47,202 bases of DNA from Nitrospirota bacterium (GTDB lineage Bacteria > Nitrospirota > UBA9217). Location: assembly GCA_029858565.1 (NCBI GenBank), contig JAOUEV010000026.1:1-47202 (forward strand), in the 5' to 3' direction. The position numbers were made by a program, and so were the translations under genes. The notes under the pieces were generated by a model. It saw only the letters and a list, made by a program, of their open reading frames with translations, ran no database searches and had not been told where the DNA came from. Shown here piece by piece: positions 1 through 47,202 of this stretch; positions within the stretch are counted from its first letter, which is position 1, and every line of letters starts with the position of its first letter.

Positions 1-207
1 CGAAAACTCGGCCTGCGGCCTCAGACATTCGCGTTCGCCCTTTGGGACGCTACCTTAGGCCAAGACGTGTGCCCCAAAATCTTATAGGGCTGCTTCCGGG
101 GACATGCGGGTTTTGGGTAAAAGCTTTAAAGCCTTTGAATCTAACCCCATGCGAACATTCCCGTTACGCTGGTTCCTTTCCCGCCCGCTTCGTCCGGCCC
201 GGACGGA

Positions 208-236
208 TTGACACCCCTGCGGCCTGGGGGTACTAT
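208..236 (+). promoter_or_regulatory. Sigma70-type promoter of uvrB, predicted leaderless
   Basis: A perfect -35 TTGACA (208-213) and -10 TACTAT (231-236) are separated by 17 bases. Only five bases lie between the -10 and the uvrB ATG at 242, so the expected transcription start falls on or next to the A of the ATG. No Shine-Dalgarno sequence precedes the ATG. The 207 bases upstream show no gene I can support. Confidence 0.7.
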
Positions 237-241
237 CAATC

Positions 242-2248
242 ATGCCGCGATTCACCATCCAGTCCGAATTCAAGCCCACGGGCGATCAGCCGCAGGCCAT
301 TGAGAGCCTTTCCGAGGGTGTTATAAAAGGACTGCGGGACCAGGTCCTGCTCGGCGTGACCGGTTCCGGCAAGACCTTTACCATGGCCAACGTGATAGAG
401 CGGGTCCAGAAGCCAACGCTCGTGATCGCGCACAACAAGACCCTGGCGGCACAGCTCTATAACGAGTTCAGGGAGCTCTTTCCGCAGAACGCGGTGGAAT
501 ATTTCGTTTCCTACTACGACTATTACCAGCCCGAGGCCTATCTTCCGACCACGGACACCTATATCGAGAAGGACTCGGCGATCAACGAACAGATCGACCG
601 CATGCGCCACGCGGCAACGAACGCGCTGTTCGAGCGGAACGATGTGATCGTGGTCGCCTCGGTCTCCTGCATCTACGGCCTGGGATCGCCTGAGGCATAC
701 CACGGCATGCTGCTCTTCCTGGAGAAGGGACAGCGCATCGAACGGAACGAGATGCTCCGGAAGCTCGTGGACATCCAGTATGCGCGGAACGATTTCGATT
801 TTCAGCGGGGCACCTTCCGGGTGCGCGGCGATGTGTGCGAGATCTTTCCGGCTTCCCATGAGAGCACGGCCATTCGCGTGGAGATGTTCGGAGACGAGAT
901 CGACAGCATCTCGGAGTTCGATCCGCTGCTCGGAACGCCGCTGCAAAAGCTGGACAAGATAGCGGTCTACCCGAACAGCCACTTCGTGATCCCCGAATCG
1001 CGCATGAAAGCGGCGGTTGACGGCATCCATGAGGAATTGCGGGAGCGTATCCAGCATTTTCGCAGGGCGAACAAGCTGATCGAGGCGCAGCGCATCGAGC
1101 AGCGCACGATGTTCGACCTGGAGATGATCCGGGAAATGGGCTACTGCCACGGCATCGAGAACTATTCGCGCCACTTCTCGGGCAGGGCTCCCGGCGAACC
1201 GCCGCCCACGCTGCTCGATTACTTCCCCAAGGACTACCTGCTGATCATCGACGAATCCCATGCAACGGTCCCGCAGATCGGCGGCATGTTCAACGGCGAC
1301 CGGGCGCGAAAGACCACGCTTGTGGAATTCGGGTTCCGTCTGCCTTCGGCGCTGGACAACCGGCCGCTCAACTTCGAGGAGTTCAAGGACCGGACGAACC
1401 AGGCCGTCTACGTGTCCGCCACGCCCGCGGACTACGAAATGGAGAGGAGCGGGAACCGCATTATCGAGCAGGTGATCAGGCCTACCGGCCTCACGGACCC
1501 GACGATCGCGGTGCGGCCGGTGAAAGGGCAGGTGGACGACCTGCTGAACGAGGTGCGGAACCGCGCCGAGCAAAAGGAGCGGGTGCTGGTCACCACGCTC
1601 ACGAAGCGGATGGCCGAGGACCTGACGGAACATTACAAGGAGCTGAACGTCAAGGTCGCTTATCTCCATTCGGATATCGACACCCTGGAGCGGGTGGACA
1701 TCATCCGCGACCTGAGGCTGGGAAAATACGATGTGCTGATCGGCATCAACCTGCTGCGCGAAGGACTTGACATCCCCGAGGTCTCGCTCGTGGCGATCCT
1801 GGACGCGGACAAGGAAGGGTTCCTGCGTTCAACGCGGTCGCTCATCCAGACCATGGGCCGCGCCGCCCGGCACGTGAACGGCGAGGTGATCCTCTACGCG
1901 GACAAAATGACCGACTCCATGTCCCGGGCCATCAGCGAGACCAGCCGCAGGCGCGCGATCCAGGAGGAATACAACCGGAAGAACAACATAACTCCTCAAT
2001 CGGTGAAGAAGAACATCATGGCCGCGCTCCGGACCGTGTATGAGCAGGATTACTTCACCGTGCCGATCGCGGCGGAGGAGGCGGGCGAGTATGTCCCGAC
2101 CGTGGATATCCCGAAACTGATCTCCCGGCTGGACAAGGAAATGCGGCAGGCGGCAAAGGAACTGGACTTCGAAACAGCGGCGGAGCTGCGCGACAAGATA
2201 CGATCGCTCCGGCAGAAGGAACTTGCCGTGGGAGTCAAGGTGGAGTGA
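242..2248 (+). CDS. uvrB: UvrABC excinuclease subunit B (UvrB)
   Basis: Damage-verifying helicase-like subunit of cytoplasmic nucleotide excision repair: it is loaded by UvrA, opens the lesion and recruits UvrC. The 668-residue protein is full length for the family. It has the Walker A GVTGSGKT at residues 38-45, the beta-hairpin region rich in Tyr ([16 protein letters not shown]), the DESH box, the helicase motifs [14 protein letters not shown] and [12 protein letters not shown], and a C-terminal UVR motif ([14 protein letters not shown]) that contacts UvrC. The ATG start at 242 is the family start and follows a -10 element by five bases, so translation is probably leaderless. No uvrA or uvrC is in the window. 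The next gene starts 46 bases after the stop. Confidence 0.98.
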
Positions 2249-2293
2249 CTCGAATTCGAAATGTGGAATTCGGAATGCGGAATAGGAGCGAAG

Positions 2294-2626
2294 ATGAATA
2301 TCCATGAAGTTGCAGGAAAGCTCATCGGCTCAGGCGAGCATATCCTCGGCGCCGACGCGACAGGCAGCCACGCCTGTTATCTCATCTACGGCGTTTTGAA
2401 GGCGGGGGAAAAGGGGCGGGTGCTGAAGCCAGGTGCAGGTCACGAGGAGATGGTCCTGGCCGTGAACGGAGACATTATCCTGCACGGCAGGTCCATGTTC
2501 GTGCTCGGCAAAGGACAGGCAGCGCATTTAGTCGGGGAAGAAACGTTCCTGGCAGAAAACCCGGGCAGCAGTGATGTTATCTACGTTGTTGCGGGCGGCC
2601 ACGGGGCGGGCGGCCACGCGCATTGA
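2294..2626 (+). CDS. Small cupin-fold protein with His/Gly-rich tail
   Basis: A 110-residue cytoplasmic protein that reads as a single cupin beta-barrel: PGAGHEEMVLAVNGDIIL carries the G-H-E-E pattern of cupin motif 1, followed by a second half with GKGQAAHL. The last ten residues are GGHGAGGHAH, a Gly/His tail that could bind a metal. The start is set by the ATG at 2294, six bases after AGGAG (2285-2289). Substrate or ligand cannot be told from sequence. It ends 23 bases before the next gene's start and is probably co-transcribed with the diguanylate cyclase, which suggests but does not prove a sensory role. Confidence 0.75.
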   Translation: MNIHEVAGKLIGSGEHILGADATGSHACYLIYGVLKAGEKGRVLKPGAGHEEMVLAVNGDIILHGRSMFVLGKGQAAHLVGEETFLAENPGSSDVIYVVAGGHGAGGHAH

Positions 2627-2649
2627 GCATGCTCAAGACAGAGGAAATC

Positions 2650-4284
2650 ATGGAAAAGAAGACCGAAGGGAGCGGACAGGACTGGCTGCTGCGGTACAAG
2701 AAGAAGATCATTCTTGCGATCGTGTGGATCATCACCGCCGCGGTCGTGCTCACCATGCTCACCATTGCCTGGACCTTGCGGGCGCAACTGATGACCCAGA
2801 GCATGCTGCAGGCCCAGGAACTGGGAGCGCTTATCCACTCGAGCCTGAACCACCTGATGCAGGTGCGCGATCCGGACAGGATGCAGACCACATTGGAGGC
2901 CATCGGACGCGAGAACCCCTCGCTCGTCCGTGCATTCATTCTCGACAGCCGCGGCAGGGTCGCCTATTCAACGGACCGCCGGGAGATCGACTCGGTCATC
3001 GACCGGTTCACCCACGTGTCCTGCAAAGGGTGTCACAGCGGCGCTGTCGTGGTGCCTCATGACACGACCATGACCATAACCATCGAAGGCAAACGGGTGC
3101 AACGGTACGTGCATGTCATAGAGAACCAGCCGTCCTGTCACGGCTGCCACGCGGCGTCTACACGGATCAACGGCAAGCTGATCATCGACCGGTCCCTTGA
3201 GGCCACCGACGCGCTGGTCAGGACCGTGGTTGCCATCATCTGCATTCTGGGGTTCGGATGCCTTCTGGTCCTGGTGCCCTTTCTGTGGCGGATCCTGTCA
3301 AAAGGCGTTAATACCTACATTGCCGAGATCCGGCTCAAGTCATCGGAACTGGTCACGCTCTACAGTATAGTCGAGCGTCTGAGCACGACCATCGACCTTG
3401 AGGAACTGAAGAGGATCATCATTGACATCATCAGCGACGCCTACCGCGCCGATGAGATCGACATGGTCATGCCCAGCGAGTACCGGGAAATGGGCGCGAT
3501 CGTCTGGAGCAAGACCGGAAGGTCCATGGCCCGGAAGAAGGTCGATCCCGCGTCGGAACTGCACGGGTTGATTCAGCGATGGCTTGAAGACCCGGCGGCA
3601 GAACCGTCCGTGACCGGCAACGGACGAAGCATTACCATGCCTGTTGCCAAGGGCGGTACGCGGTTGGCCCTCATCGTCGTCCACAGCTCTCAGCAGACCT
3701 TTGACGAGGAACATCTTCCGCTCATACGCGGCATGGCAAACCATATTGCCGTGGCCTTTGACAATGCGATGCTCTACCAGCTGGCGATCACCGACGAACT
3801 GACAGGATTGTACTCGCCCCGCTATTTCCGCCAGGCCATCAGCAAGAAGCATGTGCTCTTTGAAGAGTACGGCGAGAAGATGACCCTGCTCATGGTGGAT
3901 ATTGATAATTTCAAGCGGGTCAATGATACCCATGGCCACCCCGCGGGGGACGCCATCCTCAAGGAGGTCAGCCGGTGCATTCTGAGCGCTGTCCGCACCG
4001 ATGACCTGGCGTTCCGGTACGGAGGCGAGGAATTCGCCGTTATCCTGCCGGCAACGGATCCTGATGCGGGAAAGGCCGTTGCCGAACGGATGCGGGCGCT
4101 GATCGAGCATTATCCGTTCAAGGCGGACCAGCACGTTCTATCGATAACCGTGAGCATAGGGATCGCGGCCTGGCCCGCGAGCGCCGAGACCATCAAGGAG
4201 ATCATCCTGCAGGCGGATAAGGCGCTGTACGAGGCCAAACACAGCGGGAAGAACCGGGTTGTGGTGAGGGAAGGCAAGGAGTAA
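2650..4284 (+). CDS. Membrane diguanylate cyclase with periplasmic di-haem (CXXCH) sensor domain
   Basis: Predicted inner-membrane enzyme making cyclic di-GMP from two GTP. Domains in order: TM helix about residues 17-39; a periplasmic domain of about 130 residues with two c-type haem motifs, CKGCH (about 125) and CHGCH (about 163); TM helix about 180-202; a GAF-like linker about 225-365; and a GGDEF domain with the active-site variant GGEEF near residue 458. An inhibitory RxxD site (RTDD) lies five residues upstream of it, so product inhibition is likely. The start at 2650 is preferred because GAGGAA precedes it; in-frame ATG 2629 and TTG 2623 lack a ribosome site. Haem ligation is inferred from the motifs and would need the cytochrome c maturation system. 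A plausible signal is redox state or a gas. Confidence 0.88.
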   Translation: MEKKTEGSGQDWLLRYKKKIILAIVWIITAAVVLTMLTIAWTLRAQLMTQSMLQAQELGALIHSSLNHLMQVRDPDRMQTTLEAIGRENPSLVRAFILDSRGRVAYSTDRREIDSVIDRFTHVSCKGCHSGAVVVPHDTTMTITIEGKRVQRYVHVIENQPSCHGCHAASTRINGKLIIDRSLEATDALVRTVVAIICILGFGCLLVLVPFLWRILSKGVNTYIAEIRLKSSELVTLYSIVERLSTTIDLEELKRIIIDIISDAYRADEIDMVMPSEYREMGAIVWSKTGRSMARKKVDPASELHGLIQRWLEDPAAEPSVTGNGRSITMPVAKGGTRLALIVVHSSQQTFDEEHLPLIRGMANHIAVAFDNAMLYQLAITDELTGLYSPRYFRQAISKKHVLFEEYGEKMTLLMVDIDNFKRVNDTHGHPAGDAILKEVSRCILSAVRTDDLAFRYGGEEFAVILPATDPDAGKAVAERMRALIEHYPFKADQHVLSITVSIGIAAWPASAETIKEIILQADKALYEAKHSGKNRVVVREGKE

Positions 4285-4290
4285 AAGGAA

Positions 4291-4327
4291 AGTGGTAAGT
4301 AATAAGTGGTAAGCAGTCAGCAGTCAG
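4291..4327 (+). repeat. Short direct repeats in the gap after the GGDEF gene
   Basis: AGTGGTAAG occurs at 4291-4299 and again at 4305-4313, followed by two adjacent CAGTCAG copies (4314-4320, 4321-4327). The rest of the gap to the end of rmuC (4375) continues in the same AGTA/GTAG-rich style. It looks like degenerate intergenic repeat DNA with no coding sense. Confidence 0.6.
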
Positions 4328-4374
4328 GAGATAGGAGCCAGTAGTAAGTAGCGGTAGCCTTACCTCTGTCTCTC

Positions 4375-5508
4375 TCAGAGCGGCAGCTTTTTCGTCTCCT
4401 CTAACGAGGGGCCGCGGTCCGCGCCGCTCATGGATTTCAGCCGGTCATCGAACTTATCGAGCCGTTTGTCCGCATCATCGTATTTTGACTTCACGTTCGT
4501 CAGGTGTTTGCCCACCAGCTCGAAATCCCCTTTGAACTTGTCAAAATCGCCTGAGAGCTGCGCAAGACCTTTCAGGATCTCCTGCGCCCGTTCCTCGATA
4601 TGCAGCCCCTTGAGCCCCAGCATGATGGTCTGGAGATAGGCGTAGAAACTGTTGGGCGAGACCGGGATGACCCGCTTCTGGAAGGAATAGGTGAGAAGCC
4701 CCTTGTCCGTGTCGATCGCCTCGTCCTTGATGATCAGTTCGTAATAGACGTTCTCCGCCGGGATGTACATGAGCGCGAAATCGCAGGTCCCCTCGTCGGG
4801 CAGGATGTACTTGTTCGATATGGCATCGATATGCTTTTTCACGTCAGCCATGAACTTCCGCCGGGCGGCCTTCTGCTCATCCTCGGACGTCACCTCGATG
4901 ATGCGCCTGAAGTTCTCGAGCGGGAACTTGGCGTCCACGGGCACCATGCTCTGTCCCAGCTTGATCACCGCGTCCACGGCCTCGCCGCTCTTGAAGCGGT
5001 GCTGAAGGCTGAAATGCGCCGGCGGCAGGATCTGCGCCAGCAGGTCTCCCAGAAACAGTTCGCCCAGACCTCCCCGGAGCTTCGGCGACCGCAGGATCTC
5101 CTGCAGGCTCGCGATGTCCTTTCCCACCTCAAAGACCCGCTTGGTTGCTTCCCCGAGACTTCCCAGGTTCTTGGTCACGTCCTGGATGACCGTAGCCGCT
5201 TTGTCCAGCCGCGTGTTCAGATCGCCCGTTGATTTCTGGAGCTGCTCCGTGACCTGGCCAAGACGCGTGTTCATCTGCGCGGATACCTGGCCGAGCTGGG
5301 CGTTCACCTGGGTCGTGACCTGTCCGAGCTGCTGATTCACGGTCTCCTGGTTCCTGAGCATGGCGTCCGAGAGCTGTCCGCGGAGCGACTGGATCTCCTG
5401 CTGCAGCAGCGCGGCCGTGGCGTCGACCGCGGGTTTCCTGGACTGCAGTACGAGCCAGAGGACAACGAGCAGGACGGCGGCAAGGAGGATGATGATGGCA
5501 AGTTCCAA
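4375..5508 (-). CDS. rmuC: DNA recombination protein RmuC
   Basis: RmuC-family protein, implicated in limiting recombination between inverted repeats. The fold of the central domain is related to restriction endonucleases. The 377-residue protein has an N-terminal TM helix (residues 3-22), a coiled coil of about 100 residues with repeating QLGQVTxQVNAQ units, and the conserved RmuC core (LGELFLGDLLAQILPP, VDAKFPLENFRRI, FALMYIPAENVYYELI, VIPVSPNSFYAYLQ). The start is TTG at 5508, with GAAAGGA about nine bases upstream on the minus strand. It is convergent with the GGDEF gene and divergent from the Crp-type regulator. Confidence 0.93.
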   Translation of the reverse strand: MELAIIILLAAVLLVVLWLVLQSRKPAVDATAALLQQEIQSLRGQLSDAMLRNQETVNQQLGQVTTQVNAQLGQVSAQMNTRLGQVTEQLQKSTGDLNTRLDKAATVIQDVTKNLGSLGEATKRVFEVGKDIASLQEILRSPKLRGGLGELFLGDLLAQILPPAHFSLQHRFKSGEAVDAVIKLGQSMVPVDAKFPLENFRRIIEVTSEDEQKAARRKFMADVKKHIDAISNKYILPDEGTCDFALMYIPAENVYYELIIKDEAIDTDKGLLTYSFQKRVIPVSPNSFYAYLQTIMLGLKGLHIEERAQEILKGLAQLSGDFDKFKGDFELVGKHLTNVKSKYDDADKRLDKFDDRLKSMSGADRGPSLEETKKLPL

Positions 5509-5559
5509 AGTATACGGTCCTTTCTGTTACGAACGCTGTGAACAAGAATGAATTGCGAT

Positions 5560-5588
5560 ACTATAGCACAACAAGCAAACGCTGACAA
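5560..5588 (-). promoter_or_regulatory. Promoter of rmuC
   Basis: On the minus strand TTGTCA (5588-5583) and TATAGT (5565-5560) are 17 bases apart. The implied start near 5553 leaves a leader of about 45 bases before the TTG start of rmuC. Confidence 0.55.
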
Positions 5589-5626
5589 CAGCGACCTCTG
5601 TGGCATCACCGTTGACAAGAGACCGT

Positions 5627-6277
5627 ATGAAGAATATGATACCTCCCATGACCAAGGCTGAGTTCCTCAAGACCTTTCCCGCATTCACCCGGAGCGACGA
5701 TGCGCTGATATCAACGCTCGTCTCCGCGGGCCAGCGCAAGACCATTCCGGCCGGTGCCCAGATCTACCGGGTAGGCGATGCCTGCAGCGCGATCGCCTTT
5801 GTGCTGTCCGGCGAGATCAGGGTATACAAGATCGGTCAGGGGGGCAGGGAGATCACCCTTTATGAGATCGGGCCTGGTGAGACCTGCATCCTGAATGCTT
5901 CCTGCATCCTTTCCGGCAGGACCTATCCCGCGCATGCGCTGACACTTGCCGAGACCGTAGTATTCATGGTTCCCTCTGACCTCTTCCACCGTCTGGTGAA
6001 TGAGTTCGACATCATGCGCGATTTCGTGTTCACGCTTCTTTCCCAGCGCCTGACCGGGGTCATGGAACTGGTGGAGGAGGTGGCATTCGGCAGGATGGAC
6101 GAGCGGCTCATGGATTACCTTGTCGAGAAGAGCCAGGACAACCGGCTCGAGACTACCCACCAGAAGATCGCCAATGACCTGGGAACCTCCCGGGAAGTGG
6201 TGAGCCGGCTGCTGAAGGACCTTGAACGTAAAGGAACAGTCAGGCTTTCCAGAAATGAGATTAACCTCCTGAAATAG
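5627..6277 (+). CDS. Crp/Fnr-family transcriptional regulator
   Basis: Cytoplasmic DNA-binding regulator. It has an N-terminal cyclic-nucleotide-binding-type beta-roll (about residues 12-115, with GDACSAIAFVLSGEIRVYK and ITLYEIGPGETCIL), a long dimerisation helix, and a C-terminal winged helix (THQKIANDLGTSREVVSRLLKDLERKG). The N-terminal cysteine cluster of FNR is absent, so an oxygen-sensing Fe-S cluster is unlikely. The effector is unknown. ATG 5627 is chosen over GTG 5600 and ATG 5648 on weak grounds (AAGAGA upstream). A Crp-like palindrome lies about 130 bases downstream, in front of the DUF2892 gene, which may be a target. Confidence 0.9.
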   Translation: MKNMIPPMTKAEFLKTFPAFTRSDDALISTLVSAGQRKTIPAGAQIYRVGDACSAIAFVLSGEIRVYKIGQGGREITLYEIGPGETCILNASCILSGRTYPAHALTLAETVVFMVPSDLFHRLVNEFDIMRDFVFTLLSQRLTGVMELVEEVAFGRMDERLMDYLVEKSQDNRLETTHQKIANDLGTSREVVSRLLKDLERKGTVRLSRNEINLLK

Positions 6278-6403
6278 GCCGGATAGAATACACCGGGCAC
6301 GTGACGGGGAGAAAGCCGGTGCTTCCCATCACCTTATCGCAAGATCCCACTATATCATCCTGACCTGTTCTCCATTCCGGCCTTCTCCTGCTCCTGCTCC
6401 GAA

Positions 6404-6420
6404 CTGTGACTAAGTCACAG
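6404..6420 (+). promoter_or_regulatory. Crp/Fnr-like operator palindrome
   Basis: CTGTGAC TAA GTCACAG is a perfect inverted repeat with 7-base arms and a 3-base centre. The half site TGTGA is that of Crp/HcpR-type regulators, but the two half sites are five bases apart rather than the usual six. It lies 88 bases before the DUF2892 start and just after the Crp/Fnr-type gene. Confidence 0.5.
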
Positions 6421-6507
6421 AACTCCCTTTTCTCGCATGGTATTGTTCGTTCATCAAGAGCGATGGCAAATGCCGCTGCTCATACGATCTCTGAGGAGGA
6501 TATTATC

Positions 6508-6699
6508 ATGAAGAAGAACGTCGGTGCTGCTGAGCGTATCGCACGTATTGTGCTCGGCCTGGTCATTCTGGCATTTGCCTTTGTAGGCCCCAAGACCGCC
6601 TGGGCCTATCTGGGCATCATCCCCCTGGCAACAGGGCTCATCGGCTGGTGCCCGCCGTACGCGTTGTTCGGCATCTCAACCTGCAAGACCTGCAAATAA
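6508..6699 (+). CDS. DUF2892 (YgaP-like transmembrane) protein
   Basis: A 63-residue inner-membrane protein with two hydrophobic segments (IARIVLGLVILAFAFVG and LGIIPLATGLIGW) and a conserved end, CPPYALFGISTCKTC. This is the DUF2892 pattern, seen alone or fused to rhodanese domains as in YgaP. The start is fixed by GAGGAGGA (6493-6500), seven bases from the ATG. A Crp-like palindrome upstream and a strong terminator downstream indicate a single-gene transcript. The three cysteines suggest a sulfur- or redox-linked role, which is inference. Confidence 0.85.
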   Translation: MKKNVGAAERIARIVLGLVILAFAFVGPKTAWAYLGIIPLATGLIGWCPPYALFGISTCKTCK

Positions 6700-6743
6700 T
6701 CGCGGCTTCACCGGGAGTGCCTCGACAGCACTCTCTCCTTGCA

Positions 6744-6777
6744 AGCGCACCGTCCCCCCCGGCGGTGCGCTTTTTAT
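6744..6777 (+). terminator. Rho-independent terminator after the DUF2892 gene
   Basis: AGCGCACCG (6744-6752) pairs perfectly with CGGTGCGCT (6763-6771) and is followed by a T-rich tail (TTTTATTTA). Confidence 0.85.
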
Positions 6778-7255
6778 TTATATCCATAGCTCCCGCGTAT
6801 CCATTAGACCTGCATACCAGCTTCCTGATATTAGATCCAAATTGAGAACGGGTTTTTCTTAACCGTACATGGCTAGATATCCGATGAGCCGTGATAGAGG
6901 ATTTATGGATTAAGCCACAATCACCATTGGGCAATGCGACTCCGAACAAGAAAGAGTTGCATATGTTAATACAAGATAAACTGTGACGAGCAAAATAAAA
7001 AAGCATCTTATTGACATACTATGGCAGTTAGAGGTAAAATTTCGCCATAGCAAATCATAATAATGCAATAAATGGCTGGGAGTTGACAATTTGAAGTGAT
7101 TATAAACTGATTTTATAGTGATTTTTGAGTTGATATTCACCCGTTTTTGTTAGAAATCTGACTCTTACAGGGGGGTAAGGACAACGGATATATGTTCAGA
7201 GGAGGCAATTGTTACGTTGTGAATAATGTATAATTGCAAGAAGCTATTAGGCTGA
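6778..7255. other. AT-rich non-coding gap
   Basis: About 480 bases, clearly richer in A+T than the rest of the window, with no reading frame I can support. It ends where a decayed binding-protein fragment begins, so it is probably debris from a deletion or old insertion. A TTGACA occurs near 7084 without a well-spaced -10. Confidence 0.5.
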
Positions 7256-7414
7256 GCACATGACTTGGTTAAGACCTCTCTCCAGACGGTCAATCCGGAT
7301 AGCCGCGAGGCAGAGAAGATATCAGAAGTGGCAAGGATCACGGGCCTCACTTCGATCATGGACAAACGGCACGAACTGCTCAAGCAGACCGCAAAACTGT
7401 CAGGCGCGTTCTAG
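7256..7414 (+). pseudogene. C-terminal remnant of a phosphonate-type binding protein
   Basis: A 52-codon open stretch preceded by an in-frame stop. It ends in QTAKLSGAF, and the intact binding protein downstream ends in QAAKLAGEF. The two align along almost the whole fragment: NPDSREAEKISEVARITGL here against NSPEAGTISGPAKITGF there. It has no start codon region or ribosome site and is cut off at its 5' side by AT-rich DNA. It stands immediately upstream of the chemoreceptor gene, in the same relative position that the intact copy holds to the receptor remnant at 10182. Confidence 0.75.
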
Positions 7415-7503
7415 GGGCCATGTAAAACACCTGCGTTTCAAGCCGGATATCTCTACTGCAGAATCACGCAGGAACGGCTTGTGTGGAAGTGAAGGGGGTC
7501 TTT

Positions 7504-9078
7504 ATGAAAATTCGAGATTGGTCTGTAACAAAGAAGTTCCTGGCTGGAATCATTCTGGTACTTTTGGCGGTATCGGCAACGCTGGTCATTGTTCTCGGCA
7601 TCAGCCAACGAAGCGCGCTGATGAATGCCCTGGAGGATAAGGGACAGTTCACGACTACGTTCCTCGCCGCGATCTGCGCAGAACCGATACTTTCATACAA
7701 TTTTTCCTATCTCGAGAATTATGTAAAGGATGCTGCGCGGGACGAGGATGTCGAGTCAGCCTCGGTGCTGGACAAACAGGGCAATTTGCTTGCCAAGGCT
7801 GGTGAGGAATCAAAGGGAAAAAGCGACGTCCTTGAGTTTACGAGCCCGATCATGCAGGGTTCTGAACAGATCGGCGCGGTCCGGCTCATTTTAACTCAAA
7901 AACATGTGAATGCTACTACCCGGAAGGCGCAAGGAGTAATACTTGCCCTGTGCATCGGCGCGGGGGTGCTCATTTCCGCGGTGGTGTACCTGCTGTTCAG
8001 AAGGGTCATTGTAAAACCTCTTGGCTCCCTGAAAACTTCCATGGAAAAACTGGCTGCAGGCGACCTGGACCTGACCGTGGAGGTCGGCAGCAAGGATGAA
8101 GTGGGACAACTCGGGCATTCCATTCGCGCCATGGTTGCGAAACTGCGGGATGTGGTCGCAGATGTGAAAAGCGCATCGACGAGCGTGTCCGAGAGAAGTA
8201 AGCAACTCTCGGAGGGCGCTGCCCAGCTGTCGCAAGGAACGACTGAGCAGGCCGCTTCAACAGAGGAGGCTTCGTCATCGGTCGAGGAAATGGACGCGAC
8301 GATAAGACAGAACGCGGAAAATGCCGGACAAACGGATAGGATCGCGAATAAGTCGGCTCAAGACGCTGGCGAGAGCGGGAAGGCTGTATCCGACGCAGTG
8401 CATGCCATGAAGCAGATAGCGGAGAAGATCTCGATCATCGAGGAGATCGCCCGTCAGACCAACTTGCTCGCCCTGAACGCGGCCATTGAAGCGGCCCGGG
8501 CAGGTGAGGCGGGCAAGGGGTTTGCCGTGGTTGCGGCGGAAGTGCGCAAATTGGCGGAGCGGAGCCAGGCCGCCGCTGGAGAAATAAGCAGACTGTCCTC
8601 ATCGAGCGTCGATGTTGCTGAACGGGCCGGCTCCATGCTGAAGCAGCTTGTGCCGGACATCCAGAAGACAGCGGAGCTGGTCAAGGAAATATCCGCGGCG
8701 TCGAAGGAGCAGGCTGGCGGATCGGACCAGATCAACAATGCCCTTCAGCAGCTGAACCGTGTGGTTCAGCAGAACGCGGGCGCTGCCGAGGAAATGTCAA
8801 CTATGTCGGAGGAACTATCATCACAGGCTGATCAGCTGCAGACGGCCATTGGATATTTCCGTCTGAATCAGCGTGGTGACTCACTCTCGACAGTTTCCCG
8901 CCGAGTTTTGCGCGAGGTGCCCGGGGAGCGATCTGGTTCCGCGAAAAGCAGCACTCAGTTGCTGGGAAGCCCGCAACCGGGATTGGTGCGAGAAAAACCG
9001 TTGCGTCGCGGCGTTACTTTGAAGATGCATGACAGCATTAAGGGAGATAAGCGTGATGAGGAGTTCGAGAAATTCTGA
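7504..9078 (+). CDS. Methyl-accepting chemotaxis protein
   Basis: Inner-membrane chemoreceptor that controls the CheA kinase through CheW. TM1 is about residues 12-32, followed by a small periplasmic sensor domain (about 33-143), TM2 about 144-165, HAMP about 166-220, then the coiled-coil signalling domain with the invariant hairpin tip ([20 protein letters not shown]). ATG 7504 is preferred over GTG 7483 because AAGGGGG precedes it. The last residues are DEEFEKF. The same tail (NEEFEKF) ends the receptor remnant at 10182-10554, so it is probably a conserved C-terminal docking peptide comparable in position to the NWETF tail of enteric receptors. Its neighbours, a PhnD-like binding protein and CheW, suggest ligand input from a periplasmic binding protein. 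Confidence 0.95.
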
Positions 9079-9233
9079 TGCTGCCACCGGGACAGGGATG
9101 ACGCTCGTAAGCACCTCCGGGGATGTCCGGCTTTCGTCCTGGCAGTAGTGATGGTTTCTTATCGCGGAGGCAATGACCGGACGAGTCGGCTGCTCATCCG
9201 GTGAAAATAATTAGCGAGTCTAAGGTGAACCAT

Positions 9234-9287
9234 AAAGGAGGACAGTATGAGTAAGTACCAGGTGTTTTCCTGCGAGCAGCTGTAGCT
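9234..9287 (+). other. Ribosome site and frameshifted signal-peptide start of the binding protein
   Basis: AAAGGAGG (9234-9241) stands five bases before ATG 9247, by far the best translation start here. The frame from 9247 stops at TAG 9283 after 12 codons. Adding one T to the TTTT run at 9265-9268 would join it to the downstream frame. It would then give a signal peptide with a charged N-terminus (MSKYQVFFLRAA), a hydrophobic core and an AMA cleavage site. The sequence therefore shows a one-base loss, from mutation or from a sequencing or assembly error. Confidence 0.75.
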
Positions 9288-10109
9288 ATGGTCCTGATGG
9301 TGCTGGTGGTAGCGCCCGGGGTAGCGATGGCCGAGATCAAGCTTGGCCTGCTTCCGAGACTAAGTGCGACGGAGATGACGATCATGTTCACCCCGCTTGC
9401 CGACTATTTGAGCAGGGAGTCGGGCGAGAAAGTGACGTTGGTGATCCCGAAGGACTTTGACGCCTTCAAGGCGCTGGTGAACTCCGGTCAGGTCGACATG
9501 GGATTTGCCAATCCGCTGATCTATGTCCAGTTGAAGAAGAACAGTGCAGCGCTCGATCCGTTAGCTCTTGCTTCGGAAAAGGCCGGCACCAAGTTCCGGG
9601 GGATCATCATCAGCCGCAAGGACAGCGGTATCGAGAAGGTACAGGACCTGAAGGGCAAGAAGCTCATCTTTGTTGAGAAGGATTCCGCCGCCGGCCATGT
9701 GTTTCAGATGCTCACGTTAAGCAAGGCCGGCCTGGACGTGCACAAGGATTTTACCAAACTGCCTTTTGCCAAAAAGCATGACAATGTCGCGCTGGCCGTG
9801 TTCAATAAGGCGGCGGACGCGGGCGGTATCCGCGAGGACGATCTTGAAAAGATGAAGGACAAGGTTGACCTGTCTCAGATCAAGATCGTGGCGTACACCG
9901 ACTATTACCCGAACTGGCCCTTGTTCACCACGGACAAGATGAGCAAGGCGACAGCGGAGAAGGTCAGGGCCGCTCTTCTGAAGCTCAAACCGAATAGCCC
10001 CGAAGCGGGGACCATCTCCGGTCCGGCGAAGATCACCGGATTCGCACCGATCAATGATAAGGACTATGACATGCTGAGGCAGGCAGCAAAGCTCGCCGGC
10101 GAGTTCTAG
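9288..10109 (+). CDS. PhnD-family phosphate/phosphonate-type substrate-binding protein (5' end frameshifted)
   Basis: Type II periplasmic binding protein: EIKLGLLPRLSATEMTIMFTPLADYL at the start and AFKALVNSGQVDMGFANPLIYVQL in the first lobe are typical of the PhnD-like family. The mature part of about 258 residues is complete and ends LRQAAKLAGEF. The in-frame ATG 9288 lacks a ribosome site and the charged part of a signal peptide; the real start is probably 9247, now out of frame by one base. No ABC permease or ATPase genes are nearby. Chemoreceptor and cheW genes flank it, so it may feed a receptor instead of a transporter, or be a remnant on its way out. Confidence 0.8.
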   Translation: MVLMVLVVAPGVAMAEIKLGLLPRLSATEMTIMFTPLADYLSRESGEKVTLVIPKDFDAFKALVNSGQVDMGFANPLIYVQLKKNSAALDPLALASEKAGTKFRGIIISRKDSGIEKVQDLKGKKLIFVEKDSAAGHVFQMLTLSKAGLDVHKDFTKLPFAKKHDNVALAVFNKAADAGGIREDDLEKMKDKVDLSQIKIVAYTDYYPNWPLFTTDKMSKATAEKVRAALLKLKPNSPEAGTISGPAKITGFAPINDKDYDMLRQAAKLAGEF

Positions 10110-10181
10110 GACCTGCGCGCGCACCGGAGCTTCTGCCTCCGGGGCGTTCAACTACATGAGTCACCAGGATCGGCTTGTGCG

Positions 10182-10642
10182 AAGGAGATGAGTGTTTCGT
10201 CCGGGGAACAAACAGGCGGCGCGGACCAGATCAACGGAGCGATCCGGCAGCTGAACCAGGTTGTGCAGCAGAATGCCGGAGCTGCCGAGGAAATGGCTTC
10301 GACGTCGAGGAGGTTGCGTCTCAGGCCCGGCAGTTTCAGGATGCCACGGAATTCTTCCAGGTGGATGAACAGAAACAGTTGATGATGAGCCGGTCTGGAG
10401 GAACAACGGAAATGCGGGGGAGACAGCGGGAATTACCCTCGTCCGCCGAGGCAACAAAGACGAAACGCAGCGGGAAGGGCGTGCATCTGGATATGGGACA
10501 TCCCGGCAAGATAAAAAGCAGTATGGACAATGAGGAATTTGAGAAATTCTTTGCGAGAGAAACATGGGGGCAAGGTCTGTTTGCAATGCATTTTATCCGG
10601 ATACATACCACAGCTGACCGCCGAACGATCCTTGACCCTTAA
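10182..10642 (+). pseudogene. C-terminal remnant of a second methyl-accepting chemotaxis protein
   Basis: Starting at [16 protein letters not shown] the translation follows the end of the intact receptor ([16 protein letters not shown]) through [15 protein letters not shown]. Near 10303-10308 the frame is lost by one base and resumes as [17 protein letters not shown], ending with the conserved NEEFEKF near 10554. The original stop is also lost, and the frame runs on to TAA 10640-10642. Everything upstream of the last quarter of the receptor is missing. It is a decayed duplicate, lying between the binding-protein gene and cheW. Confidence 0.82.
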
Positions 10643-10656
10643 GACGGGAGCCAATC

Positions 10657-11157
10657 ATGGCAATGATAACAACAACCGAAACAACACAATATCTAACCTT
10701 TAAACTCGGCGATGAGGTCTACGCCTTGGACATTGGAAAGGTGCGGGAAGTGTTGGACTTCACCTCGGTCACCAAGGTTCCGCGGACACCGGATTTTATG
10801 CGGGGCGTGATCAACCTGCGAGGCAGCGTTGTGCCGGTGGTGGACCTGCGGCTCAAGTTCGGGATGAGCATCACCGAGAAGACGGTGAATACCTGCGTGA
10901 TCATTACCGAAGTGACGGTTGACAAGGATACGACCATCCTTGGCTGTCTGGCGGACTCGGTCCAGGAGGTGCTGGACCTGGATGCAAGTCACATATCTCC
11001 CGCGCCGCGGATCGGCACCAAGCTTAAAACCGAGTTCATCAAGGGAATGGGAAAACGGGACGACCGCTTCATCATCATTCTGGATGTTGACAAGGTTTTT
11101 TCAGCTGAGGAACTGGCCTTGGTGGATGCAGGCGGACAGCAGGAGCCTGCATCGTAA
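10657..11157 (+). CDS. cheW: Chemotaxis coupling protein CheW
   Basis: Cytoplasmic adaptor linking chemoreceptors to CheA. The 166-residue protein has the CheW fold signatures: YLTFKLGDEVYALDIGKVREVL, the FMRGVINLRGSVVPVVDLR core and LGCLADSVQEVLDLD. Start at ATG 10657. It is the last gene of the chemosensory island and is followed by a terminator. No cheA, cheR, cheB or cheY is in the window, so it must work with a kinase encoded elsewhere. Confidence 0.96.
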   Translation: MAMITTTETTQYLTFKLGDEVYALDIGKVREVLDFTSVTKVPRTPDFMRGVINLRGSVVPVVDLRLKFGMSITEKTVNTCVIITEVTVDKDTTILGCLADSVQEVLDLDASHISPAPRIGTKLKTEFIKGMGKRDDRFIIILDVDKVFSAEELALVDAGGQQEPAS

Positions 11158-11220
11158 TACTTTATCATCGCTATTTAAAGAGTGGATTTTCCCTCAGCCT
11201 ATTGTAAATGCAGTTCCGAG

Positions 11221-11252
11221 ACGCGCAGCCCTTAGAGCGGCGCGTTTTTTTT
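11221..11252 (+). terminator. Rho-independent terminator after cheW
   Basis: ACGCGC (11221-11226) pairs with GCGCGT (11240-11245), with a short mismatched extension into the loop. It is followed by eight T residues. Confidence 0.75.
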
Positions 11253-11352
11253 ATCTCAAATACCGTTATAAATTGCTCTTGACAGAACTCGGGAAAAAAG
11301 CAAGAATAGGCGTCAGGTAGAGCCTACGGCAATCCTTTGCCTAGGGAACCCT

Positions 11353-12636
11353 ATGACACTAGGCAACCAATTACCGTCCAGCAAGATATCCTCCGGCGTT
11401 GAGAGCCTGGACATCCTTATTAGCGGCTTCTCGATCGGCGATAACGTGGTCTGGGAGGTCGAGGCCGGGACCGCCTACGGCATATTCATCAGAAATTTCC
11501 TCCGTCGATCCTTTGCCGAAGCCCAGAAGGTCATCTACGTCAGCTGCAACCGCTCTCCCCAGACGATCCTGAACGACTTCGGCAGTCTGCTCGATGAGGA
11601 GCACTTCACGCTCGTTGACGGGTTCACGTCCGGCAAAGGGAAGAACGACAACACCTTTCTCAAGTTCTATGATAAGCCGACAGCGACCAATGTGGTGCGC
11701 ATCGAGAACCCGAAGGACATCGAGCGGTTCACCGCGACGCTGAACGCCATCGAGGACCGTCTCCCTCCGGGAGCGCGGTACGTGTTCGACAGCCTGACCG
11801 GCATGCAGGACCTCTGGGGCGACGAGAACGAAACGCACCGGTTCTTCACCTACATGTGCCCGCGGCTCTACGATCTCGGTACCGTTGCCTACTGGCTGCT
11901 CGAAAAGGACGCCCACAGCCCGAAGTTCAAGGCGAACCTCAGGCATATCACGCAGGTCGTGCTCGATCTTTACAAACGGAAGAACGCGCTCTATATCAAG
12001 GCTCTCAAACTGGAGGGCAGGCAGAACCGGGAAGCGTTCAAGCCCCATGCTTACGAGATTCGCGATGAAGTTGTAACGATCGCGCCGCAAAAGAAGGAGA
12101 CCTCGTCGGATATCGGCGTCCGGCTCAAGGATGAACGGATGCGGCTCGGCATGAGCCAGAAGGAGGTCGCCGACCGGGTGAACGTTACCCCGAGCTTCCT
12201 GTCGCAGCTCGAGAGTAATCAGGTCAGTCCTTCGCTTCCCACGTTCCTGCAGATATGCAGGGCCCTGGGCATCAATCCGGGCCAGTTCCTCGACCTGGGC
12301 GGGGAAAAGCACGATACGCCCTGGCTGCTTCGCAAGGAACAGATATTCTCCCGGCCCGCAGGCCGCGACGATGGCGCGAAAATCTACGAAGTGGCAGGGG
12401 GAGGCAAACACTCGGCACGCATCGTGGTCCTGGCGCCGAGTTCCGTTCTGAACCGTCATTTCAACTACCTTAAGGAAGAAGAGCTCATATATGTACTGAA
12501 AGGCGATCTCACCGTTACGATGGGGGGCAGGGAGGAGCGTATACGAGTTGGCGATATCATCCGTCTCAAAGAGTCTTTCCCCTCACAATGGAAGAACGAA
12601 GGAGGTGATGAGGCTGAATTACTTGTACTCTGGTAG
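11353..12636 (+). CDS. Degenerate RecA/KaiC-like domain fused to XRE HTH and cupin domains (regulator)
   Basis: A 427-residue predicted transcription regulator with three parts. Residues about 15-235 resemble the KaiC/RadA class of RecA ATPases (SGVESLDILISGFSIGD at the start, VFDSLTGMQDLW at the Walker B position). However, the Walker A loop reads EAGTAYGIF in place of a GTGKT, so ATP hydrolysis is unlikely. Residues about 257-312 are an XRE helix-turn-helix (RLKDERMRLGMSQKEVADRV...SFLSQLESNQVSPS). Residues about 340-427 form a cupin (ELIYVLKGDLTVTMGG). HTH plus cupin is a common small-molecule-responsive arrangement; the RecA-like front is unusual. It sits directly upstream of the first glutamate-synthase paralogue, which is its likeliest target. 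Function is unproven. Confidence 0.82.
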   Translation: MTLGNQLPSSKISSGVESLDILISGFSIGDNVVWEVEAGTAYGIFIRNFLRRSFAEAQKVIYVSCNRSPQTILNDFGSLLDEEHFTLVDGFTSGKGKNDNTFLKFYDKPTATNVVRIENPKDIERFTATLNAIEDRLPPGARYVFDSLTGMQDLWGDENETHRFFTYMCPRLYDLGTVAYWLLEKDAHSPKFKANLRHITQVVLDLYKRKNALYIKALKLEGRQNREAFKPHAYEIRDEVVTIAPQKKETSSDIGVRLKDERMRLGMSQKEVADRVNVTPSFLSQLESNQVSPSLPTFLQICRALGINPGQFLDLGGEKHDTPWLLRKEQIFSRPAGRDDGAKIYEVAGGGKHSARIVVLAPSSVLNRHFNYLKEEELIYVLKGDLTVTMGGREERIRVGDIIRLKESFPSQWKNEGGDEAELLVLW

Positions 12637-12749
12637 GCAATATCCCATTTCCTTTTGACGGAATTTTCTAATATAAAGGTGACGGGATTTTTTTTGCCTT
12701 TCGAGTCAAGTAATGCTTAATTCGATAAGCAATAATTAAGTACAAGTAA
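12619..12749. repeat. Widely spaced 11-base inverted repeat around the gap upstream of the first synthase gene
   Basis: TTACTTGTACT (12619-12629, inside the last codons of the regulator gene) is exactly inverted at 12739-12749 (AGTACAAGTAA). Between them lies a smaller inverted pair TGCTTA...TAAGCA and a run of T residues. The whole 12637-12832 gap is AT-rich and has no gene. It could hold paired operators or a large hairpin. Confidence 0.4.
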
Positions 12750-12832
12750 CTTTGTTAAAACGCAGTAAGGTAGTTCTGCATGGTCGCTATTTCCGGGAAA
12801 AATACAATCATACCTATTCAAAGGAGAATTCC

Positions 12833-14425
12833 ATGAATCTGCAACAGCCCAATGCAAATGACGCCACAAGAACTGCGAACCGTTCCAGAAATGTGTCTCC
12901 CATGAGTGGCCTCTGCACCCGCTGCATCGACGGATGCCGGGGAAATTGCGAGGTTTTCAAAGCGACCTTCCGCGGCCGCGAGCTCCTCTACCCGGGTCCT
13001 TTCGGAAGCATCACCGCCGGAGGAGATAAGAACTATCCCATAGACTATTCCCATCTCAATATTCATGGCTACGCGCTCGGCGCAAAGGGTCTTCCGGCCG
13101 GACAGGTAGGAGACCCGGACACTGCCCGGTTCCCCAATGTGAACACCGAGACGAGCTACGGCTGGGACAAAAAAGTGAAGATGAAGGTGCCGATCTTCAC
13201 AGGAGCGCTCGGCTCGACCGAGATCGCGCGCAAGAACTGGGAGCACTTCGCCATCGGCGCGGCCATCTCGGGCGTCACGATCGTCTGCGGCGAGAACGTC
13301 TGCGGCATCGATCCGGAGCTCGAACTCGGCAGCAATAAGCTGGTCAAGAAAGCGCCGGACATGGACCGCCGCATCGCATTGTATAAGAAATACCACCAGG
13401 GATACGGCGAGATCCTGGTGCAGATGAATGTCGAGGACACGCGGCTGGGCGTCGCCGAGTACATCATCGACAAGCACAAGCTTGATACCATCGAGCTGAA
13501 ATGGGGCCAGGGCGCCAAGTGCATCGGCGGCGAGATCAAGGTGAGCTCGCTGGAGCGGGCGCTTGAACTGCAGAAGCGCGGCTACATCGTGACGCCGGAC
13601 CCGTCCGATCCCGTGGTGCAGGCGGCGTTCAAGGAAACGGCGATCAAGGAGTTCGAGCGCCACAGCCGCCTCGGCTTCATCGGCGAACAGGAGTTTTACG
13701 CCGAGGTCGAGCGTCTACGGAAGCTCGGGTTCAAGCGCATTACCCTCAAGACCGGCGCCTACGGCCTGCGCGAGCTGGCCATGGCGCTCAAGTGGTGCTC
13801 CAAGGCAAAGATCGATCTCCTGACCATCGACGGCGCACCCGGCGGAACGGGCATGAGTCCCTGGCGCATGATGGAAGAGTGGGGCATGCCGTCGCTCTAT
13901 CTCCATGCCGCCGCTTATGAGTTCGCGTCGAAACTGAAGGCCAAGGGCGAGCGCGTGCCGGACATCGCGTTCGCCGGCGGGTTCAGCAGCGAGGACGGTG
14001 TGTTCAAGGCCCTGGCCATGGGCGCTCCCTTTGTCAAGGCGATCTGCATGGGCCGGGCGCTCATGATCCCGGGCATGGTCGGCAAGAACATCAACGAATG
14101 GATCAAGAACAACGACCTTCCGAAGACAGTAAGCGAGTTCGGCAACACGGTCGAGGAAATCTTCGTGAACTACGAGGATGTGAAAAAGCAGGTCGGCGCG
14201 GGCGAGATCAAGAACATCCCGCTCGGCGCGATCGGCATCTTCAGCTACTCGAACAAGATCAAGGTGGGCCTGCAGCAGCTCATGGCCGGCGCACGGTGCT
14301 TCAACATCGACTCGATCACCAGGAACGAGCTGATGTCCCTGACCGAGGAGTGCGCCAAGGTCACGGGTATCCCGTACCTCATGGATTCCTATCGCGACGA
14401 GGCGTTGAAAATCCTGAACTCGTAA
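12833..14425 (+). CDS. FMN-binding glutamate synthase-like protein (paralogue 1)
   Basis: A 530-residue member of the Glu_synthase (FMN barrel) family, the domain that joins ammonia to 2-oxoglutarate in glutamate synthase. It shows family motifs VPIFTGALGSTEIA, ELKWGQGAKCIGGEIK, LLTIDGAPGGTGMSPWRMMEEWG and AFAGGFSSEDGVFKALAMGA. It lacks the amidotransferase and GXGXG domains. The N-terminus carries a cysteine cluster C-x2-C-x3-C-x3-C (LCTRCIDGCRGNCEVF) that could bind a metal or an Fe-S cluster. ATG 12833 is set by AAGGAG (12821-12826). A near-identical-length paralogue follows. Whether it makes glutamate or another amino product is not decidable here. Confidence 0.88.
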   Translation: MNLQQPNANDATRTANRSRNVSPMSGLCTRCIDGCRGNCEVFKATFRGRELLYPGPFGSITAGGDKNYPIDYSHLNIHGYALGAKGLPAGQVGDPDTARFPNVNTETSYGWDKKVKMKVPIFTGALGSTEIARKNWEHFAIGAAISGVTIVCGENVCGIDPELELGSNKLVKKAPDMDRRIALYKKYHQGYGEILVQMNVEDTRLGVAEYIIDKHKLDTIELKWGQGAKCIGGEIKVSSLERALELQKRGYIVTPDPSDPVVQAAFKETAIKEFERHSRLGFIGEQEFYAEVERLRKLGFKRITLKTGAYGLRELAMALKWCSKAKIDLLTIDGAPGGTGMSPWRMMEEWGMPSLYLHAAAYEFASKLKAKGERVPDIAFAGGFSSEDGVFKALAMGAPFVKAICMGRALMIPGMVGKNINEWIKNNDLPKTVSEFGNTVEEIFVNYEDVKKQVGAGEIKNIPLGAIGIFSYSNKIKVGLQQLMAGARCFNIDSITRNELMSLTEECAKVTGIPYLMDSYRDEALKILNS

Positions 14426-14451
14426 TTGAGGCAAGGAGTTAAAGCCTTTTC

Positions 14452-14541
14452 ACCACGGAGGCACAGAGGTAGCGGAGAAAAGCAAAAGAGCGATGCAAAA
14501 TCGTATTCAGGTTTTCCCTGTATCTCTGTGTTCTCTGTGGT
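14452..14541. repeat. Imperfect inverted repeat between the synthase paralogues
   Basis: ACCACGGAGGCACAGAGGTA (14452-14471) is matched in reverse orientation by TATCTCTGTGTTCTCTGTGGT (14521-14541). The pairing is nearly complete, so the 173-base gap could fold into one long hairpin. The CACGGAG/CACAGAG wording is of a type commonly dispersed in environmental bacterial genomes. No gene lies in the gap. Confidence 0.7.
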
Positions 14542-14598
14542 AAATGGTTTTCCAAATTTTCAAACTATCCTGATTCTTAAAGAAATCACCGTGGGGGT

Positions 14599-16191
14599 AT
14601 GACTATGGGACCAGGACAGGCAAATGCAAGTTCGGCAACCGGAACAAAAAACAGGGTGCATGACGCAGCGCCGCAGTCGGGCATCTGTTCGGTCTGTCTT
14701 GACGGATGCCACGGGCCCTGTGAAGCGGGCAAATCATCTTACCGGGGACGGGAAGTTCTTTATCCCTTGCCTTTTGGAAAGGTCACGGCCGGCGCGACCA
14801 AACAGTATCCGGTCGATTACAGCCATCTGAACATCCAGGGCACCTGCGTGGGCGCTGTGGGGATCGAGGCCGATCCGGACAAGGCGATTTTTCCGGCGGT
14901 ATCGACCGAGACAACAGTCGGGTTCCGGCACAAGGTAAAATTGTCCTTGCCGGTCTTCACCGGCGCGCTCGGGTCCACGGACATTGCCAGGGACAACTGG
15001 GAGGGGCTCGCCATCGGCGCTGCCATCTCGGGCATCATGGTCGTCATAGGCGAGAACGTGGTCGGCATGGACCCGAAGGCCGAGATCCATGACGGCCATG
15101 TGGTTCATTCACCGGAACTCGAACGACGGGTGAAATGCTTCAAGGAATGGCACAACGGCGCAGGCGAGATCATCCTGCAGCAGAATGTGGAGGACACCCG
15201 GCTCCGGTCAGCGGAGTATGCCATTGAGAAACTCGGGGTAAACTGTATCGAGCTCAAGTGGGGGCAGGGGGCAAAGAACATCGGCGGTGAAGTGAAGCTC
15301 AAGAGCATGGAGCGCGCCGATGAACTGAAAAAGCGCGGCTATATCGTAGTGCCCGATCCGACCGATGCAACGGTGCGGAAAGCCTTTGAGAATGAGGAGT
15401 TCAGGGAGTTCGAGCGCCATTCCCGGCTCGGCATGGTCGAGTTCGAGAGCTTTGAAAAGGCGGTGCGCCGCTACCGGTCCGCGGGCGCCAAGTTCGTTTC
15501 GCTCAAGACCGGAGCCTACCGCGTATCTGACCTGGCACGGGCAATACGCTACTGCTCGGACGCGGAGATCGACCTTTTGACCATCGACGGCGCGGGCGGC
15601 GGCACGGGCATGAGCCCCTGGCGCATGATGAACGAGTGGGGGATTCCGACGATCTATCTCCAGTCGCTGGCATACAAGTTCGCGTCTCTGCTCAAAGCAA
15701 AGGGAAAGTATGTTCCCGACATGGCGATCGCCGGGGGCTTCTCTTTGGAGGATCATCTCTTCAAGGCCCTTGCCCTGGGCGCGCCGCATTTCAAGGCGGT
15801 CTGCATGGGCAGGGCGCTCATGATCCCTGCGTTCGTGGGAAAGAACATCAAACAGTGGTCGGACGAAGGCAAGCTGCCGCAGGAGATCAAGAAGTACGGA
15901 GACACGCCCGAGCGCATTTTCATAACATCCGAGACGCTCAAGGCGAAGTACGGCAAGGACTTCGGAAGGATCCCCTGGGGAGCGGTGGCAATGTACACGT
16001 TCACGGACCGCCTGAAGCTCGGTCTGCAGCAGCTCATGGCTGGATCGCGCAAGTTCGCTTTGCCACATGTGGACCGCAATGATCTTGTGTCCCTGACAAG
16101 GGATGCCGCAGAAGTCACCGGCATACCCTATGTCATGGATTCGGACATGAAGGAAGCCGAGCGCATCCTGTGCAATGGATCGTGCCGCTGA
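14599..16191 (+). CDS. FMN-binding glutamate synthase-like protein (paralogue 2)
   Basis: A 530-residue tandem paralogue of the preceding gene, colinear along the whole length: LPVFTGALGSTDIARDNWEGLAIGAAISG, ELKWGQGAKNIGGEVK, LLTIDGAGGGTGMSPWRMMNEWG, AIAGGFSLEDHLFKALALGA. The N-terminal cysteine cluster is kept (ICSVCLDGCHGPCE), which argues that the cluster matters. ATG 14599 is the first in frame, with only a G-rich weak ribosome site; ATG 14605 is also possible. It is followed by a strong terminator, so transcription of the pair ends here. Duplicated FMN subunits may differ in nitrogen donor or regulation (inference). Confidence 0.88.
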   Translation: MTMGPGQANASSATGTKNRVHDAAPQSGICSVCLDGCHGPCEAGKSSYRGREVLYPLPFGKVTAGATKQYPVDYSHLNIQGTCVGAVGIEADPDKAIFPAVSTETTVGFRHKVKLSLPVFTGALGSTDIARDNWEGLAIGAAISGIMVVIGENVVGMDPKAEIHDGHVVHSPELERRVKCFKEWHNGAGEIILQQNVEDTRLRSAEYAIEKLGVNCIELKWGQGAKNIGGEVKLKSMERADELKKRGYIVVPDPTDATVRKAFENEEFREFERHSRLGMVEFESFEKAVRRYRSAGAKFVSLKTGAYRVSDLARAIRYCSDAEIDLLTIDGAGGGTGMSPWRMMNEWGIPTIYLQSLAYKFASLLKAKGKYVPDMAIAGGFSLEDHLFKALALGAPHFKAVCMGRALMIPAFVGKNIKQWSDEGKLPQEIKKYGDTPERIFITSETLKAKYGKDFGRIPWGAVAMYTFTDRLKLGLQQLMAGSRKFALPHVDRNDLVSLTRDAAEVTGIPYVMDSDMKEAERILCNGSCR

Positions 16192-16213
16192 CGTGCGGAC
16201 TACGTGAAACCTA

Positions 16214-16255
16214 TCCCGCCCGTTCCGCCTGATCAAGGCGGAGCGGGACCTTTTT
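16214..16255 (+). terminator. Rho-independent terminator after synthase paralogue 2
   Basis: TCCCGC...TCCGCC (16214-16229) folds on GGCGGAGCGGGA (16237-16248), an interrupted 12-pair stem followed by five T residues at 16251-16255. It directly precedes the ribosome site of nrpR. Confidence 0.8.
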
Positions 16256-16268
16256 GGAGCCCCTATTC

Positions 16269-17264
16269 ATGAACAAGACCATGCATGCCGTGCTGTCCAT
16301 CCTTGATAAACAGTCCGAGATCGTCGGGTCCCGCGAACTGTCGCGGATGCTCAAGATGCATGGCATCGACCTTACCGAGCGGACGGTACGGTACTATCTC
16401 AAGATGCTGGACCGGCAGGCCTACACCGAGGTCTTCGGCAAGGAGGGCCGCAGGATAACCGACTCAGGCAGGGCGGAGCTCAGGCGGGCGCTGGTCTCGG
16501 ACAAGGTTGGCTTCGTGATCAGCAAGATCGAGACGCTTTCCTACCTCACCCGGCTGGACACGGACCGCATGGAAGGCCAGATCATCCTGAATATCTCCCT
16601 GTTCCCGCAGAAGAACCTGAGGAAAGTGCTGACGCTCCTGAAGCCCGTTTTCGCATCGCCCTACGTGATGAGCGACCGGGTCGTGGTGGCGGTCAGCGGA
16701 GAACGCATCGGCGCGCTGCAGGTGCCCCCGGGCATGGCCGCGCTCGGGACCGTCTGCAGCGTCACGATCAACGGCATCTTCCTGAAGGCGGGTGTTCCGG
16801 TCACGTCGCGGTACGGCGGGGTGGTGGAGATCGATCGCGGCGAGCCCAAGCGATTCCTTTCCCTCATCAGCTACGACGGGTCGTCGCTCGATCCGCTGGA
16901 GATCTTCATCAAAAGCGGGATGACCGACGCGGAAGGCGCGGTCAGGAACGGCTGCGGAAGGATCCTTGCGAGCTTCCGCGAGATCCCCGTGGTCTGCCTG
17001 GACCAGGCCCAGCGGCTCGCAACGCACCTGAATGAACGGGGCATCCGGGGAGTTCTTTTGATAGGCAAGCCGAACACGCCCCTGCTCGGCGTTCCTGTGG
17101 GCATCGATAAGGCCGGGATCGTGGTCATCGGCGGCCTGAATCCCGTGGCCGTTCTTGAAGAGCACGGCATCGAGACCGAGAACACGGCCATGTCGACGCT
17201 CATGGAGTATTCCCGCCTGGTCCCGTTCTCGACCGTCCTGTCGCGGGTCAAGGCTGCTTCGTGA
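16269..17264 (+). CDS. nrpR: NrpR-type global nitrogen regulator (winged helix + DUF128)
   Basis: A 331-residue transcription regulator of the NrpR family, best known from methanogenic archaea. There it represses nitrogen-assimilation genes and is released by 2-oxoglutarate. Residues about 1-70 are the winged helix (AVLSILDKQSEIVGSRELSRML, DLTERTVRYYLKML). The remaining part is a single NRD/DUF128 domain with VPVTSRYGGVVEI, LDPLEIFIKSGMT and PVGIDKAGIVVIGGLNPVAVLEEHGI. ATG 16269 follows GGAG (16256-16259). It stands between glutamate-synthase-like genes on both sides, fitting direct control of nitrogen assimilation. An archaeal-type regulator in a bacterium implies either old transfer or deep ancestry. 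Confidence 0.88.
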   Translation: MNKTMHAVLSILDKQSEIVGSRELSRMLKMHGIDLTERTVRYYLKMLDRQAYTEVFGKEGRRITDSGRAELRRALVSDKVGFVISKIETLSYLTRLDTDRMEGQIILNISLFPQKNLRKVLTLLKPVFASPYVMSDRVVVAVSGERIGALQVPPGMAALGTVCSVTINGIFLKAGVPVTSRYGGVVEIDRGEPKRFLSLISYDGSSLDPLEIFIKSGMTDAEGAVRNGCGRILASFREIPVVCLDQAQRLATHLNERGIRGVLLIGKPNTPLLGVPVGIDKAGIVVIGGLNPVAVLEEHGIETENTAMSTLMEYSRLVPFSTVLSRVKAAS

Positions 17265-17307
17265 TTTTCCAATTCGAACGACTCCGAAAAAGCGAAGCTA
17301 AAAAGCA

Positions 17308-17403
17308 TCTCTCGCAAAGCCGCAAAGTCGCAAAGAAAAGATAAAAACCTAATGACGGACAATATTCTGTTTTTCTTGGCGTCTTTGCGGCTTTGCGCGA
17401 GAT
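17308..17403. repeat. Long imperfect inverted repeat after nrpR
   Basis: The 33-base arm 17308-17340 (contains CTCGCAAAGCCGCAAAG) is matched by the reverse complement of 17371-17403 (contains CTTTGCGGCTTTGCGCGAG) with only three mismatches, leaving a 30-base loop. It is the second distinct inverted-repeat family in this cluster and resembles the CGCAAAGNCGCAAAG repeats dispersed in many environmental genomes. Confidence 0.8.
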
Positions 17404-17486
17404 AGTTCTTTGTCGTTGCCCTTCACACTTCTTCATCGCGACCAGTCTTCCAGTAATAATTCCTCGCCATCCCGGATAATTTCCGC

Positions 17487-17516
17487 TTGACACCATATTG
17501 CAGTCAGGTGTATTTT
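17487..17516 (+). promoter_or_regulatory. Sigma70-type promoter of a candidate small RNA
   Basis: A perfect -35 TTGACA (17487-17492) is followed after 18 bases by TATTTT (17511-17516). The predicted start is about 17523. Confidence 0.55.
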
Positions 17517-17526
17517 GCTCACCTGA
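17504..17526 (+). promoter_or_regulatory. Operator-like palindrome over the -10 element
   Basis: TCAGGTG (17504-17510) and CACCTGA (17520-17526) form a perfect 7-base inverted repeat centred on the TATTTT -10 element. A repressor bound here would block the promoter. NrpR, encoded next door, is a candidate but this is inference. As RNA the same bases could form a hairpin instead. Confidence 0.45.
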
Positions 17527-17577
17527 CGGCAATCGATTGCCGTCGACAGAAGCCCCTCGGCGAGGGGCTTTTTTTGC
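17523..17577 (+). ncRNA. Candidate small RNA of about 55 nt ending in a terminator
   Basis: Right after the promoter lies a perfect 20-base palindrome, GACGGCAATCGATTGCCGTC (17525-17544). It is followed by a strong terminator hairpin (AGCCCCTCGG/CGAGGGGCT, 17551-17569) and seven T residues. No start codon or frame exists in between. The unit promoter-hairpin-terminator is complete in about 90 bases and sits 186 bases before the amidotransferase gene. It could be a stand-alone small RNA, able to dimerise through its palindrome, or a terminated leader of that gene. I know of no described family that it matches. Confidence 0.5.
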
Positions 17578-17762
17578 CGTTGCTTATGAGCAGAAACAGG
17601 GGTCGTTTGTCCGCCTGTGAAGGGTCTCCCGCCCGGCATAATGACAAGCACTAAATCCTAACTATTTGATAAGAATGACCGATGGCCGGGGCGTCGTTGA
17701 TATATAATTGGCCCATGACCGCCTGAATTCATTCGATCCGGATTGATCAGAGGAGCAATTCT

Positions 17763-18875
17763 ATGTGCCGTTTGAGCGCGATCACGTCGAGCGACTATAT
17801 CTCTCCCATGGAGAACATCCTGGCGCTCGAGACCATGAAGGAAGGCCATGACGGTTCCGGTCTGGGCCTGATGCTCAAGGACCTGGGCGGGCCCTTCAAG
17901 GACATGAAGAAATATCCCATCCTCTCCGCCATCTGCTCGAACAGGGGGCTGGAGACGCTCGATGAGTTCATGAAGTCCCAGGGGTTCCGGGAAAAGATGA
18001 CCTGGGCGCCCTCCATCAAGCAGATTGCCGGGATCGAGCGACGGGAACACTACATCGCCAAGGTCTATGATTATCCCGAATCCTACAAGGACGCGGACAT
18101 GCGGGTGAAGGAAGACCTGCTGATGAACACGCGGCTGGCGATCAGGAAGATCGGCGAGCCTGACGAGTCCATCTTCTGCTTCTCCTTTTATCCCGATGTG
18201 CTGACGCTCAAGGAAGTTGGCGACCCGCTCGCAGTTGGTGAGTTCTTCGGCCTGGACAATTCCGATGTTAAAGCGAAGATCGTGCTGGCCCAGGGCCGTC
18301 AGAACACCAACTACGCCATCTACCTCTACGCATGCCACCCGTTCTTTATCCAGGGCTATGGCACCATGACGAACGGCGAGAACACGGCCTTTGTGCCGAT
18401 CCGCGAGTTCCTGATGGGAAGGGGCAATCCGGGATACATGGGCTACAATTCGGACTCCGAGGTCTTTACCCACATCCTGCATTACAGCAACCGGCAGCTC
18501 GGGTATCCGCTACATTATTATAAGGACGTGATCACTCCGCTCAAGGACAACGAACTGGCAAAACGATCCGACGGGGCCGCCATGAAGCTTCTGAAGAAGT
18601 CGCTGCGGCCGCTCTGCATCGACGGACCGAACTGCGTGATCGGGTTCACGCCCGACGGATCGGTCTTCATGGTGCAGGATGCGAAGAAGCTCCGGCCCGG
18701 CGTGGTCGGCGGCACGGCAGGCAAGAAGTTCGGTCTCATGTCCGAGGTCTGCGGCCTCGACTCGGCGGTCCCGGACCGCGACAAATCAACGGATATTTTC
18801 CCCATGAAGTACGACATGGTGATCATCGCGCCCCAGGCGCGGGAGGTCAAGGTATGGAATCAGCTGCACGTCTAG
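17763..18875 (+). CDS. Glutamate synthase, glutamine amidotransferase (class II) subunit
   Basis: A stand-alone GATase II domain of 370 residues that releases ammonia from glutamine for the synthase subunit encoded next. The catalytic cysteine is residue 2 (MCRLSAI), exposed after Met removal. GHDGSGLGLML, a late YACHPFFIQGYGTMTNGENTAF and MGYNSDSEVF match the family, in which the G-x-x-x-x-N-G-E and D-S-E positions bind glutamine. In most bacteria this is the N-terminal domain of the large GltB; here it is a separate gene, as in archaea. GAGGAG (17751-17756) precedes the ATG, and a TATAAT at 17703-17708 is a likely -10. It overlaps the next gene by 22 bases, indicating coupled translation. 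Confidence 0.92.
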   Translation: MCRLSAITSSDYISPMENILALETMKEGHDGSGLGLMLKDLGGPFKDMKKYPILSAICSNRGLETLDEFMKSQGFREKMTWAPSIKQIAGIERREHYIAKVYDYPESYKDADMRVKEDLLMNTRLAIRKIGEPDESIFCFSFYPDVLTLKEVGDPLAVGEFFGLDNSDVKAKIVLAQGRQNTNYAIYLYACHPFFIQGYGTMTNGENTAFVPIREFLMGRGNPGYMGYNSDSEVFTHILHYSNRQLGYPLHYYKDVITPLKDNELAKRSDGAAMKLLKKSLRPLCIDGPNCVIGFTPDGSVFMVQDAKKLRPGVVGGTAGKKFGLMSEVCGLDSAVPDRDKSTDIFPMKYDMVIIAPQAREVKVWNQLHV

Positions 18876-20509
18876 ACCAGAACCATCAGCTCACGCTGAA
18901 GGAATTTCCCTACATCGTCCGTTGGCGCGAGGACCGCTGCACCCGCTGCGGCCGCTGTACCGCAGTTTGCCCGGTGAAGGCCATTGAACCGGCGGTCCGC
19001 TCCCAGCGCATAGTTTCGTCGGAAGGGTCGTCGCCGGAACCCCAGGTCACGCGCAGGCTGACCCACGTGGTGCAGCAGTCCACGGATATCGACCGGTATT
19101 GCATCGGTTGTACCACCTGTTCGCTTGTCTGCCCGACCGACGCGATCTTCCCGGAATACAATTTCCAGCACAAGTTCAATCACTACAAGAACAAGGGCGG
19201 CATTCCGTACATGCGCGGCGGCCGCAGGAACGACCCTTCGGTCTCCACGCTGGACAAGCTCAAGTTCACGCGCATATCCATGCTCACCGACCCGGCGCTC
19301 GACGCAGGCAGGCACGAATTCCGCATCAGGACCATCCTGGGAAGGAACCTCTCGCCTGATCAGCTGCCGATCAAGGTGGCCGGGGACAAGCTCGAGCTGG
19401 ATCCCAAGGTGTTCGTGCCGCCGACGCGGGAGATCTATCCCATCCGCATCGGCTCCATGTCCATCGGCGCATTGTCTCCCCATATGTGGGAAGGCCTTGC
19501 CATGGGCATCACCTATTTGAACGAGGTGGAAGGCCTGCCCGTTGTCATGTGCTCGGGCGAGGGCGGCATGCCGCCGAGCATCCTGAAATCGCGCTACATT
19601 AAATATTTCATCCTCCAGATCGCGTCGGGCTACTTCGGCTGGGACGAGATCATTCGCAGCCTTCCGGATATGACCGAGGACCCCTGCGCGATCGAGATCA
19701 AGTACGGCCAGGGCGCAAAACCCGGCGACGGCGGTCTGCTCCAGGCTTACAAGGTGCTGGGACTCATCTCGAAGATCCGCGGCGTGCCCGAGTTCGTTGA
19801 CCTGGCATCGCCTCCGACCCACCAGACCAAGTACTCCATCGAGGAAGCTGTTGCGAAAATGATCACCTCCATGTCCATGGCCTGGGGTTTCCGCGTTCCC
19901 GTGTATCCCAAGATCTCGGGAACCAAGACCGCCCGGGCGGTGCTGAACAACCTGGCGCGCAATCCCTATGCAGCGGCGCTCTGCATCGATGGCGAGGACG
20001 GCGGCACCGGCGCTGCCTACAACGTGTCCATGGACAAGATGGGCCATCCTATTGCATCGAACATCCGCGACTGCTACCTCGATCTCGTGAAGCAGGGCAA
20101 ACAGAACGAGCTTCCGCTGATCGCTGCAGGCGGAGTCGGCAAGGCGGGCAATCTCGCGGCGAATGCAGCTGCCCTCATCATGCTCGGTGCATCTGCCGTG
20201 GACATCGGCAAGTACATCATGCAGACCGCGGCAGGCTGCTTCGGCGACGAGTACAACCGCTGCAATGTCTGCAACCTGGGCAAGTGCCCGCGGGGCATCA
20301 CGACCCAGGACCCGAAGCTGTATCGGCGGCTGGACCCGGACAAGATCGCCGAGCGTGTGGTCGAGGTCTTTAAGGCCGCCGACGTTGAGCTCAAGAAGAT
20401 CTTTGCGCCGCTCGGCCGCTCCACCGAGCTTCCCATCGGCATGTCCGATGCGCTGGGCGTGGGGGAGAAGGACATCGCGGACCGGCTGTCGATTTCTTAT
20501 GTATGCTAG
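18854..20509 (+). CDS. Glutamate synthase, FMN/Fe-S synthase subunit with N-terminal 2x[4Fe-4S] ferredoxin domain
   Basis: A 551-residue catalytic subunit that makes glutamate from 2-oxoglutarate and ammonia. Residues 29-39 (C-x2-C-x2-C-x3-C-P) and 83-93 (C-x2-C-x2-C-x3-C-P) are two ferredoxin-type clusters, which bring in electrons. Then follows the FMN barrel: IEIKYGQGAKPGDGGLL, DLASPPTHQTKYSIEEA, CIDGEDGGTGAAY, PLIAAGGVGKAGNLAANAAAL. Near the end CNVCNLGKCPRGITTQ fits the 3Fe-4S signature of glutamate synthases. It overlaps the amidotransferase gene. The archaeal-type arrangement uses separate subunits, with the GXGXG domain on the next gene. Confidence 0.94.
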   Translation: MESAARLDQNHQLTLKEFPYIVRWREDRCTRCGRCTAVCPVKAIEPAVRSQRIVSSEGSSPEPQVTRRLTHVVQQSTDIDRYCIGCTTCSLVCPTDAIFPEYNFQHKFNHYKNKGGIPYMRGGRRNDPSVSTLDKLKFTRISMLTDPALDAGRHEFRIRTILGRNLSPDQLPIKVAGDKLELDPKVFVPPTREIYPIRIGSMSIGALSPHMWEGLAMGITYLNEVEGLPVVMCSGEGGMPPSILKSRYIKYFILQIASGYFGWDEIIRSLPDMTEDPCAIEIKYGQGAKPGDGGLLQAYKVLGLISKIRGVPEFVDLASPPTHQTKYSIEEAVAKMITSMSMAWGFRVPVYPKISGTKTARAVLNNLARNPYAAALCIDGEDGGTGAAYNVSMDKMGHPIASNIRDCYLDLVKQGKQNELPLIAAGGVGKAGNLAANAAALIMLGASAVDIGKYIMQTAAGCFGDEYNRCNVCNLGKCPRGITTQDPKLYRRLDPDKIAERVVEVFKAADVELKKIFAPLGRSTELPIGMSDALGVGEKDIADRLSISYVC

Positions 20510-20513
20510 TTTT

Positions 20514-20640
20514 GCCACGGATGGACACTGATAGACACGGATAACGGCAAAAACAATGGGCTAAATTAGGACGCGGATAAAAACGGAAAAAACGGATTCG
20601 TTTTATTTTAAATCCGTGTTCATCCGTGTGAATCCGTGGC
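20514..20640. repeat. Imperfect inverted repeat before the GXGXG-GltD gene
   Basis: GCCACGGATGGACACTGATAG and following bases (20514-20542) match the reverse complement of 20612-20640 (ATCCGTGTTCATCCGTGTGA onward) at about 24 of 29 positions. This is the third inverted-repeat family of the cluster, of the ATCCGTG type dispersed in many genomes. It fills the 150-base gap between two subunits of one enzyme. Confidence 0.75.
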
Positions 20641-20659
20641 TGATAAAAGGGTCTGAAAA

Positions 20660-22990
20660 ATGATAATTCAAGGCAAAGTGAACGGAAAACGAGTCCCTTC
20701 AAAGGACCTGGAAGACCAGCTCCAGCAGGCGATCAAGGACGGCGCCCGTGACCTGACGGTCAAGGCCGACGGCCAGCACGGCATCGGCGGCCGCATCTTC
20801 CCGCGCGGCGAGAAGGTCAGGGTGACCATTGAGGGCACCTCGGGCCAGCGCGTCGGCTCCATGGGCATGGAAGGCACCGAGATCGTGGTCAAGGGTTCGT
20901 CGTCCGATGACACGGGCTGGATCAACTGCGGCGCGACGATCACCGTGCTCGGCGACGTTGCAAACGGCGCGCATAACGCGGGCGCCCAGGGCAAGCTCTA
21001 TGTCCAGGGCGGCGGCGGAGCGCGCTGCGACACCATGACCAAGAAGAATCCGCGCTTCCCGGACCTCGAATCGTGGTATTTCCGGAGCGTAGGCGACTCC
21101 TTTGCCGAGTTCAAAGCAGGAGGCATTGCCGTGGTCTGCGGCGTGAACCCGCGCGACCCCGAAAATATTCTGGGCTACCGGCCCTGCGTGGGCATGGTCG
21201 GCGGCACGATCTTCTTCCGCGGACCGATCCGTGACGAATACTCCAAGGTTGACGTGAAGGTCCTTGATCTCGCGCCGCAGGACTGGGAATGGCTCTGCGC
21301 GAACATGAAGCCGTACCTCCAGGCTATCGACCGGATGTCGCACTATGAGGAGCTGACCAGGGACATCAAGGCCTGGAAAAAGATCGTATCCTTCACTCCC
21401 GCTGAGAAGGCCAAGAAAAAGGGCGGCCTCAAGATGGGGCTCTCTGATTTCCGGCTGAACGTATGGGAAAAGGAAGTGGGCAAAGGCGGCATGTTCGGCG
21501 CGTATATCACCCACGACCGTTCGGTGCTTCCCTATGTCACCTCGGGCGATGATCGCCGGACAAAGCCGGTGTGGAAGAACGACAAATATCTTCCGCCCTG
21601 CGCCTATGCCTGCCCGTCGCGCATCCCGTCGCACAAGCGCGCGACCCTGCTGCGGCAGGGCAGGACCGCGGAAGCCCTTTCCCTGGTGCTGCAGTACACG
21701 CCGCTGCCGGCAACGGTCTGCGGAACGGTCTGCCCGAACCTCTGCATGACCGATTGCACGCGCGGCCGTGTAGACCAGCCGTTGGATATAAAGAAGTACG
21801 GGCAGCTGGCGCTGAACCTCAAGGCGCCGAAAAAGGCGAAGCCCACGGGTCATAAGATCGCGGTCATCGGCGGGGGCCCGGGCGGTCTGTCCGTTGCCTG
21901 GCAGCTCGGTCTGAAGGGCCATACGGTCAGCCTGTTCGAAGCAGGGAAGAAGATCGGCGGAAAGATCGAGATGTGCATCCCCCGGGAACGTCTGCCCAAG
22001 AAGATCCTGGACAAAGAGCTTTCCCGGTTCGCCGAGATCGGCGTGAGCGTGAAGGTGAACACGCCGGTGGATAAGAAGAAGTTCGAGCAGCTCTACAAGG
22101 ATCATGAGGTCGTGATCATTGCCGTGGGCGCCCATGAGCCGCGCATTATCCCGTTCCCGGGCCACGAGGACGTTGTGCCGGGCATCGAGTTCCTGAAAGA
22201 GATCAATTTCGGAAAAGGCCGGAATCTGAAGGGCAAGAACGTTGTGGTGATCGGCGCTGGCAACGTGGGCATGGACATCGCCTGCCAGGCCTGGGACAAC
22301 GGCGCCGCCAGCGTAACCGCTGTGGATATCCAGAAACCTGCTGCATTCGGCAAGGAAATGGAGATGGCGACCTCCAAGGGCACCAAGATCCTGTTTCCCA
22401 AGATCACGGAGAAATACGACGCCAAGGGTAGGAAGATCTATTTCAAGGACGGCTCCTCGCTCGATGCGGACATGGTGATCATCGGTATCGGTGAAAAACC
22501 GGTGGTGGATTTCCTGCCGCCCACGATCAACATTGAGCGCGGATTCGTTGCCGTGAACGACCTTCGTCAGACCTCGGACACCAAGGTCTTTGCCATCGGC
22601 GACGCGACCCGGCCGGGTCTCGTGACCGACGCTATCGGCCAGGGCAGGATCGCGGCGGATGTGATCCACGCCCAGCTCATGGACTTCACGTACACGCCTG
22701 AAGAGGCCAAGGTGATCCCCTATGACCGCGTGAAGCAGCAGTACTATGAGGTTTGCCGCGTTGACGAGTTGAAATTCTCTCCCAGGAAAGAAGCTGACCG
22801 CTGCATGTCCTGCGGTTCCTGCCGTGACTGCGGCATGTGCGTTGAGTCCTGCTACTACGGGGCCATCACGCGCAAGAAACTGCCGAATAAGTCCTTTGAG
22901 TACTCGGTCGATGCATCCAAGTGCATTGGATGCGGTTTCTGCGCCGGCATCTGTCCCTGCGGCGTGTGGGAGATGACGGAAAACGTTTAG
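20660..22990 (+). CDS. Glutamate synthase GXGXG domain fused to GltD-like NAD(P)H oxidoreductase and ferredoxin domain
   Basis: A 776-residue fusion. Residues about 1-240 are the GXGXG beta-helix of GltB (GIGGRIFPRG, GSMGMEGTEIVVKG, GDVANGAHNAGAQG), which stabilises the synthase channel. Residues about 300-690 are the GltD-type flavoprotein with N-terminal Fe-S cysteines (CAYACP, CGTVCPNLCMTDCTRG), the FAD loop GGGPGG, the NAD(P) loop GAGNVGMD and the closing FAIGDATRPG. Residues about 705-770 add two ferredoxin clusters (CMSCGSCRDCGMCVESC, CIGCGFCAGICPCGVW). It would pass electrons from NAD(P)H to the preceding synthase subunit. Joining GXGXG to GltD physically ties the small and large subunit functions. 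Start at ATG 20660. Confidence 0.92.
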   Translation: MIIQGKVNGKRVPSKDLEDQLQQAIKDGARDLTVKADGQHGIGGRIFPRGEKVRVTIEGTSGQRVGSMGMEGTEIVVKGSSSDDTGWINCGATITVLGDVANGAHNAGAQGKLYVQGGGGARCDTMTKKNPRFPDLESWYFRSVGDSFAEFKAGGIAVVCGVNPRDPENILGYRPCVGMVGGTIFFRGPIRDEYSKVDVKVLDLAPQDWEWLCANMKPYLQAIDRMSHYEELTRDIKAWKKIVSFTPAEKAKKKGGLKMGLSDFRLNVWEKEVGKGGMFGAYITHDRSVLPYVTSGDDRRTKPVWKNDKYLPPCAYACPSRIPSHKRATLLRQGRTAEALSLVLQYTPLPATVCGTVCPNLCMTDCTRGRVDQPLDIKKYGQLALNLKAPKKAKPTGHKIAVIGGGPGGLSVAWQLGLKGHTVSLFEAGKKIGGKIEMCIPRERLPKKILDKELSRFAEIGVSVKVNTPVDKKKFEQLYKDHEVVIIAVGAHEPRIIPFPGHEDVVPGIEFLKEINFGKGRNLKGKNVVVIGAGNVGMDIACQAWDNGAASVTAVDIQKPAAFGKEMEMATSKGTKILFPKITEKYDAKGRKIYFKDGSSLDADMVIIGIGEKPVVDFLPPTINIERGFVAVNDLRQTSDTKVFAIGDATRPGLVTDAIGQGRIAADVIHAQLMDFTYTPEEAKVIPYDRVKQQYYEVCRVDELKFSPRKEADRCMSCGSCRDCGMCVESCYYGAITRKKLPNKSFEYSVDASKCIGCGFCAGICPCGVWEMTENV

Positions 22991-23089
22991 CTGGTGTTCC
23001 TCGCCCTGTGCGGGAGTTGGTTGGGTGTGGGGAACCTCGCTGGAATATAATTATCTAAGCCTCTTGTCTGGATTCGGACAATGGGCTTT

Positions 23090-23118
23090 TTGACTTCAAC
23101 TTCCCGCCCGGTTACTTT
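23090..23118 (+). promoter_or_regulatory. Promoter of maf, predicted leaderless
   Basis: TTGACT (23090-23095) and TACTTT (23113-23118) are 17 bases apart. The maf ATG at 23125 is seven bases after the -10, where transcription should begin. There is no Shine-Dalgarno sequence. Confidence 0.65.
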
Positions 23119-23124
23119 GCTCCC

Positions 23125-23703
23125 ATGAAGAACGTCATTATCCTCGCATCTGCCTCGCCCCGGAGGAAGGAACTGCTTAAGCAGGTCGGGATCCCCTATG
23201 TTGTTGATCCCGCTGATGTGGACGAGTCGATACGTTCCGGCGAGTCGCCGGAGGTCTATGCTGTCCGGGTAGCTCTGGATAAAGCACGCGTTGCAGCGCG
23301 ACGCGCGGTGAAGGGGATTGTGCTCGCTGCAGATACGATCGTTGTGGTTGACGATTCCATCCTGGGGAAACCCGCTGACGCGGAAGATGCTGCTCGCATG
23401 CTCACGCAGCTGTCAGGAAGGGAGCACGAGGTGATTACCGGGGTCGCCCTGATCAACACGGACCTGGGGACCGAACAGACGCGGGCCGAGTCCACCCGTG
23501 TCAAATTCCGCAATTTGACGGAACAGGAGGTCAGGTCCTACGTTGCCACCGGTGAACCCCTGGACAAGGCTGGCTCCTACGCTATCCAGGGAAAGGGCGC
23601 GCTTCTGGTAGAGAGTATCACCGGGTGCTATTTCAACGTGGTCGGGCTTCCCTTGTCCGCTGTCGAGAGCATGCTCCAGGAGCACGGTGTAGACCTGTGG
23701 TGA
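23125..23703 (+). CDS. maf: Maf-family nucleoside triphosphate pyrophosphatase
   Basis: Cytoplasmic house-cleaning enzyme that hydrolyses non-canonical or pyrimidine nucleoside triphosphates to monophosphates. The 192-residue length is usual. Family motifs: LASASPRRKELL at the N-terminus, GIVLAADTIVVVDDSILGKP, GREHEVITGVALI, and DKAGSYAIQGKGALLVESITGCYFNVVGLPL. The GxY-type context GEPLDKAGSYAIQG points to the dTTP/UTP-type subgroup. ATG 23125 coincides with the predicted transcription start. It is flanked by a separate promoter for the next gene, so it is probably monocistronic. Confidence 0.96.
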   Translation: MKNVIILASASPRRKELLKQVGIPYVVDPADVDESIRSGESPEVYAVRVALDKARVAARRAVKGIVLAADTIVVVDDSILGKPADAEDAARMLTQLSGREHEVITGVALINTDLGTEQTRAESTRVKFRNLTEQEVRSYVATGEPLDKAGSYAIQGKGALLVESITGCYFNVVGLPLSAVESMLQEHGVDLW

Positions 23704-23750
23704 TCAGAGAGTTGCATGCCGATGCATTTCAACAATAAGATGTCCCTGCC

Positions 23751-23780
23751 TTGACAAACCTTCGTAACCCCATCTACAAT
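23751..23780 (+). promoter_or_regulatory. Promoter of the LuxR-type response-regulator gene
   Basis: TTGACA (23751-23756) and TACAAT (23775-23780) with an 18-base spacer. The implied start near 23787 gives a leader of about 48 bases containing AAGGAG before ATG 23835. Confidence 0.65.
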
Positions 23781-23834
23781 TAAAACTTAAGTTGTCATCC
23801 GGAGCGATCGCAGCCTTGGCAAGGAGAAGCATCC

Positions 23835-24482
23835 ATGGGCGTTATCAATATTATGATCGTGGACAGCGACCCTGTACAGCTCGAAAAATTGTCCGCCTCT
23901 TTTGGTGCTTCACAGGATATTCGTGTCATATCATCGGTCTCCAAACGCGAGACCGCCATCAAGCAGCTTTCCCTGGAGCCGCAGGTGATCATCCTGAATC
24001 CCGATATTCTGAAACAGCGCACGCTTTCCCGTTTTCTCAGGTCGCTTCAGTGCAAACTGCCTATGACCCGGGTTCTCATGGTACATGCATCCCGGCCTGA
24101 TGATGAGGTCCTGATCGAGGAGATCCGTCTCGGTGTCCGGGGGTACCTTCGCGCATCCGATCCTGCGGCAATGCTGGCCAAGGCTGTGCGCTCTGTTGTC
24201 TCAGGAGAGATCTGGGCGGAACGGCGCATCCTGGAAAAGACCATTGCAAAACACATGTTGATGCCTGATACGCTCAGGGAACGGGTGCCGGACCTTGATC
24301 CGCTTACCAGCAGGGAAATGGATATGCTCACCATGGTCATGAAAGGTTCTTCGAACCGTGAGATCGCTGAACAGAGCAATATCAGCGAGCGGACCGTCAA
24401 GACCCACCTTTATCGGGTATATCGCAAACTCAAAGTGAAAAGCAGGGCAAAGGCAATCGCGCTGTTGTCGCACACATCCTAG
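23835..24482 (+). CDS. LuxR/NarL-type regulator with a degenerate receiver domain
   Basis: A 215-residue transcription regulator. Residues about 5-125 have the receiver fold (IMIVDSDPVQLEKL with the acidic pair D10/D12), but the phosphoacceptor position reads VIILNPDIL: Asn55 replaces Asp. The conserved Lys after GYL is also missing (GYLRASD). Residues about 150-210 are a NarL-type helix-turn-helix (LTSREMDMLTMVMKGSSNREIAEQSNISERTVKTHLYRVYRKL). It is therefore probably not controlled by a histidine kinase, and may respond to a ligand or partner protein. No sensor kinase lies nearby. It has its own promoter and AAGGAG ribosome site. Confidence 0.88.
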   Translation: MGVINIMIVDSDPVQLEKLSASFGASQDIRVISSVSKRETAIKQLSLEPQVIILNPDILKQRTLSRFLRSLQCKLPMTRVLMVHASRPDDEVLIEEIRLGVRGYLRASDPAAMLAKAVRSVVSGEIWAERRILEKTIAKHMLMPDTLRERVPDLDPLTSREMDMLTMVMKGSSNREIAEQSNISERTVKTHLYRVYRKLKVKSRAKAIALLSHTS

Positions 24483-24690
24483 CCCTGTCGACGCATTCCA
24501 TCAAACTCCCTGGCTAATTCATGAGAATTTCGTGCCGTGGAGAGCACTGTTCCCGTCAGGCTGATGATGTAAAGTCAAGGGATGATGCTCTTGTATGATT
24601 CAGGAACGTAATACAAGGTTATTCCTCGCTTACGAAGAAACCTATTTCCCGTTATATTCTGCAATTCCATAAAATACGAACTTAGGTCCA

Positions 24691-24718
24691 TTGACACCCG
24701 CAGGGGTACTGCTATGAT
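24691..24718 (+). promoter_or_regulatory. Sigma70-type promoter upstream of a candidate structured RNA
   Basis: A perfect TTGACA (24691-24696) and TATGAT (24713-24718) are separated by 16 bases. No open frame follows for more than 300 bases, which suggests that the product is RNA. The predicted start is near 24725. Confidence 0.6.
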
Positions 24719-24724
24719 TGATGC

Positions 24725-24890
24725 AAACGGCGACGCTGTGCGCCGCGGGGATCAGTCCGCACCCTTCATCCCTCTCATCATCCTATCCCCCCCAAGGAAG
24801 GCTGCGGAAGATGTGGTGAACTGATACCCTGCGACGCGGGTGAGCATAAGGTGTTCCATCACCCCAGTATCTTGATGTGACAGCGTTGCT
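24725..24890 (+). ncRNA. Candidate structured non-coding RNA of about 165 nt
   Basis: The stretch after the promoter has nested complementary segments. P1: CGACGCTGT (24731-24739) with ACAGCGTTG (24880-24888). P2: GCGGGGATCAGT (24745-24756) with ACTGATACCCTGC (24820-24832), 12 pairs with one bulged A. P2 is extended by CCGCA (24757-24761) with TGCGG (24803-24807). P3: GGGTGA (24838-24843) with TCACCC (24859-24864). The apical loop is C-rich. A closing stem, a terminal stem and a small hairpin on the 3' side of the middle resemble 6S RNA layout and size, but I do not recognise conserved 6S sequence. No signature of tmRNA, RNase P, SRP or a known riboswitch was seen. Confidence 0.5.
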
Positions 24891-24893
24891 TAG

Positions 24894-24949
24894 GGCGTCC
24901 CGATGTTCGGATGATCATCATGATACTCCGTCGAGAACATCGGGACGCC
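24894..24949. repeat. Perfect 15-base inverted repeat upstream of xerD
   Basis: GGCGTCCCGATGTTC (24894-24908) is exactly inverted at 24935-24949, with a 26-base loop that holds a further ATGATCAT palindrome. There is no T-run after it, so it is not a standard terminator, although it could end the RNA just upstream. It could also be a protein-binding or recombination site; it shows no attC or dif core I can point to. Confidence 0.65.
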
Positions 24950-25001
24950 GTGTTCTTGCAGCAGATTCGCTCGCACTTTCCCGCACGATTTCCTGCACTT
25001 C

Positions 25002-25030
25002 TTGCAATCCAGCCGGTTATCACCTACAAT
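25002..25030 (+). promoter_or_regulatory. Promoter of xerD
   Basis: TTGCAA (25002-25007) and TACAAT (25025-25030) are 17 bases apart, giving a start near 25037. Confidence 0.6.
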
Positions 25031-25065
25031 AGAAGCAATTGATGGTTTTCTCTTCTCCTCATACT

Positions 25066-25947
25066 ATGAAGGACGATCTGCTTCGCCGTTATATCGACTA
25101 TCTTGCCGTGGAAAAAGGGCTTTCCAAGAACACCCTTGAGTCCTACGGCCGCGACCTGAGAGGATATTTCCTTTTTTTTAGGGACCGGGAAGCAAAAAGC
25201 ATCGATAAAAAGGATATCGAGGTTTTTCTTGGTTCACTTTCAACTGCAGGGATCGCGGCACCTTCCATCGCGAGATGTTTAGCCGCCGTGCGGGGATTTC
25301 ACAAGTATCTTCTCATGGATGGTCTGTCGGACATCGACCCGACTTCCGCCATAGAGGCGCCGCGCGGCTGGAAACGGCTGCCCAAGACGCTTAACGGGGA
25401 AGATGTGGTCTCACTGCTGAACCAGCCCGATCTGAGCAATCCCCGGGGTCTTCGCGACAAGGCCATGCTCGAACTTCTTTACGCGACCGGCCTCAGGGTG
25501 AGCGAACTGGTCGGCTTGAACGTTGCCGACGTGAACCTGGAACGGGGCTTCCTGATCGTGGTCGGGAAGGGGAGCAAGGAGCGTATCGTTCCCCTCGGCG
25601 AGATCGCCGCAGGCCACGTGCGGGCCTATGTCGAACGGGGACGTCCTCTCCTGATGCGCGGTCATCAGGCTGATGCGCTCTTTGTGAGCAACCGGCGGCA
25701 TGGGTTGACGCGGCAGCTTTTCTGGGAACGGATCAAGCACTATGTGGCCAAGGCGGGCATCAGCAGCAAGGTCTCACCGCACACGCTCCGCCATTCCTTT
25801 GCCACCCATTTGCTCGATAATGGCGCTGACCTTCGCGCGGTACAGGCAATGCTCGGTCACGCGGATATCTCAACAACGCAGATATACACCTATGTGTCAC
25901 GCGAACGGCTGAAGCAGATCCACGAGAAGCACCATCCGAGAGGGTGA
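25066..25947 (+). CDS. xerD: Site-specific tyrosine recombinase XerD
   Basis: Cytoplasmic recombinase that with XerC resolves chromosome dimers at dif. Residues about 1-90 are the SAM-like core-binding domain (LLRRYIDYLAVEKGLSKNTLESYGRDL). The catalytic domain carries the R-H-R-H-Y set: ATGLRVSELVGL (Arg), SPHTLRHSFATHLL (His-x-x-Arg), LGHADISTTQIYTYV (His and the nucleophile Tyr). ATG 25066 matches the usual family start (MKDDLLRRY), but has no clear ribosome site. ATG 25042, in frame and only about five bases after the predicted transcription start, is the alternative. The stop is adjacent to the ATG of the next gene, so the two are co-transcribed. Confidence 0.93.
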   Translation: MKDDLLRRYIDYLAVEKGLSKNTLESYGRDLRGYFLFFRDREAKSIDKKDIEVFLGSLSTAGIAAPSIARCLAAVRGFHKYLLMDGLSDIDPTSAIEAPRGWKRLPKTLNGEDVVSLLNQPDLSNPRGLRDKAMLELLYATGLRVSELVGLNVADVNLERGFLIVVGKGSKERIVPLGEIAAGHVRAYVERGRPLLMRGHQADALFVSNRRHGLTRQLFWERIKHYVAKAGISSKVSPHTLRHSFATHLLDNGADLRAVQAMLGHADISTTQIYTYVSRERLKQIHEKHHPRG

Positions 25948-28569
25948 ATGATGGACATCATCACCAGCCATACGAACGCTGATTTCGACGCACTGGCCTC
26001 CATGGTCGCGGCGAAGAAGCTCTATCCCGAGGCGAAGATCGTGTTCGCCGGTTCCCAGGAGAAGAGCATGCGCGACTTTTTCCTTGATTCAGCGGCCTAT
26101 GCTGTCGAGACGGAGCGGCTGCGCAATATCGATGTGTCGGCGGTCACGCGACTGATCATCGTGGACAATCGGAACCCCGGCAGGATCGGAAAACTGGCTG
26201 AGGCGCTTGACCGGCCGGGCCTGTCCGTGCATATCTACGATCACCATCCTGCCGTGCCCGGGGATATTCGCGGCGAGCTCGAGGTCATCGATGAGGTTGG
26301 GGCGACGACCACACTCATGGTCGAGATCCTGCGCAAACGCGATATCCCCATCGCCCCGTTCGAGGCGACCATACTCGCCCTGGGGATTTACGAAGAGACC
26401 GGTTCTCTGACCTATGTTTCGACCACGAGCCGTGACGCTGAGGCGGCAGGGTATCTCATCGGAATGGGCGCGAATTTGAACGTAGTGTCTGACTTCATCT
26501 TTCGGGAACTGACGCCTGAACAGGCCATGGTCCTGAACGAGCTGATCGAATCGGCGAAGCGCTATGATATCAACGGCATTCCCGTGGTTATTTCGGCCCT
26601 GTCCACGCCGCATTTCCTTCCGGATATCGCGGCGCTGGCCCACCGGATACGCGACCGCGAGAACATCGATGTGCTCTTTCTTGTCGTGCAGATGAGCGAC
26701 AAGACCCATATTATCGGTCGGGCCCGGGTGCCGTCTGTGCACGCGGGCAGGGTGCTCGAGGCGTTCGGAGGCGGCGGGCATATGACCGCCGCCTCTGCCG
26801 TGGCGCGGGACATGACGCATCTGGAGGCGCGGGAGAAGCTGATCGACGCTTTGAAGCGGCACATCAAGCCGGGAAAGACGGCAGCGGATATCATGACCGC
26901 GCCGGTCATGACCATATCCGCCAATGGCACGATCGCAGAGGCGGGAGAGGACATGACCCGCTTCAGCGTCAATGTTCTGCCGGTGCTTGAGGAGGAACGA
27001 TTCCTCGGCATCATCACGCGTGAAGTAGTGCAAAAGGCGCTGTTCCACGGACTAGGGGACCACCGGGTGACCGAATTCATGTCAACCGGAGTGCCTGCGG
27101 CGAGTCCGGGCATGCCCATGACGCGGGTCGAGCAGACCATGCTGGAGGAAGGACAGAGATTCATGCCGGTCGTTGGTGAGAGCGGCGCCATCATCGGCGC
27201 TATAACACGCACGGACCTCCTGCGGTCGCTCCAGGAACAACGGTTCGCTCCTGAGGCATCAGCGGGAGAATTGGGCCACCGGCCGGTCAGGAACATGCGG
27301 GGTATGCTTGAGGAACGTCTCCCCCCTGACATCCGGGAAGTGCTTAAATCCGTGGGAGCAATAGCGGACGAATATCGGTATCCGGTTTATCTTGTTGGCG
27401 GAATAGTCCGGGACCTGTTCCTGCGCACGACCAATCCTGATATGGACGTCGTCGTCGAAGGCGACGGGATCACCTTCGCCGGACTGTTGGTGCGAAAACT
27501 TGGAGGCCGGATGAGGACCCACCAGAAATTCGGCACCGCGGTCGTTGTCCTGCCAAACGGCCTCAAGCTGGACATCGCCACGGCGCGGCTCGAATACTAC
27601 GATTCTCCGGCAGCGCTTCCCACGATCGAGCTCTCCTCCATAAAGAAGGACCTTTACCGCAGGGACTTCACGATCAATACGCTGGCAGTGCGGCTGAACA
27701 AGGCCCAGTACGGCGAATTGATCGATTTTTTTGGAGGTATGCGGGACATCAAGGAGCGGACCATCCGCATCCTGCACAATCTATCATTCGTCGAAGATCC
27801 CACACGGGTCTTCCGGGCGATACGGTTCGAACAGCGCTTCGGTTTTCAGATCAGCAAACATACCCAGAATATGATCAAGACCGCGGTGTCCATGCGACTC
27901 TTCTCCCGGCTCTCAGGCGAGCGCGTCTATGACGAACTGGTGCACATGTTCTCCGAGTTGGACCCGCTGAAGGTACTGAAGCGCATGCAGGAGTTCGACC
28001 TGCTCAAGTTCCTGCATCCCAATCTGCGGTGGGGCGCGCCGCTCGAGCAGCTCTTTGTCCAGATCGGGGAAACGCTCACCTGGTACCGGCTGCTCTATCT
28101 CGACGTTACGGTGGAACGGTGGTTCGTCTATCTGCTCGGGCTGCTGGACAGGGTCAAGGACGACGCCGCCCAGGAGGCGCTGGAGCGCCTTTCCGTACCG
28201 CTGCGGATACGGAACCGCGTCATGGCTGCACGACAGCAGTGCCGTGATATTCTCTACGAGTTCTACCGAGACCCTGACATTCCGGCGAGCAGGGTCTATG
28301 ATCTGCTGAAGCCCCTTGCTATAGAGCAGGTCCTGCTGCTCATGGCCAAGTCCCGGAAGGAAAGGGCAAAAAAGTACATTTCCCTGTATCTGACCCATCT
28401 CCGGAACGTACGGATTTCACTCAGCGGAGAGGATCTGAAGAAGCTCGGCATTCCCCAGGGGCCGAAATACAAGAAGATCCTTGCCGCTCTGCTCGATGCC
28501 AAGCTGGATGGGAAAGTGGCGACAAGGGCGGATGAAGTGCGGTTCGTCCAGCAGCAGTACTTGAAATGA
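25948..28569 (+). CDS. DHH/DHHA1 - CBS pair - tRNA nucleotidyltransferase (A-adding or CCA-adding type) fusion
   Basis: An 873-residue multidomain protein. Residues about 1-300 are a DHH phosphoesterase (TSHTNADFDALASM, IYDHHPAVPG) with DHHA1 (EAFGGGGHMTAASAV). Residues about 310-440 are two CBS domains (ADIMTAPVMTISANGTIAEA, VTEFMSTGVPAASPGMPM), which usually sense adenylates. From about 470 on is a class II nucleotidyltransferase head (VYLVGGIVRDLFLRTTNPDMDVVVEG with the G-G...D-x-D set, KKDLYRRDFTINTLAV, EDPTRVFRAIRFEQRFGF) followed by helical RNA-binding domains. It repairs tRNA 3' ends. In some bacteria such fusions are A-adding enzymes that work with a separate CC-adding enzyme; which activity applies here is undetermined. 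GAGAGG overlaps the xerD stop and serves as ribosome site. Confidence 0.93.
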   Translation: MMDIITSHTNADFDALASMVAAKKLYPEAKIVFAGSQEKSMRDFFLDSAAYAVETERLRNIDVSAVTRLIIVDNRNPGRIGKLAEALDRPGLSVHIYDHHPAVPGDIRGELEVIDEVGATTTLMVEILRKRDIPIAPFEATILALGIYEETGSLTYVSTTSRDAEAAGYLIGMGANLNVVSDFIFRELTPEQAMVLNELIESAKRYDINGIPVVISALSTPHFLPDIAALAHRIRDRENIDVLFLVVQMSDKTHIIGRARVPSVHAGRVLEAFGGGGHMTAASAVARDMTHLEAREKLIDALKRHIKPGKTAADIMTAPVMTISANGTIAEAGEDMTRFSVNVLPVLEEERFLGIITREVVQKALFHGLGDHRVTEFMSTGVPAASPGMPMTRVEQTMLEEGQRFMPVVGESGAIIGAITRTDLLRSLQEQRFAPEASAGELGHRPVRNMRGMLEERLPPDIREVLKSVGAIADEYRYPVYLVGGIVRDLFLRTTNPDMDVVVEGDGITFAGLLVRKLGGRMRTHQKFGTAVVVLPNGLKLDIATARLEYYDSPAALPTIELSSIKKDLYRRDFTINTLAVRLNKAQYGELIDFFGGMRDIKERTIRILHNLSFVEDPTRVFRAIRFEQRFGFQISKHTQNMIKTAVSMRLFSRLSGERVYDELVHMFSELDPLKVLKRMQEFDLLKFLHPNLRWGAPLEQLFVQIGETLTWYRLLYLDVTVERWFVYLLGLLDRVKDDAAQEALERLSVPLRIRNRVMAARQQCRDILYEFYRDPDIPASRVYDLLKPLAIEQVLLLMAKSRKERAKKYISLYLTHLRNVRISLSGEDLKKLGIPQGPKYKKILAALLDAKLDGKVATRADEVRFVQQQYLK

Positions 28570-28685
28570 TGATCGAGATCCGGAAAAACCGCTTATGGTG
28601 AGACGATGACGCGGATCGGTGGCTGACAAAAGGACGATTACGTCTGATTGCCCGTGAGAAGTTGCTTGCTGATCATAGTTTCCCG

Positions 28686-28714
28686 TTGACGGCATGCGTT
28701 GATTCAGGCATAGT
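28686..28714 (+). promoter_or_regulatory. Promoter of the Na/Pi cotransporter gene
   Basis: TTGACG (28686-28691) with CATAGT (28709-28714) at a 17-base spacing, or TAGTAT (28711-28716) at 19. Confidence 0.4.
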
Positions 28715-28770
28715 ATGTTTCAACGAAGGAACTGCGGCATTTTAACCAGGGGAGGTCGGGTCCCTAAGCT

Positions 28771-30411
28771 ATGATCTATTTCAATCTTTTTGGCGGCGTT
28801 CTCCTGATGCTTTACGGCATCAAGTTGGTGAACGATGGTCTCCAGAACGCAGCCGGTCCCCGCATCCGCTCCCTGCTCCGTTCCCTTACGAGCAACAGGC
28901 TTGCTGCGGTGGGTGCTGGCGCTTTCCTGACCGGATTGATCCAGTCCAGCAGCGCCACCTCGGTCATGCTCGTGGGATTCGTGAGTGCAGGGCTCATGAG
29001 CTTTCGCCAGACGTTGGCGGTGATCCTCGGAGCGGACATCGGCGCAACGCTTACGGTCCAGCTGATCGCTTTTCATGTGTCCGATTACGCTATCCTGCTG
29101 ATAGGCATCGGTCTTGCGATCACGCTGTTTGCCCATCGCCATCATCTTAGGACGATCGGCAGCGGGTTGCTCGGTTTTGGATTCGTGTTCCTGTCGATCA
29201 GGATCATGTCTGACGCGCTTCAGCCGATGCAGAACAGCGTGTTGTTCCGCGAGGTTCTGATGGCGCTGGTGGGCGCGCCGTTCACCGGAATTCTTCTTTC
29301 CGCGGCGTTCACCGGGCTCATTCACAGCAGTGCCGCGACCATAGGGATCGCCCTCGCGCTCGCGGGAAATGGTCTGATCCCTCTGGACGGCGCAATCAAT
29401 ATCGTCCTGGGGGCCAATATCGGAACCTGCTCCACCGCGCTGATGGCCAGCCTCCGGGCGCCGGCCGAGGCCCGCCGCGTCGCCTGGGCGCATATTCTTT
29501 TCAAGACCGTCGGCGTCGGTCTCATGCTTCTCGCGCTGCCGCTCTTCCAGAAGATCGTGGCGGCTTCCGGTGACGGCCTGTCGCGCCAGATAGCCAATGC
29601 ACACACGCTGTTCAATGTGGTCATGGCGCTCTGCTTCCTGCCGTTCCTTGCGGCTTTTTCGAAATTGCTCGTCCGGCTTGTGCCGGAATCCCCGGCTGAC
29701 CAGAAATTCGGACCCAAGTATCTCGATGATCATGTGCTCGGAACACCGGCACTTGCGCTTGGCCAGGCGGCGCGCGAGATGCTGCGGGAATCGGACATCG
29801 TGCGCGAGATGTTGCTCGATTCGATCAAGGTGTTCCAGGTCGACGATCCCGGGCTGGTAACGGGGATAAGGGACAAGGACAATCTGGTCGATATCCTTGA
29901 CCGCCAGATCCGGCTCTACCTTATCCGTCTTTCCTCCGCTACGCTTACGGAGACCCAGTCGCGCAGATCGGTGGCGCTGCTGGAGGCAAGCCGGGATTTG
30001 GAGAACATCGGGGATATGATCGACCGGAACCTGATGCCCCTGGCGCTCAAGCGCATCAGCAAAGGATTGATGTTCTCTGAGGAGGGAATGAACGAGATCA
30101 TCGGATATCACAAAAAAGTGGTCGAGAACTTCGATATGACCGTCTCGGCCTTTGCCAACCAGGACCGCGACCTGGCCCGGCGGGTGCTGCGAAACAAGGA
30201 AGAACTTGATGCGCTCGAGCGGGAGCTCACGCAAGCCCATCTGGAACGGTTGCGGAGGGGATTGCGTGAATCGATGGAGACAAGCCACATCCATTTAGAC
30301 ACGATCGGAAGTCTTGCGCGCATCAACTCCCTGATCACCCATGTTATCTATCCCATCTTCGAGGATGCTCGGAGCAAAGGGCGGGAAGATACCTTTGTGA
30401 TCGGAGGATGA
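28771..30411 (+). CDS. Na/phosphate cotransporter family protein (NptA-PhoU fusion)
   Basis: A 546-residue inner-membrane protein. Residues about 1-310 form two inverted NptA/PNaS repeats with the substrate-site motifs QSSSATS (58-64) and HSSAAT (about 188), each followed by a helix ending in ADIGATLT or ANIGTCSTA. Residues about 345-540 are a cytoplasmic PhoU-like four-helix domain (REMLLDSIKVFQ, DLENIGDMIDRNL). It is predicted to take up or export phosphate with sodium; the PhoU part is probably regulatory. Start at ATG 28771. A GGGGAGG lies 15 bases upstream, farther than usual, so the start is a little uncertain. Confidence 0.92.
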   Translation: MIYFNLFGGVLLMLYGIKLVNDGLQNAAGPRIRSLLRSLTSNRLAAVGAGAFLTGLIQSSSATSVMLVGFVSAGLMSFRQTLAVILGADIGATLTVQLIAFHVSDYAILLIGIGLAITLFAHRHHLRTIGSGLLGFGFVFLSIRIMSDALQPMQNSVLFREVLMALVGAPFTGILLSAAFTGLIHSSAATIGIALALAGNGLIPLDGAINIVLGANIGTCSTALMASLRAPAEARRVAWAHILFKTVGVGLMLLALPLFQKIVAASGDGLSRQIANAHTLFNVVMALCFLPFLAAFSKLLVRLVPESPADQKFGPKYLDDHVLGTPALALGQAAREMLRESDIVREMLLDSIKVFQVDDPGLVTGIRDKDNLVDILDRQIRLYLIRLSSATLTETQSRRSVALLEASRDLENIGDMIDRNLMPLALKRISKGLMFSEEGMNEIIGYHKKVVENFDMTVSAFANQDRDLARRVLRNKEELDALERELTQAHLERLRRGLRESMETSHIHLDTIGSLARINSLITHVIYPIFEDARSKGREDTFVIGG

Positions 30412-30484
30412 GCGGCGGGAGCGTAAATCGATCGGACGGGATTATCCCGCTTTTCAGCGGACGGAACCAGCTCAAGGAGAGAGT

Positions 30485-30883
30485 ATGATACGACAGATGC
30501 GCGTCAAGACGAATGCCCGGACCGAATTGATCGACATCACCCAGGCGGTGCAGCGGTTGGTGGCTGAGAGCGGGGTGCGCTCCGGTCTCTGCTATTTACA
30601 CGTACCGCATACCACCTCGGGGGTCACGATCAACGAGAACACCGATCCCAACGTGGGAATGGACATTCTGAAGGAACTGAACAAGGTCATCCCTTTTGAT
30701 GACAAGTACGGTCACTCGGAAGGCAATTCCGCTGCGCATATCAAGTCCTCTCTTGTCGGGGTGTCAAAGACGATCATGGTAGAAGAGGGGAGACTGGCGC
30801 TCGGAACCTGGCAAGCCATCTTCTTCTGCGAGTTCGACGGTCCCCGGGAGCGGCGGGTCATGGTCAAGGTCATGAAGGACTGA
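30485..30883 (+). CDS. YjbQ family protein (UPF0047, thiamine-phosphate synthase-like)
   Basis: A 132-residue cytoplasmic protein of the YjbQ/UPF0047 family, whose members show weak thiamine-phosphate synthase activity but whose main role is unsettled. The family signature is clear: GLCYLHVPHTTSGVTINENTDPNV, HSEGNSAAHIKSSLVG and LGTWQAIFFCEFDGPRERR, with the conserved His residues that ligate a metal. AAGGAGAGA (30474-30482) precedes the ATG. The next gene starts three bases after its stop, so they are co-transcribed. Confidence 0.95.
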   Translation: MIRQMRVKTNARTELIDITQAVQRLVAESGVRSGLCYLHVPHTTSGVTINENTDPNVGMDILKELNKVIPFDDKYGHSEGNSAAHIKSSLVGVSKTIMVEEGRLALGTWQAIFFCEFDGPRERRVMVKVMKD

Positions 30884-30886
30884 ACA

Positions 30887-32053
30887 ATGTCAACGGTAAT
30901 GAAGAGACCATTATTCTCCGCTCTGATCAAGGTTGTTCTGAACCGTTCCGGCATTCTACTGACAATATCGCTGTTTTTCCTCGCTACCCCGGCCTGGGGA
31001 CAGACTGCCGAGCTTACCACCTATAAGCGATACGTCAAATCGGGTTTCGAGCAGTTGGACGCGAAGAACTTCCAGTCTGCGCGTGATGATTTCGACTCAG
31101 CACTTCGATATTACCAATCCGATGGCGCAGCATATCTTGGTCTCGGGGCCGTCTATTTCCATCTGAAGGACGATCGTGCTGCCGAGCGCGCTTTGACCCG
31201 AGCGCTTGAGCTGAACCCCCAGGAAAAGAACGCCTATCAGATCATGGGGGAAATGGCATACAGGCGGGACGATCCGGCTGAGGCGATAACTGCGTGGGAA
31301 AAAGCTCTTGCGATCGATCCCTCCGACGCTGCGCTCAAGGCACGGCTCGATCGCATTAAAAAAGAACACCGTACGGAGCAGTATTTCAACAGAGAGGTGA
31401 CAGGACATTTCCTGATCAAGTATGAAGGCCGGGAGCGCATTGATGCGGGCCGGATAATCCTGCGCATTCTGGAAGACGCCTACGGCGAGGTCGGCAGAGC
31501 TCTGTCCTTTTATCCTGATCAGGAGATCCAGGTGATCCTCTATTCAGGCCAGCAGTTCCGCGAAGTGACCGATGCTCCCGGGTGGAGCGGGGGTATTTAT
31601 GACGGCAAGATACGCTTGCCGATCGGCGGTATCGATCAGGAAACGCCTGGATTGCGCAGGCTGCTTTTCCATGAGTATACCCACGCTGTGGTACGGGCTA
31701 TTACCCGCCGCGTTCCAACATGGGTGAATGAGGGGCTCGCGCAGTATTTCGAGGGTCGTTCCTACGGTCGGCCGGAGCGGGAGGGATTGTCCCGTCTGGC
31801 GCTGGCAGGAAAACTGCCGCCACTGGCAATGCTGGAAGGATCGTTCATGGGTTTGGACCAACATCAGGCCGGACTCGCGTACTTGATCAGTCTGTCTGCA
31901 GTGCGCCACATGATCGATCATTTCGGCATGTACCGCGTCAGGATAATGCTCGATGAGCTTGCAGCGGGGAAGGATTCAGCCGCGGCGATCCATAACGGGT
32001 TACTCGTTTCAGCCGAGGATTTCGAACGGGGCTGGATACGAAGCCTTGAATGA
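30887..32053 (+). CDS. Secreted TPR-repeat metalloprotease (gluzincin, peptidase MA-like)
   Basis: A 388-residue protein with an N-terminal signal sequence (hydrophobic stretch GILLTISLFFLATPAWG, cleavage near AWG/Q). Three TPR units follow (about residues 50-155: DAKNFQSARDDFDSALRYYQ; DGAAYLGLGAVYFHLKD; PAEAITAWEKALAIDPSDA). The C-terminal zinc peptidase domain has HEYTH near residue 262 (HEXXH) and, 20 or so residues later, NEGLAQYFE, which provides the third ligand Glu in the gluzincin pattern. It probably acts in the periplasm on cell-envelope proteins. Substrate unknown. Confidence 0.9.
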   Translation: MSTVMKRPLFSALIKVVLNRSGILLTISLFFLATPAWGQTAELTTYKRYVKSGFEQLDAKNFQSARDDFDSALRYYQSDGAAYLGLGAVYFHLKDDRAAERALTRALELNPQEKNAYQIMGEMAYRRDDPAEAITAWEKALAIDPSDAALKARLDRIKKEHRTEQYFNREVTGHFLIKYEGRERIDAGRIILRILEDAYGEVGRALSFYPDQEIQVILYSGQQFREVTDAPGWSGGIYDGKIRLPIGGIDQETPGLRRLLFHEYTHAVVRAITRRVPTWVNEGLAQYFEGRSYGRPEREGLSRLALAGKLPPLAMLEGSFMGLDQHQAGLAYLISLSAVRHMIDHFGMYRVRIMLDELAAGKDSAAAIHNGLLVSAEDFERGWIRSLE

Positions 32054-32161
32054 AAGGAATCGGACGATCCCACAGGTACTTCCCGTGCGCGCCGCGTCAT
32101 CCGTTCGCTGCCGGGTCTTTTCCCTTTTTCAGGATTCTCCGGTGTGGTAATATCACCTACG

Positions 32162-33202
32162 ATGATGGCGAATGCGCAGGATCTGACCCTTGCTGATTTT
32201 GATTTTGAGCTTCCAGAGGACCTGATCGCCCAGACGCCTGCTGCGGAGCGTGACAGATCCCGGCTCCTGGTGCTGGATCGGAATAGCGGCGCCGTCAGCC
32301 ATCGCAGCTTCTCGGATATCGTGGATATTCTGAGGGAAGGCGATCTCCTGGTGCTGAATGATACCCGTGTGATGCCCTGCCGCATTATCGGAAAAAAGAG
32401 CGGTGGTGGCAGATCAGAGATTTTTCTGCTGGAAGAGACAGGCGTGAACCTCTGGCGCGCCATGGTGAGCAACGGGGTTGGCATCGGGAAGCGGGTCTCG
32501 ATTCCCGGGGGTGTCGATGCAGAAGTGATCGCCGACGAGGGCGACGGAGTCCGCATGGTCCGTTTCCACGGCACGACCGATGTTAAGGAGATCCTTCCGC
32601 AGGTGGGCCTGACTCCGCTGCCGCCATATATCCGGAGGGAACCGAACGGGGACGATCTTGTTCGGTATCAAACCGTATACAGCAGGCGGGAAGGGGCAGT
32701 TGCTGCGCCTACCGCCGGTCTTCATTTTACCGAAGGTCTGCTCAACAGGCTCAGGGAAAAGGGCATCGGGACGGCGATGGTGACATTGCATGTAGGCCCG
32801 GGAACCTTTAAACCGGTGCGCGCCAACAGGGTCGCAGAACACCGCATGCATGCAGAACGGTACGAAATCTCCGAGCAGAGCGCCATGCTGGTCAACCGGT
32901 CACGTGCCGAGGGGCGCAGGATCATCGCAGTAGGCACTACCACCGTACGCACCCTTGAAACAGCTGCTGACGATGAAGGACAGGTATCGGCCGGCAAAGG
33001 ATCTTCGAAGCTTTTCATCCTCCCCGGATATAGATTTAAAACGGTAGACGGTATGATAACGAATTTTCATTTACCTAAATCGACATTGCTGATGCTGGTG
33101 GCTGCTTTCGCAGGCCGGGAGCAGGTTCTGGCCGCCTACCGAGCGGCCGTACAGGCCCGTTACCGATTTTACAGTTACGGTGATGCTATGATCATCTTGT
33201 AG
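32162..33202 (+). CDS. queA: tRNA preQ1(34) S-adenosylmethionine ribosyltransferase-isomerase (QueA)
   Basis: Transfers the ribosyl group of S-adenosylmethionine to preQ1 in tRNA to give epoxyqueuosine. Family motifs: DFDFELPEDLIAQTPAAERDRSRLLVL, DLLVLNDTRVMPCRI, LPPYIRRE, YSRREGAVAAPTAGLHFTE, LHVGPGTFKPV, HAERYEIS, GTTTVRTLE and MITNFHLPKSTLLMLV. Two adjacent ATG codons (32162, 32165) follow a TAATAT (32148-32153) by eight bases with no ribosome site, so this may be another leaderless gene, although the -35 is poor. It is followed closely by the SPOR gene. Confidence 0.96.
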   Translation: MMANAQDLTLADFDFELPEDLIAQTPAAERDRSRLLVLDRNSGAVSHRSFSDIVDILREGDLLVLNDTRVMPCRIIGKKSGGGRSEIFLLEETGVNLWRAMVSNGVGIGKRVSIPGGVDAEVIADEGDGVRMVRFHGTTDVKEILPQVGLTPLPPYIRREPNGDDLVRYQTVYSRREGAVAAPTAGLHFTEGLLNRLREKGIGTAMVTLHVGPGTFKPVRANRVAEHRMHAERYEISEQSAMLVNRSRAEGRRIIAVGTTTVRTLETAADDEGQVSAGKGSSKLFILPGYRFKTVDGMITNFHLPKSTLLMLVAAFAGREQVLAAYRAAVQARYRFYSYGDAMIIL

Positions 33203-33223
33203 GTGTTTGCAAGGGAAGGTGCC

Positions 33224-33895
33224 ATGACCATGATCCGAAATGAACGAGGAGGGATAGTGTCATCGGTGTTCATCATACCCGCGGGGGTGGTGGTGATCAT
33301 CGCGGTCTTCCTCCTGGGGTACTATGTGGGAAAGAACCGGACCGCGCAGGACGCCGTGGCCGAACGGTTGCCGGCGCTGCCTGAGGTGATGTCGTCCCCG
33401 GCGGTGGATAAGGAAAAAGAGGAATTCACCTTTTACCGGACGTTGACGGAAAAGGGCGACAAAACGCTCTCCATCGAGCTGAAGACCAAACCACCATCTG
33501 CGGCACCGTCGTCTGAACGCGCGCTCGAAACGAAGACCGAGTCCGGCAAAATACGAACATCGAACTCCGAGAAACCGGGCGCGGCTAGGCAGCACGCGGC
33601 AAAGACAGCTCCCCCTGCTCAAAAACACGAAGCCCCCTCGCAAAAACAAGCGGTTTCAAAGATCCGGTACACGATCCAGATAGGCTCCTATCCTGACCGG
33701 AATATGGCTGAAGAAGAGATGCGATCGATCAAGAAGCGGGGATACGCGGCCTTCCTCGTGGCATCGGCTATTCCGGACAAGGGCACCTGGTACCGCGTCA
33801 GAATAGGAAGCTTTTCGAACAAGCAGTCGGCAGAGAAACTGGCTGCGGAACTTAAATCCAAGGAAGGTGTTTCGTCCTTTATCACGGTGGAATAA
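33224..33895 (+). CDS. Membrane-anchored SPOR-domain protein
   Basis: A 223-residue single-pass inner-membrane protein. Residues about 12-34 are a TM helix (VFIIPAGVVVIIAVFLLGYYVG), then comes a Pro/Ala/Lys-rich periplasmic linker, and residues about 148-222 are a SPOR domain (YTIQIGSYPDRNMAEEEM...GTWYRVRIGSFSNKQSAEKLAAEL) that binds denuded peptidoglycan at division sites. ATG 33224 has AAGGGAAGG upstream; the GTG at 33203 is less likely. It is probably co-transcribed with queA. Confidence 0.92.
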   Translation: MTMIRNERGGIVSSVFIIPAGVVVIIAVFLLGYYVGKNRTAQDAVAERLPALPEVMSSPAVDKEKEEFTFYRTLTEKGDKTLSIELKTKPPSAAPSSERALETKTESGKIRTSNSEKPGAARQHAAKTAPPAQKHEAPSQKQAVSKIRYTIQIGSYPDRNMAEEEMRSIKKRGYAAFLVASAIPDKGTWYRVRIGSFSNKQSAEKLAAELKSKEGVSSFITVE

Positions 33896-33931
33896 CGGTT
33901 TGTGACAACGGCAGGGGGTTATGAAAACGGC

Positions 33932-34345
33932 TCAGTGCACGTTTTGCTGGTTGATCAGATGGACGGGAAGGGGTGCCAGTGCGACCTGCTCGTCATCGAT
34001 GAGCATCTCGATCCAGTAGGTGCCGGGGACCGAGAAAGTCGAATTGAGCCGGATGGCGATATCGCGATGGCGCTGGGTCTCGTTGAACAGGGAGAACCTG
34101 GAGGCAGATTCGGACAGCACGGTCTTCTGGTCAGGTGCAAGAAGCCTGATCTTGGCTGCAAAGTCACCGCGGCCGCCGCACCATTCATTCACGATCGCGA
34201 ACCGGGCATGGTAGGCCGGGAACGTGTGGGCGGATATCGATTCGAAGAGACCCATGAGGCTGAACTTCCCTCCCAGCTCCTGCCGCACATCATCGCAGAT
34301 GATAGAATAAGATAAGGTCGGTCTGGTTTTTGTTGTTTTGCTCAT
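33932..34345 (-). CDS. Conserved protein of the DUF6941 type
   Basis: A 137-residue cytoplasmic protein with an all-beta look. The start YSIICDDVRQELGGKFSLMGLF and the end GTYWIEMLIDDEQVALAPLPV match the small DUF6941-type family as I remember it; no function is known. ATG 34345 is chosen because a promoter ends eight bases upstream; it has no ribosome site. It is convergent with the SPOR gene and divergent from the rhodanese gene. Confidence 0.75.
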   Translation of the reverse strand: MSKTTKTRPTLSYSIICDDVRQELGGKFSLMGLFESISAHTFPAYHARFAIVNEWCGGRGDFAAKIRLLAPDQKTVLSESASRFSLFNETQRHRDIAIRLNSTFSVPGTYWIEMLIDDEQVALAPLPVHLINQQNVH

Positions 34346-34353
34346 GAGCAGAT

Positions 34354-34382
34354 ACGGTAGCACAGGTTTCCTTGTCAGTCAA
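34354..34382 (-). promoter_or_regulatory. Promoter of the DUF6941 gene, predicted leaderless
   Basis: On the minus strand TTGACT (34382-34377) and TACCGT (34359-34354) are 17 bases apart. Eight bases separate the -10 from the ATG at 34345, leaving a leader of no more than one or two bases. Confidence 0.55.
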
Positions 34383-34555
34383 CTGCTTTCTCCAACAATG
34401 CTTTCTCCAACTGCGGTCACACTTCCCGTCGATTGTTCCTGTGCAGGTCAAAGTCGCATCCTGCGGCATCCCCTTTTGAAAAGCAGTTTGCTGCTGTGAA
34501 CACCCGTTCTCATGTTGACATGATTGACCGAGGTTCTCGGGAAAAGCATTTTCTC

Positions 34556-34584
34556 TTGACAAAGCTCAGCTAGTGATTTAATAA
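34556..34584 (+). promoter_or_regulatory. Promoter of the rhodanese gene
   Basis: TTGACA (34556-34561) and TAATAA (34579-34584) are 17 bases apart; the predicted start near 34591 gives a leader of about 30 bases. Confidence 0.6.
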
Positions 34585-34620
34585 GTAAACAGATGTTTGA
34601 AAATAAGGTATATGTGAAAA

Positions 34621-35061
34621 ATGTTGAAAGTAGAAAAAAAGATAAATATTATCATATCGTTAGCGATTCTATTGATGCTTGGCCCGTCGACTGCCTATGC
34701 TGCGATCACGGTCATAGATGCTGAACAACTGAAGACTCTGCTTGAGGGCACTGGAACAAAGATACTCATCGATACCCGATCTCGGGATGAGTATCGAGAG
34801 GCCCATATTCCCTCGGCTGTGAACATACCCCCCGACCGTATGCATGCAGAGCGGAAACGATTGCCCAAGAACAAGTCCATTCCGCTCATATTCTATTGCA
34901 GAGGCGTCGGCTGAACGCTGAGTCATGCCGGCGCGGTCGCGGCGGCGGAGATGGGCTTTGGCACCCTTATTATTTTTCAGGGAGGGATGCCGGAATGGTC
35001 TGGAAAGATGCTGCCCATAGCAGTCGGCAGCAAGCCCGGATCATACACAACGTCACAGTGA
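34621..35061 (+). CDS. Secreted rhodanese-fold protein with in-frame UGA (candidate selenoprotein)
   Basis: The first 97 codons give a signal peptide (about 1-27, ending STAYA) and a rhodanese domain start (KILIDTRSRDEYREAHIPSAVNIPP, then IFYCRGVG with the active-site-loop Cys93). Codon 98 is TGA (34912-34914). The same frame continues without a break as TLSHAGAVAAAEMGFGTL and IIFQGGMPEWSGKML to TGA 35059-35061. Those residues are the normal second half of a rhodanese (GGMPEW). In relatives with a YCxGxxCxLS loop, the UGA position is a second cysteine. A GC-rich hairpin with a GGUC loop starts 13 bases after the UGA. Selenocysteine is the simplest functional reading; a nonsense mutation is the alternative. 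Sulfur transfer in the periplasm is inferred from the family. Confidence 0.7.
34927..34946 (+). promoter_or_regulatory. SECIS-like hairpin downstream of the UGA codon
   Basis: GCCG (34927-34930) pairs with CGGC (34943-34946), then after one G-G mismatch CGC (34932-34934) pairs with GCG (34939-34941), leaving a four-base loop GGTC (34935-34938). The loop begins 21 bases after the UGA at 34912-34914. Bacterial SECIS elements are short stem-loops at about this distance with G and U in the apical loop. The region is GC-rich, so chance pairing is possible. Confidence 0.5.
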
Positions 35062-35098
35062 TGGGCAGGAACAGTCATCGTCAGGGAAAGGTCGTTCT

Positions 35099-35896
35099 AT
35101 GAAAAGAGAAAAAGTCAATTATATGATCCAGTCGGTGTCCCATGCAATGGATATACTTGAGTCCTTCACCAGGACCGAGGACGAGTTGGGGGTCACCGAA
35201 CTGTCCAAACGGCTCGGGTTGCACAAGAATAACGTGTTCCGGCTTCTGGCGACGCTGGAACATCGTGGATATATAGAACAGAACCGGGAGACGGAAAATT
35301 ACCGGCTCGGTCCCAAGACGCTCCAGATCGGGTCCATCTTCATTGAACAGCGCGAATGTCGGAGGCAGGCTCGGCCTATTCTTGAGAGCCTGACCGCGGC
35401 GACCGGTGAGACCGCTGTCGTGGCGGTACTACGCTCCACCCAGGTGATCTATATGGACGGCGTGGAAACTAACCGCACGGTCCGGGCGATTTCCCGGGTG
35501 GGTGCCTTGCTGCCAGCGCATTGCACCGCGGTGGGAAAGGCGCAGATCGCGTTTCTTCCACCAGCAGAGATCGAGCGGCTCTACCCGGAGCTGAGTCTTC
35601 AGCAGATCACGCCCCGGACCCTCAAGACCAGGGAAGCGCTGCTTGCGGACCTCAAGGTGATCCGCGACAGGGGGTATGCGATCGAGGATGAGGAGTGCGA
35701 CCTTGAAGTGAAAGGCATCGCAGCGCCGGTCAGGGATTTTTCCAGGAATATCATAGCTGCCGTGGGGATCATTGCGCCTGCCAGCCGGCTTACTGACGAC
35801 CGGATCGAGAAAGATATCGTCGTGGCCCGTGTGCAGGACGCGGCCAAGGCCATTTCCGTAAAACTCGGTTATTTGCAGGTCGCCGCGCGTGCATAA
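35099..35896 (+). CDS. IclR-family transcriptional regulator
   Basis: A 265-residue regulator. Residues about 8-70 are a winged helix (IQSVSHAMDILESF, LGVTELSKRLGLHKNNVFRLLATLEHRGYIEQ). Residues about 85-255 are the IclR effector-binding GAF-like domain (GETAVVAVLRSTQVIYMDGVE, LLPAHCTAVGKAQIAFLP, RGYAIEDEECDLEVKGIAAPV, ILAAVGI-type strand IIAAVGIIAPASRL). Effector unknown. GGGAAAGG precedes ATG 35099. The neighbouring rhodanese and larE genes suggest a link to sulfur metabolism or carbon-source use, but nothing proves it. Confidence 0.93.
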   Translation: MKREKVNYMIQSVSHAMDILESFTRTEDELGVTELSKRLGLHKNNVFRLLATLEHRGYIEQNRETENYRLGPKTLQIGSIFIEQRECRRQARPILESLTAATGETAVVAVLRSTQVIYMDGVETNRTVRAISRVGALLPAHCTAVGKAQIAFLPPAEIERLYPELSLQQITPRTLKTREALLADLKVIRDRGYAIEDEECDLEVKGIAAPVRDFSRNIIAAVGIIAPASRLTDDRIEKDIVVARVQDAAKAISVKLGYLQVAARA

Positions 35897-35923
35897 CAGT
35901 TGTTGTGGAAGTGCATGACTTTG

Positions 35924-35953
35924 TTGACACTTCCTTTCCCACCATGTTATTAT
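35924..35953 (+). promoter_or_regulatory. Promoter of the larE operon, predicted leaderless
   Basis: A perfect TTGACA (35924-35929) is followed after 18 bases by TATTAT (35948-35953). The larE ATG at 35961 is eight bases after the -10, so the transcript should begin at or just before the A of the ATG. There is no ribosome site. Confidence 0.65.
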
Positions 35954-35960
35954 CGGTTCG

Positions 35961-36815
35961 ATGCAGATTGAACTAGCGTGGGAACGATTGAAGGCAGTGC
36001 TTGACCAGATGGGATGTGCTGTTCTCGCCTACTCCGGCGGTGTTGACAGTTCATTGCTGCTTAAAGCCGCGGCAGAAACCCTTGGACCGAACCTTATCGC
36101 TGTTACCGCAGACTCCCCGACCTATCCTCCCGGTGAACTTCAGCAAGCGACCTCCTATGCCCGGTCGCTGGGCATCCGCCATCGCATCATAGCGAGCGAC
36201 GAACTGGCGCAGGAGGCTTTCGCAGCCAATTCATCGGACCGGTGCTATTACTGCAAGAACGAACTGTTTGCCAAAATTCGCCGTATGGCGGACATCGAGG
36301 GTATCTCCTTTATACTCGATGGCACGAACGCAGACGACAGCAGGGATCATCGTCCCGGATCTAAGGCCGCGGCGGAACAGGGGGTCCGGAGCCCTCTTGC
36401 AGAACTCGGGTTTACCAAGCAGGATATCCGGGACCTCGCGAGAAGCAAGGGACTTCCCATGTGGAACAAACCGTCACTTGCCTGTCTTTCCTCGCGCATA
36501 CCCTATGGAACACCTATCACCCGGGAGCTGCTTGCGACCGTGCAGGCTGCCGAGGATGTCATCCGCGGTCTCGGTGTGAGCCAGGTTCGTGTGCGTCATC
36601 ATGGCGATACTGCCAGGATCGAGATCGCTCAGCAGGAGTTCTCACTCATTCTCGCGGATGGCGTTGCGGAACGGGTGGTCAAGGCGATCAAGGACCTGGG
36701 CTTTACCTATGTCTGTCTCGATCTTGAAGGGTATCGGACCGGCAGTATGAACGCTGTGCTTAAAGCGCCAGTGTCGGGAATGGACGCTATTTCTTCACAA
36801 GGAGCAAAAGAATGA
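35961..36815 (+). CDS. larE: ATP-dependent sulfur transferase LarE
   Basis: PP-loop enzyme of the LarE family, which adenylates and adds sulfur to the pyridinium dicarboxylate precursor of the nickel-pincer cofactor of lactate racemase. SGGVDSS (25-31) is the PP-loop. RCYYCKNELF (Cys95, Cys98) is a conserved family segment, and PSLACLSSRIPYG holds Cys175, at the position of the sacrificial cysteine of LarE. The 284-residue length fits. The stop overlaps the start of purD by four bases. No larB, larC or larA is in the window, so the product may serve an enzyme encoded elsewhere. Confidence 0.93.
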   Translation: MQIELAWERLKAVLDQMGCAVLAYSGGVDSSLLLKAAAETLGPNLIAVTADSPTYPPGELQQATSYARSLGIRHRIIASDELAQEAFAANSSDRCYYCKNELFAKIRRMADIEGISFILDGTNADDSRDHRPGSKAAAEQGVRSPLAELGFTKQDIRDLARSKGLPMWNKPSLACLSSRIPYGTPITRELLATVQAAEDVIRGLGVSQVRVRHHGDTARIEIAQQEFSLILADGVAERVVKAIKDLGFTYVCLDLEGYRTGSMNAVLKAPVSGMDAISSQGAKE

Positions 36816-38089
36816 ACATTCTCGTCGTTGGCGGCGGTGGCAGGGAACATGCGCTCGTGTGGAAACTTTCTCAGAGTCCCCGGGTCGGTAAGATCTATGC
36901 GGCGCCGGGCAACGCCGGTATGGCGCAGCTTGCCGAGTGTGTTCCGGTCAGTTCAGAGGACCTGGCGGGTCTGCTCAATTTCGCGAAGTCCCGCAAGATC
37001 GACCTTACGGTCGTAGGGCCTGAGGGTCCGCTCTCCCTGGGGATCGTCGATGAGTTCCGCAAGGCCGGGCTGCGCATCTTCGGACCTGCGCGAAGCGCGG
37101 CGGAGATCGAGGCGAACAAGGCTTTTACCAAGGACCTGATGAAGAAGTACGGCATTCCTTCCGCGGAGTACGGCTCCTTTACCGACCGCGGGCAGGCGGA
37201 AGCCTATATCAGGCGGCAGGGAGCTCCAATTGTTGTCAAAGCAGCAGGTCTTGCAGCGGGCAAGGGAGTGATCGTTGCCGAGACCGTTGAAGAAGCGCTG
37301 GATGCAGTTGATCTGATCATGGGAAAGAAAGCTTTTGGCGCCGCAGGAGATGTGGTGGTGGTCGAGGAATGTCTTCTCGGCGAGGAAGCGTCATTCATGG
37401 CCTTTACCGACGGAAAGACCGTGGTTCCCATGGTATCTTCGCAGGACCATAAACGTGTTTTTGACGCGGACAAAGGGCCGAACACGGGAGGTATGGGCGC
37501 GTACTCGCCAGCGCCGATCGTGACGCCCGAGATAGAACGGCAGGTGATGGAGAAAGTCATGCATCCGACGGTCGAGGCCATGGCCAAGGAGGGACGCCTG
37601 TTCCAGGGTGTTCTCTACGCCGGCCTGATGATCCATAACGGACAGGCAAAAGTCCTTGAGTTCAACGCACGGTTCGGTGATCCTGAGACCCAGCCCATCA
37701 TGGCCCGCCTGGATAGTGATCTGATCGATATTTTCGAGGGCATTATCGACGGGAAGCTGGACTCGGTCCCGATCCATTGGAAAAAGGACCCGGCGGTGTG
37801 CGTGGTCATGGCATCGGGAGGGTATCCGGGCACCTATGCAAAGGGCAAGGAGATTCATGGGCTCGACAAGGCAGCGGGACTCAACAACGTCATGGTGTTC
37901 CATTCAGGCACCGCGGGCAGGAACGGCGCCGTGGTGACCGACGGAGGTCGCGTCCTTGGCGTGACCGGTCTGGGACCGACGGTGGCCGCGGCGATCGAGG
38001 CGGCATACTCAGGGGTGAAGGAAATATCCTTCGAAGGCGCTCACTACCGCCGAGACATCGGCGCCCGAGCGCTTGAGCGGGGCGTCTAG
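36812..38089 (+). CDS. purD: Phosphoribosylamine-glycine ligase (PurD)
   Basis: Second step of de novo purine synthesis: joins glycine to 5-phosphoribosylamine using ATP. The 425-residue ATP-grasp protein has MNILVVGGGGREHALVWKL at the N-terminus, the PGNAGM loop, VVGPEGPLSLGIVDEF, APIVVKAAGLAAGKGVIVA, SSQDHKRVFDADKGPNTGGMGAYSP and EFNARFGDPETQPIM, all family signatures. ATG 36812 overlaps the larE stop (ATGA), preceded by AAGGAG, so the two are translationally coupled. Confidence 0.97.
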   Translation: MNILVVGGGGREHALVWKLSQSPRVGKIYAAPGNAGMAQLAECVPVSSEDLAGLLNFAKSRKIDLTVVGPEGPLSLGIVDEFRKAGLRIFGPARSAAEIEANKAFTKDLMKKYGIPSAEYGSFTDRGQAEAYIRRQGAPIVVKAAGLAAGKGVIVAETVEEALDAVDLIMGKKAFGAAGDVVVVEECLLGEEASFMAFTDGKTVVPMVSSQDHKRVFDADKGPNTGGMGAYSPAPIVTPEIERQVMEKVMHPTVEAMAKEGRLFQGVLYAGLMIHNGQAKVLEFNARFGDPETQPIMARLDSDLIDIFEGIIDGKLDSVPIHWKKDPAVCVVMASGGYPGTYAKGKEIHGLDKAAGLNNVMVFHSGTAGRNGAVVTDGGRVLGVTGLGPTVAAAIEAAYSGVKEISFEGAHYRRDIGARALERGV

Positions 38090-38092
38090 GGC

Positions 38093-38869
38093 ATGCCTGC
38101 CGGCCGGTTAGTCGCTTCCTGCAGGGAGATCGCTTCATTCTTGAACAGGACATTGCGGGTTCCTGTGATCAGGGACGCTTCGGTCAATGGATTGCAGGTC
38201 CGGCTTCGTGCGGACAAGTCGGTCAGGACGGTCGGATTCGCTGTTGATGCCTGTCTCTCCACGTTCCAAAAGGCCCGCAAGTTGAACGTAGACCTGCTGG
38301 TTGCTCACCACGGCATCAAATGGCGTCCGCAAAAGGACCGGGAGATCGCCTTGCGCAGGCAAAGGTTCCTTGAGGACCATGCCATGGCGCTGTACGCTGC
38401 CCATCTTCCGCTGGATCTCCACCCACAGTACGGGAATAATGCCGGGCTTTGCCGTCTGTTGGGGCTGGAAGATGTGCGCAGGTTCGGCCGTTACCACGGG
38501 ATCAAGATCGGCTATCAGGGACGCTTTCCGCGTAAGCGCAGACCTGCTGAAATTGCTCGCCGGCTCGATCGGATGCTCTCAACGCGGTGTCGTGTTTACG
38601 ATTTTGGGGCGAAGCAGCTTTCCTCCCTCGGCATCATTTCCGGGGGCGGTGGAAGCATGCTTCTCGATGCAGTGAGGGAAGGTTTGGACGGTTTTCTCGT
38701 CGGCGAGATAGACCTGGCAGTGTATAATGCGGCAAGAGAATACGGCATCACGGTGATATCCGCGGGGCACTATGCCACGGAGACCGTGGGTGTAAAGGCG
38801 CTCATGCCACTGGTCGCGGAACATTTTGGAACCGCCACGGTATTCATCGACGATCGCAAGGATCTGTAA
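38093..38869 (+). CDS. Nif3-like dinuclear metal centre protein
   Basis: A 258-residue member of the Nif3/YbgI family, hexameric cytoplasmic proteins with a two-metal site; some have GTP cyclohydrolase-like activity, but the role is unsettled. Metal-ligand motifs: LLVAHHGIKW (His-His), AAHLPLDLHPQYG, and late GHYATETVGVKAL with His and Glu. VNGLQVR near the start is typical. It starts three bases after the purD stop and is part of the same operon. Confidence 0.92.
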   Translation: MPAGRLVASCREIASFLNRTLRVPVIRDASVNGLQVRLRADKSVRTVGFAVDACLSTFQKARKLNVDLLVAHHGIKWRPQKDREIALRRQRFLEDHAMALYAAHLPLDLHPQYGNNAGLCRLLGLEDVRRFGRYHGIKIGYQGRFPRKRRPAEIARRLDRMLSTRCRVYDFGAKQLSSLGIISGGGGSMLLDAVREGLDGFLVGEIDLAVYNAAREYGITVISAGHYATETVGVKALMPLVAEHFGTATVFIDDRKDL

Positions 38870-38950
38870 AACAAACCATCCTGTTGGGCAGCCGCGAACT
38901 GATCGCGGGAGCCCCTGCAGGTGACACCCTATTTGAAGAAAGGGGCACGC

Positions 38951-39571
38951 ATGGCAAAACCACTTGTTGGAATCCTCATGGGAAGCGATTCGGACCTCCC
39001 GATCATGCAGGAGGCGGGCGCAATGCTGCGGGAGTTCGGTATCGAGTACGAAATGACCATAGCATCGGCACATCGGACGCCGAAGAAAGTGCTGGAGTAC
39101 AGCCAGACAGCGGAGCGACGGGGTCTGAAGGTGCTCATTGCCGGAGCTGGATGGGCAGCGCATCTGGCGGGATTCATCGCATCCCAGACGACGCTGCCGG
39201 TCATCGGAGTTCCCATTGATTCTTCGGCGCTCAAGGGGATGGATGCTCTCTTGTCGACCGTGCAGATGCCCGGCGGCATTCCGGTGGCGACCATGTCGAT
39301 CGGAAAGGGAGGCGCGAAGAACGCAGGGATCTTTGCCGCGCAGATCATTGGAACCGCAGATGTCAAGGTTGCCAACCGACTGAAGGTATTCAAGGTCGAG
39401 ATGGAGCGTGAAGTGGAAGAGAAGGCCAAGAAGCTCGTGGCCGTCTCGGTCGCGGAACCTACTCTGCCCGAACCGGAAGCCGCAGCACCTGCCGGCGCAA
39501 AGAAAAAGCCGCGGCGTCGGCGGTGGAAAAAGAAACCCGCAGCAGGCCAGACCCAGGGACCTGCTTCGTGA
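38951..39571 (+). CDS. purE: 5-(carboxyamino)imidazole ribonucleotide mutase (PurE) with basic C-terminal tail
   Basis: Moves the carboxyl group in the carboxylation step of purine synthesis. The core (residues about 1-155) has GILMGSDSDLPIMQEA, SAHRTPKKVLEY, IAGAGWAAHLAGFIAS, PVIGVPIDSSALKGMDALLSTVQMPGGIPVAT and GAKNAGIFAAQI. The 206-residue protein is about 40 residues longer than usual. Its tail is Ala/Pro/Glu-rich and then strongly basic (KKKPRRRRWKKKP). ATG 38951 has GAAAGGGG upstream. The stop overlaps the next gene's GTG start by four bases. It is separated from purD only by the nif3-like gene. Confidence 0.95.
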   Translation: MAKPLVGILMGSDSDLPIMQEAGAMLREFGIEYEMTIASAHRTPKKVLEYSQTAERRGLKVLIAGAGWAAHLAGFIASQTTLPVIGVPIDSSALKGMDALLSTVQMPGGIPVATMSIGKGGAKNAGIFAAQIIGTADVKVANRLKVFKVEMEREVEEKAKKLVAVSVAEPTLPEPEAAAPAGAKKKPRRRRWKKKPAAGQTQGPAS

Positions 39572-40455
39572 GAACCGAACTGGAGTGCCTGCCCTGTTTC
39601 TTCAGGCAGGTCAGCAGAACGCTGAGCTACGCCGCCGTCGATCCCGATCTGGGAAAGAGCATTTCCCGGGAAGCGTCGAGGATCGTGGAGACAGCATCAC
39701 TCGACCAGGCACCGGCGCGAATTTCCACGCTCCTGCACAGATTGATGCGGGAACGAACAGGCATGGATCCCTATCGCGAAGTAAAGGAAACCTATAACGG
39801 GATCGCTCTGGAACTTCTTCCCGTTGTCAGGATGCGCGCATCCGGGGCCGGGGAGGGTGGGGACCGGCTCGCAGGCGCTGTCCGCGCAGCGATAGCGGGA
39901 AATATCATAGATTTCGGCATCTACGAAACGATTGATCTTGAACGTTCTCTCCGGGATTCCTTTGAGCTGCCTCTCGCAACCACAGATTATGATCTGTTCG
40001 CACGCGCCGTGGACCGGGCGGAGCGGATCCTCTATCTTTGCGATAACGCCGGAGAGATCGTGTTTGACCGTGTCCTGATCGAGGAACTGCGGGGACGCGG
40101 CAAGGAGGTGACCGCCGTGGTCAAAGGTACGCCGGTCATCAATGATGCGACCATGGATGATGCCCGCGCCACGGGGCTGGCGGACTCAGCGGGTAGGGTG
40201 ATCGATAACGGCAATGATGGGATCGGGACGCTGCTGGAACAGTGTTCTCCCGAGTTCCTTGAAGCCTATCATGATGCCGACCTGATCGTGAGCAAGGGAC
40301 AGGCGAACTTTGAAACGCTGGTACCAGAGCAGGACGAACGGACATTTTATCTCTTTAAAGTGAAGTGCCCGGTGGTAGCTGCTGCGCTGGGAAGGCCCGA
40401 CGGGGACATCGTTCTGTCAGCGTGCCAGAGCGCGTCCGCCTGTCTTAGGAACTGA
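39568..40455 (+). CDS. DUF89 / ARMT1-like family protein
   Basis: A 295-residue protein of the DUF89 family, metal-dependent phosphatases thought to act on reactive or damaged phosphometabolites. The bacterial form starts with a cysteine pair, here ELECLPCFFRQ. ILYLCDNAGEIVFDRVLIEEL and VVKGTPVINDATMDDA supply the Asp/Asn residues that bind the metal, and DLIVSKGQANFETL is a conserved late motif. GTG 39568 overlaps the purE stop (GTGA), which gives the usual family start; the in-frame ATG at 39523 would add 15 residues inside purE. It is coupled to purE. Confidence 0.9.
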   Translation: MRTELECLPCFFRQVSRTLSYAAVDPDLGKSISREASRIVETASLDQAPARISTLLHRLMRERTGMDPYREVKETYNGIALELLPVVRMRASGAGEGGDRLAGAVRAAIAGNIIDFGIYETIDLERSLRDSFELPLATTDYDLFARAVDRAERILYLCDNAGEIVFDRVLIEELRGRGKEVTAVVKGTPVINDATMDDARATGLADSAGRVIDNGNDGIGTLLEQCSPEFLEAYHDADLIVSKGQANFETLVPEQDERTFYLFKVKCPVVAAALGRPDGDIVLSACQSASACLRN

Positions 40456-40464
40456 GCGGGACCC

Positions 40465-41085
40465 ATGGCGGCGACCATACTATCCTTAGATCACAAAGAT
40501 CCGGAGCGGTCCTATGCGCAGTGCCGGAGCGTTATCAGGTCAGGCGGTATCATCGCCTATCCAACCGATACGTTCTACGGACTGGGAACGGACCCCCGAG
40601 ATCCTGCTTCTGTCCGGCGGCTCTTTACGATCAAGAGGCGAAGGCTCGAACAGCCGCTCCTGCTGCTGGTGTCCGATATTGAAGAGGTGGAGCAGTGGGC
40701 TGCACAGGTAACCCGTGACGCCCGTGATCTCATGGATCGCTACTGGCCAGGACCCCTGACGCTGGTGCTGCAGGCAAGAGCTGAAGTGCTTCCTGAACTG
40801 ACAGCGGGGACCGGAACTATCGGGCTGAGAGTACCGGGCAACGAAGATACCCGGTCCCTCCTCCGCTCTATCGGGACGGCGTTGACCGGTACGAGCGCGA
40901 ATCGGTCCGGCGAGCCTGAGCCGCGGACAGCGGGAGAGGTCTTCGCATCCCTCGGCGGCGAGCTCGATCTTATCCTGGATGGGGGAAGGGCCAACAGCGA
41001 ACGTCCGTCCACCATAGTGGATGTGAGCGGAAGCGTGCCTCGGATCATCCGCCGCGGCGCAATTGATCTTGAACTGAGCTCGTGA
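40465..41085 (+). CDS. tsaC: L-threonylcarbamoyladenylate synthase (Sua5/YciO/YrdC family)
   Basis: Makes threonylcarbamoyl-AMP, the precursor for t6A37 of ANN-decoding tRNAs. The 206-residue protein carries the single YrdC domain: GGIIAYPTDTFYGLGTDPRD, IKRRRLEQPLLLLVSD, YWPGPLTLVLQA, TIGLRVPGNEDTRSLL, TGTSANRSGEPEPRTAGEV, and STIVDVSG at the end. It lacks the C-terminal Sua5 domain. It begins nine bases after the DUF89 gene and probably ends the larE-purD operon. The members TsaB, TsaD and TsaE are not in the window. Confidence 0.93.
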   Translation: MAATILSLDHKDPERSYAQCRSVIRSGGIIAYPTDTFYGLGTDPRDPASVRRLFTIKRRRLEQPLLLLVSDIEEVEQWAAQVTRDARDLMDRYWPGPLTLVLQARAEVLPELTAGTGTIGLRVPGNEDTRSLLRSIGTALTGTSANRSGEPEPRTAGEVFASLGGELDLILDGGRANSERPSTIVDVSGSVPRIIRRGAIDLELSS

Positions 41086-41136
41086 TATGCGATAGCATTG
41101 AGCGGCCCGGATAACCAGGGAGGAATGGGAACGACC

Positions 41137-42462
41137 ATGAAAAAAGTATTTGTCCTTGATACGAACGTGCTGCTCCATGATCCGAAGGCGATCTTCTCTT
41201 TTGACGACAACGACGTGGTGATCCCGATCGTGGTGATCGAGGAACTGGACAAGTTCAAGAAGGATGTGAACGAGATCGGCAGAAATGCCCGCCAGGTCTC
41301 GCGGATCCTCGATGAGTACCGGCAAAAGGGCAAGCTTTCGCAGGGAGTACCGCTTGAAGGTGGCGGGAGCCTGCGCGTTGAACTCAATCATCAGTCTCCG
41401 GACTGCCTCCCGAACGAGCTTATTGCGACAAAGGCCGACAACCGCATTCTCGCCACCGCACTGAACCTGAAGAGCGACAACATGCCGGTCATTCTGGTGA
41501 CCAAGGATACGAATTTACGCATCAAGGCCGATGCCCTTGGGCTTCGGGCAGAGGATTTCGAGTCCGATACCATCGAGATCAACGAACTTTATCCGGGCGA
41601 GATCGAGATGCTCGTCGAACCGGGGTCGATCGAAGAGTTCTATGGAAAGGGTGAACTGGCGCCGGCAGGGGACACGAAACTGTTCCCGAACCAGTTCGTG
41701 CTGATCAAGAACAATGCCAATCTCTCTCAGACAGCGCTGACCCGTTTCAGCCAGCAGAGGCATATGCTGGTGCCGATCACGAACACCAAACACGGCGTCT
41801 GGGGCATCAATGCGAAGAATAAACAGCAGCAGTTCGCCCTGGACCTGCTCCTGAACGATGATATCCGGCTCGTCACGCTCGTTGGCAAGGCCGGTACGGG
41901 TAAGACCCTCCTCGCGCTGGCCGCCGGCCTGGAAAAGACCATCGAGCAACGTACCTTCCAGCGTCTGGTTGTCTCCCGGCCGGTCTTTCCCCTGGGGAAG
42001 GATATCGGGTTCCTGCCCGGAGACATCGAGGAAAAGCTAAAGCCCTGGATGCAGCCGATCCGCGACAATCTGGACTTCCTGATGGGAGCGTCCACGCCGG
42101 CTGTAACCGGCCGGGCCAAAGGCAAGAAGGACCTCCAGAGTCTTTTCGATCTGGGTATGATCGAGGTCGAGCCGCTCACCTATATCCGAGGCCGGAGCAT
42201 GCCGAACCAGTATCTCATTGTGGACGAAGCGCAGAACCTGACGCCCCATGAGATCAAGACCATTATTACCAGGGCAGGCGAGGGGACCAAGGTCGTGCTG
42301 ACCGGCGATCCCTACCAGATCGACAATCCCTATATCGATTCCTCCAGCAATGGCCTGTCTTTCGTGGTGGAGAGGTTCAAGGAAGAGGCTATTTCAGGCC
42401 ACATTACCCTGATGAAGGGTGAACGTTCAGATCTGGCCGAACTTGCGGCGACGTTGCTCTGA
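41137..42462 (+). CDS. PIN-PhoH family ATPase (PhoH2-like)
   Basis: A 441-residue cytoplasmic protein. Residues about 1-150 are a PIN nuclease domain (KKVFVLDTNVLLHDPKAIFSF, ATKADNRILATAL, LVTKDTNLRIKA with the acidic residues). Residues about 215-441 are the PhoH P-loop ATPase (LVGKAGTGKTLLALAAGLE Walker A, QYLIVDEAQNLTPHEIKTIITRAGEGTKVVLTGDPYQID Walker B and sensor). This class is thought to unwind and cleave RNA. AGGGAGGA lies at 41117-41124. ATG 41137 gives the family start; in-frame ATG 41125 and TTG 41098 are alternatives. A terminator follows. Confidence 0.94.
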   Translation: MKKVFVLDTNVLLHDPKAIFSFDDNDVVIPIVVIEELDKFKKDVNEIGRNARQVSRILDEYRQKGKLSQGVPLEGGGSLRVELNHQSPDCLPNELIATKADNRILATALNLKSDNMPVILVTKDTNLRIKADALGLRAEDFESDTIEINELYPGEIEMLVEPGSIEEFYGKGELAPAGDTKLFPNQFVLIKNNANLSQTALTRFSQQRHMLVPITNTKHGVWGINAKNKQQQFALDLLLNDDIRLVTLVGKAGTGKTLLALAAGLEKTIEQRTFQRLVVSRPVFPLGKDIGFLPGDIEEKLKPWMQPIRDNLDFLMGASTPAVTGRAKGKKDLQSLFDLGMIEVEPLTYIRGRSMPNQYLIVDEAQNLTPHEIKTIITRAGEGTKVVLTGDPYQIDNPYIDSSSNGLSFVVERFKEEAISGHITLMKGERSDLAELAATLL

Positions 42463-42490
42463 TCCGGATCATCAGCAGATCCAATTCCAG

Positions 42491-42525
42491 AAAGCCTCTT
42501 CCCGTGTCCGGGGAGAGGCTTTTGT
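42491..42525 (+). terminator. Rho-independent terminator after the PhoH gene
   Basis: AAAGCCTCTTCCC (42491-42503) pairs with GGGGAGAGGCTTT (42510-42522) with one mismatch and runs into a short T-rich tail. Confidence 0.75.
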
Positions 42526-42591
42526 TCTGTTCCGAACAGTGTTACAAAAATTCCTATTAAAAACCGGTCATCTGTGGTATTATTGCCCGCC

Positions 42592-43458
42592 ATGGCGAAG
42601 ATATTAGAGAAGCGTTTAATACGCCAACCCGATGTTTTTTATTATAAAATCGCAGCTCCCCTTATATCCCGCAAAGCGCGTCCCGGACAGTTCATTATCC
42701 TGAGGCTGCATGAAAAAGGTGAACGTATCCCCTTGTCCCTTGCGGACATCGATCCCCGGGAAGGTACGATCAGCCTTATTGTCATGGCCGTGGGTAAGAC
42801 CACCCATGAACTGTCGCAATGTTCTGCCGGAGACAATATTCGGGATCTCTGCGGACCCCTGGGCATGGCTACTCATATTGAGAACCTAGGTCATGTGGTC
42901 CTGGTGGGTGGAGGATTCGGCGCCGCACCGCTCTATCCCATTGCCCGTTCATTCAGGGATGAAGGCAACCGGGTGACCGTGATCATGGGCGCCAGGAGCC
43001 GGGATCTCCTGATCTACGAGCAGGAAATGGAGCAGGTGGCGGACCGCGTTGTGGTCACGACCGATGACGGCAGCAAGGGCCTGAAGGGGCGGGTGACCGA
43101 TGCTTTGTCCATGGAACTGTCAAGTGGCAAGGTGGATCTCGTGCTTGCGGTAGGTCCGGCTATTATGATGCGGTCGGTCTCCGAAGTAACGCGGGGGACC
43201 GGTGTGCGTACTATTGTGAGCCTTAATCCCATCATGGTGGATGGTACCGGTATGTGCGGAGGCTGTCGGGTCATGGTGGGCGGGGAAACGAAGTTCGCCT
43301 GCGTTGACGGTCCGGAGTTCGACGGACACCTGGTGGACTGGGAATCGCTTATGAACCGCCAAAAGACCTATGTTGCCGAGGAACGAGAGTCGTTCGAATC
43401 GTGGAAGTCCCGCCACGAACGCATGCTGGGCAAGAATAACGCTCCGGTCTGCGAATAG
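42592..43458 (+). CDS. nfnA: NfnA-type FAD/[2Fe-2S] subunit (ferredoxin-NADP reductase / sulfide dehydrogenase-like)
   Basis: A 288-residue subunit of the NfnAB transhydrogenase, which couples NADH, ferredoxin and NADPH by flavin bifurcation in anaerobes. The FAD barrel has PGQFIILRLHEKGERIPLSLAD and CGPLGMATHIENLGHVVLVGGGFGAAPLYPIAR. The C-terminal cluster is DGTGMCGGCRV with FACVDGPEFDGH, i.e. the D-C-x2-C-C set of a [2Fe-2S] site seen in NfnA. ATG 42592 follows a TATTAT (42578-42583) by eight bases with no ribosome site, another near-leaderless layout, but the -35 is poor. The partner subunit follows after 12 bases. Confidence 0.9.
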   Translation: MAKILEKRLIRQPDVFYYKIAAPLISRKARPGQFIILRLHEKGERIPLSLADIDPREGTISLIVMAVGKTTHELSQCSAGDNIRDLCGPLGMATHIENLGHVVLVGGGFGAAPLYPIARSFRDEGNRVTVIMGARSRDLLIYEQEMEQVADRVVVTTDDGSKGLKGRVTDALSMELSSGKVDLVLAVGPAIMMRSVSEVTRGTGVRTIVSLNPIMVDGTGMCGGCRVMVGGETKFACVDGPEFDGHLVDWESLMNRQKTYVAEERESFESWKSRHERMLGKNNAPVCE

Positions 43459-43470
43459 ACGGCCACGATC

Positions 43471-44901
43471 ATGAAAGAGACACAGGTGAAGGAACAGAAA
43501 CAGGGAAAGAAGATTATCCCGAGCAAAACGCCCGCGCCGGAGCAGGATCCCGACTCCAGGAAGCATAACTTCGACGAGGTCACACGTTGCTATACAGAGG
43601 AGCAGGCATTGCGGGAATCCGAGCGGTGCTTGAACTGCCGGAATCCGCAGTGCGTTGAGGGATGCCCGGTACGTGTACCGATCCCACGGTTCATCAGCGC
43701 GTTGAAACAGGGAAACTTCAAGCAGGCGCTGGACATTATCAAGGAAGCGAGCCTGCTTCCCGCTGTATGCGGCCGCGTTTGTCCGCAGGAAAAACAGTGC
43801 GAGGCGCGCTGCGCCCTCGGGAAGAAGTTCGAACCTGTTGCCATCGGCCGGTTGGAGCGGTTCGCTGCCGACTGGGTCATGGAACACGATCTTGCATCGC
43901 CTCCGCCCGTCCTTCCTCCGACAGGCCGTACCGTGGCGGTCATCGGCAGCGGCCCGGCAGGCCTTGCCTGCGCATACGAACTTTCCAAACTCGGTCATCA
44001 GGTGACCATTTACGAGGCATTCCATGAACCAGGAGGCGTTCTCCTCTACGGTATTCCCGAGTTCCGGCTTCCGAAGAGGATCGTAGCGCGTGAGATCGAA
44101 CTGCTGCGCGCCATGGGCGTTGTGATCGAGACAAACGTGGTCGTGGGCAAATTGATCACCGTCGACGAGATCATGGCGCAGTTCGATGCCTGTTTCATCG
44201 GCACTGGCGCGGGTACTCCGAAATTCATGTGCGTTCCCGGAGAGAACCTGAACGGGGTCTATTCGGCGAATGAGTTCCTGACCCGTATCAATTTCATGCG
44301 TTCTCATTCCTTCCCTGTCTATGATACGCCCATCAGAAAAGGGACGAGGATCGCGGTCATCGGTGGCGGAAATGTCGCCATGGATGCGGTGCGCACCGCT
44401 CTTCGTCTTGGCGCCGAGGATGCCGTTATCGTGTACCGCCGCTCGTTAGAGGACATGCCGGCACGGGGGGAAGAGATCGTTCACGCGCAAGAAGAAGGCG
44501 TCCGCTTTGAGGTCCTGACGGACCTGGTCAGGATCATCGGCGAGAGCGGGTCGGTCCGTGAGATCGAGTGTGTCCGGATGGAACAGGGACCGGCCGACGC
44601 TTCCGGACGCCGCAGATCTGTCCCCGTGCCCGGGTCGGAATTTCGTCTTCCCGTTGACATGGTCATCATGGCGATCGGGACCAACGTGAATCCCCTGGTC
44701 CCGCAAAGTACTGCCGACCTGCAAGTCACTACGTGGGGATATATTGTTGCTGATGAGAAGACCGGTGCGACCAACAAGCTCGGCGTCTTTGCCGGAGGCG
44801 ATATCGTTACCGGCGCAGCAACAGTCATATCCGCCATGGGTGCAGGAAGTAAAGCAGCTAATGCCATTCATGCCTATCTGATCAGAAAGAAACAAATCTG
44901 A
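43471..44901 (+). CDS. nfnB: NfnB-type NADPH-dependent glutamate synthase small-chain homologue
   Basis: A 476-residue GltD-like flavoprotein, large subunit of NfnAB. N-terminal Fe-S cysteines (ESERCLNCRNPQCVEGCPVRVPIP, VCGRVCPQEKQCEARCALG) hold two [4Fe-4S] clusters. Next come the FAD loop VIGSGPAGLACAYEL, GGVLLYGIPEFRLPK, the NADP loop VIGGGNVAMDAVRTALRLGA and closing GVFAGGDIVTGAATVISAMGAG. Because an NfnA gene is directly upstream, Nfn function is favoured over a glutamate synthase beta subunit. The latter role is already filled by the fusion at 20660-22990. The ribosome site is weak. Confidence 0.92.
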   Translation: MKETQVKEQKQGKKIIPSKTPAPEQDPDSRKHNFDEVTRCYTEEQALRESERCLNCRNPQCVEGCPVRVPIPRFISALKQGNFKQALDIIKEASLLPAVCGRVCPQEKQCEARCALGKKFEPVAIGRLERFAADWVMEHDLASPPPVLPPTGRTVAVIGSGPAGLACAYELSKLGHQVTIYEAFHEPGGVLLYGIPEFRLPKRIVAREIELLRAMGVVIETNVVVGKLITVDEIMAQFDACFIGTGAGTPKFMCVPGENLNGVYSANEFLTRINFMRSHSFPVYDTPIRKGTRIAVIGGGNVAMDAVRTALRLGAEDAVIVYRRSLEDMPARGEEIVHAQEEGVRFEVLTDLVRIIGESGSVREIECVRMEQGPADASGRRRSVPVPGSEFRLPVDMVIMAIGTNVNPLVPQSTADLQVTTWGYIVADEKTGATNKLGVFAGGDIVTGAATVISAMGAGSKAANAIHAYLIRKKQI

Positions 44902-45049
44902 TATCCTCCTCCCTCTCAGCCCGTCAGTCAGCTAGCATCGAATAATTCTGTGTCATGGCTAAAATAAAAGGTATTTCGCCATGTCGGCGGAATTCAGTGC
45001 GCAGTCTCTGCAGGTACCTTCCTGGCAACTAATGCCTGAGGAGGTATTT

Positions 45050-45571
45050 ATGCATAAGGAAAGAATGCGGGGATTTACGTTGTTCGAGCTTTTAACGGTT
45101 ATTGCTATTATCGGTACACTGGCGACTATCGCTCATGCGTCCTACCGGGACGTTGTACGGCGAGGTCACTTGTACGGAGCTGTTGACATGATTCGCATGG
45201 ATATCCAGAAGATTCGTCTTGAGGTCTTGAACAGTGGTGAGGAGCACCGAATCGATTTTGAACCCGCAACAGGGTCATACCTGCTGAACGGAATCCATCG
45301 GGTGACGTTGCATCGGGACGTGCGATATGGCGCGGGACCCGGAGTCACAGGCAAACCGTCACAGCCTTATGAGCCCCCTCCGGCGAGCGGTGTAACGTTT
45401 AAAGCTGACGGCACTAATAACCGGGCCGTATTTTTACCAAAGGGAGCGGTCGTTCCGACCGGTGCGGTCTATCTGACGACCGGCAAGGAAACCATGGCAA
45501 TAACAGTCGCACTGAATGGTCATTTACGCTTATGGCGCTCCCGGGGAGGAAATAAGTGGGACTTGCAGTGA
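45050..45571 (+). CDS. Type IV pilin-like / GspH-FimT pseudopilin
   Basis: A 173-residue secreted pseudopilin. The class III signal is MHKERMRGFTLFELLTVIAIIG: prepilin peptidase would cut after Gly8, leaving Phe1 and the conserved Glu5 in the mature protein. The N-terminal helix runs into DVVRRGHLYGAVDMIRMDIQKIRLE. The C-terminal half is beta-rich with a late GVTFKADGTNNRAVFLPKG, typical of FimT/GspH minor pilins. ATG 45050 is set by GAGGAGGT just upstream. No other pilus genes are in the window. Confidence 0.88.
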   Translation: MHKERMRGFTLFELLTVIAIIGTLATIAHASYRDVVRRGHLYGAVDMIRMDIQKIRLEVLNSGEEHRIDFEPATGSYLLNGIHRVTLHRDVRYGAGPGVTGKPSQPYEPPPASGVTFKADGTNNRAVFLPKGAVVPTGAVYLTTGKETMAITVALNGHLRLWRSRGGNKWDLQ

Positions 45572-45660
45572 AGTTCGATCCTTCGGTCTGAAGAAGCTGT
45601 GCTATGATTACTGCACGTGCGTAATCTGCAAAGTAATCGGCAAAGAGTCCTGGAGGATTC

Positions 45661-46137
45661 ATGTATCGCAAGGTCATAATTTCCCTATTTGTCATCGTCC
45701 TTCTGCTCTCCGGCTGCACCCGTGAGACCGAGGAAGGCAAGATCAAAAAGGTCATAAGCTCCATTCAAGCTGCTGCGGAGAGTAAAAGGATACTTGCGGT
45801 CCTCGAACACCTATCCAAGGACTATCGAGATCCGCAGGGGAATGATTACGAGGGCATCAAAGGTCTCTTGTCATTCTATTTCTTTAAACACCAGGCGGTC
45901 CACGTTTACATTCCAGCGATCGATATCGCCGTAACGGGCTATACGGCTACAGCGGCATTCGATGCCGTACTTACCGGTCGGCCCGCTGACGGTTCCGGAG
46001 GAACGATAATACCGGAGTCGCTTGGCGTTTATCGTTTTGACGTGAGTTTAAAGCGCGAAGGTGACCAATGGAAGGTCCTCTCAGCTAAATGGGAACTGTC
46101 CGGGGAGGGTGGTCCTGTTCCCCCGCCGGCGAGATGA
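45661..46137 (+). CDS. Predicted lipoprotein of unknown function
   Basis: A 158-residue secreted lipoprotein. The signal is MYRKVIISLFVIVLLLSGC with the lipobox LLSGC, so Cys19 becomes the lipid-bearing residue. The mature part has an N-terminal helix (EGKIKKVISSIQAAAESKRI) and beta strands ending in YRFDVSLKREGDQWKVLSAKWEL. This resembles the small SnoaL/NTF2-like fold, where W-K-V ends a sheet. No specific family is recognised. CTGGAGGATTC gives the ribosome site. It lies 90 bases after the pseudopilin gene and may be in its operon. Confidence 0.78.
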   Translation: MYRKVIISLFVIVLLLSGCTRETEEGKIKKVISSIQAAAESKRILAVLEHLSKDYRDPQGNDYEGIKGLLSFYFFKHQAVHVYIPAIDIAVTGYTATAAFDAVLTGRPADGSGGTIIPESLGVYRFDVSLKREGDQWKVLSAKWELSGEGGPVPPPAR

Positions 46138-46162
46138 AGGAACGCCTCTTATTCGAGTAGAA

Positions 46163-47096
46163 ATAGGGTCAGGTCCTGCGGATTGTCAAATCTCCTGTTA
46201 TGTGATATCCTCCTATCATGTCTCGCCCTCTCCGCATCGAATATCCCGGCGCCGTCTACCATGTGACTTCCCGCGGCAACGAGAAAAAGCCTGTCTTCAG
46301 GGACGACCGCGACCGCGAGAATTTTCTGAACACACTCTTGCACGTCAATAAACGCTACAATTGGATCTGCCACGCCTACTGCCTCATGACCAATCATTAC
46401 CATCTTCTCATCGAAACCCCGGACGCCAATCTCTCTATCGGCATGCGGCAGTTGAACGGCGTGTATACCCAGTTGTTCAACAAATGGCACGGCAGAAGCG
46501 GCCACCTGTTTCAGGGCCGCTTTAAGGCCATCCTGATCCAGAAAGACAGCCATCTCCTGGAAGTCTGCCGGTATGTGGTCCTCAATCCCGTTCGGGCAAA
46601 GATGGTTGAAAAGCCGGAAGCATATCCCTGGTCCAGCTACCTTTCAACGACAGGCCGGGCGAAACCGCATCCCAGCCTTACCACGGACTGGGTCCTAGGC
46701 CAGTTCAGCGTAAAGAGGGGCAAAGCCGAGCAGGAGTACCGCAAATTCGTCACATGGGGAATCGGCCAGAAGTCGATCTGGGCTGAGGTGAGGGGGCAGA
46801 CGCTTCTGGGTGAGGAAGTGTTCGTCGACAAACTAGCCGATCATCTGAAGAAGAAACGCGATATTCCCGAGATACCCCGCAGTCAACGGTATGCTCACCG
46901 GCCGCTCCTGGAAAAGTTGTTCGCCGGCGACGTGCGAACAAACGTGCGGAAACGGCGAGCGGCGGTCAGGAGGGCAGTGGAGCAGTACGGGTATCGCATA
47001 CGGGAGATCGCGACACATTTGGGACTGCATGATTCGTCGGTCAGCAGGATTGCGAAGGGAGAGCGATGAGTGTCAAACCGCAGGACCTGACCCTAT
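46163..47096 (+). mobile_element. RAYT-type transposable element with 19-base terminal inverted repeats
   Basis: ATAGGGTCAGGTCCTGCGG (46163-46181) is perfectly inverted at 47078-47096. Between the ends lies one transposase gene; the element is 934 bases long and looks intact. It sits 25 bases after the lipoprotein gene stop, apparently without breaking a gene. Confidence 0.85.
46218..47069 (+). CDS. REP-associated tyrosine transposase (RAYT, Y1_Tnp/IS200-like)
   Basis: A 283-residue single-strand DNA transposase of the HUH class. Conserved segments: PLRIEYPGAVYHVTSRGNEKKPVF, YCLMTNHYHLLIETP (the HUH motif as H-Y-H), GVYTQLFNKWHGRSGHLFQGRFKAILI and EVCRYVVLNPVRAKMV. The C-terminus is a helix-turn-helix of the DnaA-like type (IREIATHLGLHDSSVSRIAKGER). 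RAYT proteins usually act on short palindromic elements of the host; here the gene is bounded by its own 19-base inverted repeats. ATG 46218, shortly after a TATGTGATATCC stretch, is the family start. It reads as full length and possibly active. Confidence 0.93.
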   Translation: MSRPLRIEYPGAVYHVTSRGNEKKPVFRDDRDRENFLNTLLHVNKRYNWICHAYCLMTNHYHLLIETPDANLSIGMRQLNGVYTQLFNKWHGRSGHLFQGRFKAILIQKDSHLLEVCRYVVLNPVRAKMVEKPEAYPWSSYLSTTGRAKPHPSLTTDWVLGQFSVKRGKAEQEYRKFVTWGIGQKSIWAEVRGQTLLGEEVFVDKLADHLKKKRDIPEIPRSQRYAHRPLLEKLFAGDVRTNVRKRRAAVRRAVEQYGYRIREIATHLGLHDSSVSRIAKGER

Positions 47097-47202
47097 GGGT
47101 GCCGCAGATGTTCAGATACGAGATGTCCACATGCCAATGTTCATGAGGCAGGAGCGGCTGAACGAAGCCGGTTCCCTTTTTGCTGATTTTCTTGTTCCAC
47201 TT

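Follow-up and report, generated by a model that had tools for sequence, protein, structure and literature searches.

The window analysed here is the whole 47,202-nucleotide stretch of a Nitrospirota genome and corresponds to contig C51 of genome G000 (3.92 Mb, 144 contigs). The locus of interest lies between a NarL-type regulator gene, in whose product Pfam recognizes a GerE domain, and xerD (25039-25947), with a Maf-domain gene preceding the regulator (Table 1). A promoter-like site of its own, TTGCAA-17-TACAAT at 25002-25030 (9/12 matches), stands in front of xerD, and a similar promoter-like stretch precedes xerD in relatives that carry no RNA there (e.g. G001). Downstream of xerD, and adjoining it in many relatives, positions 25948-28569 encode an 873-aa protein that combines DHH, DHHA1, CBS, and poly(A) polymerase-type domains.

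Table 1. Features of the predicted RNA gene and its immediate surroundings (positions in the window).
Feature	Position	Strand	Remarks
NarL/VraR-type regulator gene	23835..24482	+	context, not part of the RNA; immediately upstream; directly precedes the RNA in 7/9 members
A+T-rich element CTGCAATTCCATAAAATACGAACTTA upstream of promoter	24659..24684	+	possible activator site or UP element
Promoter TTGACA-16-TATGAT, TG before -10	24691..24718	+	11/12 consensus matches
Predicted RNA gene	24725..24955	+	~225-235 nt; ends deduced from the promoter and terminator signals
P1 closing stem, 5' strand	24729..24739	+	predicted fold, which further pairs 24740-24742 with 24835-24837
P2 terminal stem, 5' strand	24744..24756	+	predicted fold
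P3, 5' strand (hairpin proposed to display the C-rich loop)	24757..24767	+	inferred from relatives
C-rich stretch, proposed target-binding seed	24768..24795	+	inside P2
P3, 3' strand	24797..24807	+	inferred from relatives
P2 terminal stem, 3' strand	24820..24833	+	13 pairs, one bulged A at 24826
Small hairpin, 3' side between P2 and P1	24838..24864	+	predicted fold
P1 closing stem, 3' strand	24880..24890	+	predicted fold, 11 pairs
Terminator-like hairpin GGCGTCCCGATG...CATCGGGACGCC	24894..24949	+	weak T tract in window, 5 T of next 12

A first-pass annotation, made from the letters of this DNA alone, had placed a strong promoter between the two genes, and a consensus scan recovered it at the same position. 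Within 2.2 kb the scan returned four such sites as compared to 1.1 expected in shuffles, the other three having nine matches each. Of the -35 element of the RNA promoter, the letters TTGAC are kept in all nine members of the family described below. Moreover, the 40 bases before the -35 are more alike among members (mean pairwise identity 0.39-0.56 per 10-base step) than the sequence further upstream (0.22-0.30) in a calculation that left out the two close pairs of member loci, L051/L052 and L111/L113 (81% and 95% identical, respectively). By eye, the A+T-rich element in this region is clear in five of the nine members, partial in three, and weak in L050.

The predicted fold consists of a closing stem (P1), a long terminal stem (P2) whose 5' strand starts no more than about 6 nt after P1 in all nine members, with differing letters, and a small hairpin on the 3' side. 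The closing stem proposed in the first-pass annotation (24731-24739/24880-24888) is present, extended from nine pairs to 11, and the long stem with its single bulge likewise stands, with 13 pairs in place of 12. The earlier end of the RNA at 24890, by comparison, was set too early, as a further hairpin follows at 24894-24949 and one occurs there in every member. Fold energies in the window fall below those of dinucleotide shuffles, with z of -2.45 for 24724-24896 and -4.32 for 24724-24970, where the next hairpin is included; against shuffles, P1 to P1' of the window gives z -3.95. The same P1-to-P1' segment folds weakly in L116, L112, and L114 (z -0.19, -1.39, and -1.71), and the interior of P1 folds no better than shuffles in eight of the nine members (z -1.64 to +0.58), L052 being at -3.72. 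None of 300 shuffles equalled the P2 duplex of the window, while in the other members its lead over shuffles is smaller, with 6 to 49 of 300 doing equally well. From P2 to P1 on the 3' side there are 26-41 nt in eight members and 10 nt in L111, whose best duplex includes later bases. The P3 hairpin, whose strands were picked by eye, lies 3.4 kcal/mol above the minimum-energy fold in the window and was for this reason drawn from the relatives; its mean pair probability is at least 0.83 in six of the nine members, 0.47 in L112, and near zero in the window and L050.

The terminator hairpin is followed by at least six T in 12 bases in eight of the nine members. Its 5' arm, GGCGUCCCGAUG, is identical in seven members, and the 3' arm drifts, partly by way of wobble pairs. 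A mechanical terminator scan of the window omitted the hairpin at 24894-24949 because the T tract is poor there (5 T of 12). The sequence nevertheless carries both signals of an independent transcription unit, a promoter and a terminator, the latter with a weak T tract in the window.

Of the 14 genomes that make up the family, nine have homologues. A plain DNA similarity search with the window RNA as query recovered no relatives in 60 other genomes; with the G009 copy as query it recovered G006 and, weakly, G012 within the family. Upstream of xerD, the genomes G012, G009, and G006 share the same promoter, P1, and terminator arm. A covariance model built from these three and the window identified five remote full-length members at E values per genome of 7e-7 to 1.6e-3 (G008, 7.3e-7; G002, 9.2e-6; G011, 3.9e-5; G003, 5.1e-5; G010, 0.0016). 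In each of the five, maf and the NarL-type gene come just before the RNA and an M48 peptidase gene follows it, and since the model holds no gene sequence, this placement is an independent confirmation of the remote members.

We also searched 395 Nitrospirota genomes, drawn from a larger group, and a model search detected the RNA in none of the 381 genomes outside the family. With stricter filters, a sequence-only model (R2) matched 91 genomes at E <=1, of which nine reached 1e-30 and the next stood at 0.001; R2 was trained on eight of the nine members, so that the scores of those eight are high by construction. From this separation and the model searches, the RNA is therefore known from nine of 14 genomes of one family. 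A pattern spanning the junction of P1' and terminator matched only the four close members in the 395 genomes. A search of the phylum with model R1 (stricter filters) listed nine of the 395 genomes, missed four of the nine loci (G002, G003, G011, and G010:C251), and also listed short promoter-like matches in G162, G327, G042, and G010:C120; on reading, G162 and G010:C120 have the promoter but lack the RNA and were rejected as loci. Absence from G004, G005, and G013 is weak evidence because these genomes are 74-85% complete. Within the window genome, a genome and model search found no second credible copy.

Compensatory changes in the closing and long stems had been named in the first-pass annotation as the evidence that would support the RNA, and such changes are present. 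In a model-fitted alignment (A5, n=9), both sides have changed in 10 of the 20 pairs of P1 and P2, and 88.8% of 161 cells are standard pairs, as compared to a shuffled mean of 76.9% (0 of 500 as high); sliding the partner by 1-3 columns lowers pairing to 27.5-53.1%. Because A5 was fitted to the structure of the model and leans towards it, P1 was realigned by its flanking letters. The count in this anchor-based register points the same way as A5: 84 of 96 pairs form natively, against a mean of 77.3 when strands are swapped among eight members, and 0.2% of 20,000 permutations were as good; L113 was dropped as nearly identical to L111 (95%), and L116 pairs at only seven of 12 positions. In the MAFFT alignments A4 and A6, the P1 3' strands of L112 and L114 are placed wrongly.

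These results bear on two simpler readings of the locus. Chance folding of an intergenic stretch would fit the window taken alone, which folds only moderately better than shuffles, and some members, which do not fold better at all, but nine members share a conserved promoter, stems, terminator, and place, and we regard this reading as scarcely credible. A small protein gene is suggested by window ORFs of 28 and 32 codons on the RNA strand; the ORFs find matches, however, only within the close pairs L051/L052 and L111/L113, and the stems covary, which makes a coding function very improbable. The homologues, the pair changes on both sides, and the conserved promoter and terminator sequences bear out the earlier proposal of a structured RNA with its own promoter, and on these sequence signals we consider a genuine independent RNA gene at this locus highly probable.

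Comparison with known families began from the earlier suggestion that the RNA might be either a divergent 6S RNA or a new family, to be checked against Rfam. At gathering scores Rfam gave no match in the window, and none of the eight homologous loci has a match above its gathering score, which favours the second option. At E <=10 the RNA region matched three families weakly and on the other strand (a microRNA, a ribosomal leader, and a snoRNA family), with no 6S match among them. The nearest approach to a known family is a sub-threshold match to BjrC68 (RF02353) in L139 of G010, at 28.3 of 39 bits; unlike in BjrC68, the other stem of the model is unformed, the match rests on the terminator hairpin, and it occurs in one of the eight loci only. 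Weaker overlaps on the same stretch of L139 are to sX6 (17.5 of 40 bits) and suhB (15.5 of 41). Among the matches listed for small-RNA literature on Nitrospir*, there was no description of a similar small RNA.

Two points speak for a diverged or additional 6S RNA (RF00013) that would act on RNA polymerase. The RNA resembles 6S in length and in its outline of a closing stem, a long terminal stem, and a small hairpin on the 3' side, and two 6S matches occur in six of the 61 genomes searched (57 of which have a 6S match at E <=0.001). However, the eight homologous loci have no 6S match at E <=1 (the cut-off of RF00013 is 46.4 bits), and a standard 6S RNA of 89.3 bits lies on another contig of the window genome (G000:C27:51021-51197). 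Moreover, in the predicted folds P2 follows P1 almost without a gap on the 5' side, which leaves hardly any bubble there where 6S has a two-sided central one, and the RNA ends in a terminator-type hairpin. The 6S assignment is thus unsupported and in our judgement improbable. The locus shows that an outline resembling 6S on visual inspection can come from a different RNA, the genome having its own 6S. We instead regard the RNA as a new sequence family, with members known to date from a single Nitrospirota family, whose inferred function would be of a known kind. The family is small and well bounded. It shows compensatory changes, keeps its promoter and terminator, has a regulator gene as neighbour, and is ready for metatranscriptome searches.

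The position of the RNA upstream of xerD in the window and the terminator-like hairpin at its end would also suit a leader or attenuator that acts in cis on the gene after it. That downstream gene, however, is xerD in four members and, by Pfam, an M48 peptidase gene in five, and xerD has its own promoter-like site, with a similar stretch in relatives without the RNA such as G001. Because the downstream gene differs among members and xerD has this site, a cis-acting leader is unlikely, to the point that we give it little weight.

The NarL-type regulator on the other side aligns with VraR and NarL along its length. As printed, the alignment with VraR sets an asparagine in the receiver of the window regulator against a VraR aspartate, which we take to be the phosphorylation site, and the NarL-type protein therefore appears to lack a phosphorylatable aspartate. 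Pfam does not recognize a receiver domain in the window regulator, and in the G003 relative the domain falls below the cut-off. We considered and rejected a strict coupling of gene and RNA: G006 and G009 have the RNA and no NarL-type gene at E <=1e-30, and G001 and G007 have the gene with no RNA match after it. As these last two keep the NarL-type gene without a detectable RNA, the RNA is dispensable. A 36%-identical regulator in G005 is likewise not followed by the RNA. In G007 (L129), where the RNA is missing, a short GGCGCC-type hairpin with a T tract lies 3' of the NarL-type gene, before the next gene, and is possibly a remnant.

We hypothesize that this stand-alone small RNA gene, with its own conserved promoter, closing P1, P2 stacked almost directly on P1, and terminator hairpin, encodes a trans-acting base-pairing RNA. 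Specifically, the C-rich stretch inside P2 would pair with G-rich ribosome-binding sites of target mRNAs and so block their translation, possibly with the assistance of Hfq, which the genome encodes. The neighbouring NarL-type regulator and the conserved upstream element suggest that transcription may be regulated, although, as noted, the regulator gene and the RNA also occur apart. Taken as a whole, with its presumed transcription, targets, and repression, this explanation is in our view somewhat favoured. A pyrimidine run of at least six is present in all nine members with a mean unpaired probability of 0.48-0.88. The C-rich run is more exposed than in shuffles in six members (at most eight of 100 as high), whereas the window (21 of 100), L113 (18 of 100), and L112 (43 of 100) do not stand out in this respect. 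This mixed outcome slightly lowers our confidence in the full explanation. Hfq is encoded by 13 of the 14 family genomes, the window's included.

Small RNAs of this kind have been described in other bacteria. According to excerpts of the report on sX13 of Xanthomonas (PMC3771888), C-rich loops of that RNA repress mRNAs with G-rich motifs near their translation starts, and Hfq is dispensable for it. As far as these excerpts go, sX13 resembles the RNA described here in being an independent structured small RNA with C-rich loops and differs in coming from another phylum and in having a tested function, the sequences of the two having been compared through Rfam alone. Similarly, excerpts on the LhrC small RNAs of Listeria (PMC4132741) describe UCCC motifs, both looped and single-stranded, whose pairing partner is a G-rich sequence ahead of the start codon; there the likeness lies in these motifs, whereas LhrC is multicopy with two stem-loops and our RNA is a single credible copy in its genome.

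If the RNA instead acted on a protein (such as CsrA), by titration or contact, and not by pairing with mRNA, this would account for an overall layout that is conserved while the interior diverges, and for the three members in which exposure of the C-run is not unusual. GGA motifs, however, show no consistent enrichment, with one to eight per RNA as compared to 3.4-4.5 expected from base composition, and we hold protein contact to be a clearly less probable alternative to base pairing.

An extension of the base-pairing reading, which we put forward as a doubtful speculation from the conserved letters, would have the RNA make contact through two conserved parts, the C-rich loop and the terminator 5' arm GGCGUCCCGAUG, as a two-handed regulator tied to the atypical NarL-type protein. 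If true, this arm would provide a second site for recognizing a target, either RNA or protein. Exact copies of the terminator arm number 21 in the 14 genomes, 10 of them at RNA loci (seven arms and three opposite-strand copies of the same hairpins). A genome-wide repeat was considered as an explanation of the arm and rejected, as 11 exact copies of GGCGTCCCGATG lie away from the RNA, against five for a reversed control.

The off-locus copies of GGCGTCCCGATG are in G003:C101; G012:C384, C433, and C504; G006:C101; G009:C75; G008:C242 and C372; G007:C93; and G005:C106 and C222, and may be chance occurrences or possible target sites. In addition to canonical Hfq, 13 of the 14 family genomes have two further Hfq-like matches a few hundred bases apart on one contig (e.g. 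G000:C38:36246-36623 and equivalents).

What the first reader, a model, noticed from the sequence alone, without database searches (positions are those of the whole stretch)
34621..35061. Candidate selenocysteine-containing secreted rhodanese
The rhodanese frame runs through a single in-frame TGA (34912-34914) and continues with well-conserved family sequence (TLSH..., GGMPEW) for another 48 codons. The UGA replaces the second Cys of a YCxGxxCxLS-type loop. A stem-loop with a GGUC apical loop begins 13 bases later, at the distance expected of a bacterial SECIS. This would give an active-site loop with Cys93 and Sec98, so a selenenylsulfide-type periplasmic sulfurtransferase is conceivable. The gene has its own good promoter and the sequence after the UGA shows no decay, which argues against an old pseudogene. 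I recall that Sec-containing rhodanese-like proteins have been proposed by comparative genomics, but have not checked this.
Basis: partly seen in the sequence, partly recalled or inferred. Interest (0 to 1): 0.88.

Follow-up and report, generated by a model that had tools for sequence, protein, structure and literature searches.

The report
Selenocysteine-containing exported rhodanese in Nitrospirota
The in-frame stop codon in this sulfur-handling gene is almost certainly read as the rare amino acid selenocysteine: the genome has the machinery, an RNA signal that relatives preserve follows the codon, and every relative examined has selenocysteine or cysteine at that spot. It is a well-supported new member of a kind of protein already predicted elsewhere.

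Summary
Confirmed. Window 34621-35061 encodes a 146-aa exported single-domain rhodanese whose TGA at 34912-34914 (residue 98) is very probably selenocysteine (Sec). The genome, a Nitrospirota MAG, holds selA, selB, tRNA-Sec with anticodon TCA, and two selD genes that themselves carry an in-frame TGA. Nine of 12 syntenic orthologues in the class keep TGA; the other three have TGT (Cys). Among 61 relatives from three phyla the site is TGA in 43 and Cys in 18. A hairpin with a GGUC-type loop starts 20 nt after the UGA; across 21 Sec genes it shows compensatory changes (one pair is CG, UA, AU or GC, always paired), and that pair is broken in all four Cys genes compared. Two other rhodanese genes of this genome carry TGA at the same loop position. 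Best mechanism: Cys93 is the persulfide-bearing nucleophile and Sec98, sixth residue of the same loop, its redox partner; this is inferred, not shown. Sec-rhodanese forms, including a 'UxxS' motif this protein fits, are already listed by comparative genomics, so it is a new member of a known kind. Extra: the gene heads a conserved operon with an IclR regulator, behind a palindrome found once per genome.

The parts
34621..35061 (+). Sec-containing exported single-domain rhodanese (146 aa, Sec98), terminal TGA included
34621..34701 (+). probable signal peptide MLKVEKKINIIISLAILLMLGPSTAYA (by eye; orthologues have a similar N-terminus ending near A-x-A)
   Evidence: sequence. No signal-peptide predictor was run
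34897..34899 (+). Cys93 codon (TGC), canonical rhodanese nucleophile position, invariant
34912..34914 (+). UGA codon for Sec98, sixth residue of the active-site loop C-R-G-V-G-U
34926..34947 (+). bacterial SECIS hairpin; apical loop GGUC at 34935-34938, 20 nt after the UGA
34556..34561 (+). invariant TTGACA (-35-like element)
34586..34600 (+). palindrome TAAACA-GA-TGTTTGA, probable operator; one exact match in the whole genome
35099..35896 (+). IclR-family regulator directly downstream, in synteny in all orthologues

Best explanation
A selenoprotein gene. SelB, bound to the hairpin just after the UGA, delivers Sec-tRNA(Sec) to UGA 34912-34914, giving a 146-aa preprotein that is exported to the periplasm. 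In the rhodanese fold Cys93 is the nucleophile that takes up a sulfane sulfur (persulfide), and Sec98, at the sixth position of the same loop, is its redox partner: it attacks the persulfide, releases H2S or passes the sulfur on, and forms a Cys93-S-Se-Sec98 bond that a periplasmic dithiol system then reduces. Shown by computation: the gene, the machinery, the Sec/Cys exchange at the site, the conserved SECIS, the fold and the synteny. Inferred: periplasmic location, the chemistry of Sec98, the reductant and the natural substrate. The confidence given is for Sec at position 98; for the Cys93-Sec98 redox mechanism alone it is about 0.45.
For: selA (604 bits), selB (389 bits), tRNA-Sec (64 bits; anticodon tca) and two selD genes with in-frame TGA. 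Class orthologues: 9 TGA, 3 TGT, none with any other residue. 61 relatives in Nitrospirota, Desulfobacterota and Myxococcota: 43 Sec, 18 Cys, at least 7 switches on the tree, 5 forced by well-supported branches. SECIS over 21 Sec genes: 94% of cells paired against 80% in shuffles, covariation 0.383 against 0.092, 0/500 shuffles as high; slid registers give 19-66%; the pair CG:10 UA:8 AU:2 GC:1 is never broken in Sec genes and broken in 4/4 Cys genes. Hairpins of Sec genes beat synonymous-codon shuffles (mean z -1.18, Stouffer -6.5) more than Cys ones (Mann-Whitney p = 0.01). Two more rhodanese genes in this genome have TGA at the same place (C66, C29). TGA is an ordinary stop in this genome (15 of 29 window ORFs and this gene's own end). 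Fold: pLDDT 91.5; best PDB match BH2092, which has C-W-G-P-A-C in the same loop. Three DsbD_TM-family genes could supply periplasmic reductant.
Against: No protein-level evidence. Rfam scan of the 1-kb region is negative. The single-sequence fold is not significant by dinucleotide shuffles. The sequences are related, so shuffle counts overstate significance. selA was not found in two drafts with a TGA copy (G001, G216) and only as a fragment in a third (G551), possibly from incomplete assembly. The Cys93-Sec98 bond was not modelled.
Confidence: 0.95

Rival explanations
1. Pseudogene or nonsense mutation: the gene stops at codon 97 and the rest is decaying.
For: By the standard code the ORF ends at 34914 after 97 aa.
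Against: The same TGA is present in many species of three phyla; downstream identity is as high as upstream; the site is only ever TGA, TGC or TGT.
Confidence: 0.01
2. Sequencing or assembly error of a Cys codon.
For: A single-base change separates TGA from TGC/TGT, and the source is a MAG.
Against: Independent assemblies from other species and projects show TGA, with a conserved SECIS.
Confidence: 0.01
3. UGA is read by near-cognate suppression or as a switch: a 97-aa truncated form made when selenium is scarce is itself functional.
For: UGA decoding depends on Se supply in known Sec systems (established knowledge); the truncated form would keep Cys93.
Against: The truncated form would lack the C-terminal part of the rhodanese fold (helix 73-83, strand 89-92 and helix 95-101 of the mature model); the SECIS is maintained in Sec genes and degraded in Cys genes.
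Confidence: 0.03
4. Sec98 is used not in a selenenylsulfide with Cys93 but as the sulfur (or selenium) carrier itself, forming a Sec-bound sulfane sulfur, or as a peroxide-reducing residue. (A rival to the mechanism only, not to Sec at position 98.)
For: Selenolates are strong nucleophiles; in a double-Sec relative family (TsoB, UxxxxU) both loop positions are Sec (PMC13188914).
Against: Cys93 is invariant in all relatives aligned, so Sec does not replace the canonical nucleophile.
Confidence: 0.3

Closest known systems
Sec-containing rhodanese-like protein form 1 (PF00581, motif UxxS, WP_010941598.1), listed in PMC13188914 and PMC9312934
   Same: Rhodanese domain; Sec followed by xxS (here U98-T-L-S101).
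   Different: The sequence of WP_010941598.1 could not be fetched, so position within the loop and orthology were not checked; no IclR operon is mentioned in the passages read.
TsoB, rhodanese/DsbD fusion-like selenoprotein (NF045694, UxxxxU)
   Same: Best NCBIfam hit of the window protein (51.7 bits, profile 44-160 of 572); the U-x4-U spacing equals C93-x4-U98.
   Different: TsoB is a 572-position fusion with two Sec; here one Sec, one domain, far below the TsoB cut-off of 805 bits.
Rhodanese form 3, rhodanese_LYCAU (NF041203, CxU)
   Same: Rhodanese-related selenoprotein; weak match of 39 bits.
   Different: Sec is two residues after the Cys, not five; below the cut-off of 115 bits.
BH2092 of Bacillus halodurans (PDB 3nhv, 3o3w)
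   Same: Same fold (Foldseek top hit, TMq 0.80) and loop C-W-G-P-A-C, a Cys opposite Sec98.
   Different: Cys in place of Sec; 28% identity.

Membership tests
Bacterial selenoprotein | Sec machinery (selA, selB, selC, selD) in the genome | tested here: met
Bacterial selenoprotein | in-frame UGA with conserved flanks, aligned to Cys in homologues | tested here: met
Bacterial selenoprotein | bSECIS: loop of 3-9 nt, upper stem of 4-16 bp, G in first two loop positions, 16-37 nt after the UGA, MFE of -7.5 kcal/mol or lower (criteria from PMC13188914) | tested here: met
   loop GGUC, 20 nt, 3+5 pairs around one mismatch, -14.8 kcal/mol; covariation
Bacterial selenoprotein | Sec present in the protein | not testable with these tools
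   needs 75Se labelling or mass spectrometry
Rhodanese (PF00581) | domain match above the gathering score and catalytic Cys at the start of the loop | tested here: met
   64 bits against 22.2; Cys93 invariant
Rhodanese (PF00581) | sulfurtransferase activity | not testable with these tools
   needs an enzyme assay
TsoB (NF045694) | fusion length and score cut-off of 805 bits, two Sec | tested here: not met
   51.7 bits, one Sec
rhodanese_LYCAU, form 3 (NF041203) | CxU motif and cut-off of 115 bits | tested here: not met
   39.1 bits; C-x4-U
Sec-rhodanese form 1 (UxxS) | UxxS motif in a rhodanese domain | tested here: met
   U98-T-L-S101; motif from PMC13188914
Sec-rhodanese form 1 (UxxS) | orthology to WP_010941598.1 | not tested

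The most novel reading that the evidence does not exclude
A distinct subfamily of exported Cys-x4-Sec rhodaneses that works as a selenium-dependent periplasmic persulfide reductase through a Cys-Sec selenenylsulfide, controlled in this Nitrospirota class by a dedicated IclR regulator with a single operator in the genome.
Probability: 0.3. Interest if true: 0.6.

Novelty: new member of a known kind. Interest (0 to 1): 0.42.

Why it matters
It gives Sec-rhodaneses, so far mostly motif entries in tables, a comparative case with a covarying SECIS, repeated Sec/Cys exchange and a conserved operon. Annotation by the standard code would cut such genes at residue 97. Cys orthologues at syntenic loci offer natural Sec-to-Cys comparisons for asking what selenium adds to sulfur transfer.

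Tried and rejected
Pseudogene, sequencing error and genome-wide TGA recoding were considered and rejected. Rfam scan: nothing. Single-sequence fold z-score: uninformative. Promoter scan gave no promoter at the conserved TTGACA; its best site overlaps the ORF start. The window protein is not TsoB or LYCAU by cut-off. A literature search for Nitrospirota selenoproteins found nothing specific. ExtH of Geobacter (rhodanese-like, PMC5877670) was looked at as a relative but not compared by sequence. Model coordinates are not exported, so the Cys93-Sec98 distance was not measured.

Full report
Observation. The frame 34621-35061 reads MLKVEKK...YCRGVG-U-TLSHAGAVAAAEMGFGTLIIFQGGMPEWSGK..., one in-frame TGA at 34912-34914, and ends in TGA at 35059-35061. 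It matches Pfam Rhodanese across the TGA (64 bits, residues 34-128). In the whole genome the Pfam model hits 13 places; three of them, on different contigs, contain one TGA, and in all three the TGA sits five residues after the loop Cys: YCRGVG-U, YCKGPK-U, FCQGVT-U. TGA is an ordinary stop in this genome (15 of 29 window ORFs examined), so the code is not changed wholesale.

Machinery. The genome has selA (604 bits) next to selB (389 bits) on contig 101, a tRNA-Sec on contig 73 (64 bits; anticodon tca) and two selD genes, each with an in-frame TGA.

Homologues. In the 14 genomes held of the class, 12 have an orthologue; 9 carry TGA and 3 carry TGT at the codon, nothing else. A scan of named genomes places the group among Nitrospirota MAGs and finds a TGA copy in Anaeromyxobacter oryzae, Myxococcota. 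More TGA copies occur in other Nitrospirota families and in genomes of the phylum of a Desulfocapsaceae MAG. In a tree of 61 relatives, 43 have Sec and 18 Cys, with at least 7 switches, 5 forced by well-supported branches; within the class one switch explains the three Cys copies. selA was found above cut-off in 32 of 37 genomes examined; G001 and G216 have a TGA copy but no selA hit, probably from draft gaps, though this was not shown. The Cys copies are not simply explained by loss of the machinery: G007 has a Cys copy and a full selA, and G002 keeps a TGA paralogue.

SECIS. In this gene the hairpin 34926-34947 has the loop GGUC 20 nt after the UGA and -14.8 kcal/mol, within the published bacterial model (PMC13188914). 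On its own the fold is not exceptional against dinucleotide shuffles. Across 21 Sec genes of at least two phyla (Nitrospirota and Myxococcota) the same register is 94% paired; the pair at columns 30-39 is CG in 10, UA in 8, AU in 2 and GC in 1; no shuffle of 500 reached the observed pairing or covariation, and slid registers fall to 19-66%. In four Cys genes the same register is 71% paired and that pair is broken in all four. Against synonymous-codon shuffles, which keep the protein, Sec genes have stronger hairpins (mean z -1.18) than Cys genes (-0.49), rank test p = 0.01. Relatedness inflates these counts; the compensatory changes are the stronger argument.

Protein. The N-terminus looks like a signal peptide (by eye). 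The mature part folds as a rhodanese (pLDDT 91.5); the top PDB match is BH2092, which has Cys at both loop positions. Cys93 is invariant. The rhodanese loop has six residues beginning with the nucleophile; Sec98 is the sixth, so both chalcogens probably line one pocket (established knowledge plus inference). The best-supported mechanism is a Cys93 persulfide resolved by Sec98. A link to DsbD-type electron supply is suggested by TsoB, a rhodanese/DsbD fusion with U-x4-U at the same spacing (PMC13188914), and by three DsbD_TM genes in this genome. I put this mechanism at about 0.45, against about 0.3 for Sec as the carrier itself; the 0.95 in the Best explanation section is for Sec at position 98.

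Operon. In all orthologue loci examined the rhodanese is followed by an IclR regulator (69-80% identical), and, in most where the contig reaches, by a PP-loop gene and purD, whether the site is Sec or Cys. Upstream, CTTGACA and the palindrome TAAACA-NN-TGTTT are conserved. The pattern TAAACANNTGTTTNA occurs exactly once in each of 12 of 14 genomes; the hits match this locus. In G012 the rhodanese is absent but the palindrome stands directly before the IclR gene, so the site is probably the regulator's own operator.

Known or new. Sec-rhodaneses have been reported from sequence since 2005 (PMC1088965) and reviews list five forms (PMC13188914; also PMC9312934). The present protein fits the UxxS motif of form 1 and is not TsoB or the CxU form. 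It is a new member of a known kind; the operon and operator, and the comparative SECIS, are additions.

Noticed in passing
34586-34600: Palindrome TAAACA-NN-TGTTT(T/G)A before the rhodanese-iclR operon, exactly once per genome in 12 of 14 class members; kept before iclR in a genome (G012) that lacks the rhodanese.
   Followed up: yes
L033 (C29:8000-16054), frame 2673-4211: Multi-domain rhodanese with an N-terminal CxNCH motif and one in-frame TGA in its first rhodanese domain (FCQGVT-U-AMS); conserved with TGA in seven other class members (L049, L050, L052-L056).
   Followed up: partly
L032 (C66:1-4000), about 249-983: Two-domain exported rhodanese with TGA in the first domain (YCKGPK-U-TKS); its nearest relatives in the tree have Cys.
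   Followed up: partly
L026 and L027: Two selD genes in one genome, both with in-frame TGA near the N-terminus (GAG-U-ACK and TCG-U-AAK).
   Followed up: no
L113 (C271 of genome G398): A CxU-type rhodanese (YCA-U-PNE, form 3-like) in a Desulfobulbaceae MAG, showing the two Sec positions occur in related lineages.
   Followed up: no
L080: A single-domain relative with a longer loop (YCHGGTSG-U) that still has TGA at the corresponding place.
   Followed up: no
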